64,000 bases of DNA, taken from assembly GCF_002019605.1 (NCBI RefSeq), contig NZ_KV917368.1, positions 5,157,885 to 5,221,884 of the forward strand, written 5' to 3'. A model generated the notes under the pieces. It was not told where the DNA came from and ran no database searches. It was given only the letters and a program-made list of their open reading frames with translations. The DNA comes from Alkalihalobacterium alkalinitrilicum. GTDB lineage: Bacteria > Bacillota > Bacilli > Bacillales > Bacillaceae_F. Position 1 is the stretch's first letter. Every line of letters starts with the position of its first letter. A program made the position numbers and the translations under genes. This document shows positions 1-64,000 of the stretch, in pieces.

Positions 1-680
1 CTATCACCACGAAGAAAAGGTGTTGTCTCTGGGAACTTTTCGTTGTAATGATCAATGAGTGGTTGAATAAAATCGACGACACCATTTGAAGTATACACGT
101 TTCCAGGTCGTAGCTTTGCTTTAAGGAAATCACCTGTTACTCCGTCAAAGGCAACTAATGGATGAAAACCAACGGTACCATAATGAGTATTGAAAGCCGC
201 AGCTTCTTGGTCTCCGTAGGTATCGGAATGCGTAGAATCTAAATCAATAATAAGTACCTTTGACTCTCTAAATTGATGCACTTTGTCAATAAGCTCTTGG
301 TTGGCTCGATTCAATTCTTCAATAGATTGGCTATCAAACCGTCTAAAGAAACGAGATAAGCTCGGCTGAGAAGCTAACGCATCTGTACCAATAATTTGAG
401 TAAATACAGGGTCTTTCGTCAATTGATCAGCTGCATCATCGTCGGTATAACCAGCAATGATTTGATAAATCTTTTGACGAATTAAGTTTTCATTCGAATG
501 AATATAGTAACGTCTATTGTCTTTCAGGTTTAAATGTTCAGCCAATGTTTTAGAGAAACCAATCTTTTCATCAAATTCCCTAAAGAGGAACTCACCAGTA
601 TCAGACGAGAGTTCTCCTCCGTCATTAGATAATTTAATTTTACGATTGAAATCAAGTGTTAATTGCGGTAAAGTAGCCAT
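1..680 (-). CDS. IS1380-family transposase (3' part outside window)
   Basis: Reading the minus strand from ATG at 680 gives an open frame running off the left edge, beginning MATLPQLTLDFNRKIKLSND. The stretch around LIIDLDSTHSDTYG and YGTVGFHPLVAFDGVTGD matches the DDE transposase core of IS1380-type elements as I know them: an Asp-containing strand followed by the conserved GFHPL block. Roughly 226 residues are visible, about half the usual length of 430-480. It would catalyse cut-and-paste or copy-and-paste movement of the element. The N-terminus is intact and the cut is only the window edge. I could not identify the terminal inverted repeat; it should lie upstream, roughly between 700 and 880. 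Confidence 0.85.
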   Translation of the reverse strand, partial: MATLPQLTLDFNRKIKLSNDGGELSSDTGEFLFREFDEKIGFSKTLAEHLNLKDNRRYYIHSNENLIRQKIYQIIAGYTDDDAADQLTKDPVFTQIIGTDALASQPSLSRFFRRFDSQSIEELNRANQELIDKVHQFRESKVLIIDLDSTHSDTYGDQEAAAFNTHYGTVGFHPLVAFDGVTGDFLKAKLRPGNVYTSNGVVDFIQPLIDHYNEKFPETTPFLRGD

Positions 681-1144
681 TATAAGAATCCTTTCTGATG
701 GTTATTGGTTCGCACTTTTAACTTATCAGAAATGGGTTCTTTTTTCATTTATTTGATGCGTTAACGAGTAACAAAAAAGCTTATTAAATGGACATTAGTA
801 GGCAAATATTATTTTTTTATGAATAAATCAGGTTATTAATTATCATAGGTGCTTCAGTTGTAAGCTACTAGATATTATTTAGGTGACTCAAAAGGTTTTG
901 GTAGCTTAGTGAGTTACCTTTTTCTGTTTGGGGAAAATTTGCTGATTAACAAACATCTTCTCTGGTTGGTACCCATTTATTATCAACTACACTTGTTACA
1001 CGGACTAGATAAAAGTCTACTAAAACTTTTTTATAAAATTAAATAAAAATAGGAACTTCACTATACCAATAGCTTTTCCAATACATACAGTAATTAATGA
1101 ACGGGGAAATACCTTTAAATTAAAAGTAAGGGAGGTAATATAGC
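681..1144. other. Intergenic region between IS element and small gene
   Basis: No convincing gene. It must contain the IS left end, but I could not fix its border. It includes the hairpin at 881-925. A second, weak AAAAGT/ACTTTT hairpin followed by Ts lies near 1012-1035. Confidence 0.5.
881..927 (+). terminator. Hairpin with T-run, probable terminator
   Basis: AGGTGACTC (881-889) pairs with GAGTTACCT (911-919) with one G-T wobble, followed by a T-rich stretch. No plus-strand gene lies immediately upstream in the window, so it may be a leftover from a gene removed by the IS insertion. Confidence 0.45.
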
Positions 1145-1411
1145 ATGTCATATGAGTATTATTACGATTTATGTAGTAGAAACATCGGTGCAGATGTTGA
1201 GATAAGAGATCATCATGGTAAACTGTATGTTGGACAAATTGAACGAGTAGATCGTGAATGTGTTTATCTTCGACCGATAGGTCCTTCACATGGCCCAGGG
1301 CATGGAATGTACTTTTTTGCAGCGGCAGCATTAACTGCAATTGCAATAGCATCTATCGCAGCTTTCAGGTTCCGTCGCAGACGATTTCACCATGGCCCAT
1401 TTTTCTATTAA
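1145..1411 (+). CDS. Small basic His/Arg-rich protein with Sm-like N-terminus
   Basis: 88 residues with a strong ribosome site (GGGAGGTAATATAGC before ATG). Residues about 12-45 (IGADVEIRDHHGKLYVGQIE, followed by RVDRECVYLRP) have the strand pattern of a small LSm/SH3-like barrel of the type seen in short Bacillus spore or hypothetical proteins. An Ala-rich hydrophobic segment follows at about 56-72, and then a very basic tail rich in Arg and His, FRFRRRRFHHGPFFY. The tail could bind metal or polyanion, but no function is known to me. It stands alone ahead of the acetyltransferase gene. Confidence 0.7.
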   Translation: MSYEYYYDLCSRNIGADVEIRDHHGKLYVGQIERVDRECVYLRPIGPSHGPGHGMYFFAAAALTAIAIASIAAFRFRRRRFHHGPFFY

Positions 1412-1462
1412 TAATAGACTACAGAATGAAGCTATTTAAAGGACAAGGGATGTGCTCTTGTT

Positions 1463-2053
1463 ATGGAAAAGAAACAGTCGGTTTTAGAACCCATTGAGAC
1501 AAGAAACTTAATCTTTAGAGATTTTTCCATCGATGATAAAAGCGACATTTATTATCTTTATTCTGATCCTGAAGTCATGAGGTTAGACCAAAGTGAACCT
1601 ATTAAAGACCTAGTAGAAGCAAAAACATTAATCAAAAACTTTCAGCAATCTAATCAGAGTCATAATTCTATAAGCTGGGGAGTCGAATTAAAAGAAACTA
1701 AAAAGGTCATTGGAACGTGCGGCTTTAAGAATTGGAATAGATTATCACACCATGCAGAGATTGGCGGAAATATTTTAAGTAAAGAGTGGGGGAAAGGATA
1801 CGGAAAAGAAACGTTAATGTTTTTAATAGAATATGGTTTCACAAAAATGTATTTAAACAAAATCTATGCTTATACAAATGTTAAAAATCGTATTGTTTTG
1901 ACATTAATGAATAAATATGGTTTTCAACAAGAAGGAGTACTCCGTGAACATCAACTACTTGGGAGAGAATTCTACGATGTGCTAGTCTTTTCATTACTCA
2001 AAAAGGAATCCAAGTTTGATTCGGAAAATAACTTTTCAAACTTTATAGGATAA
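1463..2053 (+). CDS. GNAT-family acetyltransferase, RimJ/RimL type
   Basis: 196 residues. The N-terminal part (ETRNLIFRDFSIDDKSDIYY) and the core CGFKNWNRLSHHAEIGGNI followed by WGKGYGKETLMFL are typical of the Acetyltransf_3 branch; the (W/R)GKGYGKE segment is the acetyl-CoA pyrophosphate loop. The family transfers acetyl from acetyl-CoA to N-termini or small amines such as antibiotics; the substrate cannot be read from sequence. The usual Asn of the E/N-N-x-x-S motif falls in VKNRIVLTLMNKYGF, with Ser replaced. The start at 1463 is preceded by only a modest AAGGGATG ribosome site. It is followed by a strong terminator at 2116. Confidence 0.85.
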   Translation: MEKKQSVLEPIETRNLIFRDFSIDDKSDIYYLYSDPEVMRLDQSEPIKDLVEAKTLIKNFQQSNQSHNSISWGVELKETKKVIGTCGFKNWNRLSHHAEIGGNILSKEWGKGYGKETLMFLIEYGFTKMYLNKIYAYTNVKNRIVLTLMNKYGFQQEGVLREHQLLGREFYDVLVFSLLKKESKFDSENNFSNFIG

Positions 2054-2115
2054 TTTGTTTTTCTGGGGGTTTACGTCCAAGTTTATACAACCAAGAGTAA
2101 ATTCTTTCTGTCACT

Positions 2116-2153
2116 AGTTGTGCTGTATCTATGTATTAGCACAACTTTTTTTA
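2116..2153 (+). terminator. Rho-independent terminator after GNAT gene
   Basis: Perfect 9-bp stem AGTTGTGCT / AGCACAACT followed by seven Ts. Confidence 0.85.
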
Positions 2154-2239
2154 TTTGAAAAGGACTATCAAGTTACATACTTAATAAGAAGACTTAACAG
2201 AAAAAGAAGCTCGAGCCAAATTTTAAAAGGAAATTGTCA

Positions 2240-2308
2240 TATATAAAGTTGGCTTAGATGATGTTGACCAATTTATCGTTGAACGTAATAAACAATTATT
2301 CTATTAAT
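2240..2308 (+). pseudogene. Possible short excisionase/MerR-type C-terminal remnant
   Basis: A frame without a start codon reads EIVIYKVGLDDVDQFIVERN before stopping at about 2307. The pattern YKV-x-x-x-DVDQFI resembles the end of excisionase or MerR-like winged-helix DNA-binding modules. An in-frame stop lies just upstream, so if real it is a fragment. Weak evidence; it may be chance. Confidence 0.2.
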
Positions 2309-2642
2309 CTCATCTTTTATTCATATTTCAAAGTTTAAATCCCCATACCGATAAAATCCTCTTTAAATAATGGATCTTTCTCTACTATGAATATAGATCC
2401 AGTTATGGTTTATATAGCTACATTCCTTCACTGAAATAATTCAGCATAACTGGCTAATTAAAAGTGGTAGAACTGCAAAATCCTCCACTTGAGATCACAT
2501 ATTTTGGTTATTATTTCTTCAACGGTTTATCTTTCTGAAACAACCTATTATCTTAAAAGAAGTTGTTATATATTTCCAACACTAGGTATTATGGCTTGAC
2601 TATAACGCTATAAATATAGTATTACTAATAAATAAGGATTAT

Positions 2643-2656
2643 TGTAAACGTTTTCC
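2643..2656 (+). promoter_or_regulatory. Candidate cre (CcpA) site upstream of nitronate monooxygenase
   Basis: TGTAAACGTTTTCC matches 13 of 14 positions of the Bacillus cre consensus TGWAANCGNTNWCA and lies about 90 bp before the start codon. The surrounding stretch 2590-2640 has a TTGACT and the 12-bp palindrome CTATAAATATAG, a possible promoter/operator. Catabolite control is inferred. Confidence 0.45.
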
Positions 2657-2746
2657 GATATTCATATAAAGACTACTTGGTCCTTATCGTATTCGGAATG
2701 GTTTATATTTTTCAGTAAATATGTTTTGAAATTGGGGGAAGTAAAA

Positions 2747-3718
2747 ATGTCAAACATTCCATCTATCATGAAATCCTTAAGGATACCTGTAATCGGATCG
2801 CCTATGTTCATCATTGGTAATCCAAAGCTTGTAATTGAACAATGTAAGGCAGGAATTGTCGGCTCTATGCCTGCACTTAATGCTAGACCAGCCTCACAAC
2901 TAGATGAATGGTTAGCTGAGATTACGGAAACGCTAGCAGATTACAATGCGAAAAATCCTGATCGACCAGCAGCACCATTTGCTATTAACCAAATCGTACA
3001 CAAGTCAAATGATCGGCTTGAACATGATATGGAGCTATGTGCGAAGTACAAGGTACCTATTATTATCACTTCTCTAGGAGCTCGTGAAGAGGTTAATGTA
3101 GCTGCTCATAGCTATGGAGGAATCGTGTTACACGACGTCATTAATAATAAGTTTGCTCATAAGGCAATTGATAAGGGAGCAGATGGTTTAATTGCCGTTG
3201 CTTCAGGTGCAGGAGGACATGCTGGAAATAAAAGTCCATTTGCATTAGTTCAAGAAATACGTCAATGGTTTGATGGTCCATTAGCGTTAGCAGGTTCTAT
3301 TGCAAACGGAAAGTCAATTTTAGCTGCTCAAGCTATGGGTGCTGATTTTGCTTATATCGGATCGCCATTTATCGCTACACATGAAGCACGAGCAGCAGAG
3401 GAATACAAGCAAGCGATCGTTGAATCAACGTCCGATGATATTGTGAATAGCAATTTATTTACGGGTGTTCACGGAAACTATCTTGCTCCATCCATTCGTG
3501 CTGCAGGCTTAGATCCTGAAAACCTTCCTGAAAGTGACCCGTCAAAAATGAATTTTGGGGATGGGGAAGCAAAGGCTTGGAAGGATATTTGGGGAAGCGG
3601 TCAAGGAATCGGTGTGATTAACGAGGTTACAAGTGCAGGAGAGTATGTTGATAAGCTTCATCAGGAATATATAGAAGCAAGAGACGGCTTAATGAAGGCA
3701 AGCCAAGTATTTGCTTAA
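2747..3718 (+). CDS. Nitronate monooxygenase / 2-nitropropane dioxygenase family
   Basis: 323 residues from ATG at 2747, chosen because GGGGGAAGTAAAA precedes it at good spacing; a TTG 21 bp upstream is in frame but lies before the ribosome site. This is a TIM-barrel FMN enzyme oxidising alkyl nitronates such as propionate-3-nitronate. The N-terminal PVIGSPMFIIGNPKLV with GIVGSMPALNARP, the SGAGGHAGN loop that binds FMN phosphate and the later GADFAYIGSPFIAT are all present. The catalytic base His of class I enzymes fits the GGHAG segment. The gene is monocistronic, ending in the hairpins at 3737 and 3981. Some members of this fold are enoyl-ACP reductases (FabK), but the N-terminal half favours the nitronate branch. 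Confidence 0.85.
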   Translation: MSNIPSIMKSLRIPVIGSPMFIIGNPKLVIEQCKAGIVGSMPALNARPASQLDEWLAEITETLADYNAKNPDRPAAPFAINQIVHKSNDRLEHDMELCAKYKVPIIITSLGAREEVNVAAHSYGGIVLHDVINNKFAHKAIDKGADGLIAVASGAGGHAGNKSPFALVQEIRQWFDGPLALAGSIANGKSILAAQAMGADFAYIGSPFIATHEARAAEEYKQAIVESTSDDIVNSNLFTGVHGNYLAPSIRAAGLDPENLPESDPSKMNFGDGEAKAWKDIWGSGQGIGVINEVTSAGEYVDKLHQEYIEARDGLMKASQVFA

Positions 3719-3736
3719 TGAGTTAAATTAATAGCG

Positions 3737-3775
3737 GTGCTTACTCCAAGTTTGATTTTATATAGGAGTAAGCAC
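3737..3775 (+). terminator. Perfect 11-bp hairpin after nitronate monooxygenase, without T-run
   Basis: GTGCTTACTCC (3737-3747) pairs exactly with GGAGTAAGCAC (3765-3775). The expected T-run is missing: the sequence passes directly into an M20 amidohydrolase remnant. It looks like a terminator whose tail was deleted. Confidence 0.6.
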
Positions 3776-3936
3776 GTGTCCAAGAACAAGGAGGACTTGC
3801 AACGTATTTATTATTCGGCGGAGAATTAGCAAAGCATCATCATCATCCACTATTCGATTATGATGAACAAGTTTTAGCTATTGCAGTAAACACTTTAGCA
3901 TCCATTGTTGTAAATGAACAAAAAACAGCAGTATAG
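3772..3936 (+). pseudogene. C-terminal remnant of M20-family amidohydrolase
   Basis: The frame from 3772, opened by a stop at 3769, reads GGLATYLLFGGELAKHHHHP and then LFDYDEQVLAIAVNTLASIVV before TAG at 3934-3936. The HHHHPLFDYDEQVL block is the typical end of M20 metallo-amidohydrolases (hippurate/N-acyl-amino acid hydrolase type), where the His pair is a metal ligand. Only about 54 of roughly 390 residues remain and there is no start, so it is a dead fragment. It abuts the hairpin at 3737-3775. Confidence 0.75.
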
Positions 3937-3980
3937 GATCTAATTAGAAATAACATAGTGTGTAGAATAGGAATGTTTCC

Positions 3981-4012
3981 GAGGTACTCAGAATGTGAGT
4001 ACCTCGTTTTCT
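3981..4012 (+). terminator. Terminator after the M20 remnant
   Basis: Perfect 10-bp stem GAGGTACTCA / TGAGTACCTC with a 5-nt loop, followed by GTTTTCT. Probably the original terminator of the lost amidohydrolase gene. Confidence 0.8.
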
Positions 4013-4053
4013 GTTGTATGGAAATTACATTAACTTTACATAAGATATAGAAC

Positions 4054-4668
4054 CTACACCTTTTTGCTTAAAAATTTTATCAGAGTTTGGTATTGAATAG
4101 GGGTATCAACATCAAGAAAGTGAATTTGTTCATTATCCTTAACTATTATCCCTTGATTACTATTTCTAATAATAGATCGAGCACCTATATCTCCTTGTAA
4201 TTTCAACATATTTGGGAATAAGCTTGAATTAATAATTATTGGTGGTCTTTGTATTCCATTGAAAGAAGAAGCAACAAAGTCAGGCTTTGTTTTTATATAA
4301 ATACTAATTAATTGGTTAAGAAGTTTTCCTGAAATAAAGGGTTGATCGGCAAGTAGGATCATCACAGCATTGGCTTGAAGTTTTTGAGCAGTTTTAATAC
4401 CACATTTGATGGATTCGGCTTGACTGTTGGTTGAATTCATAGATCTTTTAAGAATACATGTACTGCTGAAGTGTGAATTAAAGAACTGTGAAGGTAACCA
4501 TGAGAGGGGATCTTCTTTATTTACAACTACAATGACTTTATCTAATTTAGAGTTAAGAGCTGTTTTCAAACTAATACTTCCTAGTGGTTTTCCATTTATA
4601 GGTAGATTTAACTTAGGGCAGCCCATTCGTTTGCTTTGACCAGCCGCCAAATAAATACCACAAATCAT
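4054..4668 (-). CDS. pucB: Molybdenum cofactor cytidylyltransferase-like protein (PucB/MocA)
   Basis: Start taken at ATG 4668 (MICGIYLAAGQSKRMG), since the glycine-rich nucleotide-binding LAAGQSKRMG-x-PK signature must lie at the very N-terminus; the upstream extension to 4710 is probably not translated. About 204 residues with the MobA-like fold; LLADQPFIS carries the metal-binding Asp. The family attaches CMP to the molybdopterin cofactor to make MCD for xanthine dehydrogenase. It overlaps pucA by 56 bp and is translated after it. The order pucA-pucB and the nearby pucDCE genes support the assignment. Confidence 0.85.
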   Translation of the reverse strand: MICGIYLAAGQSKRMGCPKLNLPINGKPLGSISLKTALNSKLDKVIVVVNKEDPLSWLPSQFFNSHFSSTCILKRSMNSTNSQAESIKCGIKTAQKLQANAVMILLADQPFISGKLLNQLISIYIKTKPDFVASSFNGIQRPPIIINSSLFPNMLKLQGDIGARSIIRNSNQGIIVKDNEQIHFLDVDTPIQYQTLIKFLSKKV

Positions 4669-5680
4669 GTTTATGAGCCTTCTTTCGATGAGTTTTAATG
4701 ACATCAGCAAGTATACTTATTGCTATTTCATTCGGACCTTCTGCACCAATTGGTAAGCCAACTGGTGAACGGATCCATTTGGGGATTTGATCTTCTAATA
4801 GTTGTTGCGTTCTTTTCCTCGGTCCTAAGATTCCAAGATATTTTAATTTCTTTTGTATAAGCTCCTGTAAAATTTCTTGATCCTTATGAAAATGGTGCGT
4901 CATAATGATAATTGAATCTTCGGGATTAAACGTAAAGTTATTTACAAATGTACTAGGAAACTCAACATGGACCTCATTTGCATTAGGAAAATAAGAAGGA
5001 GAACAAAAATGTGAGCGCCAGTCTGTTACAATTGTATAAAACCCTGTACTAACTGCTAGTTCAACAAGTGGTCTTACATCAGGACCAGCACCAAAAATAA
5101 TCATGCGTGGTTTCGGGAAAAAAGCTTGAACAAAATAACGGTTTAAGTTTCTTTCAAACAACCCCTGTTTTGGTTTAACGTTGACGATTGCTCTATAAAT
5201 ATCTAATAGGTTGTGATCATGCCATTCACCAAAGCGGTTTTGAGAGGGTGTAATAAATATATAATCTAAAACAGAGTTTAAATCGGATAATCTTTTAATA
5301 TGAAATACGGGTATACCTTTTTTTAAATATTGTTCTACTTGTTTTAAGTGATTCTGGAGTTTTGCATCTACGTACTCTAATAAAATGGATATCTTTCCAT
5401 TACATCCATTATTTAGACCCCAGGTAATATCGTCATCTGCCTTCATATCATAAACAACTGCACGAGATTGTTGTTCTTTAATGATTTCTTCAGCTCTTAA
5501 AGCTACATCATTTTCTAAACATCCACCACTTAGTAGGCCAATTTGTGTACTGTCTTCTAAATGGAGCATCATCGCTCCTTCTTTACGATAAGAAGAACCA
5601 TCAACATCAATAATGGTAGCTAATACTTTTTTTTGATCAGTAGTTTGAATCAACTTCAAAATGTCAAATAAATCGTTCAT
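4613..5680 (-). CDS. pucA: XdhC/CoxI-family xanthine dehydrogenase maturation factor (PucA)
   Basis: 355 residues behind AAAGGAGGT. The N-terminal XdhC_CoxI domain is at about 12-80 (TIIDVDGSSYRKEGAMML, GLLSGGCLENDVALRAEEI); the conserved SGGCLE cysteine is thought to take part in sulfuration of the Mo centre. The C-terminal Rossmann domain (XdhC_C) is at about 190-330 (PRMIIFGAGPDVRPLVELA, LGILGPRKRTQQL). The family stabilises Mo cofactor and delivers it to xanthine dehydrogenase. It lies head-away from pucDCE, with the YIEGIA pair between them. Confidence 0.9.
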   Translation of the reverse strand: MNDLFDILKLIQTTDQKKVLATIIDVDGSSYRKEGAMMLHLEDSTQIGLLSGGCLENDVALRAEEIIKEQQSRAVVYDMKADDDITWGLNNGCNGKISILLEYVDAKLQNHLKQVEQYLKKGIPVFHIKRLSDLNSVLDYIFITPSQNRFGEWHDHNLLDIYRAIVNVKPKQGLFERNLNRYFVQAFFPKPRMIIFGAGPDVRPLVELAVSTGFYTIVTDWRSHFCSPSYFPNANEVHVEFPSTFVNNFTFNPEDSIIIMTHHFHKDQEILQELIQKKLKYLGILGPRKRTQQLLEDQIPKWIRSPVGLPIGAEGPNEIAISILADVIKTHRKKAHKHDLWYLFGGWSKQTNGLP

Positions 5681-5835
5681 TTATACCTCCTTTTTATGGG
5701 CCCACAATTAATTGAATATAAGCTATGTACTATGATTGAACTTTAATTATGTAAAGATTTGTATGAAAGAATTTTAACAATAGAACTTTTTAAAGGGAAA
5801 AAGTGAAGAGGTCCTGAAGTTAGACAAAGCATACA

Positions 5836-5864
5836 ACAAAAGGCCACAACATTCATAGTGGCCT
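5836..5864 (-). terminator. Terminator of the YIEGIA pair
   Basis: On the minus strand AGGCCAC (5864-5858) pairs with GTGGCCT (5847-5841), followed by TTTGTTG. It lies 26 bp beyond the stop codon at 5890. Confidence 0.7.
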
Positions 5865-5889
5865 GGTTGGTCATTTTTATATATGGAGA

Positions 5890-6093
5890 CTATTTTTTAA
5901 TGATTAAGTGATCACCGCTTTTAAGTTCTAGAATATCTGCCAAAAATACTTCAGCGAGATTGTTGGAGATATCAATCAATTCCTCTTGATCCTTCGCTAA
6001 TAACGAAAGAGGCGCCCCTCCTAAATAACGATTTTTGTCTGTTGTGACCATGGCTAGAATTCCTTTAATCTGTCCACCGTTATTTCCGCCCAT
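5890..6093 (-). CDS. Capping complex subunit for YIEGIA
   Basis: 67 residues; its ATG overlaps the stop of the upstream gene by one base (TAATG), so translation is coupled. Residues such as GGQIKGILAMVTTDKNRYLG and a C-terminal LKSGDHLIIKK match my memory of the small partner protein always found with YIEGIA membrane proteins in spore formers. It is cytoplasmic with no membrane segment. The biochemical role is unproven; the family name is used on the basis of context. Confidence 0.75.
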   Translation of the reverse strand: MGGNNGGQIKGILAMVTTDKNRYLGGAPLSLLAKDQEELIDISNNLAEVFLADILELKSGDHLIIKK

Positions 6094-7016
6094 TAGCTTT
6101 GCCCCCCTTTTTGGATATTTAATAGTTCAGGGTTCTTTTTAACTGTCTCTAATAAAGGAGTAAGTAAAATCGTTTCTTTCAAAAGTTCAAAGTTTTTTAT
6201 GATAGGAACTAAAACAATGATAATGACTCCTGCACCAGGGTTTTCTACGCTGTATAATTTTTTCTGACCTATTCTTCTCGTGGCTTCAAATAAAATAGCT
6301 TGGCGTTGTCCGCCGTTAAAAAGGGGAATTTGAAAGTGGTCTTTGTTCGGTCGAATAACGGCAGCAATTCCGTCATCTAAAAACCATTCTTTGGCTTCCT
6401 CTCTACCCGCTAAATTATAAACAAACATATCATTTACGTATAAATCAGACCCTTTAATTTCAATTTTCCCCTCTTCAACAGTGGCAATATCTCTTACTTT
6501 TTGTCGCTCTGTAAATCTCTTTAGTAAGTAATATACAATAAGTCCGACGATGGAGCCACATACCACTTCGATCCAAGCAGCTACTTCCAGAAGCTCTTGG
6601 AATAGTTGTATCGTTAATGCAGTAGAAAAGGAAACAAGTAATGTGATATAGTTGCGCGCTTCAAAGATTTTGGCAATTCCATCAATATAAGCATCACCAC
6701 GTCGTGAAAATTCATCCCCCTCAAGGTCTAAAAGACTTTCCCTTTCGATTTTGCGAACGTCACGAAAATGTTGTGCTGCTAAAGCAAGAAATGTTACCGC
6801 TGTAAAATTCTTTGTCATTAATGTAGGGATAATAAAGGCACCTATTGCGGCAGCAAGTGCACCTGTTACAAGGTGTATTAAGTAGCCGTTTGGATAATTA
6901 GGGTATTGTCTGTAATCCAATTTTATTGAAAGAAAGCGGACCAATGTTCCAATAAGGGTTGCGGTAATTATTAATACAAGCATTTCAGGTGAAATAATGT
7001 CGTCGTTATTGGGCAT
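6093..7016 (-). CDS. YIEGIA-family membrane protein
   Basis: 307 residues behind GAGGAG. The signature appears as YIDGIA at residues 110-115. Hydrophobic segments are visible at about 10-27, 47-65, 70-82 and 122-165 (the last probably two), followed by a soluble C-terminal domain (IKGSDLYVNDMFVYNLAGRE) and another hydrophobic stretch near 260-275. The family occurs in endospore-forming Firmicutes together with the small capping subunit, as here. No enzymatic motif is visible; a role in spore membrane or coat biology is inferred from phylogenetic distribution only. Confidence 0.8.
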   Translation of the reverse strand: MPNNDDIISPEMLVLIITATLIGTLVRFLSIKLDYRQYPNYPNGYLIHLVTGALAAAIGAFIIPTLMTKNFTAVTFLALAAQHFRDVRKIERESLLDLEGDEFSRRGDAYIDGIAKIFEARNYITLLVSFSTALTIQLFQELLEVAAWIEVVCGSIVGLIVYYLLKRFTERQKVRDIATVEEGKIEIKGSDLYVNDMFVYNLAGREEAKEWFLDDGIAAVIRPNKDHFQIPLFNGGQRQAILFEATRRIGQKKLYSVENPGAGVIIIVLVPIIKNFELLKETILLTPLLETVKKNPELLNIQKGGQS

Positions 7017-7379
7017 GTTAATGACTCCTCATAAAAAATTTACCATTTATAGATTTTGTTATATGAGAAATTTTATACAAAGAGTAAATATACAGGATTT
7101 TTCATTTGCGTTATGTGTAAAAATGGATAGCGAGTATTTATAAGAGAAAAAGCTCAAAAACTCTCTACCTTAACGTAAAAATTGATTTTCTCAATATGAC
7201 GAATGAATGAGTATATGAAGACCAATAATAGGAAAATATACGTTTTTATTTAGTACCTTACATATTACTGTGATTTGGCAAATCTAATAAGAATTACGGC
7301 TTTTTTATATACTAGAATATCAATCAACATGAAGAGTAATTTGTATTCTGATCAATATAGTTAGAGGTGGCTTGGTTTC
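7017..7379. promoter_or_regulatory. Divergent intergenic region before pucDCE
   Basis: No gene. The near-palindrome GATTTGGCAAATC (7272-7284) lies about 95 bp before pucD and could be an operator. I did not find a clear match to the B. subtilis PucR box. No pucR gene lies in the window. Confidence 0.3.
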
Positions 7380-9704
7380 ATGAGTTGGAGTATCGGGAAA
7401 AGTACCTATCGGAAGGAAGCTATTGAAAAGGTTACAGGGGCAGCTAAATATGTGGATGACTATTCAGCGAAAGAAATGTTACATATAAAATTAGTCGTTA
7501 GTACTCAAGCTCATGCGAAAATTAAAGCAATTGATACAACAAAAGCAAGGGAGATTGCTGGGGTTCGAGCTATTTTACTTGGACAACCTTTTCCACTCAC
7601 AGGAGAAGAAATTAGTGATCGTCCGCCTATTGCTTATGATAAAGTACGGTATCACGGTGAACCCGTTGCAGCAGTAATAGCAGATGATCCTGTTCAAGCA
7701 AAAAAAGCAGCTGAATTGGTTGAAGTGACGTATGATGTTCTTCCCGTTGTGAATTCTGTAAAGGAAGCGCTCCTTCCTAATGCTCCGCTCGTACATGAAA
7801 ACTTAGGAAGTTATGAACGAATTGAACATGTATATCCTGAACCGAATACAAACATAGCAGATCGGACCAAAATTCGTAAAGGAAGCATGGAACAAGGTTG
7901 GAACGAGAGTGATATTACAATTGAAGGAAACTTTTCATTTGGTCCATCCGACCATATTGCGATGGAAACGCGATGTGTTACTGCAGAAATCAGACCAGAT
8001 AGTTCTGTTGTATTTTCTTCTGCGACGCAGTCTCCTTATATGATCAAAAAATTATTAAGCGATTACTTCGATTTGGAAGAAGGAAAGATTATCGTCAATA
8101 CGCCGTTGGTCGGAGGAGGTTACGGTGGTAAAGTAGCGGTGCAATTAGAATTGATTGCTTATATGGCGACTCTTGCTGTTGGCGGGAGACCTGTGAAACT
8201 GCTAAATTCAAGAGAAGAAGATATGATCACTTCACCCGTCCATATCGGACTTGATGCAACAGTAAAGCTAGGAGCGACAAAAGATGGTCGTTTAACTGCA
8301 GCAGAAATATTGTACAAGTTTGATAGTGGGGCCTATTCAGACAAAGGGGCGACGATTAGTCGAGCCGCTGCAGTTACGTGTACAGGACCGTATCATATAG
8401 AAAATGTATGGTGTGATTCAATCTGTGTTTATACAAATCATCCGTATGCAACAGCTTATCGTGGTTTTAGTCATTCGGAGCTATTATTTGCTTTTGAACG
8501 TTCGATGGACATGCTTGCAAAAAAACTAAATATGGATCCATTCGATTTAAGAAACAAAAATGTATTTTTACCAGGACATACAACACCAACTCAAATCCGT
8601 CTTAATGAAAGTACGGTTGGTAATTTACCTCAATGCATAAATCAATTAAAACAATTGATGAATTGGAAAGAAGGACAAGTCATCCGAGTAAATGAGCGGA
8701 AAGTCAGAGCAAAAGGGATCAGCTGTATATGGAAGACATCAACCATTGATTCGGAAGCAAGCTCTGGAGTTCTATTAATTTTTAATGCTGACGGGAGCGT
8801 TAATATTCTTTCAGGTGTTGTTGAAATCGGGACTGGCACAAAAACTATTCTCGCTCAATTACTAGCTGAAAGACTTAAGATGGATATTAATAAAATTCAC
8901 GTCAAAATGGAAATCGATACACAAACAACACCTGAACACTGGAAAACTGTGGCGAGTCGAGGAACATTAATGGCTGGAAGAGCTTTGCTAAAGGCAGCCG
9001 AAGATGCAATTTCTCAAATAAAAGATATAGCTTCTCGAGTTCTAATGTGTTCACCCGATGACTTAGAGGTCGGAAATGAAATGGTTTATGTACGTGATGA
9101 ACCAGACACTTTTACCCATGTAAAAGATGTTTGTCTTGGCTACAAGTATCCAAATGGTTATTCAATAGGTGGACAGATTATAGGAAGAGGAAATTATACG
9201 TTACGACATTTAACGCATCTAGATCACGAAACAGGTGTCGGTAAACCAGGACCTGAATACTCAGTGGGTGCTCAAGGGGTCGAAGTAGAATTTGATATGA
9301 GAGATTTTACATATAAAATTTTGAAAGCTTATTCTGTCCTAGATGTTGGAATGGTACTAAATAACAAAGGAGCCCAAGGACAAGTAATGGGTGCGATGAG
9401 CATGGGTTTAAACTTTGGGAGTAGCGAGACATTTGCCTTTAGTGAGGATGGAAAGGTCCTTAACCCTAGATTGCGTACATACGTGCCGTTTCGTTATGGG
9501 GACCATCCTGAGTACATCGTTCATTTTATCGAAACACCACATATTGATGGGCCTTATGGAGCACGCGGAGTTGGTGAACATGGTTTGATTGGGATGCCTG
9601 CGGCTCTGGCAAATAGTTTATCGACTGCTGCAGGTGTCGACTTGAACCAACTGCCCATTACTCCCGAGTTCATTTGGAAGAAAAAGAAGGCGGTGGATGA
9701 ATGA
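7380..9704 (+). CDS. pucD: Xanthine dehydrogenase, molybdenum-binding subunit PucD
   Basis: 774 residues behind AGAGGTGG; the usual family length is about 750-770. It starts with the CoxL-type hammerhead domain (STYRKEAIEKVTGAAKYVDD). The molybdopterin domain shows ATQSPYMIKKLL, GGGYGGK (Mo cofactor loop), a YRGFSHSELLFAFER segment and, near the C-terminus, GPYGARGVGEHGLIG, whose Glu in GVGE is the catalytic base. It hydroxylates hypoxanthine/xanthine to urate when assembled with PucC and PucE. It overlaps pucC by four bases (ATGA). The substrate is inferred from gene order, NCS2 permease and PucA/PucB; the fold alone would also fit other molybdenum hydroxylases, and the GGGYGGK/YRGFSH deviations leave some room. 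Confidence 0.85.
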   Translation: MSWSIGKSTYRKEAIEKVTGAAKYVDDYSAKEMLHIKLVVSTQAHAKIKAIDTTKAREIAGVRAILLGQPFPLTGEEISDRPPIAYDKVRYHGEPVAAVIADDPVQAKKAAELVEVTYDVLPVVNSVKEALLPNAPLVHENLGSYERIEHVYPEPNTNIADRTKIRKGSMEQGWNESDITIEGNFSFGPSDHIAMETRCVTAEIRPDSSVVFSSATQSPYMIKKLLSDYFDLEEGKIIVNTPLVGGGYGGKVAVQLELIAYMATLAVGGRPVKLLNSREEDMITSPVHIGLDATVKLGATKDGRLTAAEILYKFDSGAYSDKGATISRAAAVTCTGPYHIENVWCDSICVYTNHPYATAYRGFSHSELLFAFERSMDMLAKKLNMDPFDLRNKNVFLPGHTTPTQIRLNESTVGNLPQCINQLKQLMNWKEGQVIRVNERKVRAKGISCIWKTSTIDSEASSGVLLIFNADGSVNILSGVVEIGTGTKTILAQLLAERLKMDINKIHVKMEIDTQTTPEHWKTVASRGTLMAGRALLKAAEDAISQIKDIASRVLMCSPDDLEVGNEMVYVRDEPDTFTHVKDVCLGYKYPNGYSIGGQIIGRGNYTLRHLTHLDHETGVGKPGPEYSVGAQGVEVEFDMRDFTYKILKAYSVLDVGMVLNNKGAQGQVMGAMSMGLNFGSSETFAFSEDGKVLNPRLRTYVPFRYGDHPEYIVHFIETPHIDGPYGARGVGEHGLIGMPAALANSLSTAAGVDLNQLPITPEFIWKKKKAVDE

Positions 9705-10543
9705 TTTCCTTTGATTTTGAATATTACAAACCCACGTCTGTGACAGAAGCAACTAATCTGTTTCAATCGTTAACTAAGCAAGGAAAGGATCCTATCTATT
9801 TTTCGGGAGGAACAGAAGTCATTACTTTAGGAAGAATGAATCAGATACAAACGGATGCAGTAATTGATATCAAAGGTATCCCAGAATGTCTTGTTTTAAA
9901 AAAAGCTGAACATAAAGTAACGTTCGGATCGGCACAATCATTAACGAAAATTCACGAAATGCAAATCTTCCCTTTTTTAAACAAGGCGATTGTTGAAATC
10001 GCCGATCATACCGCCCGTAATAAAATTACATTGGGTGGAAACCTTTGTGCCAATATTATTTATCGAGAAACGGTTTTACCACTATTGCTAACCAATAGCG
10101 AAGTTGTTATAGCCGGCACTGGTGGCTTAAAGCAAGTTCCGCTTCAGGACGTTTTTGATCAAAAATTAAATTTAGAAAAAGGCGAATTTTTAGTTCAAGT
10201 AATTACCGAACAAAGTGAAATCGATTGTCCATTTCTTTGTGTAAAAAAGCGAAGGCAGTGGGATGTCGGCTATCCTTTAATAACAACCGCGGCATTAAAG
10301 AAGGATGGCTACATTAAAGTAGCATTCAGCGGTTTAGGTACGTTTCCATTTCGTGATAAAAACATCGAAGAAAGTTTAAATATTAAGCAATTAGCAATAG
10401 AAGAAAGAGTCGACCAGGCTCTTCAACAAATTTCCGTCTCCATTTTAGATGATGTCAATGGTTCAGCAGACTATCGATTGTTCGTATTGAAAAATACGTT
10501 GCTTGATGTACTGGATGCGTTGGAAGGAGGAGAGAATGTATAA
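9701..10543 (+). CDS. pucC: Xanthine dehydrogenase, FAD-binding subunit PucC
   Basis: 280 residues, CoxM type. FAD-binding signatures are visible: IYFSGGTEVITLGRMN (the usual PGGTDL loop) near residue 32 and ITLGGNLCANIIYRETVLP near residue 107. The subunit passes electrons from the Fe-S subunit to its final acceptor. It overlaps pucD by four bases at its start and pucE by eight at its end, so the three subunits are translationally coupled. Confidence 0.88.
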   Translation: MISFDFEYYKPTSVTEATNLFQSLTKQGKDPIYFSGGTEVITLGRMNQIQTDAVIDIKGIPECLVLKKAEHKVTFGSAQSLTKIHEMQIFPFLNKAIVEIADHTARNKITLGGNLCANIIYRETVLPLLLTNSEVVIAGTGGLKQVPLQDVFDQKLNLEKGEFLVQVITEQSEIDCPFLCVKKRRQWDVGYPLITTAALKKDGYIKVAFSGLGTFPFRDKNIEESLNIKQLAIEERVDQALQQISVSILDDVNGSADYRLFVLKNTLLDVLDALEGGENV

Positions 10544-11003
10544 GACAGAAATTACTTTACAGATCAATGGTGAGGATCGTTTTGTATATGTTCGGAATGC
10601 TGATACACTATTGTATGTTTTGCGTGAAAACTTAGGCTTAACTGGGGCAAAGCCTGGTTGTTTAAATGGAGATTGTGGTGCGTGTACCATAGATGTAGAT
10701 GGGGATGCGATGAAATCATGCTTGATGCTTGCAGTAGAGGCAGTCGGAAAAAAAGTAATTACAGTTGAAGGGCTGAAAAATGCACCCATTCAAACAGAGT
10801 TTATCGAAAAATTTGCCTTTCAATGTGGTTATTGCACACCTGGATTTATTATGAACTGTAACTCCTTAATTCAAAAATATCCAAAAGCAGGTGTTTCTGT
10901 GATTAAAGATCATTTAGAATCGAATATATGTCGCTGTACAGGTTATCAAGAAATTGAACAAGCAATAAAATCAGGGTTATTTAACGCAACAAATGGATCG
11001 TAA
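10536..11003 (+). CDS. pucE: Xanthine dehydrogenase, 2Fe-2S subunit PucE
   Basis: 155 residues. Start set at ATG 10536 because GGAAGGAGGAGAGA precedes it; an in-frame TTG at 10503 is before the ribosome site. A plant-type 2Fe-2S cluster is bound by Cys42, Cys47, Cys50 and Cys62 (GCLNGDCGAC, SC). The second cluster uses Cys97, Cys100, Cys132 and Cys134 (CGYC, CRC). Electron transfer between the Mo centre and FAD. Last gene of the pucDCE operon. Confidence 0.9.
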   Translation: MYKTEITLQINGEDRFVYVRNADTLLYVLRENLGLTGAKPGCLNGDCGACTIDVDGDAMKSCLMLAVEAVGKKVITVEGLKNAPIQTEFIEKFAFQCGYCTPGFIMNCNSLIQKYPKAGVSVIKDHLESNICRCTGYQEIEQAIKSGLFNATNGS

Positions 11004-11101
11004 AAATACATAAAGATAATTTTTAAAAATGTGTATGTTAGGGAGTTATCTAAGGCATCTTATACAAGTAACATCAATTACATTTTTAGGGGGAGTTTTC
11101 T

Positions 11102-11368
11102 ATGCAACAAAACCAACAGTCTCAACAAGCAGCTCAACAAGCACAACAAGCCATTCAACAAGCAGAACAAGCGATTCAGCAAGCTACTCAACAAGCAAAT
11201 CCTCAAGCGATTCAGCAAGCACAGCAACAATTACAACAAGCAACACAACAAGTGCAACAAGCGCAAAACAGTGCTCAGCCAGCACAACAGCAACAATTCC
11301 AACAAGTTCAACAACAGCTACAACAAGCAACACAACAGCTACAACAAGCGCAACAACAAAATCAGTAA
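11102..11368 (+). CDS. Gln/Ala-repeat low-complexity protein
   Basis: 88 residues, almost only Gln and Ala, built on imperfect QQAxQ repeats, for example QQAAQQAQQAIQQAEQAIQQ. A strong ribosome site (AGGGGGAGTTTTCT) precedes the ATG and a perfect terminator follows, so it is a real transcription unit. The heptad-like spacing of Ala suggests an alpha-helical or amyloid-prone rod; there are no Cys, Trp or membrane segments. Spore-coat or biofilm-type proteins can look like this, but I do not recognise the family. The other frames are open across the repeat only because CAA/CAG/GCA repeats avoid stops. Confidence 0.75.
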   Translation: MQQNQQSQQAAQQAQQAIQQAEQAIQQATQQANPQAIQQAQQQLQQATQQVQQAQNSAQPAQQQQFQQVQQQLQQATQQLQQAQQQNQ

Positions 11369-11391
11369 CATAATAATTTGTAATTATAGAA

Positions 11392-11436
11392 AAGAAGTAG
11401 TATTGAATTTTTGGCTTCATACTACTTCTTTTTTTC
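11392..11436 (+). terminator. Terminator of the Gln/Ala-repeat gene
   Basis: AAGAAGTAGTAT pairs with ATACTACTTCTT (12 bp) followed by TTTTTTC. The T-run is directly joined to the katE remnant. Confidence 0.9.
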
Positions 11437-12346
11437 ATCCTGGACATGTTGTGCCTGGAATTGACTTTAGTAATGATCCGTTGTTACAAGGACGTTTGTT
11501 TTCCTATACGGATACGCAACTTCTACGCCTGGGCGGGCCTAATTTCCATGAAATCCCGATTAATCGCCCAATTGCACCCGTAAATAATAATCAGCGAGAT
11601 GGGTTTCATTGTATGACCATTGATAAAGGGTCAGTCAGTTATTCACCGAATTCGCTTCGGAGTAACTCTCCACAACCAGCCACGGACAAAGAGAATGGAT
11701 ATACTCATTATGCTGAAGAAGTAGAGGGGCAAAAAATCAAAAAGCGCAGTGAAAGCTTTAATGACCATTATCGTCAAGCAACGCTTTTCTGGAAGAGTAT
11801 GTCACCTGCTGAAAAGAAGCATATTATCAAAGCATTTCATTTTGAGGTGGGTAAGGTCAAAACGGATTTAACTTTAATGATGTAACGCAGGTTATGACGG
11901 CACTGTCTGGTGAAGGGGTTCATGCGGACCTAATTAGCAAAAATTTAGGGATGATTACTAGTGCCGACAGTCAACAGTTGGAAGCAAATAAGAGCTATGC
12001 TACAAGCGGAGCAATTATGTATGATGCACTTTATATCCCAGGAGGTAAGGGGGCTGTTGATCTATTAATGACTCATAAAGAGGCGAAAGATTTTGTGGGC
12101 GATGCTTTTGTTCATGCAAAACCAATTGGAGCTGCGAACGAAGGAGTGGATTTATTAGAATCATCTGACGTTCAAAGAATTACGTTGGCAACACCAGAGT
12201 CTCAAGCTCAAGTTTTTACAGACATGGGGATTGTTACGATCCGTAACGCAGCAGACTTGAGTTCTTTTCACCAAGAATTCACCCATGCGATCGCGCAGCA
12301 TCGGCATTGGATGAGGGAAAATCAAGATGGAAAGATGAGTGGGTAA
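11431..12346 (+). pseudogene. katE: Decayed large-subunit catalase (HPII/KatE type)
   Basis: From about 11437 the frame reads HPGHVVPGIDFSNDPLLQGR and RLFSYTDTQLLRLGGPNFHE, the proximal haem region of catalase including the Tyr ligand in RLFSYTD. It continues through AEEVEGQKIKKRSESFNDHY to FHFEVGKVK at about 11865. The frame then changes: after a deletion of roughly 100 residues, DVTQVMTALSGEGVHADLIS to DALYIPGGKGAVDLL and FTHAIAQHRHWM (to 12346) is the C-terminal DJ-1/PfpI-like domain unique to large catalases. The start and the distal haem His/Asn region are missing. No function expected; the gene once detoxified hydrogen peroxide. Confidence 0.9.
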
Positions 12347-12434
12347 GCGAAACGTTTCTATTAACCTTATACATTAATGGTTAACAAAGAGTCTGGATCC
12401 TACTGATTAGAACTTCTTCCTAGGATCATCATAA

Positions 12435-12480
12435 ATATGAACTTTCCCCCTTGTATAGCGAGGGGGAAAGTTCATATTTT
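12435..12480. terminator. Bidirectional terminator between katE remnant and panE
   Basis: Perfect 16-bp stem, ATATGAACTTTCCCCC with its complement ending at 12477, flanked by A-rich sequence on the left and TTTT on the right. It serves convergent transcription from both sides. Confidence 0.9.
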
Positions 12481-12515
12481 AATTGTAAGTTAAATATTGG
12501 CTCAGAACAAAAGAT

Positions 12516-13439
12516 CTACTTTTTATTAAGGTTAATTTCGTATACCTTTAAATGTTGATAGATCACTCGAAGTAATGGCACTTCTAAGTTAAATCGATCA
12601 GCTAAAGTAAGTAAATAACCTTGTAGATGATCAACTTCTATTGAGATCCCTTTTTCAATATCTCGAAGCATAGATGCTTTCATATTATAATGTTGCATTT
12701 TCATTGTAGCCATTTGTTTGTCAACAATATCATCAGCTATTGGTGCGTCAGCCGCTTCCATAATAGAAGCCACTTCCTCGAATAATTGAAGGGTTAGTTT
12801 TTCTCCATCCTTTACTTCGAGTATAGGACCAACGGATGAACGCATTAGCGTCGTAATACCCGATAAAGTAGTGATAAATAAATATTTGTGCCACATGTCT
12901 TGAAGAATATTGTCACTCAGTTTAAATGATGCACTTGTTTCACTAAAAAGTGTTTGTATACTTTCGATACGTGAACTTCTTTCTCCATCAAGTTCTCCAA
13001 ATGATATTTGATGACTTTTACTCGTCTGAACAACATGTCCTATGTCATTTAAAGTAGTTTCAATAAAGCAAAAACCACCTATTATCTTGTCCTTCCCAAA
13101 TACTTCTTGCAACCGATAGATATGGCTAATTCCGTTTAACAATGGAATAATCGTAGTCGAAGGGCCAACATAAGGCTCTACTGCTTGAATAGCCCCTTCT
13201 AAATGTTGTGCCTTCGTAGCAAAAATGATTACATCGAACGTCCTAACTTCTTCCCCAGACACTAATGTTTTAGGTTCAAGTTGAATGTCTCCATGAATAC
13301 TATTAATAAATAGTCCTTTTCCATTAATTTGCTGTTGGCGTTTTTTTCTAACTAAAAAAGTAACATCTACTCCACTTTCTATAAGACGTCCACCAAAATA
13401 ACCACCTACTGCACCCGCACCTAACACAAGAACTTTCAA
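12516..13439 (-). CDS. panE: Ketopantoate reductase family (2-dehydropantoate 2-reductase)
   Basis: 307 residues from TTG at 13439 behind GGGGGAAGACAA. N-terminal Rossmann motif VLGAGAVGGYFGGRL (NADPH), PLLNGISHI (the conserved N-G region) and the C-terminal helical domain with the catalytic Lys region MWHKYLFITTLSGI-T. It reduces ketopantoate to pantoate for CoA synthesis. The genome may hold other ApbA/PanE paralogues that act on other 2-keto acids, so the exact substrate is not certain. Monocistronic. Confidence 0.8.
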   Translation of the reverse strand: MKVLVLGAGAVGGYFGGRLIESGVDVTFLVRKKRQQQINGKGLFINSIHGDIQLEPKTLVSGEEVRTFDVIIFATKAQHLEGAIQAVEPYVGPSTTIIPLLNGISHIYRLQEVFGKDKIIGGFCFIETTLNDIGHVVQTSKSHQISFGELDGERSSRIESIQTLFSETSASFKLSDNILQDMWHKYLFITTLSGITTLMRSSVGPILEVKDGEKLTLQLFEEVASIMEAADAPIADDIVDKQMATMKMQHYNMKASMLRDIEKGISIEVDHLQGYLLTLADRFNLEVPLLRVIYQHLKVYEINLNKK

Positions 13440-13653
13440 TTGTCTTCCCCCTTACTTATACTAAAATTTCAGCTTCATGCTTTAACAAACTCCTATTTAA
13501 AATAGATTTAGTATGTATTTTATCATACCACAACTTAACCTTATATTAATGAATGGCCCTATTAAGCTATAAATATTACAAGTAAGTGTAGACTAGATTA
13601 CGAATATTTGGTATTATGCTAGGATTAACTTCAAGGTGAAAGGATGTAAGGCA

Positions 13654-14973
13654 GTGGGGAAGTTACCGTTTAGTATTGCTTTATTAGGTGGGTTTCAATG
13701 GTTATTTTTCATGTTTGCTAATACCGTAGTCATACCCATATCCATTGGTGGGGCTTTTGGCTTAGAGCAAGCCGAAATTGTTTCTGCTATCCAGCGTTCT
13801 TTTATTTTTACAGGTATTGCTTGTGTATTACAAGGACTAATCGGGCATCGTTATGCTTTAATGGAGGGACAATCTGGGGTATGGTGGGGAGTTATTTTAA
13901 GTCTTGCAGCAACGGCTAGTACTTTAAATATGGAGTTGACAACAATAGGTGGCAGTATAGCTGTTGGAGCTATTATTTCGGGCCTGATCATATCTATTTT
14001 AGGAATGTTTGGCCTTGGTAATCTATTAAAGAAATGGTTCACACCGGTTGTTATGTTCGTTTTTTTATTACTGCTGGCCAATCAATTAATTTATATATTT
14101 TTAAAAGGAATGCTAGGTTTAAATCATAGTGAGTACATTGATGTTCGTGTTGCTTGTTTTTCGCTAGTTCTCGCTGCTATTACGATTTTCCTTAATGTAA
14201 AAGGAAAGGGTGTAATAAGTAACCTCTCTTTACTTATCGGAATGGTAGTCGGCTGGATAGGAGCAGTTCTCATGTTCCCGTATGAAACAGTCAGTATAGT
14301 AAAAACAACACCTTTGCTTACTTGGTTTCCATGGGGGGAGCCAAGTCTCGAATGGGGGATTGTGCTGACAGTTGTTATTACGGGATTATTAAATACAACA
14401 AATACGATCGCTACTTTAAAAGGGGCCGAGGATTTATATGAAAGGGAAACTGAACCGAAGCAATATCGTGCGTCCTTAATGCTATCTGGTGGATATTCTT
14501 CATTATCAGGGATTTTAGGACTTGTTCCATATGCACCTTATGCTTCTTCACTCGGCTTTTTACAATCGACAGGGATTAAAGGTCGCTTACCGTTTTTCAT
14601 TGGTTCAGTACTTTTTATTATCATAGGTGCAATCCCAGCATTAAGTGCGTTCTTTTCTACTATACCTCATAGTGTAGGTAATACTATTTTGTTTGTAGCC
14701 TATTTGCAGTTATTTCGGTCTGCATTAAGAAATATTGAAGGCTTGCAATTTACTTCAAAAACGATTTACCGCATTGCTTTACCTGCCTTATTAGGAATGT
14801 CAATAATGAACTTGCCAAATGAAGCTTTTACGCAAATACCTGTACTCATTCAACCACTCGTTTCAAACGGTTTATTAATGGGGATTTTAGCTGCCTTATT
14901 AATTGAAGCGATTTATTATTATTCAGAATCAAGAAGAAAAATAGTAGAAAAAAACCAAAGTTTAGGTCAATAA
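13654..14973 (+). CDS. NCS2-family uracil/xanthine/purine permease
   Basis: About 439 residues from GTG 13654, chosen because AAAGGA lies 8 bp before it; an in-frame GTG at 13636 lacks a ribosome site. Twelve to fourteen hydrophobic segments of the NAT/NCS2 fold. ALLGGFQWLFFMFANTVVIP is the TM1 region; EGQSGVWWG and the later signature stretch NTTNTIATLKGAEDL and GILGLVPYAP correspond to the substrate-binding half-helices. A proton- or sodium-coupled nucleobase importer. Its location beside the puc genes suggests xanthine/hypoxanthine or urate, but substrate is inferred. Confidence 0.85.
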   Translation: MGKLPFSIALLGGFQWLFFMFANTVVIPISIGGAFGLEQAEIVSAIQRSFIFTGIACVLQGLIGHRYALMEGQSGVWWGVILSLAATASTLNMELTTIGGSIAVGAIISGLIISILGMFGLGNLLKKWFTPVVMFVFLLLLANQLIYIFLKGMLGLNHSEYIDVRVACFSLVLAAITIFLNVKGKGVISNLSLLIGMVVGWIGAVLMFPYETVSIVKTTPLLTWFPWGEPSLEWGIVLTVVITGLLNTTNTIATLKGAEDLYERETEPKQYRASLMLSGGYSSLSGILGLVPYAPYASSLGFLQSTGIKGRLPFFIGSVLFIIIGAIPALSAFFSTIPHSVGNTILFVAYLQLFRSALRNIEGLQFTSKTIYRIALPALLGMSIMNLPNEAFTQIPVLIQPLVSNGLLMGILAALLIEAIYYYSESRRKIVEKNQSLGQ

Positions 14974-15017
14974 TAAATTGGTTTTTACTGTGAATAAATA
15001 CGTAAACTCACGAAAAA

Positions 15018-15045
15018 CGTAGCCTTCTTGTATAAGAAGGCTACG
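15018..15045 (-). terminator. Terminator of the PadR-like regulator gene
   Basis: 12-bp perfect stem CGTAGCCTTCTT / AAGAAGGCTACG; on the minus strand it is followed by TTTTTCG. It can also end the NCS2 transcript. Confidence 0.85.
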
Positions 15046-15087
15046 ATTAGTATAGGGCATATTCTAATGCCAAACGCTCCCCAGGTT

Positions 15088-15843
15088 TTAAGGGGTATGA
15101 TTAAATTTCTCGATCATAGACCTTAAAAACTGATGAACTTCAGTTAAATGGTTTTCAATTTCAATGCTTAAAGAAGTAAACTGACTCTTACCCAATTTAG
15201 TTACTGTATATTTTCGCTGTGATCGTGTTTCCTCATCTAACCATGTTCCGCTAATTAGTCCTTCATGATTCATTTCTCTAAGCACTTGATAAAAATATCC
15301 ATGGTTATTCATCCACCCAAACCAAATATCCATATCCCTATAAAGGGCTCCGCCATGCAGTGTACCTTCATGGATAAGTCGTTGTAATGTATACCATTGT
15401 ATCAACGCTTTTACATTAATAATTTTACTAATATATTGTTTTTCATAATTTGTTAGTGATGTATCTAAGGTGTGGTTTAGCTGATTTACGATTACTTTTT
15501 TCATGTGTTCAATTATTTTCATTAGTTTAATGAGTGTAGGATAGAGATTTTCTGCATAATGACGTAAGTACACAGCACCTTCTTCACTTAAGTGAAGAAT
15601 TTTTTTTCGTCCTTGTTTTTGAAATACGATTAAATTTTTATTTTGAAGTTCGTCTAGAGTTTTATACACATATGTTCTAGAACGAGTTGGACTTAAATGA
15701 TCGTTTCTAGAACTTTCTGAAACTAATCTATAAACTTCTGCAGCATGTGTAGGCGACTGATTAAGCAATTGTAAGATTAAAAGGTGTAGGACTTCTTTTT
15801 GTGTTAGGCCAAACTTGTTTACCGATATAGAAAGTTTTGTCAT
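15088..15843 (-). CDS. PadR-like transcriptional regulator with two winged-helix domains
   Basis: 251 residues behind AGGATGG. The first PadR-type winged helix is at about residues 15-90 (KEVLHLLILQLLNQSPTHAA, YVYKTLDELQNKNLI, GRKKILHLSEEGAVYL). The second, at about 145-240, repeats the pattern (LIQWYTLQRLIHEGTLHGGA, YFYQVLREMNHEGLISG, SQRKYTVTKLGKSQF). Ordinary PadR proteins have one such domain and dimerise; here a covalent pseudo-dimer is likely. The intergenic stretch 15844-15930 has partial dyads (GGTAC...GTACC; ATGT-GT-ACAT) that could be an autoregulatory operator. Target genes unknown. Confidence 0.75.
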   Translation of the reverse strand: MTKLSISVNKFGLTQKEVLHLLILQLLNQSPTHAAEVYRLVSESSRNDHLSPTRSRTYVYKTLDELQNKNLIVFQKQGRKKILHLSEEGAVYLRHYAENLYPTLIKLMKIIEHMKKVIVNQLNHTLDTSLTNYEKQYISKIINVKALIQWYTLQRLIHEGTLHGGALYRDMDIWFGWMNNHGYFYQVLREMNHEGLISGTWLDEETRSQRKYTVTKLGKSQFTSLSIEIENHLTEVHQFLRSMIEKFNHTP

Positions 15844-16016
15844 CGACTCACCATCCTAAGTATAGGGTACGTATATTGTAACATAAATTCAATGTACCTT
15901 TAGCAAGTATTATGTTATGATCTATATGTGTACATACAATATTTTACTGTAGTACTTTATTTCAGCTATATAAAGCAATAATTACCTTAATTTCATTTTA
16001 AGAGGGAAAAACATAA

Positions 16017-16079
16017 ATGCAGAAAAATAATAAACTTGATCACGACAAGGGGGTGATTCTCTTGCCGAATTACAATTAA
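16017..16079 (+). CDS. Possible 20-residue leader peptide before CarD gene
   Basis: ATG at 16017 behind AAGAGGGAAAAACATAA opens a 20-codon frame, MQKNNKLDHDKGVILLPNYN, stopping 30 bp before the CarD-like start. A second ribosome-like AAGGGGGTG lies inside it before an internal TTG. It could be a translated leader or chance. Confidence 0.3.
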   Translation: MQKNNKLDHDKGVILLPNYN

Positions 16080-16109
16080 TCTCCAATTAAATAGAAAGGA
16101 GAGGTTAAA

Positions 16110-16595
16110 TTGTTTCAGGTAGGGGACGAAGTTGTATATCCACCTTATGGCGCGGGTTTTGTATCCGCTATAGAAGAGAAGTGTATTCAGGGGAAACAAG
16201 AAAAGTACTATGTTATTAATTTAATATTAGATGACCTTAGTGTTTCTCTACCCTTACACCGTTTGTCTCATAAAAATATTAGGTCTGTAATGAATTTCAA
16301 GGAATTAAGTTATGTTTTTTCTAGTTTAGTTCCAGTTCATACGAATATTAAAATGTATCCATTGCATCAAAAACAAAAATTTTATGAAAAAATTCTCTTG
16401 GAAGGTGATATTCAACTGATTGCAAAGATATTGCAAGCGCTAGTTCAAAAAAAAAGAGAGAGTGGTCTGAATCAAAGTGAACGTGAGATATACAGTAAAT
16501 ATTACAATATGATAGTTAGCGAGATTATGATTATAAAAAAACTCATTCTACAAGATGCTGAAAATTTGCTTTATGAATTGTGTGAAAATAAATAA
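16110..16595 (+). CDS. CarD/CdnL-like RNA polymerase-binding protein
   Basis: 161 residues from TTG at 16110 behind AAAGGAGAGG. The N-terminal RNA-polymerase-interacting domain is clear at residues 1-60: FQVGDEVVYPPYGAGFVSAI, then EKYYVINLILDDLSVSLPL. The helical C-terminal half (about 75-158) corresponds to the DNA-contacting domain of CarD. Members bind the RNA polymerase beta protrusion and stabilise the open promoter complex. It is the first gene of a tight run of small genes that includes two Gre-like proteins. Confidence 0.85.
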   Translation: MFQVGDEVVYPPYGAGFVSAIEEKCIQGKQEKYYVINLILDDLSVSLPLHRLSHKNIRSVMNFKELSYVFSSLVPVHTNIKMYPLHQKQKFYEKILLEGDIQLIAKILQALVQKKRESGLNQSEREIYSKYYNMIVSEIMIIKKLILQDAENLLYELCENK

Positions 16596-16608
16596 GGGGT
16601 TGAAATAG

Positions 16609-16788
16609 TTGGCAACAACAACACGCGGAAAAGTATTACGTGAATTAGAAGGCCGGGGAAGAGGTACTTGCCCAATATGTAATAGAAGGCGGATAAAACT
16701 GTTATATGACCTAGTTAATGAAAATGGTAAGACGATGAAAGTTTGTAAGGTTTGCCGTCCCAAAAAGGCATTAACGAAGAAGGAATAA
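16609..16788 (+). CDS. Small zinc-ribbon protein
   Basis: 59 residues from TTG at 16609 behind AAGGGG, 14 bp after the CarD gene. It contains CPIC (about residues 23-26) and CKVC (about 50-53), two paired Cys-x2-Cys knuckles forming a probable zinc ribbon, on a strongly basic background (RGKVLRELEGRGRG, CRPKKALTKKE). Likely a nucleic-acid- or polymerase-associated small protein. Not recognised as a named family. Probably co-transcribed with the CarD-like gene. Confidence 0.7.
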   Translation: MATTTRGKVLRELEGRGRGTCPICNRRRIKLLYDLVNENGKTMKVCKVCRPKKALTKKE

Positions 16789-16840
16789 CAAACAAAAAAG
16801 GTTTGTTAATCTAATTTATCATTGAAAGATGTGATTAGAA

Positions 16841-16987
16841 ATGAGTAATCAAGAGTGGCTCGAATGGCAAAAGAGAATAGTATTCGAAGAATATATAAAG
16901 CCAGAATTAGAAAAAGACGAAAATGAGGAAAAGAAAAACGCTGAACAGAAACACTTTCAAAAAAATGAAGAAGTGATTACCTTATGA
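16841..16987 (+). CDS. Small acidic/charged protein, unknown
   Basis: 48 residues, MSNQEWLEWQKRIVFEEYIK followed by a highly charged tail rich in Glu and Lys. The ribosome site is weak (AAAGATGTGAT). Predicted to be one long helix. Its position between the zinc-ribbon gene and the first Gre-like gene, with short gaps on both sides, suggests the same transcript. Unknown function. Confidence 0.55.
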   Translation: MSNQEWLEWQKRIVFEEYIKPELEKDENEEKKNAEQKHFQKNEEVITL

Positions 16988-17035
16988 AAATTGAAACTGT
17001 GGATCTGACAATAATAATACTAGGGGGATTAACTA

Positions 17036-17488
17036 ATGATCCTTAGAAAAGCGATTATGCATAACTGGATGAAAAAGCGTATGGTCGCACAAGTTAATTA
17101 TCTGAAAATGAACAGACTGAAAATTCTTCAAAAGTTAATTTTTAATAAAAGTGAAGAAATTCATGTAGATCCTGAACAGTTAATTGATAATTATATTGAT
17201 AGACTATCGATGTACAGTTTAAAGGTCTTTGATTTAGTAGAATTTCCATCCATTCCTTTTGTCATGATTGATAGTAGGGTAACCATTTATGAAGTGAAAA
17301 ATAAATTGAGTAAAACAATAAATATCTGTTTTCCAATACAAGAAAATGAGGAGATTGAATATTTCTCATACCTTTCACCCATAGGGCAACAATTATTATT
17401 ACGCCAAGTAGGTGATCGTTTTAACCTAAGTGAATGTTCGCAATTAAAAGAAGTTATTATTCAAAATATCGAATATAGTTCCATATAG
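17036..17488 (+). CDS. Gre-like C-terminal (FKBP-type) domain protein, paralogue 1
   Basis: 150 residues behind AGGGGGAT. Residues about 75-148 follow the Gre factor C-terminal fold: a DSRVTIYEVKNKLSKTINIC strand pair, then YLSPIGQQLLLRQVGDRF (SPIG at 114-117), equal to the SPLGxALLGKKVGD signature of GreA/GreB. The N-terminal 70 residues are basic and helical but much too short for the Gre coiled coil with its acidic tip that inserts in the polymerase channel. So it would bind RNA polymerase without cleavage stimulation. The second Gre-like gene lies 200 bp downstream. Confidence 0.65.
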   Translation: MILRKAIMHNWMKKRMVAQVNYLKMNRLKILQKLIFNKSEEIHVDPEQLIDNYIDRLSMYSLKVFDLVEFPSIPFVMIDSRVTIYEVKNKLSKTINICFPIQENEEIEYFSYLSPIGQQLLLRQVGDRFNLSECSQLKEVIIQNIEYSSI

Positions 17489-17597
17489 TTAAAGAAAAAG
17501 AAAAGGTATTTTGCAGTATAAGTTGTAAGTTTCTTTAAGGTTTTTACCTTTTATTTTAAGTGACAAGGTAGCACAACTAAATAATTTTTAAATTTGT

Positions 17598-17628
17598 AAA
17601 GGTCCCAATCTTTTGGGGCCTTTTGTAT
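17598..17628 (+). terminator. Terminator after first Gre-like gene
   Basis: AAGGTCCC pairs with GGGGCCTT (one wobble) followed by TTTG. It separates the two Gre-like genes into different transcription units, or attenuates the second. Confidence 0.7.
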
Positions 17629-17699
17629 AGAGCGATAATTTAACTAAACGTGGTGGTATAAAACCATTCCAGTCTACAAAAAGAGGAGACGGGTTTACT

Positions 17700-18143
17700 A
17701 TGAACGATAATATAGCAATGATAGGCTCGCGATCTAAGCTAATAAATCAACTTGTCTATTTTGATGAGGAGCTGCACCGTTTTTTAGAAGTGTTTGTTCA
17801 AGAGAAAAGTAAAAAGAGTGAAGTTGAAAAGACAGTTCATAAGTATATGGAAGTAGTTGAAAGGATACTATCTAATTTTAATGAAGAGAGTATTAATTCA
17901 GTTGTTCTCATTGGCAGTACGGTGGAAGTGTATTATCTTGATGATCATATTAATGAAACCTTTACTATTGTGTTTCCTTATCAGGCAAATCCTGAAAAGG
18001 ACTTAATATCTTTCCTATCTCCTGTCGGCTCTCAACTACTCCTAGCGAAGGCGAATCAAACGTATAAAATAAAATTACCTTTTGGAGATACTTCAGTAAT
18101 AGTAAAAAAAATTACCTTTACTAATAGTGCTTTAATAGGGTAG
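17700..18143 (+). CDS. Gre-like C-terminal domain protein, paralogue 2
   Basis: 147 residues behind AGAGGAGACGGGTTTACT. Residues 68-145 match the GreA/GreB C-terminal domain better than paralogue 1: VVLIGSTVEVYYLDDHINET, YQANPEKDLISFLSPVGSQL (SPVG at 107-110) and a final VKKITF strand. The N-terminal 65 residues form a helical segment (FDEELHRFLEVFVQEKSKKS) without the Asp/Glu pair of the cleavage-active tip. The short N-terminus recalls Rnk-type polymerase-binding proteins. Probably binds the secondary-channel rim; the function is inferred from fold. Confidence 0.8.
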   Translation: MNDNIAMIGSRSKLINQLVYFDEELHRFLEVFVQEKSKKSEVEKTVHKYMEVVERILSNFNEESINSVVLIGSTVEVYYLDDHINETFTIVFPYQANPEKDLISFLSPVGSQLLLAKANQTYKIKLPFGDTSVIVKKITFTNSALIG

Positions 18144-18239
18144 ATGCTAATTATTTTTCTAGTTTTGAAGGTTGCTTGATTTGTAAACTGTGCCATTTTG
18201 TCTTGATTTTCAAATGATGAGGATAAGGATGAAGTGCTC

Positions 18240-18962
18240 TTGATAAAATTAAATAAGAAAAAACCAATATCACTACGTAGCATTTTATTAGTATCCTTCG
18301 TACTATTCGTTCTTTTAACAATTCAGGCACTATATATTGTAGAAAGAGGAATAAGACCAACTATAATTAATGTTGCAGTTACTGAAACTCAAAGAATCGC
18401 AGCTCAATCTATAAATGATGCAATCGATAAAAAAATAGTCGAGCATTTGGATATGGATCAACTATTAAAGATTGATTATAAAAAAGATGGAGAAATCAGC
18501 TCAGTTAGGTTTAACCCGCAAATCTATAACCGAGTCACTGCAGAGGCCACTACTAGAGTTCAACGTAGCTTACAGTTTGTTAACACGGAAAGTTTTTCAG
18601 GTTTCTTTGATGATATCGAAAATGATCCAGGAATCATCCATCATATCCCTTTAGGAATTGCAACGAATAATTCCCTACTAGCTAATTTTGGACCGTTAAT
18701 TCCAGTGAAATTTACAACGATTGGGGATGTACAATCCGAAGTAAGAGCTAAAGTTGTGAGTGCTGGAGTAAATAATACGCATGTTTCCGTTTATATTACG
18801 ATCATCGCAAATGTTAAAGTTGTTATTCCATTTGCGACAGAAACTACCACTGTAGAAAATAACATTTTATTAAGTGATATATTTATTCCTGGTGAAATTC
18901 CAGAATGGTATGGTGGAGATACTAAATCAGGATTAATTCCAATCTCAAAATATCACCATTAG
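18240..18962 (+). CDS. yunB: Sporulation protein YunB
   Basis: About 240 residues. Start either GTG 18234 or TTG 18240; the TTG has better spacing from AAGGATG. One N-terminal membrane anchor (residues about 14-33), then an extracytoplasmic domain with NVAVTETQRIAAQSINDAI near residue 46, HHIPLGIATNNSLLANFGPL and VIPFATETTTVENNILLSDI. These blocks are typical of YunB, a sigma-E-controlled mother-cell protein needed for normal sporulation in B. subtilis. The length agrees with the family. Monocistronic, with a terminator at 18970. Confidence 0.88.
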   Translation: MIKLNKKKPISLRSILLVSFVLFVLLTIQALYIVERGIRPTIINVAVTETQRIAAQSINDAIDKKIVEHLDMDQLLKIDYKKDGEISSVRFNPQIYNRVTAEATTRVQRSLQFVNTESFSGFFDDIENDPGIIHHIPLGIATNNSLLANFGPLIPVKFTTIGDVQSEVRAKVVSAGVNNTHVSVYITIIANVKVVIPFATETTTVENNILLSDIFIPGEIPEWYGGDTKSGLIPISKYHH

Positions 18963-18969
18963 TAAAAAG

Positions 18970-18998
18970 AGCCAGCATAGATAACTGCTGGCTTATTA
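18970..18998 (+). terminator. Terminator of yunB
   Basis: AGCCAGCA / TGCTGGCT 8-bp stem followed by TATT. Confidence 0.75.
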
Positions 18999-19145
18999 TG
19001 ATTCCGTCCTACTATTTGCTAGCTTACTATAAGGACTTAATACAAGGTTAATCAAACTTTTTCATTAGTGAATATAAAGTTAGAAAACGGTAATAGTGGT
19101 AACATCTTGTGTAACAAAACAGATGATGTAAAGGGGAGTTTAATT

Positions 19146-19868
19146 GTGGAATTTTGGAATGGAGCAGAAGATTTACCGATATATGGATATCTCATACGAG
19201 CAGGTATTGTGTATCTTTATATTTTTATGATCATAAAAATTCTTGGCCAACGGTCGATGGTATCCTTTCACCCCATTGATTTTATTTTTGCTATCATCAT
19301 TGGAGATATTGTCGGCGAACCTTTATCGACTGGTGAATTACCTCTCGGTGGCCCCCTAGCAGCTGCTTCTTTAATTGTCGGATTACATCTTACCTTAACG
19401 TTTCTTGCTCTCAAAAATGCAAAGGTCAGACGGTTTGTTGAAGCTGAACCGATTATTATTATTAATAAAGGACAAATCTTAGTCGATCAAATGCGAAAAG
19501 CAAAACTAACCGTTGAAGCACTATTTATGGATTTAAGGCTTAACCAAGCGAGTGACTTAACCGAAATTGATTACGCCATTCTAGAACCCAATGGACAAAT
19601 TAGTGTTATAAAGAAGTCTAAATATGACGCTTTAACGCCTAGTGATTTAGACAAAACTCCTTCAGAAAAAGGTTATCCTTCCGTGTTAATTTTAGAAGGA
19701 GAAGTGAATAAAGCAAACTTAGAGAAGTTAGGTTATAGCATGGCTTGGTTAGATGAACAAGTTCACCAAAATGGCTATGAAAATATTAAAGATATTTTCT
19801 TATTAACAGCTGATGAGAGGAATGATAAGGTTTATATTAGTGGTCGTTCGGTAAAGGATGTTGTTTAG
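19146..19868 (+). CDS. DUF421/YetF-family membrane protein
   Basis: 240 residues from GTG 19146, selected because AAAGGGGAG lies 7 bp before it; the in-frame start at 19068 has no ribosome site. Three hydrophobic segments cover residues about 12-30, 42-58 and 66-86. The conserved block ILGQRSMVSFHPIDFIFAII lies between the first and second. The soluble C-terminal part has AEPIIIINKGQILVDQMRKA and IDYAILEPNGQISVIKK, typical of YetF/YdfS/YrbG proteins. In spore formers some members help keep spore membrane permeability low. Exact role unknown. Confidence 0.85.
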   Translation: MEFWNGAEDLPIYGYLIRAGIVYLYIFMIIKILGQRSMVSFHPIDFIFAIIIGDIVGEPLSTGELPLGGPLAAASLIVGLHLTLTFLALKNAKVRRFVEAEPIIIINKGQILVDQMRKAKLTVEALFMDLRLNQASDLTEIDYAILEPNGQISVIKKSKYDALTPSDLDKTPSEKGYPSVLILEGEVNKANLEKLGYSMAWLDEQVHQNGYENIKDIFLLTADERNDKVYISGRSVKDVV

Positions 19869-19970
19869 AAAAGAAAATTTACAAAGAGTTCGAAATCAAT
19901 AATTTGAAACAGTAAAACTACTTATTTGTTACACTATTTAACGAAGTGTTTCCATTTTTATCCTGTATCA

Positions 19971-20102
19971 ACTGGCAGTAACAACTAAATGAACACAGAC
20001 GTTGCCATGTCCTGTGACAACGTCTGTGTGACCCACATCGTGTGGGCCTCAGCTAACCATTATTGGGGGATGAAGGACCCCTCGACTTAATGAAGGTTTA
20101 CA
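19971..20102 (+). repeat. Interspersed structured repeat, family A copy 1
   Basis: About 130 bp. A perfect 12-bp stem ACACAGACGTTG / CAACGTCTGTGT (19993-20029) encloses the loop ATGTCCTGTGA. Then comes CCCACA-TCG-TGTGGG (20032-20046) and a weaker third stem of about 20054-20098 containing GGGG and CCCC. Other copies are at 24740-24932 and 38436-38618. The loop and junction sequences are conserved, as for a structured RNA or non-autonomous mobile element. Confidence 0.8.
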
Positions 20103-20135
20103 CGAACATTACAGTTATTTGTAAGATACCCTGTT

Positions 20136-20330
20136 GAAATATTCGCTTAACGATAGGATTGTTAACCCCACCAGTAGGGGCTGGCTTATTTATAGCATCT
20201 TCAATGAAATGTAAAAATTGAAGCGCTAACTCGAGCAATTTTTCCTTTCTTAATTGTGTCATTTATCGTTTTATTTATTATTACGGTTTGGCCAGATCTC
20301 GTATTATGGATTCCAAATCTAGCGAGGTAA
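20136..20330 (+). pseudogene. C-terminal remnant of a TRAP transporter large permease (DctM)
   Basis: The frame from 20136 reads RLTIGLLTPPVGAGLFIASS, the hallmark DctM GxxTPPxGxxLF segment, until about 20207. One frame change later the reading continues at 20211 as VKIEALTRAIFPFLIVSFIV and ends TVWPDLVLWIPNLAR at 20328. About 65 residues remain out of roughly 430. It starts right after repeat copy A1. The remnant is not a piece of either intact DctM in the window, since their ends differ. Confidence 0.8.
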
Positions 20331-20373
20331 TTAACGCTTTTTGTTTAAACTTAATCAAAATTAATGAATACGG

Positions 20374-20415
20374 CTTCTCCCTACAAAAATATAACTTTGT
20401 GGGGAGTGCTTTTTT
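20374..20415 (+). terminator. Terminator after dctM remnant
   Basis: CTCCCTACAAA pairs with TTTGTGGGGAG (one wobble), followed by TGCTTTTTT. Probably the original terminator of the lost TRAP operon. Confidence 0.8.
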
Positions 20416-20514
20416 AAGGATCAAAAAAAGTAACCATTTGATATACTCTGGTTCCGAAAAATGATCTTACAATCGTTATTAAATAGAGTAACAATTTAAA
20501 GTGTATTGAAGGCC

Positions 20515-20557
20515 AATATGTTTAGCAGTTGAACTGCAAACATATTAGTCTTTTTTA
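20515..20557 (+). terminator. Second hairpin terminator
   Basis: AATATGTTT-A-GCAGTT pairs with AACTGCAAACATATT (one bulged A), followed by AGTCTTTTTT. Confidence 0.75.
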
Positions 20558-20846
20558 GTTTTCCATTCAAAATCTTGTATTCTGTAAATTTTTTTGTTAT
20601 TTATTACTATAAGATAGAAACATACACTATCTACACTTACATTACTATATGTTACAATATTCTAAATATTTACTGTGGTTTATGTATTATATGCTTTTTG
20701 TTTTTAGTGAAATCATACCTGTTTATACTAAACAATAAAACTCTGCTATAAATTTTCAATTACAATTACGATGTAACTAATCTTCAAAAATATAACTTTA
20801 CTTCCAATTAGAAAGGGTACTAATTGCAAAGAAGGGAAGAGAAAAT

Positions 20847-22250
20847 ATGGTGAATAAGAACATTATTGGAGCAATATTGTTTGCAATAATAGGGCTCGTT
20901 ACCGGATTAGTTCAGCCTTTTACCAACCTAGAACCACTAGGTCATTACATAATAGGTACGGTTATCGTCACAATGGGTTTATGGATATTTAAGCCTGGAG
21001 GCGTTCCTTTTATGGCTGGGAGTACAGTTTTAGTGGCTGGAGGACTTATATTTGGTTTGAATTATGATGTCGTGGTATCTGGATTTATTAGTTCATCTGT
21101 CTGGATATTAATTCCTGCGTTGTACTTCGGTTTTGCGTTACAAAAGACGGGATTGGGAAATAGAATAGCCTATCTTGTATTGAAAAGCTTTAAACCTAGC
21201 TGGATGAGTATGTCCATGAGCTGGCTTATTATTGGGGTTGCGTTATCCGCTCTTACCCCCTCAATTACTGTTAGGATTGCAATTATGATGCCTATTGCAT
21301 TAGGTGTAATTAAAGCTTGTAAACTAGAATACCGTTCGAAAGGTTCTGCATTTATTGCCCTTATTTGCTGGGCCATGTGTTTGTTTCCTGGAACTGGCTG
21401 GCTTACTGGCTCTCTTTCAGGGCCAATTCTTCTAGGATTTCTCCCAGTCGAATTGCAACATATGGTTACATTTGAAACGTATTTTCAAATATTAGCTCTT
21501 CCTTGGATGATCATTACATTACTATTTGTACTTCTCGTTTATTTATTTATGAAACCTAATGTACCGTTAGGGATTTCTAAAGATACTTTTGTAAATGAAT
21601 ATAAAGCATTAGGGCCAGTAAGTCGGCAAGAAATGATAACAGCAATTATCCTATTAGGGACATTGGCCATGTTCACAACAGAAAATCTGCATCTCATCCC
21701 AACTACAGCTATTGCATTATTAGCTTTATTTTTATTACTTGTATTTAAGGTCGTTGAACCAAAAGAGATTGGCACAGGAGCAAACTGGGATGTAATCGTG
21801 TTCTACGGTGTTACGATAAGTCTGTCTACGATATTTATGGCAGCCAATATTGATGAGTGGGTTGCCCCTATGTTATATCCAGCCTTGCTTAGTATTGCAG
21901 CTGATCCTCTAGTTTTCCTATTAGTAGCGACGTTAGGATTTTTCATTATTCGTTTTATTGATGTCCCATGGGGATTTTCTACTATAGCTTTAACGGTAGG
22001 AGTTTTATTACCACTATTTAACCAATTTGGATTTCATCCTTTAGTATCGTCTTTTGTTTATTTAGCAGGGATCAACTTCTTTTTGCTTTCCTATCAACAG
22101 CCGTGGCTTGCAATGGCGGAAAGTGTGATTGAGAACAAAGGCTGGTTAGCCAAACATATTTTTATCGCTGGACTATGTTATATCGTCGCCGTTGTTGTTG
22201 CCATTTTTGTGACCGTACCTTATTGGCGTATGATCGGTGTTTTACAATAG
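20847..22250 (+). CDS. DASS/SLC13-family anion:Na+ symporter
   Basis: 467 residues behind AAGAAGGGAAGAG. Roughly 11-13 membrane segments. LSALTPSITVRIAIMMPIAL corresponds to the first SNT-like substrate/sodium site of DASS carriers, where Ser-Asn-Thr is replaced by Pro-Ser-Ile-Thr; the second half has NWDVIVFYGVTISLSTIFMA. The family imports dicarboxylates, tricarboxylates, sulfate or related anions with Na+. Substrate unknown; the weakened SNT motif argues against a standard succinate carrier. Monocistronic as far as visible. Confidence 0.8.
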   Translation: MVNKNIIGAILFAIIGLVTGLVQPFTNLEPLGHYIIGTVIVTMGLWIFKPGGVPFMAGSTVLVAGGLIFGLNYDVVVSGFISSSVWILIPALYFGFALQKTGLGNRIAYLVLKSFKPSWMSMSMSWLIIGVALSALTPSITVRIAIMMPIALGVIKACKLEYRSKGSAFIALICWAMCLFPGTGWLTGSLSGPILLGFLPVELQHMVTFETYFQILALPWMIITLLFVLLVYLFMKPNVPLGISKDTFVNEYKALGPVSRQEMITAIILLGTLAMFTTENLHLIPTTAIALLALFLLLVFKVVEPKEIGTGANWDVIVFYGVTISLSTIFMAANIDEWVAPMLYPALLSIAADPLVFLLVATLGFFIIRFIDVPWGFSTIALTVGVLLPLFNQFGFHPLVSSFVYLAGINFFLLSYQQPWLAMAESVIENKGWLAKHIFIAGLCYIVAVVVAIFVTVPYWRMIGVLQ

Positions 22251-22385
22251 CAATTTCTTTATCCTTAGGTCTTAGGGTATCTGATAGAATTGTTCGCGGT
22301 TGCTTGAAAAAGTTATTATCTTCTTTTCTTGAAGATAGTGAAAAAGAAGAGCTTTATATAATTGCAAAAGCAAGGAGTGGTTTTC

Positions 22386-22655
22386 TTGTTGATAGAAATT
22401 ATAACGAATATCGGAATGACAATGGTAGCTTTTCTTCGTGGAATGCCAAACGAAGAACGAACGAATAGAAATATAGAGATGTTAAAATCGACAGAATGGT
22501 TTCGATCGATCTATCAAACAAATGATAAGTTTTTAAATAAGGATGAAGATATCCGACACATTATAGGATGGGCAAATGTTGAGAAGACATTAAAAAGTGA
22601 AAAAAGAATGAATAGGTTGAGGAAAAAAATAGAAGATGCGCTTCAAGACAAGTAG
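22386..22655 (+). CDS. Hypothetical small protein
   Basis: 89 residues from TTG 22386, which has AAGGAG 8 bp upstream; an earlier in-frame TTG at 22362 precedes this site. Short hydrophobic N-terminus (LIEIITNIGMTMVAFLRG) and a charged helical remainder (EKTLKSEKRMNRLRKKIEDA). No family recognised. It could be membrane-associated. Confidence 0.5.
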   Translation: MLIEIITNIGMTMVAFLRGMPNEERTNRNIEMLKSTEWFRSIYQTNDKFLNKDEDIRHIIGWANVEKTLKSEKRMNRLRKKIEDALQDK

Positions 22656-22754
22656 ATCAAACTAATTGGTAAGAGAAAGATAAAATGTTTAAGAATTCTC
22701 ATTATTCAATCAAACTCATGTTAAAATATATAATATTCTTTAAAGGAGTCTGTA

Positions 22755-22940
22755 ATGAAATATGTATTTGTATTTGCAGTGACGTTTCTATTAGGGTTAC
22801 TGATTTTTTTCGGTTATGAGAACATCGAGATTTTAAAGTTTAACGGTATTTTTACTTTGTTTTATGTTTTTGATTTGGTTACAAGGTACATTCTACCTTG
22901 GCTAATCCTTGATTATTTAATAAAAATAGCTAGAAAATGA
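22755..22940 (+). CDS. Small membrane protein
   Basis: 61 residues behind AAAGGAGTCTGTA. Two hydrophobic segments, about 4-20 (VFVFAVTFLLGLLIFFGYEN) and 31-56, ending in basic KIARK, so probably two transmembrane helices with the C-terminus inside. Not recognised. Stands alone between the hypothetical gene and the YczE-like gene. Confidence 0.6.
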   Translation: MKYVFVFAVTFLLGLLIFFGYENIEILKFNGIFTLFYVFDLVTRYILPWLILDYLIKIARK

Positions 22941-23089
22941 ATTTAGTAAACTAGAACATAAATGTTATAAATATATTAAAAAGTCAAAATGGATGTAATT
23001 TATGCTAGTACTTACAACGATTTGTTCTATAAAAAAAAGCTTATATAGTGCAACAGATGTTGAAATCTATCTTAGAATAAGGTGTCATA

Positions 23090-23701
23090 ATGGGAAGAAG
23101 AATAGGAATTTATTTAGTTGGTTTAGCTATTACTGCTTTAGGGATCGCTCTTATTATTTTATCTTTCATTGGTGCAGGACCATGGGATACAGTTGCAGTC
23201 GGTATGAACAATTATTTTGGATTAACGATCGGGACGTGGGCTATATTTTCACAGGTTATCTTTTTAGTAATTACTCGGATACTTGAAAAAACGAGGCTAA
23301 GAATTGAGTCGATTATACCAATAGTTATAAGAAGCTGTTTTTTGGATATTTGGGTTTATCTTGTGTTGCGAAATGTTGATTTTTCTTTTTCATGGGAAGT
23401 CCAATGGATTACCTTTATCACTGGCCTAATTCTTACAGGAGTGGGAATGGGTATTTATATGGAAGCACAGTTTCCGAAAACACCGATAGATGGACTAATG
23501 GTTGCAATCAGTAATCGATTTGGTTGGAGCTTTAATGTTTCTAGAACTTGTATTGAAGTAAGTGGTGTCATACTTGGATTTTTACTAGGTGGACCAGTAG
23601 GACTTGGAACATTGCTTACAGCTCTATTTTTGGGGAAAATCATTCAAGTGTCTAATCATAGAATAAAGAAGGTTTTACATGTTCAAACTACATCACTTTA
23701 A
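23090..23701 (+). CDS. YczE/YitT-like integral membrane protein
   Basis: 203 residues behind AAGGTGTCATA. Five to six membrane segments. GIALIILSFIGAGPWDTVAV near residue 20, and later GMGIYMEAQFPKTPIDGLMV, are the conserved G-x-G-PWD and P-x-D-GLM blocks of YczE-type proteins. The B. subtilis homologue is needed for surfactin-type peptide production in some reports; the molecular function is unclear. Its terminator is at 23830. Confidence 0.8.
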   Translation: MGRRIGIYLVGLAITALGIALIILSFIGAGPWDTVAVGMNNYFGLTIGTWAIFSQVIFLVITRILEKTRLRIESIIPIVIRSCFLDIWVYLVLRNVDFSFSWEVQWITFITGLILTGVGMGIYMEAQFPKTPIDGLMVAISNRFGWSFNVSRTCIEVSGVILGFLLGGPVGLGTLLTALFLGKIIQVSNHRIKKVLHVQTTSL

Positions 23702-24206
23702 ACTCATTAATTTCGTGAATTATTATAAGAGAAATTAGGAATTGGAGGAGTACTTAACTTAATAAAGCTAAAACAGTAGTGTTTATATTCTTTAATTTAT
23801 ATTCATCGTACTATTCACAATAGGTAGGTAAGAAAAGGACTATTATTAAGAAAGTCCTTTTCTTTTTTATAATGATGGTTATTGCTGATTAGACTGTCCT
23901 TGCATCTGTTGTTGTTGTTGTTTTGTCTTTTCCATTTCTTCTGTATAATTAGTGAGCTGTAATAAAGCAATTAACTAATGATGTTTTTGACAGTTTGGAA
24001 TATGTAGAACATTGGTACAACATATAAGGAGGCGTTAGCAGAATAAAGCTGGCGCTTCTTCAACTACTGGAGCAGAAGAGCTGAACAAATGAATTCTTCT
24101 TCATAAAGCCAATGAAGGACAAAACAAGGCTGAACTGCAAGGGAAATGTCAGTTTTGTTTTTGAACAAATTCAATTTTATTGGGTAAAGGAATATAAGGA
24201 GGTCTG
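23702..24206. other. Intergenic region with terminator and small low-complexity remnants
   Basis: After the terminator, the minus strand at about 23881-23935 encodes EEMEKTKQQQQQMQGQSNQQ before a stop. It has a modest open frame upstream but no convincing start, so it may be the end of a decayed small gene. A plus-strand AAGGAGG near 24029 is not followed by a good start codon. Otherwise no gene is seen. Confidence 0.4.
23830..23868 (+). terminator. Terminator of the YczE-like gene
   Basis: AAGAAAAGGACT pairs with AGTCCTTTTCTT, followed by TTTT. Confidence 0.85.
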
Positions 24207-24299
24207 ATGAATATGCCTTTGGATAACATTTCTTCCTTAGCTTTTCTAGAAAGCGCTATTGATGCTGTTAAACAGGTTTCGAATAAGTATCAAGTTTAA
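24207..24299 (+). CDS. Possible 30-residue peptide gene
   Basis: ATG 24207 (or 24213) behind a perfect AAGGAGGTCTG. It encodes a short peptide with PLDNISSLAFLESAIDAVKQ, predicted as one amphipathic helix. The ribosome site is among the best in the window, which argues for translation. Family unknown; it could also be the N-terminus of a gene truncated by later rearrangement. Confidence 0.45.
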   Translation: MNMPLDNISSLAFLESAIDAVKQVSNKYQV

Positions 24300-24312
24300 T
24301 GGTAGTACTTAG

Positions 24313-24618
24313 TTATATATAAAAATTTATTTTTGACTCGGAGTGGATGATCATTTGTCCTTCCTTTTCTATAAGTTCGGCTCTAAAGGTGTTTGGATTA
24401 CCTGGAATCGTTATGTCTACAAATGGGGGGATATCTGAGTTATCATCATGTTGAATTTTGTATTGAACATACGAATGCGTCCCAAAGTTAAACCGACGAA
24501 GTTTTTTCTGATCTTTTTCTTCGCAATACAAAGCTTCATGTAGGTTTTTACTCGTTAGCTCTTGACCGATTAATGAGTTTAACCTTTTCAATACATCCGC
24601 TTTTTTAATCATTTTCAT
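24313..24618 (-). CDS. Hypothetical protein, 101 residues
   Basis: Ribosome site GAAGGGAAAG; the second ATG (MIKKADVLKRLN) has the better spacing. The composition is mixed and soluble, with FNFGTHSYVQYKIQHDDNSD and IPPFVDITIPGNPNTFRAEL in the middle, suggesting a small beta-rich domain. No membrane segment and no motif recognised. It faces the 30-residue peptide gene convergently, with 13 bp between. Confidence 0.6.
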   Translation of the reverse strand: MKMIKKADVLKRLNSLIGQELTSKNLHEALYCEEKDQKKLRRFNFGTHSYVQYKIQHDDNSDIPPFVDITIPGNPNTFRAELIEKEGQMIIHSESKINFYI

Positions 24619-24739
24619 CTTTCCCTTCGTAAATCTATATCCATTTTTAGCGAGGTACCTTTATTCTTACTACCTTTATTTTAATAAAAGAAATCTCGGA
24701 CGCAAATAGTATATTATAAAATGTAATTTAACTCGCAAC

Positions 24740-24932
24740 TACTGGCAGTAAAACCCGCACTTCAAGACTTCGAGTAATCAAAGAAAAATAAGTGGGGGTA
24801 GTCTGCCAGTAACAACTAAATGAATACAAACAAATGCACCACGTCCTGGCAACGTCTGTGTGACCCACATCGTGTGGACCAACCATCAGTGGGGGAAGAG
24901 GAAACCCTAATTGATGGAAGTTTCACTTTAAA
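24740..24932 (+). repeat. Interspersed structured repeat, family A copy 2 (most complete)
   Basis: This copy keeps a 5' hairpin (CCCGCACTT... pairing with AAGTGGGGG, 24754-24798) framed by CTGGCAGTAA direct repeats near 24742 and 24804. It is followed by the core shared with A1: CAACGTCTGTGTGACCCACA from 24849, the CCACA-TCG-TGTGG hairpin, and CCATCAGTGGGGG pairing with CCCTAATTGATGG. It lies between two minus-strand genes. Confidence 0.8.
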
Positions 24933-25052
24933 AGTAAGGTTATTTATTAGAAGTATCATTCAATATTAATTTGAAAGGGAACTTCAGTATATCCGAAATT
25001 CCCTTCATAATTATTCTTTACCAAATAATAATTCTTTTTGTAAACATTATCC

Positions 25053-26879
25053 TTAGAAGAACAAATCCCATAGCCGCGCCAAAAATCCTTTTTCTTCTTC
25101 AACGGGCTCTGTTGATGTTTCTTGTTCTTCCTTATTAATACTCGCTGTTTTGATAACAAATTGTACAGAGTTGACATTCTCGATTTTAGAGGAGACAAAG
25201 GATACAGATTCGAAATCGGATTTATCAAAATCTGCAATCATTCGATCGATTTCTTCTTGAATTTGCGTAGGTAAATCGCTAGTTGATTCATACAATTTCT
25301 TTGTACCGTTTTGAAGCTCATCAACACCATCTTCTAATTCTCCCGTACCTCTAGACAACTCCACGATTCCAGAATGTAATTCATTGTATGAGTTTGCTAA
25401 TTGGCCCACACCATTTGTATAGTTTACTAACCCAGCGTGAAACTCGCCATAATTGGATGACAATGTTGCTAATCCTTCATACAGTTGAGCTATAGAATTT
25501 GTAATGTCTATGCCTTCTAGAGAGGACGAGAGCTCATTTGCTATGGAAGTCAGTGTGTTTCCCATTTCTTTTATAGGTTCACTCATTTCTTGTAACGTCG
25601 TATCCACTGCGGCAAAGCTTTTTTTTACGGCGGAATAAGTCCCCTTTGCAATATGTGCAGCCGAATATGTCTCGATCAATTGATCCAAAATATTATGATC
25701 TGCTCCGCTCATATACAAAATGTGTATTTCTTCTTCCGAAATGGCATATTCAGGTATGGCCTCCATTGCATGATCTAATGTACTGTAAGCAACAGAGTAG
25801 TTCTCTCTTAAGATTGTTAATCCATCTGCCATTTCATCAAGTCCAGTGGCCATTTGCATTAGTCCTTCTGGTAAATTATTGAGTTCACTTAGATCTATTT
25901 CACCAGAATCGTCACTGAGACTTGTGCTGATCGTAGCGAGGGCTTTCTCAATGGAGCGAGAAGCCTCAATAAGGTCAGTGGAGGCTCCATCGATTTCAGC
26001 CATTCCATTTTTGTATTGTTCAGAACCATTCCGAAGACTTATGACACCATCATTTAATTCGGAAACGCCGTTCTTTAATTTTCCGACACCGTCATTTAGC
26101 TCTGCGATTGCATCTGATAATGTCCTCATATCTTTCGTCATTTCATCGATATCAGGCTCATCGATGGACATAGATGATGGAACAGCTGCGATTTCAATGC
26201 CCTGTAGCTCGAAATCGATCACATCGGCTTCAATGCTAAGTTCTCCCTGTTGTTCAGGCATAACGGTAAACGTTACTTGCTTGTTTTTCCCAGCGTTTGC
26301 GACCATCCCACCCTTGATCTCAATATTGCTATAGATATCGGGATCAAGGGTGAGAGAAATTTGTAATAAATAATTTTCAAAAAATACCGGATTTACATTT
26401 TCATTGGCCGACGTGAAAATGCTGATTTGTACATGACCCTCTTTTCCAGCAAGTTCTTCTGGGTTAACTTTTTTACCTTCAAGTAAATAAGAAATCGTAA
26501 TATCCCATGGTAATTCACCATGGTCTTTCATGTTCCCTTGATAATAAAATTTACCTTTAGGAGCATCGATACGAACTATATCAACTATTTGTTCGATTTT
26601 TGATAAATCGGTTAAATTTTTTAAACTACTGTAATTTCCATAATCTATAATCGTTCCTGCATTAGTTACGTCTAAAATGTTAACGACATAAATTTCATTC
26701 AGTTGTCCATTTGAATTTAAATTTGCGTACACCACTTCATCCTTAGATGCTAACTCTCCATCTAAGTAAGTTTCTATTTTTTCGGTTGAATTGCCAAGTG
26801 CAGTATCAACAAGAAATGAAGGCATGATCAGTATTATAGTCAAAACAACAAGCAGTAATCGTTTATTTTGCATCATCAT
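25053..26879 (-). CDS. Secreted/membrane-anchored coiled-coil partner of MMPL exporter (YhgE/Pip-like)
   Basis: 608 residues. N-terminal signal/anchor at residues about 6-30. A beta-rich part up to about 235 is followed by a long coiled region (about 245-570) with repeats of the form ELNDGVGKLKNGVSELNDGV, as in YhgE/Pip-type proteins. The C-terminus is amphipathic, EKGFLARLWDLFF. It overlaps the upstream MMPL gene by four bases (ATGA). MMPL transporters in Firmicutes are often paired with such heptad-repeat proteins, which may form a periplasm-like adaptor or guide substrate across the wall. The substrate is unknown. Confidence 0.7.
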   Translation of the reverse strand: MMMQNKRLLLVVLTIILIMPSFLVDTALGNSTEKIETYLDGELASKDEVVYANLNSNGQLNEIYVVNILDVTNAGTIIDYGNYSSLKNLTDLSKIEQIVDIVRIDAPKGKFYYQGNMKDHGELPWDITISYLLEGKKVNPEELAGKEGHVQISIFTSANENVNPVFFENYLLQISLTLDPDIYSNIEIKGGMVANAGKNKQVTFTVMPEQQGELSIEADVIDFELQGIEIAAVPSSMSIDEPDIDEMTKDMRTLSDAIAELNDGVGKLKNGVSELNDGVISLRNGSEQYKNGMAEIDGASTDLIEASRSIEKALATISTSLSDDSGEIDLSELNNLPEGLMQMATGLDEMADGLTILRENYSVAYSTLDHAMEAIPEYAISEEEIHILYMSGADHNILDQLIETYSAAHIAKGTYSAVKKSFAAVDTTLQEMSEPIKEMGNTLTSIANELSSSLEGIDITNSIAQLYEGLATLSSNYGEFHAGLVNYTNGVGQLANSYNELHSGIVELSRGTGELEDGVDELQNGTKKLYESTSDLPTQIQEEIDRMIADFDKSDFESVSFVSSKIENVNSVQFVIKTASINKEEQETSTEPVEEEKGFLARLWDLFF

Positions 26880-28936
26880 TTCTCCTTATAAAAGTTTGCT
26901 TTAAACGTTGATTTTCCAATAACGTTATCAAATACTAAAAGCATCGCAGGTAGGAAACAGACGACCATTACAAAGGCGAGTAAGGCACCTCTTCCTAGTA
27001 GTAATCCAATCGAAGAAACAATCGGGTTGGAAGAAGTAAACCATAATATAAAGCCTACACTTGATAGTATCGCAGCAGATATAGAAATAGAGAATGTTTT
27101 TTCATCTAATGTTTTCTTAGCTGCTTTCAAAGCAGGCATTTCCTTACGATTCTCCTTATAAGTTTCCGTAAATAAAATGGCATAATCGACTGTTGCTGCA
27201 AGCTGCACAGTACTAATAATAAGATATCCTGTAAAAACTAAAGAAGTATCTGTGAAATAAGGCACCGATAGATTGATCCATACAGCAGATTGTATTGTAA
27301 TAAGCAGAACTAAAGGGATCGAAATCGATCTAAAGGTGACCAATAGAACGATGGCGATTGTAACGACAGTCATTACATTAACAATGATGTTATCTCTATT
27401 TACCGTGTTTTTAATATCATACAATGTGACACTTTCGCCGAGACTTACAGCTTCATCATCATAATAATAAACTGCGGTCTCTTGAACCGCTTCTACGATA
27501 GAAAAGGGGACATCTCCTTCTTTACCCATCTTAGTATTAATAATAATTCTGCTGTAATTTTTAGAAAAGAATTCATCTGTTATCGTTGCATCTAAATATT
27601 CAGGCGGAATGACGGTACCTATTGCATTTACATAAGAGATGACACTTGTAACGTGGTTTAGCTTCTCTAACTCTTGTATAAGCGCTGACTCTTTTGCTAA
27701 ATTGCCCTTAGGTACTAATAATACAATTGGCGTCGACTCCCCAAAGGCCTCTTCAATCACTATTAGATCACTACCAGCACGGCTAGTCTCTGGTTGCTCA
27801 CCAAGACCGTATGTGAATGTGGTGTTACTTTGTGCTAAAAAGCTTGGAATCAGAAGGGCAAAAACAATGATTAAACTAGGGACTCGAATTTTAACAACAC
27901 GACGCCCTAATCCATTAAAGCTTGGAACAAAGCTTTTATGCTGTGTTTTATCCATCCACTTATAGAAACATAGCGTTAAAGCTGGTAAAAATACCACCAC
28001 ACTAATAAAACTAAAGAAAATCCCTTTTACTAAGTTGAACCCAAGATCTGATCCTATTTCAAAATTCATGAGCGTAAGGGCAGTAAAGCCAAAAAACGTT
28101 GTGGCTGCACTTGCTGTAATCGCTGGAAACGACTTTTTCATTGCCAGCTGCATTGCTTCTTCTGGGTTACTAGTTTTCTTCCGATAGTCTGAAAAACTGT
28201 GAAGAAGAAAAATTGCATAATCTAGCGAGACCGCCAACTGTAAAATTGGGGCTACAGATTGGGTTACGAAAGAAACTTCCCCGATGAAAATATTTGTTCC
28301 TAAGTTGATCAATACTGAAACACCGATCGCAGTTAGGAAAAATACTGGTTCTATCCAAGAAGTAGTGGATAATACAAGGATCAGTATAATAATAGGAACT
28401 AACAATGCTGCTGCATGGAGGGATTCTGTACCCGCCATTTTTTGTGAAGTAGCTGTATCTATCGCTTCTCCAGCGATTGCACCATCTTCTCCAATTAGTT
28501 CATAAATGGTATCAGTTATTACAACTTCATCACCATTTCGAACATCTAATGAAAACAACGCCTTGTTATCTTTGTAATACGCTTCAACCGTCTTTTGATC
28601 TGCCATTTCTAACGGTGTCTTCAAATCAATTGCATCATCTAGCCATATGACTTCTGAGACACCATCAATTGCAGCAAGCTTTTCTTTGTATCTAAGTGCT
28701 TCCTGTACCGTTACATTGTTGATCATAACTCTTGTGTTAGGAACAGCGCCTGCAAATTCTTCATTCATGATTTCAAGTGCTCTTGTAGATTGAGCATCAT
28801 CTGGCAAGTAATCTACCATATTATAATTGACAGACACAAAAAATTGCGCCAGCGATGAGATTACCGCAATGAGTATAAAAGCGAATACTACTAATTTTTT
28901 ATGTTTTATAATACGTGCAGTTAAGTCAATAATCAT
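26876..28936 (-). CDS. MMPL/RND-family exporter
   Basis: 686 residues, the usual length of Gram-positive MMPL proteins. Two repeats of six membrane segments: one begins KHKKLVVFAFILIAVISSLA and contains QLAVSLDYAIFLLHSF, the other contains QLAATVDYAILFTETY. The Asp-Tyr in each VDYAI/LDYAI helix is the proton-relay position. Extracytoplasmic loops contain the RND porter-like domain (FVSVNYNMVDYLPDD). It exports lipids, peptides or drugs by proton motive force. First gene of the operon; a TetR gene is divergent, as in many drug- or lipid-responsive exporters. Confidence 0.85.
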   Translation of the reverse strand: MIIDLTARIIKHKKLVVFAFILIAVISSLAQFFVSVNYNMVDYLPDDAQSTRALEIMNEEFAGAVPNTRVMINNVTVQEALRYKEKLAAIDGVSEVIWLDDAIDLKTPLEMADQKTVEAYYKDNKALFSLDVRNGDEVVITDTIYELIGEDGAIAGEAIDTATSQKMAGTESLHAAALLVPIIILILVLSTTSWIEPVFFLTAIGVSVLINLGTNIFIGEVSFVTQSVAPILQLAVSLDYAIFLLHSFSDYRKKTSNPEEAMQLAMKKSFPAITASAATTFFGFTALTLMNFEIGSDLGFNLVKGIFFSFISVVVFLPALTLCFYKWMDKTQHKSFVPSFNGLGRRVVKIRVPSLIIVFALLIPSFLAQSNTTFTYGLGEQPETSRAGSDLIVIEEAFGESTPIVLLVPKGNLAKESALIQELEKLNHVTSVISYVNAIGTVIPPEYLDATITDEFFSKNYSRIIINTKMGKEGDVPFSIVEAVQETAVYYYDDEAVSLGESVTLYDIKNTVNRDNIIVNVMTVVTIAIVLLVTFRSISIPLVLLITIQSAVWINLSVPYFTDTSLVFTGYLIISTVQLAATVDYAILFTETYKENRKEMPALKAAKKTLDEKTFSISISAAILSSVGFILWFTSSNPIVSSIGLLLGRGALLAFVMVVCFLPAMLLVFDNVIGKSTFKANFYKEK

Positions 28937-28990
28937 TCATCCTCTCTTGCGCTAGCATCATTTTCACTTTACCATTATAATGACACCGTG

Positions 28991-29055
28991 TTGTTTATTC
29001 AACAAACAGTTAAGCTACATACGTTGAGTTCGCAACATAACAGTAATTTATGTTG
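28991..29055. promoter_or_regulatory. Candidate TetR operators between exporter and regulator genes
   Basis: CAACATAA (29033-29040) and TTATGTTG (29048-29055) form a perfect inverted repeat with a 7-bp spacer, the usual geometry of TetR sites. A smaller dyad TTGTT-TATTC-AACAA lies at 28991-29005. Both are between the divergent genes. Confidence 0.5.
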
Positions 29056-29180
29056 GATTACAATTAGAAAAAGAAAATTTATCGCTAAAAAGGGCCTAAC
29101 TCGATGTTTTCTTTGATACATTTTATCCCTCTAAAAAGTATTAAACTCAACCTATAATAAAGAAAAAAGGATGGTTCATA

Positions 29181-29744
29181 TTGACTTCTAAATTGGATAG
29201 ACGTAAGAAATATACTCGGATGATTTTGAAAGATAGTCTAATGAAAATCTTAAAAGAAAAGCCCATTTCTACTATTACTGTAAAAGAAATATGTGAACTA
29301 GCTGACATCAATCGTTCAACTTTCTATTCTCATTTTTCGGACCAGTTTGACCTACTTTATAAGATAGAAGAAGAACTCATAGAGGATATGAACGAAACAC
29401 TGAGTCAATACAATTACACGAAGGAAGAAGAAGCAATACAGATGACAGAAAAAATGTTAGATTATGTAGCGGCAAACAGTGATAAATGTCAAACACTCTT
29501 TAGTGAACACGGTGATGCTACCTTTCAAAAAAGAGTGATGATGATCGCTCATCAATTTACTGTAAAAAACTGGATGACTGTCAACAATGTTGATAAGGAA
29601 ATTTCTGAATATATAAGTATGTTTGTCGTGAGTGGGAGTATTCACGTTATAATAAATTGGTTGGATAATGGAATGGATAAATCGCCAAAGGAAATGGCTG
29701 ATATTATGATTAAACTTACGAATAAAGGACTCGCTTCATTTTAA
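29181..29744 (+). CDS. TetR/AcrR-family regulator
   Basis: 187 residues from TTG behind AAGGATGG. N-terminal helix-turn-helix: STITVKEICELADINRSTFY-SHF at about residues 34-57, classic TetR_N. The C-terminal ligand domain resembles the TetR_C class found in DhaS/YxaF-like regulators. It probably represses the divergent MMPL operon and itself through the dyad at 29033-29055. Terminator at 29797. Confidence 0.85.
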   Translation: MTSKLDRRKKYTRMILKDSLMKILKEKPISTITVKEICELADINRSTFYSHFSDQFDLLYKIEEELIEDMNETLSQYNYTKEEEAIQMTEKMLDYVAANSDKCQTLFSEHGDATFQKRVMMIAHQFTVKNWMTVNNVDKEISEYISMFVVSGSIHVIINWLDNGMDKSPKEMADIMIKLTNKGLASF

Positions 29745-29796
29745 AATGCAGAAGAATAAATATTGATCAATGATTTTACTTATTAAATATGTAATA

Positions 29797-29833
29797 AGAG
29801 CGAATTGTTGTTTAGACAATACGTTCTTTTTTT
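29797..29833 (+). terminator. Terminator of the TetR gene
   Basis: AGAGCGAATTGT pairs imperfectly with ACAATACGTTCT, followed by seven Ts. Confidence 0.7.
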
Positions 29834-29908
29834 ACGTGAAAAATACAAAAGTACATTTTATTGCGTTAGGCATATGATAATTTTATAAAATTGAAGGGAA
29901 TGAGTAAA

Positions 29909-30826
29909 ATGTATTATGCTCCTAGAGGGTATTCCTATCCTTATTACGCTAATTCTAATCAACCGATGTATTACTCAGAATATATGCCAAGACATTATGA
30001 AGAAAATGAAAAATCAGTGGCTACAGCTATACTTGAAGGAATAAAAAAAGAAGCTTCAGCCGTTGATTTGTACAGCCGATTAGTAACTATAGCGCCAAAT
30101 CAAACCCATAAAAATGACATTCAAAACACTTTAGAAGGAAAAAAAGCTCATTTAACACAATTCACTCAACTTTTTATTGCTATTACTGGAAATCAACCAG
30201 TGTACCAAATCAATAAAGTATCATTCCAAAATTATAAAGAGGGCTTACAAAAGGCTTATGAATTAGAAGTCGAGGGTTATAATCAATATCAAAGAAGTTC
30301 TTTGCTTACTCAAAACCCACAAATTCAAAATGTATTTTTGTGGGCGTTAAATGGCGAAAAAGATAATGCTCTTAGACTTCAGTCTATGCATGATGAATTG
30401 TTACAGCGGGTGACGGATTATGGACCAAACTCATTTGTTGTAGATATTGAGGAAGCGACGAAGCAAAACAACACTTTTCGTACGGCTTTATGGACAGGAA
30501 ACCACCTACAATTGACGTTGATGAGTATCAATGTTGGAGAAGATATCGGATTAGAAATTCACCCTGACCTTGATCAATTCTTACGTATAGAAGAAGGCCA
30601 AGGGATTATTAAAATGGGAGATAACAAAGATAATCTAACCTTTGAAGAAGAAGTATTTGATGACTTTGCAATCATAATACCTGCTGGAAAATGGCACAAT
30701 TTAATCAATACGGGGAATAAACCTATAAAACTATACTCAATCTATGCGCCGCCCCAACATCCATATGGAACGGTTCATCAAACAAAAGCCATTGCCATGG
30801 CTGCTGAAGAGGAACATCATCATTAA
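29909..30826 (+). CDS. Ferritin-like plus cupin fusion protein
   Basis: About 305 residues from ATG 29909, with AAGGGA at 9 bp; earlier in-frame TTG/ATG codons overlap the ribosome site. A Tyr/Pro-rich N-tail (MYYAPRGYSYPYY) leads into a ferritin-like helical domain, about 40-165, with ILEGIKKEASAVDLYSRLV and YELEVEGYNQYQ, the Glu-containing helices of DUF2383/rubrerythrin-like proteins. A cupin domain follows at about 185-290 (DIGLEIHPDLDQFLRIEEGQ, IPAGKWHNLINTGNKPIKLY) with the His ligands of motifs 1 and 2. The HHH end may bind metal. Spore-coat or metal-storage role is guessed; the cupin alone resembles mannose-6-P isomerase-like cupins. Confidence 0.75.
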   Translation: MYYAPRGYSYPYYANSNQPMYYSEYMPRHYEENEKSVATAILEGIKKEASAVDLYSRLVTIAPNQTHKNDIQNTLEGKKAHLTQFTQLFIAITGNQPVYQINKVSFQNYKEGLQKAYELEVEGYNQYQRSSLLTQNPQIQNVFLWALNGEKDNALRLQSMHDELLQRVTDYGPNSFVVDIEEATKQNNTFRTALWTGNHLQLTLMSINVGEDIGLEIHPDLDQFLRIEEGQGIIKMGDNKDNLTFEEEVFDDFAIIIPAGKWHNLINTGNKPIKLYSIYAPPQHPYGTVHQTKAIAMAAEEEHHH

Positions 30827-30877
30827 GAAATCGAAAGTAAAGTAGAGGAGGAAAAGCCTACTCTATTGACATCCTAA

Positions 30878-30973
30878 AGCGAACTCGTTCCAGCAAGCTG
30901 GAACATCGGGGAAGCAGATGGACTCCACCTGATTAGAACTTACCACGTACGCTAAGAAGTGGGGGTCTTTACC
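30878..30973 (+). repeat. Interspersed structured repeat, family B copy 1
   Basis: About 95 bp beginning GCGAACTCGTTCCAGCAAGC. GTTCCAGC-AA-GCTGGAAC is a perfect 8-bp hairpin. CAGATGG-ACT-CCACCTG forms a second, and CCAC/GTGGGGG a long-range third. The other copy is at 52357-52466. The ending AAGTGGGGGTCTT resembles right ends of IS200/IS605-type elements as I remember them, so it may be a non-autonomous derivative or omega-RNA relic. Confidence 0.7.
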
Positions 30974-31040
30974 TTAAGAACTTAACCAGGATAAAGAAGT
31001 ACATTTAATAAGTAGAATGAGAAAGGATAAATGAATGAAG

Positions 31041-31080
31041 CCACGGACGGAAAAGAAGACTTATCCGTCCGTAGTTTTAT
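31041..31080 (+). terminator. Terminator after the ferritin/cupin gene
   Basis: ACGGACGGA / TCCGTCCGT 9-bp perfect stem followed by AGTTTTAT. It also sits at the end of the convergent LacI gene. Confidence 0.8.
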
Positions 31081-31102
31081 AGATATTAGATAAATATGCT
31101 TT

Positions 31103-32101
31103 TTAACAGCCACAAGATTTGCGTATAATTAATGAAGGCGGTAATTCAATATGTTTCATATATTCATGGTTATTTATTCGGCCTAATAGTACATCGAAGG
31201 AAGTTCTTCCAATAGTCGTTGGAGGTAAGACAATATTTGTAATCGGGGGATCGATAATTTCGGATGAAGCAAAGTCACCAAACCCAATGATTGCAATATC
31301 TTTTGGTATACTTAATGCAAGTTCTTTTATTTTTTGAATAGCTCCAATCGTCATCAGGTCGTTTTGAATAAACAGAGCAGTAATATCTTTTTCTCTTCCT
31401 AATAGCGAATGAACTGCGTTAGCCCCACCGTTAACAGTCCCATAACCAATTTCCAAATAACTAGTATTGAAAGGTACATTCAGTTTTTTTAAAGCATCTT
31501 GATAACCATGAATTCTATCATTTGTCGTGGATACATTTGGCACAGTATAAATAAAGCCAATTTTCTTATGACCATGTTTTAATAGGTGCATAGTTGCATC
31601 ATAACCAGTTTGATAGTTGTCACCAGTTACGCGAGGGGTGTTCGACATTTTTGGATCATAACGATTAATGAGTACAATCGGAAAGTTGTTATCAATGAAT
31701 TGATTTAAATAGTCTATACTTTTCGCAGTGGGTGATAAAATAATGCCATCTACCATTTTCGAATGAAGTAGATTAATGGTTTTTTCCTCTCGATCCCTGT
31801 CTTCATTCGTATTAATTAAGAGTATACTATAACCCATCTCCCGAGCTCGTTCCTCTATTCCATAAACCATTTCTGTAACGAAGGTATCAGGAAAACTAGA
31901 TACTACGACTCCAGCTGTCTTTGTTGTTTGTTGTCTAAGATTTTTAGCTGTTATATTGGGAATATAGTTATACTTCTTAATAATTTCCATAATTTTATTA
32001 TGTTTTTCTTCCGTTATGTTTTTTGTCCCGTTTATAACATGAGAAACAGTCGCTATAGAAACGCGGGCTTCTTTTGCAATGTCCTTCATTGTGATCTTCA
32101 A
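31103..32101 (-). CDS. LacI-family transcriptional regulator
   Basis: About 332 residues. Start taken at TTG 32101 (then KITMKDIAKEARVS) because AGGGGATG lies 8 bp before it. The helix-turn-helix is TMKDIAKEARVSIATVSHVI at residues 4-23 and the hinge is NYIPNITAKNLRQQ. It is followed by a periplasmic-binding-protein-like effector domain and a cysteine-containing end, IIRKSCGC. It is divergent from the TRAP system 1 operon and probably represses it; the sites GTAAAACGATTAAC (32311-32324) and AGTAAACGCTTTAG (32379-32392) in between have the central CG typical of LacI operators. The inducer is presumably the imported compound or a derivative. Confidence 0.88.
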   Translation of the reverse strand: MKITMKDIAKEARVSIATVSHVINGTKNITEEKHNKIMEIIKKYNYIPNITAKNLRQQTTKTAGVVVSSFPDTFVTEMVYGIEERAREMGYSILLINTNEDRDREEKTINLLHSKMVDGIILSPTAKSIDYLNQFIDNNFPIVLINRYDPKMSNTPRVTGDNYQTGYDATMHLLKHGHKKIGFIYTVPNVSTTNDRIHGYQDALKKLNVPFNTSYLEIGYGTVNGGANAVHSLLGREKDITALFIQNDLMTIGAIQKIKELALSIPKDIAIIGFGDFASSEIIDPPITNIVLPPTTIGRTSFDVLLGRINNHEYMKHIELPPSLIIRKSCGC

Positions 32102-32310
32102 ACATATCATCCCCTGGTTAAACCTTTTACTAAAACAACCATCCAATGACATTTTAACTTACTTGTTTTTTTCTTGCAAGGGTTTTCAAAACACATAGTG
32201 AATACATAAAAATTGAAAAAAAAAGATAAAAAATTTATTTTGAAAATTTAGATTATCAAAAAATTCATTGACTATAAATCGCTTACATATTATGATTTCT
32301 TAAATAATCG

Positions 32311-32392
32311 GTAAAACGATTAACTAAATAAATAACTTATTTTTTCTTTTAAAGGAATTATAAGTATAAACTCAAATAAGTAAACGCTTTAG
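32311..32392 (+). promoter_or_regulatory. Candidate LacI/CcpA operators upstream of TRAP system 1
   Basis: GTAAAACGATTAAC at 32311 and AGTAAACGCTTTAG at 32379 share GTAAA-CG-TTA/T. Either could be the site of the divergent LacI regulator; the second is also a poor cre (11 of 14). A GntR-type ACTTAGTA site was not found here. Confidence 0.4.
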
Positions 32393-32451
32393 TTTGTGAA
32401 AGAGATGTTGAATTTTACTTTTTGGAAGTTGGCTATCAGGAGGAGAAGTAC

Positions 32452-33450
32452 ATGAAAATAATGCGTAATTTTATAACAATTGTCATTGCAGGACTCGCAC
32501 TAAGTATTCTAATAGTTTTTATCACTACTAGTGATGTCACTGGGTCAGATGACGTAACGCTAATAAGGTTTGGACATGGGGCTGCCGAAGCTAATGAAAG
32601 ACATTTAGCAGTTATCAAATTTAAAGAGCTTGTAGAAGAAAGATCACAAGGTACATTAAAAGTTGAGGTTTACCCGAATGAACAACTTGGATCTGAAGCA
32701 GAAATGATAGAAAGTGTTACCTTCAATGACCTGCAAATGGTTGCTTCGAGTGCGTTTAGTCAATACGATCAAAGAATCAGTGTACTGGAATTACCATATT
32801 TGTTTGAATCTTATGAAGAAGCTTGGAACGTTCTAGACGGTGAGATTGGACAAGCCGTAGCAGAACCTTTCTTAGATTATAACTTAAGAATTATTGCGTA
32901 TTTTGAGAATGGGTTTCGCCATGTTACTGCAAATGTTCAAGTCGAAAAGCCTGGTGATTTAAGGGGATTAAAAATTAGAACTCCAGAATTTCCGTTATCT
33001 GTAAGTACCTTTAGGGCATTTGGTGCGAATCCGACTCCGATGGCATTCGGTGAACTGTATATGGCTTTACAACAGGGGACAGTGGATGCACAAGAAAATC
33101 CAGTAGCTAATATTTATGCAAGTAGATTTAATGAAGTCCAAGATTATTTGAACTTGACTTCTCATCAATATTTCTCTTTACCTGTAGCGATTAGTGAAGA
33201 ATTTTGGCAATCACTTACAGCTGAAGAAAAGAAAATTATCGAAAATAGTGCTAAAGAAGCTGCTCAATTCCACAGAGATTTATTAAGAGAAAATGAAGAG
33301 AATATGATTAGCGAATTAAAAGCTTCTGGTATGAAAATTGTTGAAGTGGATATGGAAGCATTTAGAGAAAAAGCAATTACTGTATATGATTCATACAAAA
33401 ATAGATTTGGTGAAGAGATTATTAATCATATCTTGAAAGCGGTTGAATAA
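32452..33450 (+). CDS. TRAP transporter substrate-binding protein (DctP), system 1
   Basis: 332 residues from ATG 32452 behind AGGAGGAGAAGTAC. A hydrophobic N-terminus without lipobox Cys acts as a signal anchor. The mature domain has IRFGHGAAEANERHLAVIKF, PYLFESYEEAW, and GLKIRTPEFPLSVSTFRAFG, where Arg of KIRTP is the carboxylate-clamping Arg of DctP proteins, then MALQQGTVDAQENPVANIYA. It therefore binds an organic acid or sugar acid/polyol outside the membrane for the DctQM permease. About 60 percent similar by eye to the system 2 protein at 42005. Confidence 0.88.
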   Translation: MKIMRNFITIVIAGLALSILIVFITTSDVTGSDDVTLIRFGHGAAEANERHLAVIKFKELVEERSQGTLKVEVYPNEQLGSEAEMIESVTFNDLQMVASSAFSQYDQRISVLELPYLFESYEEAWNVLDGEIGQAVAEPFLDYNLRIIAYFENGFRHVTANVQVEKPGDLRGLKIRTPEFPLSVSTFRAFGANPTPMAFGELYMALQQGTVDAQENPVANIYASRFNEVQDYLNLTSHQYFSLPVAISEEFWQSLTAEEKKIIENSAKEAAQFHRDLLRENEENMISELKASGMKIVEVDMEAFREKAITVYDSYKNRFGEEIINHILKAVE

Positions 33451-33499
33451 GACGCGTAAGTTAATAGAAGATCATTAAAGCTCTTAAAGGGGGAGGAAA

Positions 33500-34003
33500 A
33501 TGAAGTTGATCAAATGGTTAGATGAATACGTCGAAGAATATATATTAGTTGTGCTTAGTATTTTAACGGTTATCATTGTTTTTACTCAAGTATTTATGCG
33601 TTATGTACTGGGTGCTTCTCTCACATGGTCTGAAGAAATTGCAAGATACTTATTTATATGGATGATTTATGTAGGAGTGAGTTACGGAGTTAAGAAAGGA
33701 AAGCACCTTGGTGTGGATGCCTTTCCGATGATGTTTGAGAAAAAAGGGAAACTTATTATTGATATGATTGTAAGTGTTGCGTTCTTTATATTTGCTGTTG
33801 TTATTGCTATCTATGGGATGGATATCGTATTAAAAGTGACAAGAGAATCGGCAGCATTAGAAATACCGATGGGGTGGGTATACGCTGCACCAGTAGTTGG
33901 AATGACGTTAACGGCATTCCGATTAATTCAAAAATTCGTCTGGCAGGTTAAAGAGTTGAAAAATGTAAATCAACAAAAACCTGAAGAACAGACAAGGATA
34001 TAG
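33500..34003 (+). CDS. TRAP transporter small permease (DctQ), system 1
   Basis: 167 residues behind GGGGGAGGAAA. Four membrane segments, with the conserved QVFMRYVLGASLTWSEEIAR (RYV-x-x-x-x-x-WSEE) signature near residues 31-50 and YGVKKGKHLGVD after helix 2. It forms the permease with DctM; Na+-driven uptake is typical for TRAP systems. Short spacing to dctM (12 bp). Confidence 0.9.
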   Translation: MKLIKWLDEYVEEYILVVLSILTVIIVFTQVFMRYVLGASLTWSEEIARYLFIWMIYVGVSYGVKKGKHLGVDAFPMMFEKKGKLIIDMIVSVAFFIFAVVIAIYGMDIVLKVTRESAALEIPMGWVYAAPVVGMTLTAFRLIQKFVWQVKELKNVNQQKPEEQTRI

Positions 34004-34015
34004 GAGAAAAATGGT

Positions 34016-35284
34016 ATGACAAGTTTTATTTTGTTCGGCAGTTTCTTTTTGTTTATGGCCCTATCCATCCCAATTGCAATTTCATTAGGTTTAGCTGGAC
34101 TTATTACGGCGATTTATTCACCGAATATATCAATAACCTTCTTAACACAAGGATTAGTAACGTCTACCGATAACTTTGCGTTGATGGCCATCCCGTTCTT
34201 TATCCTTGCAGGTGAAATCATGGGACGAGGCGGAATTTCAACTCGTTTATTTAACTTAGCGAACGTATTTGTTGGACGTTATACTGGAGGTTTTGCAATA
34301 GCAGCTGTTATTACTTGTATGTTTTTTGCCGCAATCTCTGGCTCAGGTCCAGCCACAGTAGCTGCTGTTGGTGGTATTATGATCCCAGCGATGGTAGCGC
34401 AAGGATATGATCGGAAATTTGCTACATCTGTTATTGTTACTGCAGGTTCAATGGGGATCATCATCCCGCCAAGCATCCCAATGGTTTTATATGGAATTTC
34501 TAGTAATCAATCTATTGGCGACTTATTTATGGGTGGGATTATCCCTGGGCTCCTAATCGGGATTTGTTTAATTGCTTGGTGCTATTTCTATTCGAAAAAG
34601 AAAGGGTATTCTGGTACGAATGAGAAATTTACGTTTAAAAAGTTAGTGACCGCATTAAATGATGCGAAATGGTCACTGTTAGTACCAGTTATTATTTTAG
34701 GGGGAATTTATGGGGGGATTTTTACTCCGACAGAAGCCGCGGTTTTCGGTGTTGTCTATGCTGCGTTTGTAAGTTTCTTCCTTCATAAAGAAATTAAAAT
34801 GAACCAAGTTCGTAAAATAATTGCAGATGCAGCGATGAGTTCTGTAGCCATTTTAATCATTATCGGTACAGCCAATACATTCGGTACGATTTTGACAATG
34901 GAGAAAATTCCGCAAGCACTAGCGAATGCTTTCTTATCATTATCGGAAAATTCAATTGTTATTATATTACTCATTATTGTGATGCTCTTAATGATTGGCT
35001 GTTTTATTGATACATCAGCAGCTGTTATTATCTTTACTCCTATTCTCTTTCCAGTAGCGATGCAAATAGGTTTAGATCCTATTCATTTCGGGATTATTAT
35101 GATTGTTACTTTGTCGATCGGCTTTATTACTCCACCACTCGGAGTGAACTTGTTTGTCGGAGCAGGTATATCGGGACTAAGTATGCCTACTTTAGTAAGA
35201 GGAGTTGTTCCATTCTTTTTTGTCATGCTAGTTAGTTTAGCGATAATAGCGATTATTCCACAATTAACACTATTATTATTGTAA
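34016..35284 (+). CDS. TRAP transporter large permease (DctM), system 1
   Basis: 422 residues. About 11-12 membrane segments; signatures ALMAIPFFILAGEIMGRGGI, FFAAISGSGPATVAAVGGIM and GFITPPLGVNLFVGAGISGL are all in place. The catalytic subunit of the carrier moving substrate delivered by DctP with sodium. Very close relative of the DctM at 43592. Ends at the 35342 terminator. Confidence 0.92.
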   Translation: MTSFILFGSFFLFMALSIPIAISLGLAGLITAIYSPNISITFLTQGLVTSTDNFALMAIPFFILAGEIMGRGGISTRLFNLANVFVGRYTGGFAIAAVITCMFFAAISGSGPATVAAVGGIMIPAMVAQGYDRKFATSVIVTAGSMGIIIPPSIPMVLYGISSNQSIGDLFMGGIIPGLLIGICLIAWCYFYSKKKGYSGTNEKFTFKKLVTALNDAKWSLLVPVIILGGIYGGIFTPTEAAVFGVVYAAFVSFFLHKEIKMNQVRKIIADAAMSSVAILIIIGTANTFGTILTMEKIPQALANAFLSLSENSIVIILLIIVMLLMIGCFIDTSAAVIIFTPILFPVAMQIGLDPIHFGIIMIVTLSIGFITPPLGVNLFVGAGISGLSMPTLVRGVVPFFFVMLVSLAIIAIIPQLTLLLL

Positions 35285-35341
35285 GGAAAGTGGAAAAAAC
35301 ACGAAAAGTATTAAACTTAGTGAGGAATTTGTGAAGCAAAA

Positions 35342-35386
35342 AATGAGGTACTCGAACGAACAAATAGGGTACCTCATTTTTCTTTC
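35342..35386 (+). terminator. Terminator of TRAP system 1 operon
   Basis: AATGAGGTAC / GTACCTCATT 10-bp perfect stem followed by TTTCTTT. Confidence 0.85.
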
Positions 35387-35621
35387 AGTGCCAATTCGGA
35401 TCCATAGCCTCCATAATTTTCGACTTCCTTAATAGCTTTAAGTGACTTCACCAAACGGATTTTCCTCTCATAATAAAAGATTCAGTGTGTCATCGAGTGT
35501 GACCCCAACTGGAATTTCCCTGTATTCTAAAAAAATCAATACGTATACAAATTTCAAAAAAACTCCCACTTTTGCCCTGAAATAAAAATAACCTCTAAAA
35601 AAACCATCATCTTTTTTGTAT
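35387..35621. other. Intergenic stretch, possible decayed coding remnant on minus strand
   Basis: The minus strand at about 35475-35525 can be read as REIPVGVTLDDTLNLLL before a stop, and a second open stretch follows. I do not recognise either and there is no start codon or ribosome site. No intact gene. Confidence 0.25.
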
Positions 35622-35685
35622 ACTTAGTAGACAAGTAAAAGAAACGAGTGTATACTACGATTATAGAACTACTTAGTATACAAGT
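35622..35685 (+). promoter_or_regulatory. Promoter with two GntR-type operators, transketolase operon
   Basis: -35 TAGACA (35628-35633), 17-bp spacer, -10 TATACT (35651-35656). Operator ACTTAGTAGACAAGT (35622-35636) covers the -35; operator ACTTAGTATACAAGT (35671-35685) begins 14 bp after the -10, over the likely start of transcription. Same arrangement at 40550 and 45017. Confidence 0.8.
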
Positions 35686-35739
35686 ACACAACATAACAAG
35701 TGATGTACTTCTTTATAACTCTAATTTGAGGTGAAAAAT

Positions 35740-36573
35740 ATGAATAATATAAGTATTCAAGAATTGAAAGAAAAGGCTATTGAGTTAAGAAAGACAGCGG
35801 TTACAATGATCCATAAAGCACAATCAGGTCATCCAGGAGGTTCACTATCTGCTGCAGACCTTATGGCAGCGCTTTATTTTAAAGAAATGAACGTTGATCC
35901 TCAAAATCCAAACTGGGAAGATCGTGATAGATTTGTACTTTCAAAAGGGCATGTTGCGCCAATTCAATATTCAGCCCTAGCATTAAGAGGGTTTGTTCCT
36001 TATGACACGATTTATATGTTAAGAGAGTATGGATCTCCATTCCAAGGACATCCAGATATGAAAAAGTGTCCAGGAATTGATATTTCTACAGGATCTCTAG
36101 GTCAAGGGCTTTCTTGTGCAGTAGGAATGGCGATTGCAGGACAAAGAGATGAAAAAGATTATCGTGTGTTCGCATTACTTGGAGATGGTGAGTGTCAAGA
36201 AGGACAAATTTGGGAAGCTGCACAAACGGCAGTGAAGTACGAATTAGATAATTTAATCGTATTTGTTGATTATAACAAACTCCAAATTGATGGAACGACG
36301 GATGAGATTATGCCACTTCAAGATATTGAAAAGAAATTTGAAGTGTTTGGTTTTGAAACAAGACGCATTGATGGGCATTCGATGGAAGAGATCGTTGAAA
36401 CAATAGATGAAGTTAAAGTATTGAAAAACGGAAAACCGAAGTGTGTTGTACTAAACACTATAAAAGGTAAAGGCGTTTCTTATATGGAAGATGTTGCAGA
36501 TTGGCACGGAGTAGCTCCTAATGATGAAGAATTCAAGCAAGCGATTGCAGAGATTGAAGGAGGCTTAAAATAA
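35740..36573 (+). CDS. Transketolase, N-terminal subunit
   Basis: 277 residues from ATG 35740 behind GAGGTG. The thiamine-diphosphate domain alone: HKAQSGHPGGSLSAADLMAA, SKGHVAPIQYSALA, and the ThDP/Mg motif GDGECQEGQIWEAAQTAVKY ... DNLIVFVDYNKLQIDGT. Split transketolases are common in Firmicutes and archaea and the two halves act as a heterotetramer transferring a two-carbon ketol group between sugar phosphates. It shares one base with the next gene (TAATG). Its residence in a TRAP/dehydrogenase regulon suggests a dedicated catabolic role instead of housekeeping pentose phosphate metabolism. Confidence 0.9.
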   Translation: MNNISIQELKEKAIELRKTAVTMIHKAQSGHPGGSLSAADLMAALYFKEMNVDPQNPNWEDRDRFVLSKGHVAPIQYSALALRGFVPYDTIYMLREYGSPFQGHPDMKKCPGIDISTGSLGQGLSCAVGMAIAGQRDEKDYRVFALLGDGECQEGQIWEAAQTAVKYELDNLIVFVDYNKLQIDGTTDEIMPLQDIEKKFEVFGFETRRIDGHSMEEIVETIDEVKVLKNGKPKCVVLNTIKGKGVSYMEDVADWHGVAPNDEEFKQAIAEIEGGLK

Positions 36574-37523
36574 TGAGCATTTTGGAAAAAGAACTAACAA
36601 TGAAAAAAGCGACACGAGAAGGTTTCGGAGATGAAATTGTAAAACAAGGTAAAGAAAATAAAAACATTTATGTTGTAGATGTTGATATTGCGAAATCTTG
36701 TAAAACGACCAATTTTATAAAAGAATTGCCTAAACAACATATTAATGTTGGGATTGCTGAACAAAATGCTGCAGGTTTAGCGGCTGGATTAGCAACAACA
36801 GGTAAAATTCCATTTGTAAGCACTTACGCTGTATTTGGTTCTCTAAGAATGGCGGAGCAAATCAGACAAGAAGTTTGTTATCCGAACTTAAATGTTAAGA
36901 TTGCTTGTTCGCATGGTGGTTTAACACCAGCAAACGATGGTGGAAGTCACCAAGCAATTGAAGATATGGGAGTTTTAAGAAGCTTTCCTAATATGACAGT
37001 GATCATGCCTGCAGACTATCATGCTACGAGAAAATTAGTAGAACAAGCTGCAATAACACATGGTCCGATGTATCTTCGTTTTACAAGAGATAAAGTTCCG
37101 ATGATTTATGACGAAAATGAAGAGTTTGAAATTGGTAAAGCGAAGAAATTGAAAGAAGGAAACGACATCGCAATTATTGCTAATGGAGACACTGTTCACC
37201 TTGCATTAGAAGCTACGAAGGAACTAGAAAAAGAAGGTATCTCTGTCAAACTATTAGATATGCATACTATTAAACCTTTAGACCGTGATGCGGTTGTAGA
37301 ATGTGTTGAACTTGAAAAGATCATTACAGTTGAAGATCATAACATCTTAAATGGATTAGGTAGTGCAGTATGTGAAGTAGTTGCAGAAGAAGGAAAAGGG
37401 AAAGTAACGAGAATCGGTGTTCAAGACCAATTCGGACAATCTGCTCCATACGAAAAGTTAATGGAACTCAATGGAATTACTACTGAAAACATTATTAAGA
37501 CAGCAAAAGAAATGCTTCGTTAA
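36573..37523 (+). CDS. Transketolase, C-terminal subunit
   Basis: 316 residues. Contains INVGIAEQNAAGLAAGLATT, whose Glu activates the thiamine ring, FVSTYAVFGSLRMAEQIRQE, and SHGGLTPANDGGSHQAIEDM with the substrate-binding residues of the Pyr domain. The C-terminal transketolase_C domain (IAIIANGDTVHLALEATKEL) follows. Completes the enzyme with the upstream subunit; translation is coupled by a one-base overlap. Confidence 0.92.
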   Translation: MSILEKELTMKKATREGFGDEIVKQGKENKNIYVVDVDIAKSCKTTNFIKELPKQHINVGIAEQNAAGLAAGLATTGKIPFVSTYAVFGSLRMAEQIRQEVCYPNLNVKIACSHGGLTPANDGGSHQAIEDMGVLRSFPNMTVIMPADYHATRKLVEQAAITHGPMYLRFTRDKVPMIYDENEEFEIGKAKKLKEGNDIAIIANGDTVHLALEATKELEKEGISVKLLDMHTIKPLDRDAVVECVELEKIITVEDHNILNGLGSAVCEVVAEEGKGKVTRIGVQDQFGQSAPYEKLMELNGITTENIIKTAKEMLR

Positions 37524-37559
37524 AAATTAAATAAACAGTTGATTATAGGAGTGAAAACA

Positions 37560-38318
37560 ATGTTTGAATTACATGATAGAGTAGCAATCGTTACAGGAAG
37601 TGGATCACCAAAAGGAATTGGACGTACTATTGCATTAACGCTTGCCGAGCAAGGAGCTGCAGTTGTTATCGCTGATATGAATTTAGCAGGAATAGAAAGT
37701 ACTGTAAAAGCGGTTGAAGAAGCTGGTGGAAAAGCTTTAGGTGTTGAGTTAAATGTGACTGATAAAGCTTCTGTTGATGCAATGGTCGAAAAAGTTTTAG
37801 CGACTTATGGAAGAATTGATATACTTGTAAATAATGCAGGAATTTCGCAAAAAGTAACGGTTGCAGATATGACTGTTGAAGATATGACAAAAGTCTTTAA
37901 TGTTAATATGTTTGGGCTATTCTTATGTACTCAAGGAGTATTAGATACAATGAAGAAACAAAAGTTTGGTAGAATTATTAACCTATCATCCGTTTCAGCT
38001 AAAAGAGGTGGAGGAGTATTCGGTGGTGCCCACTATTCAGCTTCAAAAGCAGCTGTATTAGGTTTCTCAAAAAACCTTGCTCGTGAAGTAGCTGTGGATG
38101 GAATTACTGTTAACTCTGTAGCACCAGGACTTGTTAATACTGAAATTTGGAAGTCTCTACCTGAAGAAGACGCGAAAAAAGTAATTGATGGTATTCCGAT
38201 GGGAAGACCTGGTGAAACAGAAGAAATTGCATCAACAATTGCATTTTTAGCTTCAAAAGAAGCATCATATATTACAGGTGAAGAAATTGATATTAACGGT
38301 GGATCGCACATGGATTAA
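37560..38318 (+). CDS. Short-chain dehydrogenase/reductase
   Basis: 252 residues from ATG 37560 behind AGGAGTG; an in-frame start 21 bp earlier lacks a ribosome site. Classical SDR: VTGSGSPKGIGRTIALTLAE (cofactor loop with an extra Ser-Pro-Lys), DILVNNAGISQKV, catalytic Ser in IINLSSVSAKRG, Tyr and Lys in HYSASKAAVLGFS. Asp in VIADMN favours NAD. Close to sugar-alcohol or 3-oxoacyl reductase type; in this operon it probably oxidises or reduces the transported polyol, keto sugar or an intermediate. Third gene of the transketolase operon, 36 bp after it. Confidence 0.88.
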   Translation: MFELHDRVAIVTGSGSPKGIGRTIALTLAEQGAAVVIADMNLAGIESTVKAVEEAGGKALGVELNVTDKASVDAMVEKVLATYGRIDILVNNAGISQKVTVADMTVEDMTKVFNVNMFGLFLCTQGVLDTMKKQKFGRIINLSSVSAKRGGGVFGGAHYSASKAAVLGFSKNLAREVAVDGITVNSVAPGLVNTEIWKSLPEEDAKKVIDGIPMGRPGETEEIASTIAFLASKEASYITGEEIDINGGSHMD

Positions 38319-38337
38319 TATCCATCATCTCTTTTCG

Positions 38338-38375
38338 ATACAGGCATGCCGTTTAGGTTTGCCTGTATCTCTCTG
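38338..38375 (+). terminator. Hairpin after SDR gene
   Basis: GATACAGGCA / TGCCTGTATC perfect 10-bp stem, followed by TCTCTG only, so termination is less certain. Confidence 0.55.
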
Positions 38376-38435
38376 TAAAGAGTAGTTTAATAAAAGTGTT
38401 TGGTACTAACTAAATCCATTTATCCCGTTTAACTA

Positions 38436-38618
38436 GCGCTAAGACTCCCACTTCAAGGCTTTGAGGCAACAATAAAGACTAAGTAAATGCTTAAATGAAC
38501 ACAGACTAATAACGTCACGTCCTGTGACAACGTCTGTGTGCCCCACCTCGTGTGGGCCCCAACTAGCATTCAGTGGGTGAGGAAGAAAACCCCTACTGAA
38601 TGAAGTTTCACTTTATTA
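38436..38618 (+). repeat. Interspersed structured repeat, family A copy 3
   Basis: Starts with GCGCTAAGACTCCCACTTCA and shows ACACAGAC / GTCTGTGT with an inner GTCA/TGAC stem, then CCCAC-CTCGT-GTGGG. Last is CATTCAGTGGG pairing with CCCCTACTGAATG (38567-38602). Base changes against copies A1 and A2 often keep the pairing. The tail AAGTTTCACTTTA matches A2. It lies between the SDR operon and the first GntR gene. Confidence 0.8.
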
Positions 38619-38693
38619 CTCAAATAAAGGAAACATTAGAACCGTCTCTTCTGGCTTGTTTGTATAAAAAAAATTAAATAATGAGTGAAAGAA

Positions 38694-39404
38694 GTGGTTA
38701 ATATTAATTTTAATCCTGTGTCTAGTCATAAGTTATATATCCAAATTTATTACCAAATTCTTTCAGAAATACAATCTGGTGCATTTGAAATAGGCGATAA
38801 ACTTCCTTCCGAAAGAGAACTGTGCGAACAGTTCGGTGTAAGCCGTGCTCCTATTAGGCAGGCTCTTAGTGCATTGGAGTTGAATGGATTTATATATTCC
38901 CGCCAAGGTGAGGGCGTTTATGTAAAAAGTAATCAATCTTTAGCTGAAAGTCAAAGTTCAGCTTTTATATTAGAAGCCGTTTCTCCAGAAGATATTGTAG
39001 AAGCAAGAATGAATATAGAGCCTCTTATCGTAAAATCCGCGGCTTTAAGAGCTACAGATGAAGATATTGAAGAATTTCAGATGACCATTAAACAGATGGA
39101 ACAAGAAACAAAGGCTGGGATATATGCACCTGAAACAGATGAGAAGTTACACAATCAGATCGCTAAAGCTTCTCATAATGATTTATATATTAATTTTATG
39201 GCGGGTATAAGCAATGCAATGAAACAACAAGAAATGTGGCAATTTATACGAGATCGAACAGTCACACGACCAGACTATCGTGATGTTAATTTTAGAGAAC
39301 ACCAATTATTAATTACAGCCATTTCAAACCATAATGAAAAAGAAGCAGTTGAATTTATGACTACACATATGCAAAATTTGTATAATCGATATTGGAAAGA
39401 TTAA
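38694..39404 (+). CDS. GntR/FadR-subfamily regulator 1 (FCD domain)
   Basis: 236 residues from GTG 38694; this start aligns with that of the downstream paralogue (MVNINFNPVSS versus MINISFNRVSS), while the in-frame GTG at 38685 would add three residues. N-terminal winged helix: GDKLPSERELCEQFGVSRAP-IRQALSALELNGF-IYSRQGEG. C-terminal FCD ligand domain with DIVEARMNIEPLIVKSAALR and the His/Asp metal-site pattern (DEKLHNQIAKASHND, REHQLLITAI). Regulators of this type usually repress catabolic genes until a sugar acid binds. A likely reader of the ACTTAGTA(G/T)ACAAGT operators. No such operator lies before its own gene. Confidence 0.88.
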   Translation: MVNINFNPVSSHKLYIQIYYQILSEIQSGAFEIGDKLPSERELCEQFGVSRAPIRQALSALELNGFIYSRQGEGVYVKSNQSLAESQSSAFILEAVSPEDIVEARMNIEPLIVKSAALRATDEDIEEFQMTIKQMEQETKAGIYAPETDEKLHNQIAKASHNDLYINFMAGISNAMKQQEMWQFIRDRTVTRPDYRDVNFREHQLLITAISNHNEKEAVEFMTTHMQNLYNRYWKD

Positions 39405-39483
39405 ATCCATAAAGAAAAACAACTGCCAATCGAGTAAATAAAGTTACTGCATATGAAACTGATAATATATAAGCGAATTATTT

Positions 39484-39530
39484 AGCTACTCCTATCCCTG
39501 ATGATTTCAGGTGAGAAGTAGCTTCTTCTT
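39484..39530 (+). terminator. Terminator between the two GntR genes
   Basis: Outer stem AGCTACT / AGTAGCT and inner CCTGA / TCAGG, followed by TCTTCTTTG. The two regulators are thus separate transcription units. Confidence 0.7.
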
Positions 39531-39671
39531 TGCTCCTAAATGTTTTACTAATTCCAAGATCGGCAAATATAATCCTACAAATTTGATGTTTTATATAAGA
39601 GTATTGCTGTACCATAAAGAAAAGTTTATAATAAAGGTGTTTTAGTAAGATTGATCTTTCTATAGAGAGAA

Positions 39672-40382
39672 GTGATTAATATTAGCTTTAATCGTGTATC
39701 CAGTAAAAAGTTATATATCCAAATTTATAATCAAATCCTTTCAGAAATCGAGTCAGGTTCTTTTAATATAGGTGATAAATTGCCTGCAGAAAGAGAGTTG
39801 TGCGAACAGTTTGGTGTTAGTCGTGCACCTGTAAGACAAGCTCTAAGTGCTCTTGAACTGAATGGCGTTATTTTTTCTCGTCAAGGAGAAGGGATTTTTG
39901 TAAAAAATACACATGTAACGAATGGAATTTCTGAATCAGCCATTATTCTAGAATCGATTTCTGTAGAAGATATTGTAGAAGCGAGAATGAATATAGAGCC
40001 TATTATTACGAAGTATGCGGCTTTAAGAGCTACTAAAGAAGATATTGAAGACCTTCGTGCCACTATTCAAAAGATGGAAGAGGAAACGAAAGCTGGTCAA
40101 TATGTTCCTGAAACAGATGAAGCACTGCATACTGGAATAGCGAAGGCATCTCATAATGATTTGTTTATTAAAATGATGGCTGCTATTAGTAACGCGATGA
40201 AACAACAGGAAATGTGGAAATTTATTCGTGATCGAACGGTAACTCGGCCAGATTATCGAGATGTTAATTTTGCGGAACATAAGATGCTAATCCAAGCTAT
40301 TGAAGAACATGATGAAAAAACAGCCGTAAAATTAATGACAGACCATATGCAAAACCTCTATGATAGGTATTGGAAAGATTAA
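39672..40382 (+). CDS. GntR/FadR-subfamily regulator 2 (FCD domain), paralogue
   Basis: 236 residues from GTG behind GAGAGAA. Nearly the same sequence as the upstream regulator over its whole length, with a virtually identical recognition helix (CEQFGVSRAPVRQALSALEL), so both should bind the same DNA site. Differences gather in the linker (VKNTHVTNGISESAIILESI) and some FCD positions, consistent with altered ligand response. A recent tandem duplication. The terminator at 40415 follows. Confidence 0.88.
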   Translation: MINISFNRVSSKKLYIQIYNQILSEIESGSFNIGDKLPAERELCEQFGVSRAPVRQALSALELNGVIFSRQGEGIFVKNTHVTNGISESAIILESISVEDIVEARMNIEPIITKYAALRATKEDIEDLRATIQKMEEETKAGQYVPETDEALHTGIAKASHNDLFIKMMAAISNAMKQQEMWKFIRDRTVTRPDYRDVNFAEHKMLIQAIEEHDEKTAVKLMTDHMQNLYDRYWKD

Positions 40383-40414
40383 TAATATAACAATTTGCGG
40401 AGTGTATCTTTTAG

Positions 40415-40480
40415 GTGAAGGCTCCCTACTATAAATGTGTTCATTTCTGAACTATTTATAGTAGGGAGCCTTCACTTTTT
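40415..40480 (+). terminator. Strong terminator after GntR 2
   Basis: A perfect 22-bp stem, one arm starting GTGAAGGCTCCCTACTATAA at 40415 and the other ending at 40475, followed by TTTTTT. The longest hairpin in the window. Confidence 0.92.
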
Positions 40481-40549
40481 TGTTGATTTCATATACTTTT
40501 AATCCTATATTTTCCTAATTGAATGATTGTGGTATTTTGATTATTTGTG

Positions 40550-40606
40550 TTGACATTTTTGTATGTCAAAAGTATACTATGATTATAAGTTACTTAGTAG
40601 ACAAGT
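40550..40606 (+). promoter_or_regulatory. Promoter with GntR-type operator, dehydrogenase/TRAP 2 operon
   Basis: -35 TTGACA (40550-40555), 17-bp spacer, -10 TATACT (40573-40578). ACTTAGTAGACAAGT (40592-40606) begins 13 bp after the -10. The leader to the dehydrogenase start is about 290 nt, unusually long, and contains the candidate cre site. Confidence 0.8.
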
Positions 40607-40814
40607 GATCAAGGACACAATCATTGGTCCTCACTATCTATTTATTTCACAGATAAGATGGGAATAAATTTGTTAGTTTTGAAAATGTAAACGTCATCAA
40701 TCTTAGAAAAAAAGGTGTAAGTATTAATTGGACAAGCTTTCGTACTAAAAAACTAGAGGATATAATTTCGTTTACTAGGCAACTAAAGCTATAAAAAACA
40801 ATTTTATAGTATAT

Positions 40815-40828
40815 TGAAAACGGTTTCT
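40815..40828 (+). promoter_or_regulatory. Candidate cre site in the dehydrogenase leader
   Basis: TGAAAACGGTTTCT fits 13 of 14 positions of TGWAANCGNTNWCA. About 230 nt after the inferred transcription start, so CcpA could act as a roadblock or on an undetected closer promoter. Confidence 0.55.
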
Positions 40829-40877
40829 ACTAATATATCTTTCTCATTTTTAAATAAGTTGAGTAGGGGGGAAATCA

Positions 40878-41894
40878 TTGAAAGTAGCGTTATTTGATCG
40901 AATTCAACATATGACAATAATGGAAAAAGAGATGCCTGAAGTAAAAGATAATGAAGTGTTAATTAAGGTTAGTAAAGCAGGTATATGCGGTTCTGACGTC
41001 CATGCGTATATAGGAAAACATCCGTTTCGTAATCCTCCAAGCATATTAGGTCACGAAATCATTGGAACTGTTGAAAGAATAGGTGAGCAAGTCACTACCG
41101 TCAAAGTAGGGGATATGGTGACAGTTGAACCTCATATAGGCTGTGGCGAATGTCTGCCCTGTGTAAGTGGTAATTACAATATTTGTGAAGCTAAAATGGT
41201 CCTTGGAACTCCAAGGTGGGATGGTGGATTTGCAGAATATATGGCGGCTCCAGCAGAAACCGTCTACAAAATCCCAGATTTTGTCTCTCCTGACTTGGCA
41301 GTTTTAACCGAACCTTTAGCAGTAGGGGTTCATGCGGTGAATGTTGCCGACGTGAAAAAAGGAGATAAAGTTGCTATTCTAGGATCTGGACCGATAGGAC
41401 TTGTTACTGCAGTTGCTGCTCATTATAAGGGTGCAGAAACCATTTGCTTAACAGATGCAGTTGAAAGAAATCTTGAAATAGGAAAAGAATTGTGTGCTAC
41501 TGATGTAGTCAATGTGAGAGAAGCATCATTAAAAGGCTATGCTTCTAGTGAAATCGGAAAGTTTGACCATGTATTTTTAACAGTAGGACATGGCTCAGTC
41601 GTTGATGAAGCTTTCTCGGTAATGAGGAGAAAGGGAAAAGTAATTTCAATCGCTTTATTTGAAGAACAGGTCGCTATGGACTTAAATCAGTTTATGATTG
41701 CTGAAGCACAAATGTTTGGTTCATCCATGTATGTAAAAGAAGACTTCCAAACAGCGATTGACATTATCGCCAGTCAACAATATAACTTAGAAGCGCTCAT
41801 CACACACAAATATAATTTCGAACAAATCAGTGAAGCAATGGATGTTGCTTTAACAAGAAATGGATCTCCAATCAAAATTGTAATTGATTTTTAA
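40878..41894 (+). CDS. Zinc-dependent medium-chain alcohol/polyol dehydrogenase
   Basis: 338 residues from TTG behind GGGGGGAAATCA. Catalytic zinc ligands: Cys in AGICGSDVHAY and His/Glu in ILGHEIIGTVE. Structural zinc: the four Cys of CGECLPCVSGNYNIC. The Rossmann motif AILGSGPIGLVTAVAA is followed by TDAVERN (acidic residue, NAD preference). Closest by eye to sorbitol/xylitol, L-threonine or galactitol-1-phosphate dehydrogenases. In this regulon it should oxidise a polyol or a sugar acid delivered by the TRAP system 110 bp downstream. Confidence 0.88.
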   Translation: MKVALFDRIQHMTIMEKEMPEVKDNEVLIKVSKAGICGSDVHAYIGKHPFRNPPSILGHEIIGTVERIGEQVTTVKVGDMVTVEPHIGCGECLPCVSGNYNICEAKMVLGTPRWDGGFAEYMAAPAETVYKIPDFVSPDLAVLTEPLAVGVHAVNVADVKKGDKVAILGSGPIGLVTAVAAHYKGAETICLTDAVERNLEIGKELCATDVVNVREASLKGYASSEIGKFDHVFLTVGHGSVVDEAFSVMRRKGKVISIALFEEQVAMDLNQFMIAEAQMFGSSMYVKEDFQTAIDIIASQQYNLEALITHKYNFEQISEAMDVALTRNGSPIKIVIDF

Positions 41895-42004
41895 GAAAGT
41901 CTAGAAGAAATATTGCGAATTAGTAAAATTGAAAAAATAGATATATACAAAAATATTGTATCTATTATATAAATAATTATTCAAAAAAATCAGGGGGAAT
42001 TACA

Positions 42005-43033
42005 GTGAAGAAATTTACAAAAACAATTTTATTTTCAACGTTGTTATCTGTAACAACATTAATGGCAGCGTGTGGATCAAGTGATACAACAGAAACTACA
42101 GGTGACTCTGGAGCTACCAATGCTGGTGCAGAAGAACTAAACATTCGCTTTGCACATAGTGCCGTTGAGTCGAATTCAAGACATGAAGCAGCTCTAAAGT
42201 TTAAATCTTTAGTAGAAGAAAAGTCTGACAATAAAATTACGGTTGAAGTTTTCCCGAACGAAGTATTAGGTAGCGAACCGCAAATGGTTGAGGGTGTAGC
42301 TTTTGGTGATATTGAGATGGTTGCAGCGAGTACATTTGCACAATACGAGCCGAAAGTTGATGTCTTTGGATTACCATTCCTATTTGAAACCAATCAACAA
42401 GCTTGGGAAACTTTAGATGGGCCAATTGGTCAAGAAGTGTATGGTGAATTACTTGATGATAACCTACGCGTTTTAGGACATTTAGAAAATGGCTTTAGAC
42501 ATGTGACAAATAGTAAAAAACCAATTGAAACAGTGGAAGATTTAAAAGGTCAAAAAATTAGAACACCAGAGATGCCAATTTTGTTAAGTATTTTCAACGC
42601 TTTAGGTGCAAACCCAACACCAATGGCTTTTGGTGAGTTATACATGGCTTTACAACAAGGAACTGTTGATGGACAAGAAAACCCAGTATCTAATATTCAT
42701 GCAAGTAAGTTTAATGAAGTTCAAAAATATTTAAGTTTAACAGGACATTCTTATAGTGCAGTTACTGTAGCAATTAGTGATAAGTTCTGGCAAACTCTAA
42801 CACCTGAACAACAAGAGATCATTCAATCTAGTATTACTGAAGTTTCAGAATTTCATAGAAATCTAGTTATGGAAAACGAAGCGCAATTACTAGCTGAATT
42901 AGAAGAGGCTGGAATGGAAGTTAACGAGGTTGATATCGCTCCATTCAGAGAAGCGTCACAGTCAGTATATGAAGAATATGAAGATATTTATGGTAAAGAC
43001 CTTATCGATAGTATTCTAGATGCTCAACAATAG
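42005..43033 (+). CDS. TRAP transporter substrate-binding lipoprotein (DctP), system 2
   Basis: 342 residues behind CAGGGGGAATTACA. A real lipoprotein: signal peptide with lipobox LMAAC (Cys at about residue 23) and a Ser/Thr-rich linker. Then IRFAHSAVESNSRHEAALKF, LENGFRHVTNSKKPIETVED, LKGQKIRTPEMPILLSIFNA (clamp Arg) and MALQQGTVDGQENPVSNIHA, in the same order as in DctP of system 1. Exact binding pocket residues match closely, so both systems may carry related compounds. An intercistronic terminator at 43041 should make this component more abundant than its permease. Confidence 0.9.
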   Translation: MKKFTKTILFSTLLSVTTLMAACGSSDTTETTGDSGATNAGAEELNIRFAHSAVESNSRHEAALKFKSLVEEKSDNKITVEVFPNEVLGSEPQMVEGVAFGDIEMVAASTFAQYEPKVDVFGLPFLFETNQQAWETLDGPIGQEVYGELLDDNLRVLGHLENGFRHVTNSKKPIETVEDLKGQKIRTPEMPILLSIFNALGANPTPMAFGELYMALQQGTVDGQENPVSNIHASKFNEVQKYLSLTGHSYSAVTVAISDKFWQTLTPEQQEIIQSSITEVSEFHRNLVMENEAQLLAELEEAGMEVNEVDIAPFREASQSVYEEYEDIYGKDLIDSILDAQQ

Positions 43034-43040
43034 TTAATTG

Positions 43041-43089
43041 AAAAAGCAGAATCTATCCTAAATGGACCTTAGGTAGGTTCTGCTTTTTT
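43041..43089 (+). terminator. Attenuating terminator between dctP and dctQ of system 2
   Basis: AAAAAGCAGAA / TTCTGCTTTTT outer stem with inner CCTAA/TTAGG, followed by T. Located between co-oriented genes of one operon, suggesting partial termination. Confidence 0.8.
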
Positions 43090-43109
43090 CCATCTGAGGA
43101 GGGAACTCA

Positions 43110-43583
43110 ATGAAAGTATTAAAATGGTTAGATGAGAATATCGAGTCATTTATATTAATTGTTTTAAGTATTCTCACTGTTGTCGTTGTTTTTATCCAAG
43201 TCTTTATGCGCTATGTATTAGGGTCATCTCTCGTTTGGTCGGAAGAATTAGCAAGATATGCTTTTATCTGGATGATATATATTGGAGTAAGTTATGGCGT
43301 TAAAAGACAAGCCCATATTAAAGTAGATGCTTTTGCGCTAATTTTTAAGAGAACGGGTAAATTAGTATTAGCATTATGTGCAAATGTTGCTTTTCTACTA
43401 TTTGCGATCTTATTGACGTACTATAGTTTTGAAGTGGTGTCCCAAGTCACGAGGACTTCACCTGCGATGAGTATACCAATGCAGTGGGTTTATGCGGCTC
43501 CGATGGTTGGGTTATTTTTAACTTCGATTCGAATTATTCAACAAATGATAAAACAAATAACTGCATTTAAATCTGGAGAGTAG
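43110..43583 (+). CDS. TRAP transporter small permease (DctQ), system 2
   Basis: 157 residues behind GAGGAGGGAACTCA. Four membrane segments and the QVFMRYVLGSSLVWSEELAR signature, nearly identical to system 1 over the first half. Stop and dctM start are separated by only 8 bp. Confidence 0.9.
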   Translation: MKVLKWLDENIESFILIVLSILTVVVVFIQVFMRYVLGSSLVWSEELARYAFIWMIYIGVSYGVKRQAHIKVDAFALIFKRTGKLVLALCANVAFLLFAILLTYYSFEVVSQVTRTSPAMSIPMQWVYAAPMVGLFLTSIRIIQQMIKQITAFKSGE

Positions 43584-43591
43584 GTGATTAT

Positions 43592-44872
43592 ATGACAGCA
43601 CTAATATTATTTGGTAGTTTCGTATTCTTTTTACTTCTAACAGTGCCGATTGGGATATCACTTGGATTGGCATCACTTGTCACGATAATATTTGCAGAGG
43701 TTGTATCAATTCAATACCTTGCTCAAAGCTTAGTTCAATCTACAGATTCCTTTCCACTAATGGCTGTTCCGTTTTTTATTTTGGCCGGAGAAATCATGGG
43801 GAAAGGTGGTATCTCAGAACGTCTCTTTAAATTAGCGAATGTTTTTGTCGGTAATTTAACTGGCGGATTTGCGATAGCGGCAGTTTTAACTTGTATGTTT
43901 TTTGCAGCTATTTCTGGTTCTGGACCCGCTACTGTTGCAGCGGTAGGAGGAATTATGATACCTGCGATGGTAAGCTATGGATATGATAAAAAATTTGCAA
44001 CAGCAGTAGTTGTTGCTGCTGGTTCTTTAGGTATTATTATTCCACCGAGTATTCCAATGGTTATCTATGGTGTATCAGGAAGTGTTTCAATTGGAGACAT
44101 GTTTATTGCAGGAATTTTACCAGGTATTTTAATTGCTGTGGTTATGATGATTTGGAGTTACATTTATTCGAAGAAGAAAGGTTACAAAGGAACTGGAGAA
44201 AAATTTACAATTAAAAGAGCACTCCATGCAATTAATGACGCTAAGTGGGCTATCTTTATTCCTGTGCTTATTTTAGGTGGGATATATGGTGGGATTTTCA
44301 CACCAACAGAAGCAGCAGTTGTTGCCGTTGTTTACGCGGCAATAATTAGTACATTTGTTTATAAGGAAATTACGATTAAAAATTTCCCTACGGTTATTAA
44401 AGATGCGGCTCTTACTTCGGCGACTATTTTAATTATTATTGGAACGGCTAATGCATTTGGTAGAATATTAACTTTAGAACAAATTCCAAAAATGGTAGCT
44501 GATATGTTATTAGGAATTTCCTCTAATCCATTAGTGATCATGCTATTCCTAATTATCTTATTATTATTTGTTGGCATGGTTATGGATACAGTCGCAGCAA
44601 TCATTATCTTAGTTCCGATCTTATTACCAATTGCTATTAGTATTGGAGTAGATCCAATTCATTTTGGAATCATTATGATTGTTAACTTAGCAATTGGTTT
44701 CATTACCCCGCCAGTTGGTGTCAACTTATTTGTCGGATCAGGGATATCAGGTATCAGGATGGAAACGTTAGCACGAGCAACACTTCCGTTCTTTATTGCT
44801 ATGATCTTAAGTTTAGCCATAATTACAATCATCCCTGGAATATCACTATATTTAATTGAGGTATTTAGATAA
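43592..44872 (+). CDS. TRAP transporter large permease (DctM), system 2
   Basis: 426 residues behind GGAGAGTAGGTGATT. Same signatures as system 1: PLMAVPFFILAGEIMGKGGI, FFAAISGSGPATVAAVGGIM, GFITPPVGVNLFVGSGISGI. 11-12 membrane helices. Last gene of the dehydrogenase/TRAP 2 unit; terminator at 44959. Confidence 0.92.
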   Translation: MTALILFGSFVFFLLLTVPIGISLGLASLVTIIFAEVVSIQYLAQSLVQSTDSFPLMAVPFFILAGEIMGKGGISERLFKLANVFVGNLTGGFAIAAVLTCMFFAAISGSGPATVAAVGGIMIPAMVSYGYDKKFATAVVVAAGSLGIIIPPSIPMVIYGVSGSVSIGDMFIAGILPGILIAVVMMIWSYIYSKKKGYKGTGEKFTIKRALHAINDAKWAIFIPVLILGGIYGGIFTPTEAAVVAVVYAAIISTFVYKEITIKNFPTVIKDAALTSATILIIIGTANAFGRILTLEQIPKMVADMLLGISSNPLVIMLFLIILLLFVGMVMDTVAAIIILVPILLPIAISIGVDPIHFGIIMIVNLAIGFITPPVGVNLFVGSGISGIRMETLARATLPFFIAMILSLAIITIIPGISLYLIEVFR

Positions 44873-44958
44873 AATATGAAATAATGCATTATATAAGAAA
44901 ATGAAGAAGGTTGTTTGAAACAATATAATGTATACGTATTAATTATATTAAGAAACCT

Positions 44959-44996
44959 AATGGCATTGGAATTTATCTTCTAATGCCATTTTTTAT
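44959..44996 (+). terminator. Terminator of TRAP system 2
   Basis: AATGGCATT / AATGCCATT 9-bp stem followed by TTTTAT. Confidence 0.85.
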
Positions 44997-45016
44997 AAGT
45001 TTTGGCTAATCACTAA

Positions 45017-45072
45017 TTGACAATTATGTATTCTAAAAGTACACTTTATACATATAAACTTAGTAGACAAGT
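45017..45072 (+). promoter_or_regulatory. Promoter with GntR-type operator, pfkA-fba-PHP operon
   Basis: -35 TTGACA (45017-45022), 17-bp spacer, -10 TACACT (45040-45045). ACTTAGTAGACAAGT (45058-45072) begins 12 bp after the -10. Confidence 0.8.
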
Positions 45073-45146
45073 ATACAAGATAACAAATATAGCTTTTTCT
45101 TTTTGCGTTAGACAGAAATAGCGACTTCTAGTTGATGAGACTTTAA

Positions 45147-46124
<978 letters not shown>

Positions 46125-46179
46125 CATTTTAGTTATATATAAACTATCATATAAATTATCATTTTTAGGAGGAATTATT

Positions 46180-47037
46180 TTGGCTCTAGTATCTATGAAA
46201 GAAATGCTAAATAAAGCATTAAAGGAAGGTTATGCTGTTGGTCAGTTTAATATCAATAACTTAGAATGGACTCAAGCCATTTTAGACGCTGCAGAACAAG
46301 AGAAATCACCAGTTATCCTAGGGGTGTCTGAAGGAGCGGCGCGTTATATGGGAGGATTTAAGGTAGTTACAGCAATAGTTAAAGCTCTCATAGAAGAGTC
46401 GAATATTACAGTTCCTGTAGCGATTCATTTAGATCATGGCTCTAGCTTTGAAAAATGTAAAGCTGCAATTGATGCTGGATTTACGTCTGTTATGATTGAT
46501 GCTTCGCATTCTCCATTTGAAGAGAATGTAAAAGTAACAAGACAAGTAGTAGAGTACGCCCATGAGCGGGGAGTATCAGTAGAAGCTGAATTAGGCACAG
46601 TTGGTGGACAAGAGGATGATGTAGTTGCTGAAGGGGTAATTTATGCAGATCCAAGGGAATGTCAAGAACTTGTTAAACGAACAGAGATTGATTGTCTTGC
46701 ACCAGCATTAGGTTCTGTTCATGGGCCATACAAAGGAGAACCTAACCTAGGATTTAAAGAAATGGATGAAATCTGTAAAACGATTGATTTACCGTTAGTA
46801 TTACATGGTGGTACTGGAATTCCGACAGAACAAATTCAAAAGTCAATTTCGTTAGGAACTGCAAAGATTAATGTAAACACAGAAAATCAAATTGCCTTTA
46901 CACAAGTGGCACGTGAAGTATTAAATAATGATGCTGATGTCTACGACCCACGTAAATTTATCGGGCCTGGACGTGAAGCGATTAAAGAAACAGTAATTGG
47001 AAAAATGCGAACGTTTGGTTCTTCAGGTAAAGCATAA
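46180..47037 (+). CDS. fba: Class II ketose-bisphosphate aldolase
   Basis: 285 residues from TTG behind TAGGAGGAATTATT. Zinc ligands: His in [19 protein letters not shown], Glu in [13 protein letters not shown], His in [16 protein letters not shown] and LVLHGGTG. Phosphate loops GTGIP and INVNTE are present. Length and motifs fit fructose-1,6-bisphosphate aldolase of FbaA type; tagatose- or sedoheptulose-bisphosphate cleavage is not excluded. Coupled to pfkA in the same operon (55-bp gap), so product of the kinase is likely its substrate. Confidence 0.9.
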
Positions 47038-47042
47038 GGTCG

Positions 47043-47837
47043 ATGGATATTATCGATTTTCATATTCATTCAAACCATTCATTTGATTCAAATGCAGGGA
47101 TGGAAGATGTATGTGAAGCAGCAATTCTCAAGGGGGTTAAAGAAATTTGTTTTACTGAACATTTTTCTTTAAATCCCGTTGTGCCGACATATGGACACAT
47201 GAATTTTGAAAGCTACTTTAAGGAAATTGAAAATTGCAGAAAGAAATATGAAAGCCAGTTAATGATTAAAGCTGGAATCGAAATTTGTGAGCCTCATCAA
47301 CGAATTGAAGAATACAAAGAACAACTTAAGTCATTTGAATTCGATTTTATTTTAGGGTCTGTCCATAATATCGATCAGAAAAAGCTGCGAATATTTTTAG
47401 AAAATAAGAAGAGTACTTCAGCTTATGGTGAATTTTTTGCAGAAGTGTATCAAATGATTTGCTTGGCAGACATTGATATCATTGCTCATTTAGATTTACT
47501 AAAACGGTATGCGTTTAATTCGATCGGTAATTTAAATTTTAAAGAGTGTAAGGAACAGTTAGTTGCTATATTAGAAAAAGCGATAGCTAGAAATATAGGG
47601 ATTGAAATAAACACATCAGGTCTTAGAGGGAAAATAAATGAGTCTCTTCCATCCTATGAGATACTAAAGCTTTATAAAGACTTAGGTGGAGAAATCTTAA
47701 CAATTGGTTCTGATGCCCATACACCAGAAACTGTAGGTTCCCATTTTGAAGAGGCTCTACAAATGGCGAAGGAATGTGGATTTAACTATATTTATAGTTT
47801 TAAACAAAGAACGCCAATAGCTATATCGGCTTACTAA
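47043..47837 (+). CDS. PHP-domain phosphatase, histidinol-phosphatase-like
   Basis: 264 residues, 5 bp after fba. Metal-binding PHP motifs: DFHIHSNHSFDS (HxH), FTEHFS, AGIEICEP, GSVHNID, IIAHLDLLKRY and TIGSDAHTP. This set is shown by HisK-type histidinol phosphatases and by other PHP phosphoesterases such as bisphosphatases. Histidine biosynthesis genes are absent here, and the operon context suggests a sugar (bis)phosphate substrate, perhaps keeping the pathway from phosphate overload. Assigned to fold with confidence; the substrate is inference. Terminator at 47869. Confidence 0.8.
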   Translation: MDIIDFHIHSNHSFDSNAGMEDVCEAAILKGVKEICFTEHFSLNPVVPTYGHMNFESYFKEIENCRKKYESQLMIKAGIEICEPHQRIEEYKEQLKSFEFDFILGSVHNIDQKKLRIFLENKKSTSAYGEFFAEVYQMICLADIDIIAHLDLLKRYAFNSIGNLNFKECKEQLVAILEKAIARNIGIEINTSGLRGKINESLPSYEILKLYKDLGGEILTIGSDAHTPETVGSHFEEALQMAKECGFNYIYSFKQRTPIAISAY

Positions 47838-47868
47838 TAAAAAGCATTCTTGCTATTTTTTAACAAAG

Positions 47869-47897
47869 TTAGCTCAGAATTAATCTGAGCTTTTTTG
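47869..47897 (+). terminator. Terminator of the pfkA-fba-PHP operon
   Basis: AGCTCAGA / TCTGAGCT 8-bp stem and TTTTTG. Confidence 0.8.
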
Positions 47898-48135
47898 TTT
47901 TCTCAAATGTGGTGTAAATAACAAGAATGCTCTATTTGAGAAAAGGTGTATAGTTAATAAATCGTATAGTTGAAACCTTAATTTATTCCATTATTTACAA
48001 ATAAGGTAATACATGATATTAAGATGTTTTTTATTTTACTAATATAACATGTTGTTTCCTGTATTAAAATATATTTATCTCTTCATTTAACTGGTATAAT
48101 AATAGAGCAGAAAAGCAAAATGATAGAAAGGAAAA

Positions 48136-48972
48136 GTGTTAAAACAAATGGAATTAAAAACAAATGAAGAATTAAATAGCAAAGATAGTTCCTTAAGAAC
48201 TACCATGAAGCAGATGGTAGAGCATAAATATTTTCAGCGGATTGTTATAGGTATCATCCTATTAAATGGACTTATTATCGTTACTGAGACGTATTTAACT
48301 GGTAATAGTCTATTACTAGTTTTAGATAAAATTATTGTTTGGATCTTTGTAATAGAACTATTCGTGAAAATCATTGGTCTCGGTTTCAGAGGATATTTTT
48401 CGGATAGATGGAATCTATTTGATTTTATTATTGTCATAGGGAGTTTAGTTTTTTATTCTACTCCTTTCGTAAGTGTACTAAGGTTAATAAGAGTATTGCG
48501 TTTAATAAGAATGATTCCAGCCATTCCTGCGTTACGAAAGATCATCGATTCATTAATGAAATCGATACCAGCGTTAACAGGGATATTAGGGTTGTCAATC
48601 TTGCTTTTTTCCATTTATGCAATTATTGGAACAACCTTTTTTAGCGAAGTTCTTCCCTATGAGTTTTTTGGAAGTTTTCATACAGCACTCTTCACTTTGA
48701 TGCAAGTTGTAACGTTTGAGTCGTGGGCCAGTCAGGTAGCAAGACCAATTATTAATGAAATTCCGTGGGCCTGGGTCTACTTTGTAACTTTTATCATAAT
48801 TGGAGCTTTAGTTATTTTGAACCTTGTTGTTGCTGTTATCTTAAGCTATTTAGGTCAGGATGACGATGCGAAGCGAGAAGAACAGATGGAACGCTTATAC
48901 CTGGAGAATCAGGATCTTAAGAAGGATATACAAGAAATTAAACAATTACTTCTTGATAAAAAGAATAATTGA
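48136..48972 (+). CDS. Bacterial voltage-gated sodium channel (NaChBac type)
   Basis: 278 residues from GTG 48136, close to the 274 of NaChBac. Six membrane segments. S4 carries four Arg at every third position, LRLIRVLRLIRMIPAIPALR. The pore loop is FTLMQVVTFESWASQ with Thr193-Phe194-Glu195-Ser196-Trp197; NaChBac has T-L-E-S-W. A C-terminal four-helix coiled coil follows (EEQMERLYLENQDLKKDIQE, then IKQLL). It forms a homotetramer conducting Na+ on depolarisation and in alkaliphiles supports pH and Na+ homeostasis and motility. The Leu to Phe change next to the filter Glu is unusual among the family members I know. Confidence 0.9.
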   Translation: MLKQMELKTNEELNSKDSSLRTTMKQMVEHKYFQRIVIGIILLNGLIIVTETYLTGNSLLLVLDKIIVWIFVIELFVKIIGLGFRGYFSDRWNLFDFIIVIGSLVFYSTPFVSVLRLIRVLRLIRMIPAIPALRKIIDSLMKSIPALTGILGLSILLFSIYAIIGTTFFSEVLPYEFFGSFHTALFTLMQVVTFESWASQVARPIINEIPWAWVYFVTFIIIGALVILNLVVAVILSYLGQDDDAKREEQMERLYLENQDLKKDIQEIKQLLLDKKNN

Positions 48973-48985
48973 ACTTAAAAAATAG

Positions 48986-49020
48986 AGCCCCACACTTTTA
49001 ATAAAAGTATGGGGCTTTAT
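48986..49020 (+). terminator. Terminator of the sodium channel gene
   Basis: AGCCCCA-C-ACTTTT pairs with AAAAGT-A-TGGGGCT (one mismatch), followed by TTATATT. Confidence 0.75.
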
Positions 49021-49061
49021 ATTACCTTTTCTAGTGTAGATTTTGTTCATCGCAAGAAGCA

Positions 49062-49094
49062 AACAATAGCTATGAATAGTTCATAGCTATTGTT
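49062..49094 (-). terminator. Perfect hairpin immediately after the FbpB-like gene
   Basis: AACAATAGCTATGAA-TAG-TTCATAGCTATTGTT, 15-bp arms with a 3-nt loop, beginning 3 bp beyond the stop of the minus-strand gene. T-rich only loosely downstream. Confidence 0.7.
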
Positions 49095-49096
49095 AT

Positions 49097-49225
49097 TTAT
49101 TTAGAGGCATTTACGATTTTGGTTAAGACTTTTTCTTCAATCTTATCCTGTAAACTTATATCTTTTTTAATAGATTCACGGTTTTTAATTAATAATTGTT
49201 GATAGGAAAGCTTTTTTCTTCTCAT
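49097..49225 (-). CDS. FbpB-like small basic protein
   Basis: 42 residues behind AAGGAGTGATCCCCT. It begins MRRKKLSYQQLLIKNRESIK and ends with a charged helix, IEEKVLTKIVNASK. The opening MRxKKLSxxxLxxxN-x-x-x-I matches the Fur-regulated basic proteins FbpA/B of Bacillus, which in B. subtilis assist the small RNA FsrA in the iron-sparing response. I could not see a clear Fur box upstream (49226-49300), so regulation by iron is unproven here. The region 49226-49548 holds no other gene. Confidence 0.65.
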   Translation of the reverse strand: MRRKKLSYQQLLIKNRESIKKDISLQDKIEEKVLTKIVNASK

Positions 49226-49548
49226 AGGGGATCACTCCTTCTTAAGTTGTTTAACTTTCATGTACTATCTCAAATATAATTAATTTTATGATTTTTGTAA
49301 ATATTCAAAAAACTTTGATTTGTGAAGTACACATAATGAATTCTCATCACTCCTTCTTTTTTCGACAAAATTCATCGTTTTGCTTGATTGGAATAGTAGG
49401 AAGACAATTGATTTATTCTTTATGCGGAATAATAAAATGCCAGAAGTAGAAACTAAAGGCTGCGTAGTGGAAAAAAGCTCATAGAATGTATATGATTTCT
49501 CTATAAAGGAAAATTTGATTAAAATAAAAATGAAGAAAAGGAGATCCG

Positions 49549-51024
49549 ATGTCAAAGAGAAAAGAAGTAATAGAAACAGGATGGAACTTAGATAACAGTT
49601 ATACCCGTCTACCGAATTCATTTTTTGCCCAGATTAACCCAACCCCTGTTCGTTCACCGAAGTTAATCGTTTTCAATAATAGGTTGGCAAGATCCTTAGG
49701 TTTGAACGACATGGCAATGCAAAGTGAGGATGGAGTAGCAGTATTTGCTGGCAATCAAATTCCTGAAGAGGCTTTGCCGCTGGCTCAAGCTTACGCAGGA
49801 CATCAATTCGGACATTTTACGATGTTAGGGGACGGCAGGGCAATCTTGCTTGGTGAGCAAATCGATCCTCAAGGTGTTCGAGTTGATATTCAGCTTAAGG
49901 GTTCAGGTAGAACACCATATTCCCGCGGGGGTGATGGTCGAGCAGCACTTGGGCCGATGCTGCGCGAATATATTATTAGTGAGGCCATGCATGCGCTTGG
50001 GATTCCTACCACTCGTAGTTTAGCAGTGGTGACAACTGGTGAGACTGTTATTCGCGAAACAAACTTACCAGGTGCAATTTTGACTCGTGTTTCTGCGAGC
50101 CATCTGCGAGTCGGTACTTTTCAATATGCAGCGAAATGGGGTACAGTTGAGGACATCCGAGCATTGGCTGATTATGCATTGCAACGCCATTTTCCTAATG
50201 TTGATGATAGTGCAAACCGATATCTTTCTCTACTTAATGAAGTGATCAAACGTCAAGCGGCGTTAATTGCAAAATGGCAACTGGTGGGCTTTATTCATGG
50301 GGTGATGAACACCGACAACATGACGGTAAGTGGAGAAACAATTGATTATGGCCCATGTGCTTTCATGGATGCCTATGATCCAGCTACAGTATTTAGCTCG
50401 ATTGACGCTCAAGGCCGTTATGCCTATAGCAATCAACCGTATATTGGCGGTTGGAATCTTGCTCGTTTTGCTGAAACACTTCTGCCATTGCTGCACGAGG
50501 ATCAAGAGGAAGCTGTCAACCTAGCCCAAAATGCAATTTCAGGTTATACAGAGTTGTTTCACTCTAATTGGTTAACAGGAATGAGAGCTAAATTGGGATT
50601 ATATAACGAAGAGGAGCAGGATGAATCCCTCATTGAAGGTCTTCTTAGCATGATGCAGAAGTCTGATATGGACTATACGAATACCTTCATTGCATTGACT
50701 TTTGATCGACACGAAGATACCGCCCTTTTTGGGACACCAGAATTTACTCAGTGGTATGAACTATGGCAAATGAGACTAGGTAGACAACCAGAATCGAAAT
50801 CCGATTCATCTCAGTTGATGCGGAACTCTAATCCTGCGGTAATACCAAGAAACCACAGGGTAGAAGAGGCGCTAGAAGCTGCTGTGAATCAAGGAGATTA
50901 TAACGTAATGCATAAACTACTTGATGTTCTTTCTAGCCCATACTCGCATTCTTCTGAGCAGACAGAATACGCCCAACTACCAGTGTCATCAACTAAACCA
51001 TATCGAACTTTTTGCGGTACATGA
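49549..51024 (+). CDS. selO: SelO/YdiU-family protein adenylyltransferase
   Basis: 491 residues behind AAAAGGAGATCCG. Pseudokinase fold: [20 protein letters not shown], the nucleotide-binding [13 protein letters not shown], then [20 protein letters not shown] and [20 protein letters not shown] (GVMNTDN is the catalytic-loop equivalent; [12 protein letters not shown] the metal-binding DxG analogue). C-terminal YRTFCGT is the conserved Cys site that is selenocysteine in animals. Transfers AMP to protein hydroxyls in redox stress. It ends in the 51073 terminator. Confidence 0.93.
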
Positions 51025-51072
51025 TATAAAAGCATAGTAGGGTTATGTTTTAACATGATATACAGGTAGATC

Positions 51073-51128
51073 AAAAGATAATGCCACCTATTAGTATCGA
51101 AAGTAGGTAGTATTATCTTTTCTTTTTT
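51073..51128 (+). terminator. Terminator of selO
   Basis: AAAAGATAAT / ATTATCTTTT outer stem with inner ACCTA / TAGGT, followed by CTTTTTT. Confidence 0.85.
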
Positions 51129-51199
51129 ATATGGCTGAAACTGTTGTATAATCGCATTAAGACACTAACAGCAGTAGTGGACTTGTATATATGAAATAG

Positions 51200-51904
51200 G
51201 TGATAACGATAAACATTTGGATAAAGGTACTTTCATTTATAGTGGTTTTATCAGTAGTTGTGTTTATTGCTTATAGTACCAATGTTGTTTCGCTAGTCAG
51301 AAATGGAGATGTAGAATCCATTCGTTCAACAATGGATGGAAGTATAATTTATAAACTCCTATTTAGTCTAATTGCTATGGTCATTCAGAATACGTTCACA
51401 ATCATTCCCCTTATTTTATTAATTTCAATAAATGTCGCGCTTTTTGGTTTTTTCTATGGATTTATTTGGAGTTGGCTTTCGAGTATCATAGCGGCCATTA
51501 TCGTTTTTATTACTGTTCGATATTTCTTCCAAGGTTGGCTTATTCATAAAGTCAGTCCGAAACTGCTAGCTAAAGCCAAGAAAAAAGGATTTTTGTACGT
51601 CTTCGAAGCAAGAATTTTTCCGTTTGTTCCAACGAGTCTTGTGAATATTGTTTCTGGATTAAGTCCAATTCAGTTAAAATTTTTCATTTTTGGAACACTA
51701 ATCGGAAACTTCATTTATTTTTTTGCCTTATCATTAATTCCTTTAGGTTTATTGTCATTGAATATTGACAAACACGTTATTGGAATCATAATCGTACTTT
51801 CTGTTCTATCCTTTTTTGTATATAAGGTGATACATCATAGGAAAAATAGAGTGGAAGCCAGTTATGATAACTTAAAGAAAAAAGAAATGGAAGAAAAGGT
51901 CTAA
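51200..51904 (+). CDS. TVP38/TMEM64 (VTT/DedA-like) membrane protein
   Basis: 234 residues. Start at GTG 51200 is weakly supported by upstream sequence. Five to six membrane segments. The VTT domain core is visible as FGFFYGFIWSWLSSIIAAII, then EARIFPFVPTSLVNIVSGLS (the R-x-x-P-F-x-P-x-x-x-x-N signature), FFIFGTLIGNFIYFFALSLI and a basic C-terminal tail. Family members are lipid scramblases or take part in lipid carrier recycling. Monocistronic. Confidence 0.82.
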   Translation: MITINIWIKVLSFIVVLSVVVFIAYSTNVVSLVRNGDVESIRSTMDGSIIYKLLFSLIAMVIQNTFTIIPLILLISINVALFGFFYGFIWSWLSSIIAAIIVFITVRYFFQGWLIHKVSPKLLAKAKKKGFLYVFEARIFPFVPTSLVNIVSGLSPIQLKFFIFGTLIGNFIYFFALSLIPLGLLSLNIDKHVIGIIIVLSVLSFFVYKVIHHRKNRVEASYDNLKKKEMEEKV

Positions 51905-51940
51905 TAATAGCAAACACATATGATTATAGAAGAATCCTAA

Positions 51941-52335
51941 ACTGTAGAAAAATCAATGAGACTATTAAAAGAAGTGTTATCAAGTGTAAGTCATTGACCT
52001 AGGTTAGCACACTGTAGATATCTTATTTAAAAGATTTTTAGAAATGGATGATGAACAAGTGCAACAACTTGGTATTGTTGATTTTGATAGTTCTGTTGCA
52101 GGTTTAGGCGGATGTCCATATGCTCCTAATGCAAGGGAACATTGCAACCGAAGATATTATTCATGGATTTGAGGAAATGGGGATTTCAACAAGAGTTGAT
52201 CTTAATCGAGTCATTGACATAGCTAAACTCTTCGAACAAAGGTTTCCAAAACATTCGGATAGCTTCATTTTAAAGGCGGGTAAGTGTTCAGATTTACACA
52301 TTGCTCCAAAAGAACAAGAGAAAATAGGCGGTTAG
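51941..52335 (+). pseudogene. Decayed hydroxymethylglutaryl-CoA lyase
   Basis: A first piece reads VEKSMRLLKEVLSSV (from 51944). After a deletion, VDILFKRFLEMDDEQVQQLG continues (from about 52015) into IVDFDSSVAGLGGCPYAPNA. A frameshift at about 52132 leads to GNIATEDIIHGFEEMGISTR and ends LKAGKCSDLH... at 52335. The AGLGGCPYAPNAxGNxATED block with its active-site Cys is diagnostic of HMG-CoA lyase (leucine degradation). The N-terminal half and catalytic start are missing, so no activity is expected. Confidence 0.88.
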
Positions 52336-52356
52336 AAAAAATTTAAAAAGAACACG

Positions 52357-52466
52357 AGCGAACTCGTTATCAGCAAGTTGGAACCACGGGGAATCAGATG
52401 GAGTCTCGAACCCACCTGATTAAATCATCCCATCAACGCGACACTGAGAGGTGGAAGTCTTTTCCC
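52357..52466 (+). repeat. Interspersed structured repeat, family B copy 2
   Basis: GCGAACTCGTTATCAGCAAG followed by TTGGAACCACGGGGAATCAG matches copy B1 at 30878 for about 50 bp. Then CAGATGG ... CCCACCTG forms the same hairpin with a longer loop, and a GAGGTGGAAGTCTTT ending replaces B1's AAGTGGGGGTCTTT. It starts about 20 bp after the HMG-CoA lyase remnant. Confidence 0.7.
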
Positions 52467-52505
52467 AAAAAAACTAAATTAGAATAAAGTTTAAATCAAG
52501 AAAAT

Positions 52506-52556
52506 AGAAGGGGTAGCCAAGTCATAAGAATGACACGGCTGCTCCTTCTTTTGGTT
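52506..52556 (+). terminator. Hairpin terminator after repeat B2
   Basis: AGAAGGGGTAGCC pairs with GGCTGCTCCTTCT (two wobbles), followed by TTTGGTTTT. Confidence 0.65.
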
Positions 52557-52797
52557 TTATTGAAGGTATTTTAAATTATTTGGTAGATTTACTAAAAGTG
52601 AAAAAATCACATTACTCATTACCAAAAGCGATAAAAAAATTCAAATTGGTAAAAGTATTATAGTGTAGTCTCCAGCGCCTTATGTTAATCTGATATATAT
52701 GTCATTATTTTTGTTTTTATGCTAGATTTAATGGAATAAATTGCTTTTTTGTATCTCAATAATTACTAGTCCGTATTCTAGATGTTAGGAGTTAAAG

Positions 52798-53988
52798 ATG
52801 CAGAACACACCAAAATTGAGTGAAGAGCAACAGACGCTAAAATGGTTTTTGGGGTTATTTTATATTATATTTCTTGGATATGATATTTTCTATTTTTACA
52901 TTTGGAGTACAGAGCCAGGCTTATCGAATATAGGCATAGGCTATTGGCTTCATATTATAATGCTTTCCCTTTTACCAATCTCTATTTATTTAATAAAAAA
53001 GGGGAAATCCGAATCCATAAAATATATGTATTTTATAACTTTTTCATTACTAACAGTTATAAATGACATTATATACTATTGGGGTAGTTCAGTTAGTTAT
53101 AGTAGTGGTAATATAGTGGAAATATTCTTTGTTTTATTTTCACCTATATTTGTAAATAAAAATTTCTTTTTACTAGTATCTTTTGGGATGCTTTTAAAGT
53201 TTGCTCTTTTAGGATTAGTCCTACAAGACCCAGCCGTTATGTTTCCTATCCTTATCGTAGTTGTTTTGGCAATGGTCGCCTATATTCTATTAAATCGTTT
53301 TTTAAGTTATATTATGGCTGTAAAGACCTCGTATGATAAACAGCTAGAGGGAATTGTAAAAGGTATTATCGCAACATTAGAATTAAAAGATCCTTATACA
53401 CGTGGTCATAGTGAACGCGTAGCAGATTATGCTGTTATACTTGCAAAAGAGCTAGGAAAGTTCAAAAAAGATGAGCTTAAATCTTTTTATCATGTGTGTT
53501 TGTTGCATGATATCGGAAAAATTCACATACCAGATTCAATTTTAACGAAACCTTCTAGATTGACTGATGAAGAATATGAAATTATAAAAACACATCCTGC
53601 AGTTGGTGCAGAAGCAATTAAACATGTAGCAGGGATAGCGGATCATATTGATATCGTACGTTACCATCATGAGCGCTGGGACGGAAAGGGATACCCTGAG
53701 CAATTAAAGGGTGAAAATATACCTTTGCTTTCAAGAGTGACTGCGATTGCAGATGCATTTGATGCTATGACATCTTCAAGGTCATATCGTTCCGCATTAT
53801 CTGTTGAAGAAGCTTATCAGCGGATTGTGGATGGTAAAGGAACGCAATTTGATCCTAATTTAGTAGAGTTATTTAAAATAATATATCCATCTTGGTGTGA
53901 CTATCATAAAAAATATCCTTGGCAAGAAAAAAGCCTCGGTAAAGCTGTAGTGTCTAAAACAGGAGGTGAAACAATTGAAAATTCGTAA
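52798..53988 (+). CDS. Membrane-bound HD-GYP domain phosphodiesterase
   Basis: 396 residues behind TTAGGAGTTAAAG. An N-terminal half with five to six hydrophobic segments (about 15-180) serves as membrane sensor. The HD-GYP domain at about 185-370 has HSERVADYA, CLLHDIGKIHIPD (His237-Asp238), THPAVGAEAI, HHERWDGKGYPEQLKGE (His290, His291, Gly-Tyr-Pro at 298-300) and AIADAFDAMTSSRSYR. All metal and GYP residues are kept, so c-di-GMP hydrolysis is likely. It overlaps the start of a 21-codon peptide gene by 14 bp and is followed by a PqqD/M50 protease, so it may belong to a signalling unit. Confidence 0.9.
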   Translation: MQNTPKLSEEQQTLKWFLGLFYIIFLGYDIFYFYIWSTEPGLSNIGIGYWLHIIMLSLLPISIYLIKKGKSESIKYMYFITFSLLTVINDIIYYWGSSVSYSSGNIVEIFFVLFSPIFVNKNFFLLVSFGMLLKFALLGLVLQDPAVMFPILIVVVLAMVAYILLNRFLSYIMAVKTSYDKQLEGIVKGIIATLELKDPYTRGHSERVADYAVILAKELGKFKKDELKSFYHVCLLHDIGKIHIPDSILTKPSRLTDEEYEIIKTHPAVGAEAIKHVAGIADHIDIVRYHHERWDGKGYPEQLKGENIPLLSRVTAIADAFDAMTSSRSYRSALSVEEAYQRIVDGKGTQFDPNLVELFKIIYPSWCDYHKKYPWQEKSLGKAVVSKTGGETIENS

Positions 53989-54040
53989 GCTAAAAAAAAT
54001 CAAATTAACTTGCTGGTGGTGCACGTTTACTGGTCGTTAA
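53975..54040 (+). CDS. Putative 21-residue Cys/Trp peptide (RiPP or signal precursor)
   Basis: TTG 53975 behind a perfect AGGAGGTGAAACAA. The peptide has a strongly basic N-terminal half (MKIRKLKKIKL) and a distinctive second half, TCWWCTFTGR, with two Cys separated by two Trp. The start lies inside the HD-GYP coding end in another frame. A hairpin with T-rich tail follows at 54061, then the PqqD-like/M50 protease gene. Precursor peptide, terminator, processing enzyme is the usual order in RiPP and peptide-pheromone loci. Too short for homology; translation is supported by the ribosome site only. Confidence 0.6.
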   Translation: MKIRKLKKIKLTCWWCTFTGR

Positions 54041-54060
54041 GCGGCGAATCTTTAGATTTA

Positions 54061-54092
54061 CAGGATGCTAAGATAAACTAGCATCCTTATTT
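54061..54092 (+). terminator. Hairpin between peptide gene and M50 gene
   Basis: GGATGCTA-agataaac-TAGCATCC, 8-bp perfect stem, followed by TTATTTAATTT. A partial terminator here would give more peptide message than protease message. Confidence 0.65.
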
Positions 54093-54117
54093 AATTTACT
54101 TGAAGGGATCGTTTAAT

Positions 54118-55299
54118 GTGAAACTATCATTACAATCTCAAATTAAACTATTTCCACTGAATATAAGAAAAGATCAAAAGCATTATATCGTCGAAGAAAT
54201 CAATTCAGGTGACTTTTTTGAGATGCCTAAAATGGGTGTTGATGCCATCCGTTTAATCGAGAAGGGTGAATCATTAGAGAAAATAGACCTAGAATTAAAG
54301 ATAAAATACCCCGATTCCCCAGTTGATTTAGTAGATTTTGCTCAACAACTTTTGGAGTTGGAGTTGATTCAAGAAGTTGACGGGGAAACGGTTCACATAA
54401 AAACGAAAGATAAAGTAGAGAGAGAATATAAATGGATTAAGCCTCTAGTCGGACGCTTCTTTTTTAATCGATTAACAAACAAAATATATATGGTATTAGT
54501 TGTAGCTAATATTCTTTTTCTGATTATGAATCCGCAATTATTCCCAACTTACCGAGATTTATTTTTATTCGATGCAATAATGGCTAATATTCTAATTTGG
54601 ATGGGGATTTCCTTAATATTAGTTTTATTTCATGAGCTTGGCCATATATTAGCCGTCCGTTCATATGATTTACCTGCAAAACTAGGGATCGGAAATCGTC
54701 TTTTTTTGGTCGTTTTCGAAACTGATTTGTCAAACGCATGGAAACTTCCATCTAAGCAAAGAAATGTATTGTTTTTTGCGGGGATTTGTTTTGATCAACT
54801 GATGCTGTTCATTGTATTTTGTTTACAATTCTTTTTCCAGTTTAGTCATCCGCTTATTCTAGGTATTTTAGGTCTCATTGTACTTGATATCTTCATTAGA
54901 ACAATTTATCAATGTTGTTTCTATATGAAAACAGATTTATATTATTATTTTGAAAATATCACTGGGTGTTACAACCTTATGGAAAATAGTATGCAATATT
55001 TAAGTAAATGGGTACCATTTATAAAAAAAGATTCAAGCACTGAGGCTTTCGATGGAGAAGAGAAATTTGTTAAAATTTATAGTTTGTTTTGTGTCGTTGG
55101 CATCACTTTAACTTTTAGTGTATTTATATTTTATTTTATGCCTCAAGCTTTTTATGCGTACAGCAAAGCATTGCCGGAATTATTCCAACCGAATAACAAT
55201 CCATATTTTTGGGATGCCTTAGTTTTTATTGGCCAGTCCTTATTAATAGCTGGATTATTACTGTACTCTTTGATTAAAAAGCGCAAGATAGGAGAATGA
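54118..55299 (+). CDS. PqqD-like domain plus M50-type membrane metalloprotease
   Basis: About 393 residues from GTG 54118, chosen for AAGGGATC at good spacing over the TTG at 54100. Residues about 10-90 (FPLNIRKDQKHYIVEEINSG, FFEMPKMGVDAIRLIEKGES, VDFAQQLLELELIQEVDG) form a PqqD-like winged helix of the sort that binds leader peptides. Then five to six membrane helices, with zinc motif HELGH at 172-176 inside a helix (LILVLFHELGHILAVRSYDL) and a possible third ligand in YMKTDLYYYFENITG. It resembles YydH and other site-2-type proteases of RiPP gene clusters. Likely substrate: the upstream peptide. No radical-SAM or ABC exporter is beside it. Confidence 0.75.
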   Translation: MKLSLQSQIKLFPLNIRKDQKHYIVEEINSGDFFEMPKMGVDAIRLIEKGESLEKIDLELKIKYPDSPVDLVDFAQQLLELELIQEVDGETVHIKTKDKVEREYKWIKPLVGRFFFNRLTNKIYMVLVVANILFLIMNPQLFPTYRDLFLFDAIMANILIWMGISLILVLFHELGHILAVRSYDLPAKLGIGNRLFLVVFETDLSNAWKLPSKQRNVLFFAGICFDQLMLFIVFCLQFFFQFSHPLILGILGLIVLDIFIRTIYQCCFYMKTDLYYYFENITGCYNLMENSMQYLSKWVPFIKKDSSTEAFDGEEKFVKIYSLFCVVGITLTFSVFIFYFMPQAFYAYSKALPELFQPNNNPYFWDALVFIGQSLLIAGLLLYSLIKKRKIGE

Positions 55300-55428
55300 A
55301 GAATCCATACAAGATTCATCTGATTTTATAACAAGTAGCATTTGAATTAGGAATGGATGGCTTTTGCTCATGTCAAAGGCTATGTTTATTCTCAAGTGGA
55401 TTCTTTGATGAAAACCTACTAACAAAAC
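55300..55428. other. Short intergenic stretch, possible coding remnant
   Basis: A frame without start reads WMAFAHVKGYVYSQVDSLMK before a stop at about 55420. Not recognised; may be a relic or chance. Confidence 0.2.
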
Positions 55429-55471
55429 AAAGCTTGCAGGTGGGATTAAGCGTCCTTCTGCAAGCTTTTTA
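55429..55471. terminator. Bidirectional terminator between M50 gene and ubiD
   Basis: AAAGCTTGCAG / CTGCAAGCTTT 11-bp perfect stem with TT on the plus side and TGTTTTGTT on the minus side, between convergent genes. Confidence 0.85.
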
Positions 55472-55492
55472 TCGGTTTAACATATGAAAGTG

Positions 55493-57328
55493 CTAGTCAG
55501 TTATTACTCCTTCTAAACTTGCGCCTTTCAAAAAGAAACGTTGAATGTTTCGTTCAACTGCTGGATCAGGTATTAATGGTGGTGCGTGATGTGGTTTAGA
55601 CCTGGCATCAATGATCAGGTTGTCACATCCCCAATGTTTGTAGTCATAAAAGCTATTAACGCCATACATATCATGAGAAGGGTTACTACGTGTAAACGTG
55701 ACCCAAAGAAAATTACTGATTGTTTCGCTTAAAAATTCACTGTCATCACTTACAATGATGAGTGGGCAAGATGGTAGTGGTCCATTTGTTTTAATAGCGG
55801 CACTAAGTTTTTTCATTTCCTCTTCGGCCTTTTCATAACTCGTGAATTTAGTTGTATTAAAGGCGACAATTCCAGGCATGACCAAATGCGGATGGCTAAA
55901 CTCACTTAAAGCCTTCAATGCTTCAGGAACCTCTGTACAAAGGTCTCTTTTTTTGTCACCACAAGCAGCCAGAATAACCTTACTTCCTGTGTTTAATCCT
56001 GTACCTGTATAATCAAGTGTATCAATCGTTGTGTTTGTTTGAAAATGAATGTCTCTCTTGAGATCAATTCGTTCTAGGATATACGTTAAAAAATCGACTT
56101 CTTTGTGAGTATCTAGAGGCTTATCTTCCTCAGCTGCTATAAATAAATATTTAGCAAGACTAAGTTGCCCTGTACCTAAAATTCGATTTGCGATCGTTAG
56201 GAGCTCAGCTGGCTGTTTGACTTTTTGGTAAGGCGTGTAGCGTTCACTACCGATTGCAAATAGTAATGGGTGTACTCCCGCTGCATCAACAGCATGGACT
56301 TCTTTTGAACCAGGAATTTCTTGTTGGATAGCATCACCCGTTAATTCATGGATAAGATCACCGAATGCGGTGTCTTCTTGAGGCGGTCGACCAACAACCG
56401 TAAACGGCCAAATCGCATTTGGTTTCGCGTAAACTTTATGTACTCTCATTAATGGAAACTCATGGGTTAAGCTATAATACCCGAGGTGATCACCAAAAGG
56501 TCCTTCTGGTTTCGTTTCGCTAGGGTGTATTTCTCCTGTTATAACAAAGTCAGCGTCATTACTTATACAATAGCCATCTATATAACTATAGCGGAAGCGA
56601 TGACCAGAAAGCATACCTGCTACCGTCATTTCTGTTAATCCTTCTGGTAGAGGCATAACAGCAGCTAACGTATGGGCTGGAGGACCACCAATAAAAATAC
56701 TGACTTTTAATGGTGTACCTAATTTATTAGCTTTATGTTGGTGAACTCCAATTCCACGATGAATTTGATAGTGTAAACCAATTTCTTTATTCAATCCATA
56801 TTCATTTCCGCTAAGTTGGACTCGGTACATTCCTAGATTTGCGTTCATAATCCCTGGTTTGTCAGGATCCTCTGAATACACTTGGGGCAATGTAACGAAA
56901 GCCCCACCATCATCTGGCCAATGTTTAATTAGTGGTAAGTCAGAAATATTAATTTCCTGTGAAGTAACAGGGAGGCTATTGGACTTTTTGGCAGGTAATG
57001 CTTTCATGCCAGTTAGTCCACTGTTAATATGTTTAAAAGGGCTTTTTATAGCTTTGATCGGATCATTTCTTAAGCCGATCACGTTTTGAGTGGCATCCCA
57101 AGTGTTTCGAAAAATAAATTTACTCCGTTCTACAGTCCCGAATAAATTAGAAACCGCTCTAAATTTTGATCCTTTTACGTTTTCAAATAACAAAGCAGGT
57201 CCGCCTGCTTCAAAAACCTTCATATGTATAGCAGCCATTTCTAAATGTGGATCCACTTCTTCTTTTATACGTATCAAATGGCCACTCTTTTCTAGATCAA
57301 GAATACATTCTTCTAAATTACGGTACAT
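55493..57328 (-). CDS. UbiD-family prenylated-FMN decarboxylase (long form)
   Basis: 611 residues, the long form of UbiD, compared with about 490 of E. coli UbiD. N-terminal MYRNLEECILDLEKSGHLIR; the prFMN region NANLGMYRVQL and GLHYQIHRGIGVHQHKA; and the catalytic SETKPEGPFGDHLGYYSLTH with the E-x-P-EGPFGDH-x-GYY signature. It decarboxylates aromatic or unsaturated acids and needs prenyl-FMN from UbiX, whose gene is not in the window. Orthologues serve menaquinone/ubiquinone-like pathways or aromatic acid degradation; the substrate is not determinable here. Start ATG 57328 is preceded by GGAGCTTGAACC. Confidence 0.88.
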   Translation of the reverse strand: MYRNLEECILDLEKSGHLIRIKEEVDPHLEMAAIHMKVFEAGGPALLFENVKGSKFRAVSNLFGTVERSKFIFRNTWDATQNVIGLRNDPIKAIKSPFKHINSGLTGMKALPAKKSNSLPVTSQEINISDLPLIKHWPDDGGAFVTLPQVYSEDPDKPGIMNANLGMYRVQLSGNEYGLNKEIGLHYQIHRGIGVHQHKANKLGTPLKVSIFIGGPPAHTLAAVMPLPEGLTEMTVAGMLSGHRFRYSYIDGYCISNDADFVITGEIHPSETKPEGPFGDHLGYYSLTHEFPLMRVHKVYAKPNAIWPFTVVGRPPQEDTAFGDLIHELTGDAIQQEIPGSKEVHAVDAAGVHPLLFAIGSERYTPYQKVKQPAELLTIANRILGTGQLSLAKYLFIAAEEDKPLDTHKEVDFLTYILERIDLKRDIHFQTNTTIDTLDYTGTGLNTGSKVILAACGDKKRDLCTEVPEALKALSEFSHPHLVMPGIVAFNTTKFTSYEKAEEEMKKLSAAIKTNGPLPSCPLIIVSDDSEFLSETISNFLWVTFTRSNPSHDMYGVNSFYDYKHWGCDNLIIDARSKPHHAPPLIPDPAVERNIQRFFLKGASLEGVITD

Positions 57329-57829
57329 GGTTCAAGCTCCTATTTCTACAGTATAGTAATTGTGTTTGAGTAACCAAATAAAAAGGTTAGCTCTTTGTTG
57401 ATTTTACCCTCAAACAGTACACTAAATCAATTTGTATCTATTATTTTGTTTCTCTTTTAATTAATGTTTAAATAATTTTCGATCACTTTAGAAAAATTGT
57501 CTTCAAAAGTCTGTTGGTTTGCGTTACACTTTTATGCCGTTTAACTGAGACTAAAATCTCTTCCTTCTAGGATTTGATGAAACAAGAAAGGCCCACCCAG
57601 AGACTTTATTTTCAAAAAAATACTCATTTTTAAGGTGTCGACGGACACCGAGTACCTTATTTGTTCAAAGTAAGGTGAAATACTAGATTTAATAATTGGA
57701 TCAATTAGCTAGAGCAAGTGACCAATTAAATATCAATTCTATTCTGCCATTGCTTTTAAACGAAACATGAAACATAACCCCTTAATTTCTCGTATAAATA
57801 GTATGAAATTTTGCGAGGGGGCTTTTCAT
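57329..57829. other. Intergenic region with a family A fragment
   Basis: 57537-57580 (CCGTTTAACTGAGACTAAAA, then TCTAGGATTTGATG) resembles the 5' edge of repeat copy A3 (CCGTTTAACTAGCGCTAAGA) without the hairpin core. GTACCTTATT near 57651 recalls terminator sequences. No gene seen. Confidence 0.45.
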
Positions 57830-57952
57830 TTGAAGATTGTAAGTGAGACACAATACGGTGATGTTATTATTGAATCAGATACGATGCTTATGAGTGAGGT
57901 TAAAGGAAGCGTGACGGTATTATCTGGTGCTAAGCTGAATTTAATATTTTAG
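57830..57952 (+). CDS. Short bactofilin-like beta-repeat protein, possibly truncated
   Basis: 40 residues from TTG 57830 behind GAGGGGGC. GDVIIESDTMLMSEVKGSVT followed by VLSGAKLNLIF has the periodic small-hydrophobic pattern of a right-handed beta-helix turn as in bactofilin-type proteins. It stops after about one and a half turns, where longer relatives would continue, so it may be truncated. Good ribosome site and terminator nevertheless. Confidence 0.5.
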   Translation: MKIVSETQYGDVIIESDTMLMSEVKGSVTVLSGAKLNLIF

Positions 57953-57976
57953 AGAAATTAAACATAGTGAGTAATG

Positions 57977-58016
57977 GTAAAAGCCACTCAGATAAATAAT
58001 ACTGAGTCGTTTTTAC
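57977..58016 (+). terminator. Terminator upstream of malate synthase
   Basis: GTAAAA-gcc-ACTCAG pairs with CTGAGT-cg-TTTTTAC. Confidence 0.7.
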
Positions 58017-58084
58017 GTTGATTTAAGAACTCACCATTTTTTTGTAGTTCACTTTTTTCTGAATTGTTTCTTTTTTGATTTACA

Positions 58085-58117
58085 TGTTATATAATAATGT
58101 TATAATGTTATATAACA
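58085..58117 (+). promoter_or_regulatory. Palindromic operator overlapping promoter of malate synthase
   Basis: TGTTATATAA (58085-58094) and TTATATAACA (58108-58117) are perfect inverted repeats; a third ATGTTATA lies between them. TATAAT at 58090 and 58101 fit -10 boxes inside the palindrome, so a repressor here would block transcription. The regulator is not in the window. Confidence 0.6.
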
Positions 58118-58177
58118 GATGAAGGTACACGTATCTTCGCTCATTATTATGTGGCTATTTTAAGGAGGTAAATAAAA

Positions 58178-60361
58178 ATGAAAGACTATTTAAGTGTAGG
58201 AAATTTACAAGTAGCTTCAGCTCTTTATAAGTTTGTTAATACTGAAGCACTTCCAGGAAGCGGACTAACTAGTGAGCAGTTTTGGTCCAGTATGGAAACA
58301 TTAATAACTGAATTTGCACCCGAGAATAAAGAGTTACTACAACGCCGTGAAGAATTGCAAACAGCAATTAGTCAATGGCATAAGGAAAATAAAGATAATT
58401 TCAATTTTGAAGCGTATAAAACATTTTTACTTGATATCGGTTATTTAGAACTAGAAGTTGAAGATTTTGAGATTACAACGCAAAATGTCGATGAGGAAAT
58501 TGTTCTACAAGCGGGACCACAGTTAGTTGTTCCTGTTAATAATGCTCGTTATGCGTTAAATGCGGCTAACGCTCGTTGGGGAAGTTTATATGATGCCCTT
58601 TATGGAACGGATGCGATCCCAGAGGAGGATGGGGCTGAACGTGGAAAAGGGTATAATCCTGTGCGTGGTGAGAAAGTCATTTCCTTTGCAAAAGATTTTC
58701 TTGATCAAGTCGTTCCACTCGTCAATGCTTCACACAAAGACGTTGAAAAATATACGATTTCAAAAGATCAATTAGTCGTCGTACATAGTGGTGGGCAAAC
58801 AACTGAACTCCAGGATGCTACAAAACTAGTAGCCTATCAAGGTCACCCTGAAGATCTATCCACTATTTTATTAAAAAACAATGGATTACACTTTGAAATC
58901 CAAATTGATCGTGACCATTCAATTGGAAAGTCTGATCAAGCAGGTGTCAAAGATGTATTGATGGAATCGGCACTTACAACAATTATGGATTGTGAGGATT
59001 CGGTGGCTGCTGTTGATGCGGAAGATAAGGTAGAGGTATACCGTAATTGGTTAGGTCTGATGAAAGGGGATTTGACAGCGACATTCTTTAAAGGGAACCA
59101 AACCTTAACACGTGATCTGAATTCAGAACGATCGTATACATCATTATCAGGAGACACACTAACATTACGTGGGCGTTCGCTGATGTTTGTTCGTAATGTT
59201 GGACACTTAATGACGAATAATGCAGTGTTAGATCCAAACGGTCAAGAAGTTCCTGAAGGAATTTTAGATTGTATGATTACGAGTCTCATTGCGAAACACG
59301 ATCTATTGAAAAATAGTAAGCGTACAAACTCTACAAAAGGGTCTATTTATATTGTTAAACCAAAAATGCATGGCTCAAAAGAAGTTGCCTTTTCAAATCA
59401 ACTTTTCAATCGTGTCGAGGATTTGCTTGGACTTGAAAGAAACACATTGAAAATCGGTGTAATGGATGAAGAGCGTCGTACATCATTAAATTTAAAAAAC
59501 TGCATTAATGAAGTAAAAGAACGAGTTGTCTTTATAAACACTGGTTTCCTTGATCGAACAGGGGATGAAATGCATACTTCGATGGAAGCAGGGCCGATGA
59601 TTCGCAAAAGTGATATGAAGTCCTCAACTTGGTTGCAGTCATATGAACAATCGAACGTGAATGTCGGTCTTGCTTGCGGACTTCAAGGGCGTGCGCAAAT
59701 TGGTAAAGGGATGTGGGCATCGCCAGATTTAATGGCAGAAATGTTAAAACAAAAAGTAGGCCAGTTAAAAGCTGGTGCAAATACAGCATGGGTACCATCA
59801 CCAACAGCTGCAACGTTACACGCACTACATTATCATCAAGTCGAAGTCCCTTTTGTTCAAAACGAATTGAAAAAGGGCATTACTGATTTAAAAGATAGTA
59901 TCTTAGAAATACCAGTTGCTGCAAATTCTAACTGGAGTGCTGAAGAAGTTCAAAACGAATTAGATAATAATGCGCAAGGTATTTTAGGTTACGTTGTACG
60001 TTGGGTAGACCAAGGAGTAGGTTGTTCTAAAGTACCAGATATTAATAATGTTGGTTTAATGGAAGACCGTGCAACTTTACGGATTTCGAGTCAACATGTG
60101 GCAAACTGGATTCATCACGGAATTTGTACAGAAGAGCAAGTATTAGAAACAATGAAGCGGATGGCTGCAGTTGTTGATGAGCAAAATGAAGGCGACCCTG
60201 AATATCGTCCGATGGCAACGGACTTTGACAATTCGGTAGCATTCCAAGCTGCTTGCGAACTTGTTTTTAAAGGAATTGAACAACCAAGTGGCTATACGGA
60301 GCCAATTTTACATCGACGTCGCATCGAGGCAAAACAGAAGTTTGCGGCTCAGACAAAATAA
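58178..60361 (+). CDS. glcB: Malate synthase G
   Basis: 727 residues behind AAGGAGGTAAATAAAA, the full length of the G isoform (about 720). Condenses glyoxylate with acetyl-CoA to malate. [20 protein letters not shown] is the catalytic-acid region, SLIAKHDL and [20 protein letters not shown] follow. [17 protein letters not shown] carries the Arg and Glu binding glyoxylate/Mg, then [20 protein letters not shown] and [20 protein letters not shown]. No isocitrate lyase or glycolate oxidase gene is adjacent; glyoxylate might come from purine (allantoin), glycolate or acetate metabolism. Confidence 0.95.
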
Positions 60362-60373
60362 AAGCCTATAATA

Positions 60374-60416
60374 AACCAGTGTGGTGGAAGTATATATCCC
60401 AACACACTGGTTTTTT
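60374..60416 (+). terminator. Terminator of glcB
   Basis: AACCAGTGTG / CACACTGGTT 10-bp stem followed by TTTT. Confidence 0.88.
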
Positions 60417-60493
60417 AATGTTACTATTAATAGTAAAGAGTACGATTAGTAGTTAATTTTGAAGAGGTAATTATACATAAGGGAGTGGAATAG

Positions 60494-61720
60494 GTGGAAG
60501 AAAGATTATATTACGAAAATGCTTACAAGCAGTCATTTAGCGCACAAGTGTTAAAACAAACGAAGGATGAGGCTGGAAACTGGTATGTTGTCCTCGAACA
60601 AACGGCATTTTACCCTACAGGAGGGGGACAGCCGCATGATATAGGAACGATAAATGAAACGAACGTTACAAATGTTGAAGAAATTGATGGTGAAATTCGT
60701 CATTTCATAGAAACGCCCTTGGATGATGAACAGCATCAAGTAGTAGGTGCTATCGATTGGCAACGACGATTTGATCATATGCAACAACATTTGGGACAGC
60801 ATATTTTATCTGCATGCTTTGAAGAGTTATTTAACATGGCTACAGTTAGCTTTCACCTAGGAACAGAAAACATAACTATCGATTTAGAAGCGGATCAATT
60901 AACGATAGATCAAGTAGAGCAAGTAGAGAGGTTAGCCAATCAAGTGATTTTAGAAAATCGACCTGTTGAAACAATATGGGTAAAGGAGGCTCAGTTAAGT
61001 CAATATCCATTACGAAAAACACCAACTGTTTCAGATGATATACGCTTGGTCATTATCCCTGAATTGGACTATAACGGCTGTGGAGGAACTCATCCTAATA
61101 CAACAGCTCAAGTCCGAGCAATCCAAATATTAAATTGGGAAAGACAGAACAAGAAAATTAGAGTTCATTTTGTCTGCGGAGAGCGAGTGTTGACTCAATT
61201 TCAAAGTAAGCATAGGACCCTTAGTGAATTAACACAGCTTCTTAGTACCCCTGAACAAGAAATGGTTGTAGCAGTTCAACGACTTTTGAATCATGAAAAA
61301 TTAACACAAAAATCATTAGAAGAAGCACATGAGCAATTAATACAGTATGAGGTCAATGAGCTCCTTTCTGAAAGTAAAATGGTAAATGGTGAAACTGTAT
61401 TGACCCATGTATTTCAAAACCGTACCATTAAAGATTTACAAAAGTTAGTACGACTACTTACAAACGGGCTTTGTGAAATAAATGTGTTTTTAGTTGCAGA
61501 AAATGACGATAAGTTACAAGTTGTTTTTGGACGTGGTGAGGGAAGTGAAATCAACATGAAAACAACTGTCGGACAGATACTACCTCTAATTAACGGAAAA
61601 GGTGGAGGAAATGAAGCGATTGCTCAAGGGGGGGGAGAAGCTATCTTAACTGGAGAACAATTAATTGTAGAGACGATGAAGTTGCTACAATTAAATGGTG
61701 AAAACGAACAAATAAGGTAG
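60494..61720 (+). CDS. Alanyl-tRNA editing protein (AlaX-L) with DHHA1 domain
   Basis: 408 residues from GTG behind AGGGAGTGGAATAG. N-terminal AlaX fold: EQTAFYPTGGGQPHDIGTIN, zinc ligands His in HMQQHLGQHILSAC (H-x3-QH) and Cys/His in NGCGGTHPNTT. C-terminal DHHA1 domain after a coiled region, with VFGRGEGSEINMKTTVGQIL and INGKGGGNEAIAQGGG. It hydrolyses mischarged Ser-tRNA(Ala) or Gly-tRNA(Ala) in trans. The full AlaS synthetase domain is absent, as expected. Confidence 0.9.
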   Translation: MEERLYYENAYKQSFSAQVLKQTKDEAGNWYVVLEQTAFYPTGGGQPHDIGTINETNVTNVEEIDGEIRHFIETPLDDEQHQVVGAIDWQRRFDHMQQHLGQHILSACFEELFNMATVSFHLGTENITIDLEADQLTIDQVEQVERLANQVILENRPVETIWVKEAQLSQYPLRKTPTVSDDIRLVIIPELDYNGCGGTHPNTTAQVRAIQILNWERQNKKIRVHFVCGERVLTQFQSKHRTLSELTQLLSTPEQEMVVAVQRLLNHEKLTQKSLEEAHEQLIQYEVNELLSESKMVNGETVLTHVFQNRTIKDLQKLVRLLTNGLCEINVFLVAENDDKLQVVFGRGEGSEINMKTTVGQILPLINGKGGGNEAIAQGGGEAILTGEQLIVETMKLLQLNGENEQIR

Positions 61721-61797
61721 TATCCGAAGGAAAAACTTGAACAACGAGAAACCTTATTGTACGATCAGAATAGTAAAAAGGTGAATAGAGGTACAGT

Positions 61798-62238
61798 ATG
61801 GACTACCGTAAGTATATATTGCAAGAATCAATAGGGTTTAAAATTGCCAATACGGGACGACTTGTTATTAACCGTTTAAATAAAAACTTTAAGGATAATA
61901 ATTACCCAGTTACTAATGAGCAATGGTCCATTATGATTCGTTTATGGGAAGAAGATGGACTGACTCAACATCAACTTGCTCTATTAACAGGTAAAGATCA
62001 ACCAAGTGTTTCAAGGTTAATTAATAATATGGTCAAGCGAGATCTAGTTAAACGAGTACCACATCCAGTTGATGGGAGAACGAATTTGATCTTCTTAACG
62101 TCTGAAGGAAAAAAAATGCAAATAGGCCTCATTGAGCAAGCCCAAAAAACGATTGAACAAATTTCTGAAGGAATACCAAAAGAGGAATTGGATGTTTTTT
62201 TAAGTGTATTAGATAAGGTCAATAACAATCTCAAATAA
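61798..62238 (+). CDS. MarR-family transcriptional regulator
   Basis: 146 residues. Winged helix-turn-helix core: TQHQLALLTGKDQPSVSRLI followed by NNMVKRDLVKRVPHPVDGRT at about residues 55-98; the wing Asp-Gly-Arg is typical. Dimerisation helices flank it. Ligand and target unknown; it might respond to phenolics, peroxide or drugs. It has its own terminator at 62256 and lies apart from the iron uptake genes, whose upstream sites look like Fur boxes instead. Confidence 0.85.
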   Translation: MDYRKYILQESIGFKIANTGRLVINRLNKNFKDNNYPVTNEQWSIMIRLWEEDGLTQHQLALLTGKDQPSVSRLINNMVKRDLVKRVPHPVDGRTNLIFLTSEGKKMQIGLIEQAQKTIEQISEGIPKEELDVFLSVLDKVNNNLK

Positions 62239-62255
62239 TGAAATAAAGTTCTAGA

Positions 62256-62295
62256 AACACATGAGATTCTCAATGGGGAATCTCATGTGTTTTTT
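62256..62295 (+). terminator. Terminator of marR
   Basis: ACACATGAGATTC / GAATCTCATGTGT, 13-bp stem followed by six Ts. Confidence 0.9.
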
Positions 62296-62431
62296 GTTGG
62301 ATTCTGAAAAAAGTAGTTGTTTAAACAATGAATTATTATTGTGATAAATTGGATAACGATAATATATTGATGAAACAAGGTTATAATTCAATAAAAATAC
62401 TTGTCTATGCAATTATATTTTAATTAATCCA

Positions 62432-62549
62432 TTGACAATTGTTATCAGTTAGAATTATAATATGAACCATGGTAACGATAATCATTATCAACTAATAAAT
62501 TGCTATGTTTCCCCAAAACATAATTTAAAGTTTTTGGTAATGGTTATCA
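62432..62549 (+). promoter_or_regulatory. Promoter with three Fur-box-like sites before yclN-type gene
   Basis: -35 TTGACA (62432) and -10 TATAAT (62456) with 18-bp spacing. CGATAATCATTATCA (62476-62490) matches the 7-1-7 Fur site TGATAATNATTATCA at 14 of 15; TGGTAATGGTTATCA (62535-62549) and TGACAATTGTTATCA (62433-62447, over the -35) match at 13 of 15. Confidence 0.8.
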
Positions 62550-62635
62550 CCATAACATCAAAAGGGATATGAATACAAAAATAGGCACGTAAGAAATGTA
62601 GTTTTTTGTACCCGAAACCAAAGTAGGGGAGAGTT

Positions 62636-63586
62636 ATGAAAAAAAGGTATTTAGTTTTAGCGTTGATTGTATTATCATTCATTTCACTATTTATTGGCGT
62701 TTCAGATCTTCATCCGAAACATATACTTAATTTAAGTGACGAGCAAGCTCAAATATTATGGGTCAGTCGATTTCCTCGTTTAGTGAGCATTATTATTGCT
62801 GGCGTAAGTCTTGCGATTTGTGGTTTGATTATGCAACAACTGACGAGAAATAAATTTGTCTCGCCAACGACAGCAGGAACGATGGATTCAGCTAGATTAG
62901 GAGTTTTAGTTTCACTCATGTTATTTAGTTCAGCTAGTATGTTACAACAGGTAACTGTCGCTTTTCTATTTGCATTAGCGGGAACGTTAATTTTTATGAA
63001 GATCCTTGATAAAGTTAAATATAAAGATGCTATCTTTATCCCATTAGTTGGACTCATGTTCGGTAATATCATCGGCTCAATTACAACTTTCTTTGCCTAT
63101 AAAGAAGGTCTTATTCAAAATATGTCCTCGTGGTTACAAGGAAATTTTTCATTAATAATCAAAGGTAGATATGAGCTTTTATACATAAGTATTCCACTAA
63201 TGATTATTGCTTACATTTATGCAAACCGCTTTACGGTGGCAGGCATGGGTGAAGAGTTCTCTACTAATCTAGGTTTAAATTATAAGAGAGTCGTAAATAT
63301 TGGACTAATCATCGTTGCAGCTGTGGCATCGATCGTGCTTTTAACGGTTGGGATGATACCATTTTTAGGATTAATAGTACCAAACATTGTAAGTATTTAT
63401 AACGGAGATAATTTAAAGAAAAATTTATCTCACACTGCTTTACTAGGTGCTGTGTTCGTTTTAGTTTGTGATATTTTAGGTCGTCTCATTATTTATCCTT
63501 ATGAAATACCAATCGGCCTTACAGTAGGTGTTATCGGAAGTGGCGTCTTCCTTTACTTACTAATGAGGAGAAAGGCATATGAGTAA
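62636..63586 (+). CDS. yclN: Iron-siderophore ABC permease, FecCD type (YclN-like)
   Basis: 316 residues behind AGGGGAGAGTT. Nine to ten membrane helices. RFPRLVSIIIAGVSLAICGL with IMQQLTRNKFVSPTTAGTMD is the conserved R-x-PR-L ... LQ-x-x-x-RNPLA-P-x-x-LG region, typical of the short YclN/FatD branch. MIPFLGLIVPNIVSIYNGD and IPIGLTVGVIGSGVFLYLLM contact the ATPase. With the next gene it forms a heterodimeric permease importing an iron siderophore such as petrobactin, the YclNOPQ substrate in B. subtilis; substrate is inferred from resemblance. Under probable Fur control. Confidence 0.85.
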   Translation: MKKRYLVLALIVLSFISLFIGVSDLHPKHILNLSDEQAQILWVSRFPRLVSIIIAGVSLAICGLIMQQLTRNKFVSPTTAGTMDSARLGVLVSLMLFSSASMLQQVTVAFLFALAGTLIFMKILDKVKYKDAIFIPLVGLMFGNIIGSITTFFAYKEGLIQNMSSWLQGNFSLIIKGRYELLYISIPLMIIAYIYANRFTVAGMGEEFSTNLGLNYKRVVNIGLIIVAAVASIVLLTVGMIPFLGLIVPNIVSIYNGDNLKKNLSHTALLGAVFVLVCDILGRLIIYPYEIPIGLTVGVIGSGVFLYLLMRRKAYE

Positions 63587-64000
63587 TAAGACAAAAATTA
63601 TTTTACTAGCTATATTAGCATTCTCATTAATAGCCACATTTATTTTCTATAATATTGGTAGTAACTGGAGTTATGTTCTTCCGAGACGAGGTAAGATTGT
63701 CTTAGCGATTATTATTACTGGAGGGGCTATTGCCTTTTCAACATTAATCTTCCAAACGATTACAAATAATCGCATTTTAACACCAAGTATTATCGGATTT
63801 GATTCACTATATTTACTCATTCAAACCTTTATTATTTTTGCTTTTGGTTCAACGAGTGTAACGATGCTGAATCAAAACTTGAATTTCTTAATTTCAGTAG
63901 GAGCAATGATTATATTTGCTGGTCTTTTTTACAAGATTATCTTTCAAAGAGAAGGACGCAATATCTACTTTTTACTTCTAGTCGGAATAATTTTTGGAAC
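63579..64000 (+). CDS. yclO: Iron-siderophore ABC permease, second subunit (YclO-like), cut by window edge
   Basis: ATG 63579 overlaps yclN by eight bases. 140 residues visible: a first helix (KIILLAILAFSLIATFIFYN), then VLPRRGKIVLAIIITGGAIA followed by FSTLIFQTITNNRILTPSII and GFDSLYLLIQ, the FecCD pattern R-x-x-x-x-x-x-x-x-GAxLA-x-S-x-x-x-Q-x-x-x-x-N-x-LxxPxxxGxxx. The rest lies beyond the edge; the ATPase and binding protein genes probably follow. Confidence 0.85.
   Translation, partial: MSNKTKIILLAILAFSLIATFIFYNIGSNWSYVLPRRGKIVLAIIITGGAIAFSTLIFQTITNNRILTPSIIGFDSLYLLIQTFIIFAFGSTSVTMLNQNLNFLISVGAMIIFAGLFYKIIFQREGRNIYFLLLVGIIFG

Follow-up and report, generated by a model that had tools for sequence, protein, structure and literature searches.

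A conserved CWWC peptide gene between MASE12-HD-GYP and RRE-M50 protease genes: a candidate peptide-signalling cassette

Short hydrophobic signals such as the SHP/Rgg and cAD1 (Eep) pheromones are trimmed by an M50-type protease and sensed intracellularly after import. In the Bacillus epipeptide locus, passages of PMC10885120 and PMC7026026 ascribe a presumed role in cleavage and export of the peptide to the M50 protein EpeP/YydH. That locus (yydFGHIJ / epeXEPAB of Bacillus subtilis) combines a small peptide gene and an M50 membrane protein with an ABC transporter and an epimerase of the radical-SAM type. The M50 proteases TglG and TmoG of pearlin / 3-thia-amino acid clusters act on a ribosomal scaffold peptide and free a modified C-terminal amino acid (passages of PMC10885120).

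The locus described here resembles each of these in part. It shares with the epipeptide locus a small peptide gene and an M50 membrane protein, but across 37 loci neither a radical-SAM epimerase nor a dedicated ABC transporter is kept, which sets it apart from an epipeptide system; it keeps instead a MASE12-HD-GYP gene and carries an RRE-like domain on the protease. As in the pearlin clusters a membrane M50 protease accompanies a peptide, but no modifying enzyme is kept. Whereas SHP/Rgg and cAD1 signals are read inside the cell, the only fixed partner of the CWWC cassette is a membrane HD-GYP protein. The NCBIfam daptide M50 protease model (NF041824) matches over much of the protein at 26.3 bits (3.7e-6), far below its 300-bit cut-off. 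No description of the cassette was found in open-licence PMC literature at the level of titles, abstract starts and passages (including PMC12250964, PMC10885120, PMC4159591 and PMC7026026).

Gene order and spread of the cassette

The window is a 64,000-nt stretch of Alkalihalobacterium alkalinitrilicum NZ_KV917368.1, and all coordinates are window positions on its + strand. The first gene (52798..53988) encodes a MASE12 membrane sensor (aa 9-165) followed by a predicted HD-GYP c-di-GMP phosphodiesterase domain. A Shine-Dalgarno sequence read from the DNA, AGGAGGTG (53961..53968), lies 6 nt 5' of the TTG at 53975 that starts a 21-codon peptide, MKIRKLKKIKLTCWWCTFTGR (53975..54040, stop at 54038-54040), overlapping the HD-GYP gene by 14 nt. 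The peptide is composed of MKIRKLKKIKLT-CWWC-TFTGR, with a leader (aa 1-12), the CWWC motif (aa 13-16) and a variable tail (aa 17-21). Behind it stand a hairpin, AGGATGCTA..TAGCATCCT, with a T-rich 3' side (54062..54087), and the gene of the putative RRE-M50 membrane protease (54118..55299), whose start is assigned by homology to the GTG at 54118. Its predicted PqqD-like / RRE leader-binding domain spans 54118..54387 (about aa 1-90) and its HELGH motif 54631-54645. The short frame, ribosome site, overlap, hairpin with T-rich stretch and M50 gene of the preliminary description are all present in the sequence. The MASE12 domain of the HD-GYP gene, the conservation of the hairpin and the C-terminal tail as the variable part were absent from that account.

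The order HD-GYP, peptide, M50 is found at 37 of 37 loci, as expected of the fixed HD-GYP linkage proposed earlier. The peptide was recovered beside all 36 M50 relatives from named genomes, always in the same gene order and without stops or shifts, so that the predicted conservation of its frame in homologous loci holds; this is conservation far beyond chance. In a sample of 397 genomes of the order, the peptide and the M50 clade occur in the identical 42 genomes. In 41 of these the end of MASE12 lies 647-701 nt upstream, and the remaining one is at a contig end. Among 299 genomes sampled from the phylum (at least 4 of the order and at least 7 of the class, the others listed being from the wider phylum), only the window's own genome matched. 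Protease relatives occur in 28 plasmid records, all below 60% identity; both of the two records inspected contain a ThiF gene.

Beyond the three genes, no neighbourhood protein cluster is present at more than 9 of the 37 loci, in agreement with the absence of a radical-SAM enzyme and of an ABC exporter remarked on earlier. The widest extra clusters are ABC transporter-like (9/37, named by eye without a family search and varying in position) and GGDEF (8/37, adjoining the cassette). Across the 37 loci no post-translational modifying enzyme is kept in the neighbouring genes, nor is an immunity gene or a dedicated exporter or importer; the peptide may be modified by an unlinked enzyme or carry a disulfide. 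The commonest 7-, 8- and 9-mers 5' of the HD-GYP gene gave no convincing shared promoter motif among 36 loci; one A-run 8-mer (11/36) exceeded the maximum in 20 shuffles (10). Simple patterns found sigma-A-like sites at 11/36 loci and Spo0A-like boxes at 4/36, and no sigma-H-, -B- or -D-like sites at the 36.

The hairpin lies between peptide and protease in most loci and is conserved in sequence, with its stem kept across genera. It is probably a partial terminator. No known RNA family was found at the hairpin, and a bxd_3 match overlapping the peptide was discarded (E 0.41; 26 bits, where the gathering score is 70).

Conserved leader and variable tail of the peptide

The peptide frame is under protein-level purifying selection. 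Over codons 2-16 pN/pS is 0.14, against 1.06 and 1.25 in the shifted frames, which bears out the proposal that the 21-codon frame is a real peptide gene. The leader, of the form MKIRKLKKxKxT, and CWWC are nearly invariant; among 36 aligned peptides C13 and C16 do not vary and the Thr directly before the core hardly does. Purine-rich, ribosome-site-like stretches lie 5' of the homologous starts, and at 37 of 37 loci the start falls at most 29 nt before or 35 nt behind the point where the HD-GYP frame ends, a proximity that suggests coupled translation. NCBIfam families for peptides matched neither the window peptide nor nine others, and a sub-threshold Pfam zinc-finger match of the window peptide (E 0.048) was taken as chance.

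The C-terminal tail, by contrast, is variable and 2-9 residues long. It stays aromatic (fraction 0.296 vs 0.132 on average in 1000 shuffles) and rather basic, and acidic residues are depleted (0.016 vs 0.061 in shuffles). Its pN/pS over all pairs, 0.80, could also reflect weak constraint. Purely synonymous differences occur in L014/L016 and L032/L038 (4 synonymous and 0 other in each), although pairs of this type were picked by tail identity and are biased.

Tail distance correlates with that of MASE12, given the other three domains (partial r 0.231, 0/1000 permutations), and with that of HD-GYP (partial r 0.160, 0/1000), in Mantel tests that are inflated by shared ancestry; it does not correlate with RRE (-0.077) or M50 (0.036). 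The tail follows MASE12 rather than the protease, even though no other part of the cassette is encoded at a greater distance from the peptide than MASE12. A conserved leader with a variable core that varies with the sensor domain is seen as a correlation from which ancestry is incompletely removed, and the comparison with kinases is negative: MASE12 of a neighbouring histidine kinase is no closer to that of its own cassette (0.365 vs 0.361, p 0.26, 19 loci), and tracking of the cassette by kinase MASE12 was rejected.

The protease and the membrane sensor

The third protein has six hydrophobic segments. Pfam Peptidase_M50 scores 26.6 bits in the window protein, 0.6 bit under the 27.2-bit cut-off, and matches 27 of 27 aligned proteins (E up to 1). 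H172, E173, H176 and D273 (in YQCCFYMKTD) are invariant in these 27. With an HExxH motif in a hydrophobic region and a further Asp, D273, as the likely additional metal ligand, the sequence has the features of an M50 membrane protease. Pfam PqqD has no match in the window protein itself and matches 7 of the 27 (best 5.1e-4). In the AlphaFold model the N-terminal domain consists of four strands followed by three helices, and the top Foldseek match is the RRE of TbiB1 with its leader peptide (probability 1.00, TM by target 0.63-0.71, E 0.016-0.16). The nine PDB chains that match best come from two lasso B1 proteins with leader (TbiB1 and one other), a sactipeptide maturase and McbBCD (probability 0.90-1.00, E 0.016-0.63, none at 0.001 or better). 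The modelled domain thus has the fold seen in RRE:leader complexes, and the suggested fusion of a PqqD-like domain to an M50 protease is supported both by the Pfam matches in relatives and by this structural match.

Sister M50 proteins, mostly 24-29% identical to the window protein, occur in other genomes of the order, in loci with an E1-like (ThiF) enzyme and peptides bearing a similar basic leader. Such a peptide lies beside them in 16 of 18 places; a simple scan of 500 nt found none at L091 and L097. These loci are alike in having a homologous M50 protein and a basic leader that precedes a variable core of short length, but differ in the E1-like enzyme and in up to four tandem peptides, without CWWC or MASE12-HD-GYP.

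In the first gene, Pfam identifies MASE12 (PF20971, 3.1e-37) and HD_5 (PF13487, 4.3e-36). The HD, HHE and GYP residues are invariant in 35 aligned cassette copies, PmGH matches over the HD-GYP domain (2e-44) and 7 of 8 PmGH metal ligands are kept in our mapping. Judged by motifs and ligands, the domain would be a c-di-GMP phosphodiesterase like PmGH and other HD-GYP enzymes, from which it differs in having MASE12 in front and Tyr at the position of PmGH E185, a substitution assigned to the Y/F subfamily in passages of PMC4159591. A word search for MASE12 found two papers that contain the term, neither of them on this subject judging by title and abstract.

All 77 MASE12 genes were inspected, comprising 42 with HD-GYP and 35 histidine kinases. 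Every MASE12-HD-GYP gene belongs to a cassette (41 adjoin the peptide and one is a tandem second copy), and none without the peptide, wanted as a control group, was found. Of the kinases, 22 lie about 2.2 kb or less from a peptide; the other 13 are not close to any cassette, and for 10 of these the whole genome lacks one, so MASE12 can act without the CWWC peptide. In a tree the 42 cassette copies split off cleanly (support 100/100) from 19 outside proteins, all histidine kinases; Pfam on 10 of the 19 confirmed 10 kinases, 9 with MASE12 and one, L042_P1795, with another sensor. This split mostly reflects different output domains and was not counted as evidence.

A signalling model and its alternatives

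On balance we consider it somewhat more likely than not that the three genes form a self-contained peptide-signalling cassette, in which the RRE-M50 protein matures the peptide, MASE12 perceives it and c-di-GMP hydrolysis changes. The precursor would consist of the leader, the CWWC core and a lineage-specific tail. The RRE domain would grip the basic leader, and the membrane-embedded M50 domain would cut near the conserved Thr12/Cys13 and pass the short hydrophobic core with its tail into or across the membrane. MASE12 of the HD-GYP protein would perceive the core, mainly via the tail, and c-di-GMP hydrolysis would be altered; in roughly half of the genomes this peptide may also be read by a MASE12 histidine kinase encoded nearby. 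The hairpin would hold protease expression below the levels of peptide and receptor. We infer that the peptide is cleaved and where, that it is exported and perceived by MASE12, what the hairpin does, and in which direction c-di-GMP would change. The findings are consistent with the earlier suggestion of a peptide that may act as a signal once the protease has cut or released it.

The peptide might instead remain unreleased as a membrane-associated regulatory subunit of MASE12-HD-GYP, which the RRE-M50 protein removes, resetting the phosphodiesterase within one cell. A short, basic, hydrophobic peptide, apparently translated in coupling with HD-GYP, would suit such a role, as would tail variation that tracks MASE12 and HD-GYP and the lack of a kept exporter. 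However, a leader-binding RRE fold and a near-invariant Thr before the core suit maturation better than destruction, and the strong conservation of the leader, one of the least variable stretches of the peptide, would be needless for a regulatory subunit. We regard this explanation as unlikely. A bacteriocin-like antimicrobial, which the M50 protein matures and exports in the manner of epipeptides while HD-GYP only times production, is a weaker candidate still: aromatic, rather basic tails and the role ascribed to EpeP/YydH in passages of PMC10885120 and PMC7026026 would fit, but the cassette keeps neither an immunity gene nor an ABC gene and the tail correlates with a sensor domain. The invariant cysteines and the tail pN/pS are compatible with CWWC as a thiol-redox or metal-binding sensor whose tail is nearly free to vary; tail composition far from random and the synonymous-only differences between some relatives (biased pairs) make this improbable. 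Like trp operon attenuators, in which tandem Trp codons precede a terminator-like hairpin, the frame has two TGG codons with the conserved, T-tailed hairpin directly behind, but its reading as a functionless attenuator leader setting M50 expression is highly improbable, as amino-acid selection extends across the whole leader beyond the Trp codons (pN/pS 0.21 for codons 2-12, 5' of them) rather than conserving control codons alone, the downstream protein bears an RRE-like domain and inspection by eye revealed no competing antiterminator.

A bolder and more tentative proposal than the signalling cassette itself is that it represents a new class of bacterial peptide signalling: an RRE-guided intramembrane protease would free a CWWC peptide, and MASE12 would read its lineage-specific tail. 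Such a system might be wired directly to c-di-GMP destruction and possibly, via sister MASE12 kinases, to the sporulation decision. To our knowledge, little is known of the outside cues that feed into c-di-GMP in Gram-positive bacteria. With a candidate ligand of a membrane c-di-GMP enzyme that is itself genetically encoded, this question becomes directly testable, and the cassette, at only three small genes, can be transferred to a laboratory Bacillus. The results also suggest that overlooked genes of about 20 codons may accompany RRE-M50 proteases in other places too, among them the E1-like tandem-peptide loci.

Layout and distribution of the cassette

In the window, the HD-GYP gene (52798-53988; MASE12 and HD_5 in Pfam) is followed by a 21-codon frame with a TTG start at 53975, 3' of AGGAGGTG, by a hairpin at 54062-54087, and by the M50 gene, which runs from GTG 54118 (a start set by homology) to 55299 and matches Pfam M50 slightly below the cut-off. 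The peptide frame reported between the HD-GYP and M50 genes in the preliminary description is confirmed. An M50-protein search of named genomes, based on short peptide patterns and not a census, returned 36 loci, including Virgibacillus, Sporosarcina, Gracilibacillus, Oceanobacillus, Solibacillus and Neobacillus. In each of the 36, the peptide frame precedes the M50 gene, and an HD-GYP gene stops no more than 35 nt from the peptide start. In a Pallidibacillus cassette (L041, 1-721), the HD-GYP gene is truncated by the contig start and spread across two frames. Other protein clusters reach at most 9 of the 37 loci (36 fetched plus the window).

Among 397 genomes sampled from the order, an overlapping set whose counts are not summed with the 36, the 42 with a strong peptide match (E up to 4e-8) are exactly the 42 with an M50 match of at least 390 bits. 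MASE12 ends 647-701 nt upstream of the peptide in 41 of these; in the exception, G069, the locus lies at a contig end. Weak peptide matches alone (E 0.003-0.1) in 16 further genomes were taken as chance. All three genes are absent from G003, G004 and G006, one of them from the window's genus (four genomes) and two from the rest of its family (three genomes), and a phylum sample of 299 genomes gave no match besides the window's own genome. Within one genus the same neighbours surround MASE12 kinases with the HD-GYP/peptide/M50 block (L108, L114) and without it (L098-L101, L106, L107), as if the block had been gained or lost as one unit.

A coding peptide with two parts

The peptide frame is coding and has two parts. 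In 41 aligned genes (the 42 minus L026, which carries a two-residue insertion), codons 2-16 have a pN/pS of 0.14, compared with 1.06 and 1.25 when they are read in the two shifted frames; together with its presence in every fetched locus, this bears out the conservation that was to be checked in related loci. The leader alone (codons 2-12) gives 0.21 and tail codons 17-20 give 0.80. In the 36-row alignment, with every start codon taken as M, residues M1, K2, L6, T12, C13, W15 and C16 are invariant; in two further genomes position 12 is Pro. Tails range from 2 to 9 residues and, over 42 of them, are rich in aromatic residues (fraction 0.296; mean of 1000 shuffles 0.132) and poor in acidic ones (0.016; shuffles 0.061). 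The tail codons of L014 and L016 differ by four synonymous and no other changes, as do those of L032 and L038. The pooled ratio over 21 tail pairs, 0.23, is biased low because the pairs were picked by tail identity.

Across 40 loci and controlling for the other three domains, tail distance correlates with MASE12 (r 0.231) and HD-GYP (r 0.160), each with 0 of 1000 permutations, in tests inflated by shared ancestry; no correlation was seen with the RRE, the PqqD-like domain of the protease (-0.077), or with the M50 domain (0.036). Linkage alone would predict the opposite, MASE12 being the domain encoded at the greatest distance from the peptide. Mean identity across cassettes is 0.45 for MASE12 versus 0.70 for HD-GYP.

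Protease, hairpin and sister systems

Pfam M50 matches all 27 aligned proteases and PqqD seven of them (E up to 1); HExxH and the motif YQCCFYMKTD vary little or not at all. Sequence searches of solved structures gave chance-level matches only. In the AlphaFold model (mean pLDDT 81.8) the N-terminal domain consists of four strands and, after them, three helices. Among PDB structures it best matches the TbiB1 RRE with lasso leader peptide (prob 1.00, TM by target 0.63-0.71); another lasso B1 protein, a sactipeptide maturase and the McbBCD complex come next. E-values of the best nine, 0.016 to 0.63 with none at 0.001, are weak because this domain makes up a quarter of the query; the membrane part has no clear PDB match.

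Across the 397 genomes the next M50 group is found 18 times (166-267 bits, leaving aside a 54-bit fragment), in 18 of 18 beside a protein of one cluster; the three members tested look E1-like (ThiF/MoeB-type), with scores under every cut-off. At sixteen of these places between one and four peptides are encoded, with a short, variable core behind a leader such as MKIEVKKTEKLKPT. The leader profiles of sister and CWWC peptides show a weak alignment (probability 31%, hhalign P 5e-4). Seventeen of 42 CWWC peptides score above the inclusion threshold of the E1-type profile. The M50 tree (43 + 20 rows) separates the two groups with SH-aLRT 100, by a quick method and with long branches. Peptides with similar leaders beside sister M50 proteins lend support to the view that the leader is recognised by the RRE-M50 protein.

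The E1-like/M50 loci L080-L097 (e.g. L086 2797-4500, L094 119-1647), where one to four 20-26-residue peptides with a conserved basic leader and a variable core are encoded in tandem, look like a family of the RiPP type within the order, of which literature searches found no description. L093-L095 also have OppA-like genes (tested in L094) and MFS-like genes (by eye). ThiF and M50 pairs occur on Nocardia and Streptomyces plasmids (L140 4650-7212, L141 2841-5218), the Nocardia plasmid having a candidate peptide with a VVISIRRLDKKETTGLPCSGNGAS end upstream of the ThiF gene.

The stem sequence of the window hairpin is kept, beyond pairing, across many genera, and Rfam gave no match to it. The 5' arm is within one mismatch of GGATGCTA in 34 of 42 loci. 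In the 38 loci with up to three mismatches, each of the eight stem pairs is standard in 30 to 38, some pairs show changes on both sides, and loops measure 3 to 14 nt. In the 36 loci plus window (516 kb), all 30 occurrences of GGATG[CT]..[GA]CATCC fall in the cassette interval, compared with an average of 1.2 in mononucleotide shuffles. Of 20 further loci with a pattern-found peptide, 16 have a slightly broader motif (not L108, L125, L127 or L136); in L004, L008, L009 and L028 the hairpin is missing or different. The T-rich tail suggests a partial terminator that would lower M50 expression. Similar motifs occur at three other loci, L095, L104 and L105. Those at L104 (~2317) and L105 (~176) resemble the cassette hairpin and lie immediately 3' of MASE12 histidine kinase genes, in genomes where peptide and M50 matches were not found.

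MASE12 proteins and the proposed role of the cassette

The cassette HD-GYP domains match the phosphodiesterase PmGH at 2e-44. Of the eight PmGH ligands given in PMC4159591, seven are kept (manual mapping on the alignment); Tyr at the E185 position agrees with the Y/F subfamily described there. MASE12 matches number 77 in 51 of the 397 genomes (two more genomes fall below the Pfam cut-off): 42 HD-GYP proteins, of which 41 lie directly upstream of the peptide and the other is the second copy of a tandem (G005), and 35 histidine kinases. Every one of the 77 was classified, most by motif and ten by Pfam; none proved to be a MASE12-HD-GYP protein lacking the peptide. GGDEF genes adjoin 8 of 37 cassettes, six being stand-alone cyclases directly upstream.

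Twenty-two of the 35 kinases lie within ~2.2 kb of the peptide (upstream, downstream or divergent), three elsewhere in cassette genomes and ten in genomes without a cassette. In 19 kinases, MASE12 was no more like that of its own cassette than that of others. For three kinases the top NCBIfam matches are AtoS and ZraS, then sporulation kinase KinD (176-181 of 775 bits); that they may act in sporulation is a guess. Kinases away from any cassette (L098-L107, L110, L144) adjoin, in one genus, antiporter-like, acetyltransferase-like and HtrA-like genes, named by eye.

The cassette matches in full no family tested. The core of the earlier reading is supported: a peptide frame under selection, a PqqD-like domain fused to an M50 protease, and a constant HD-GYP partner. 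Its proposal that the protease cuts or releases the peptide, perhaps as a signal, is consistent with these findings. In its mode of action the cassette would most resemble a peptide signal served by a protease and a receptor, in which cleavage, release, perception and an effect on c-di-GMP are predicted.
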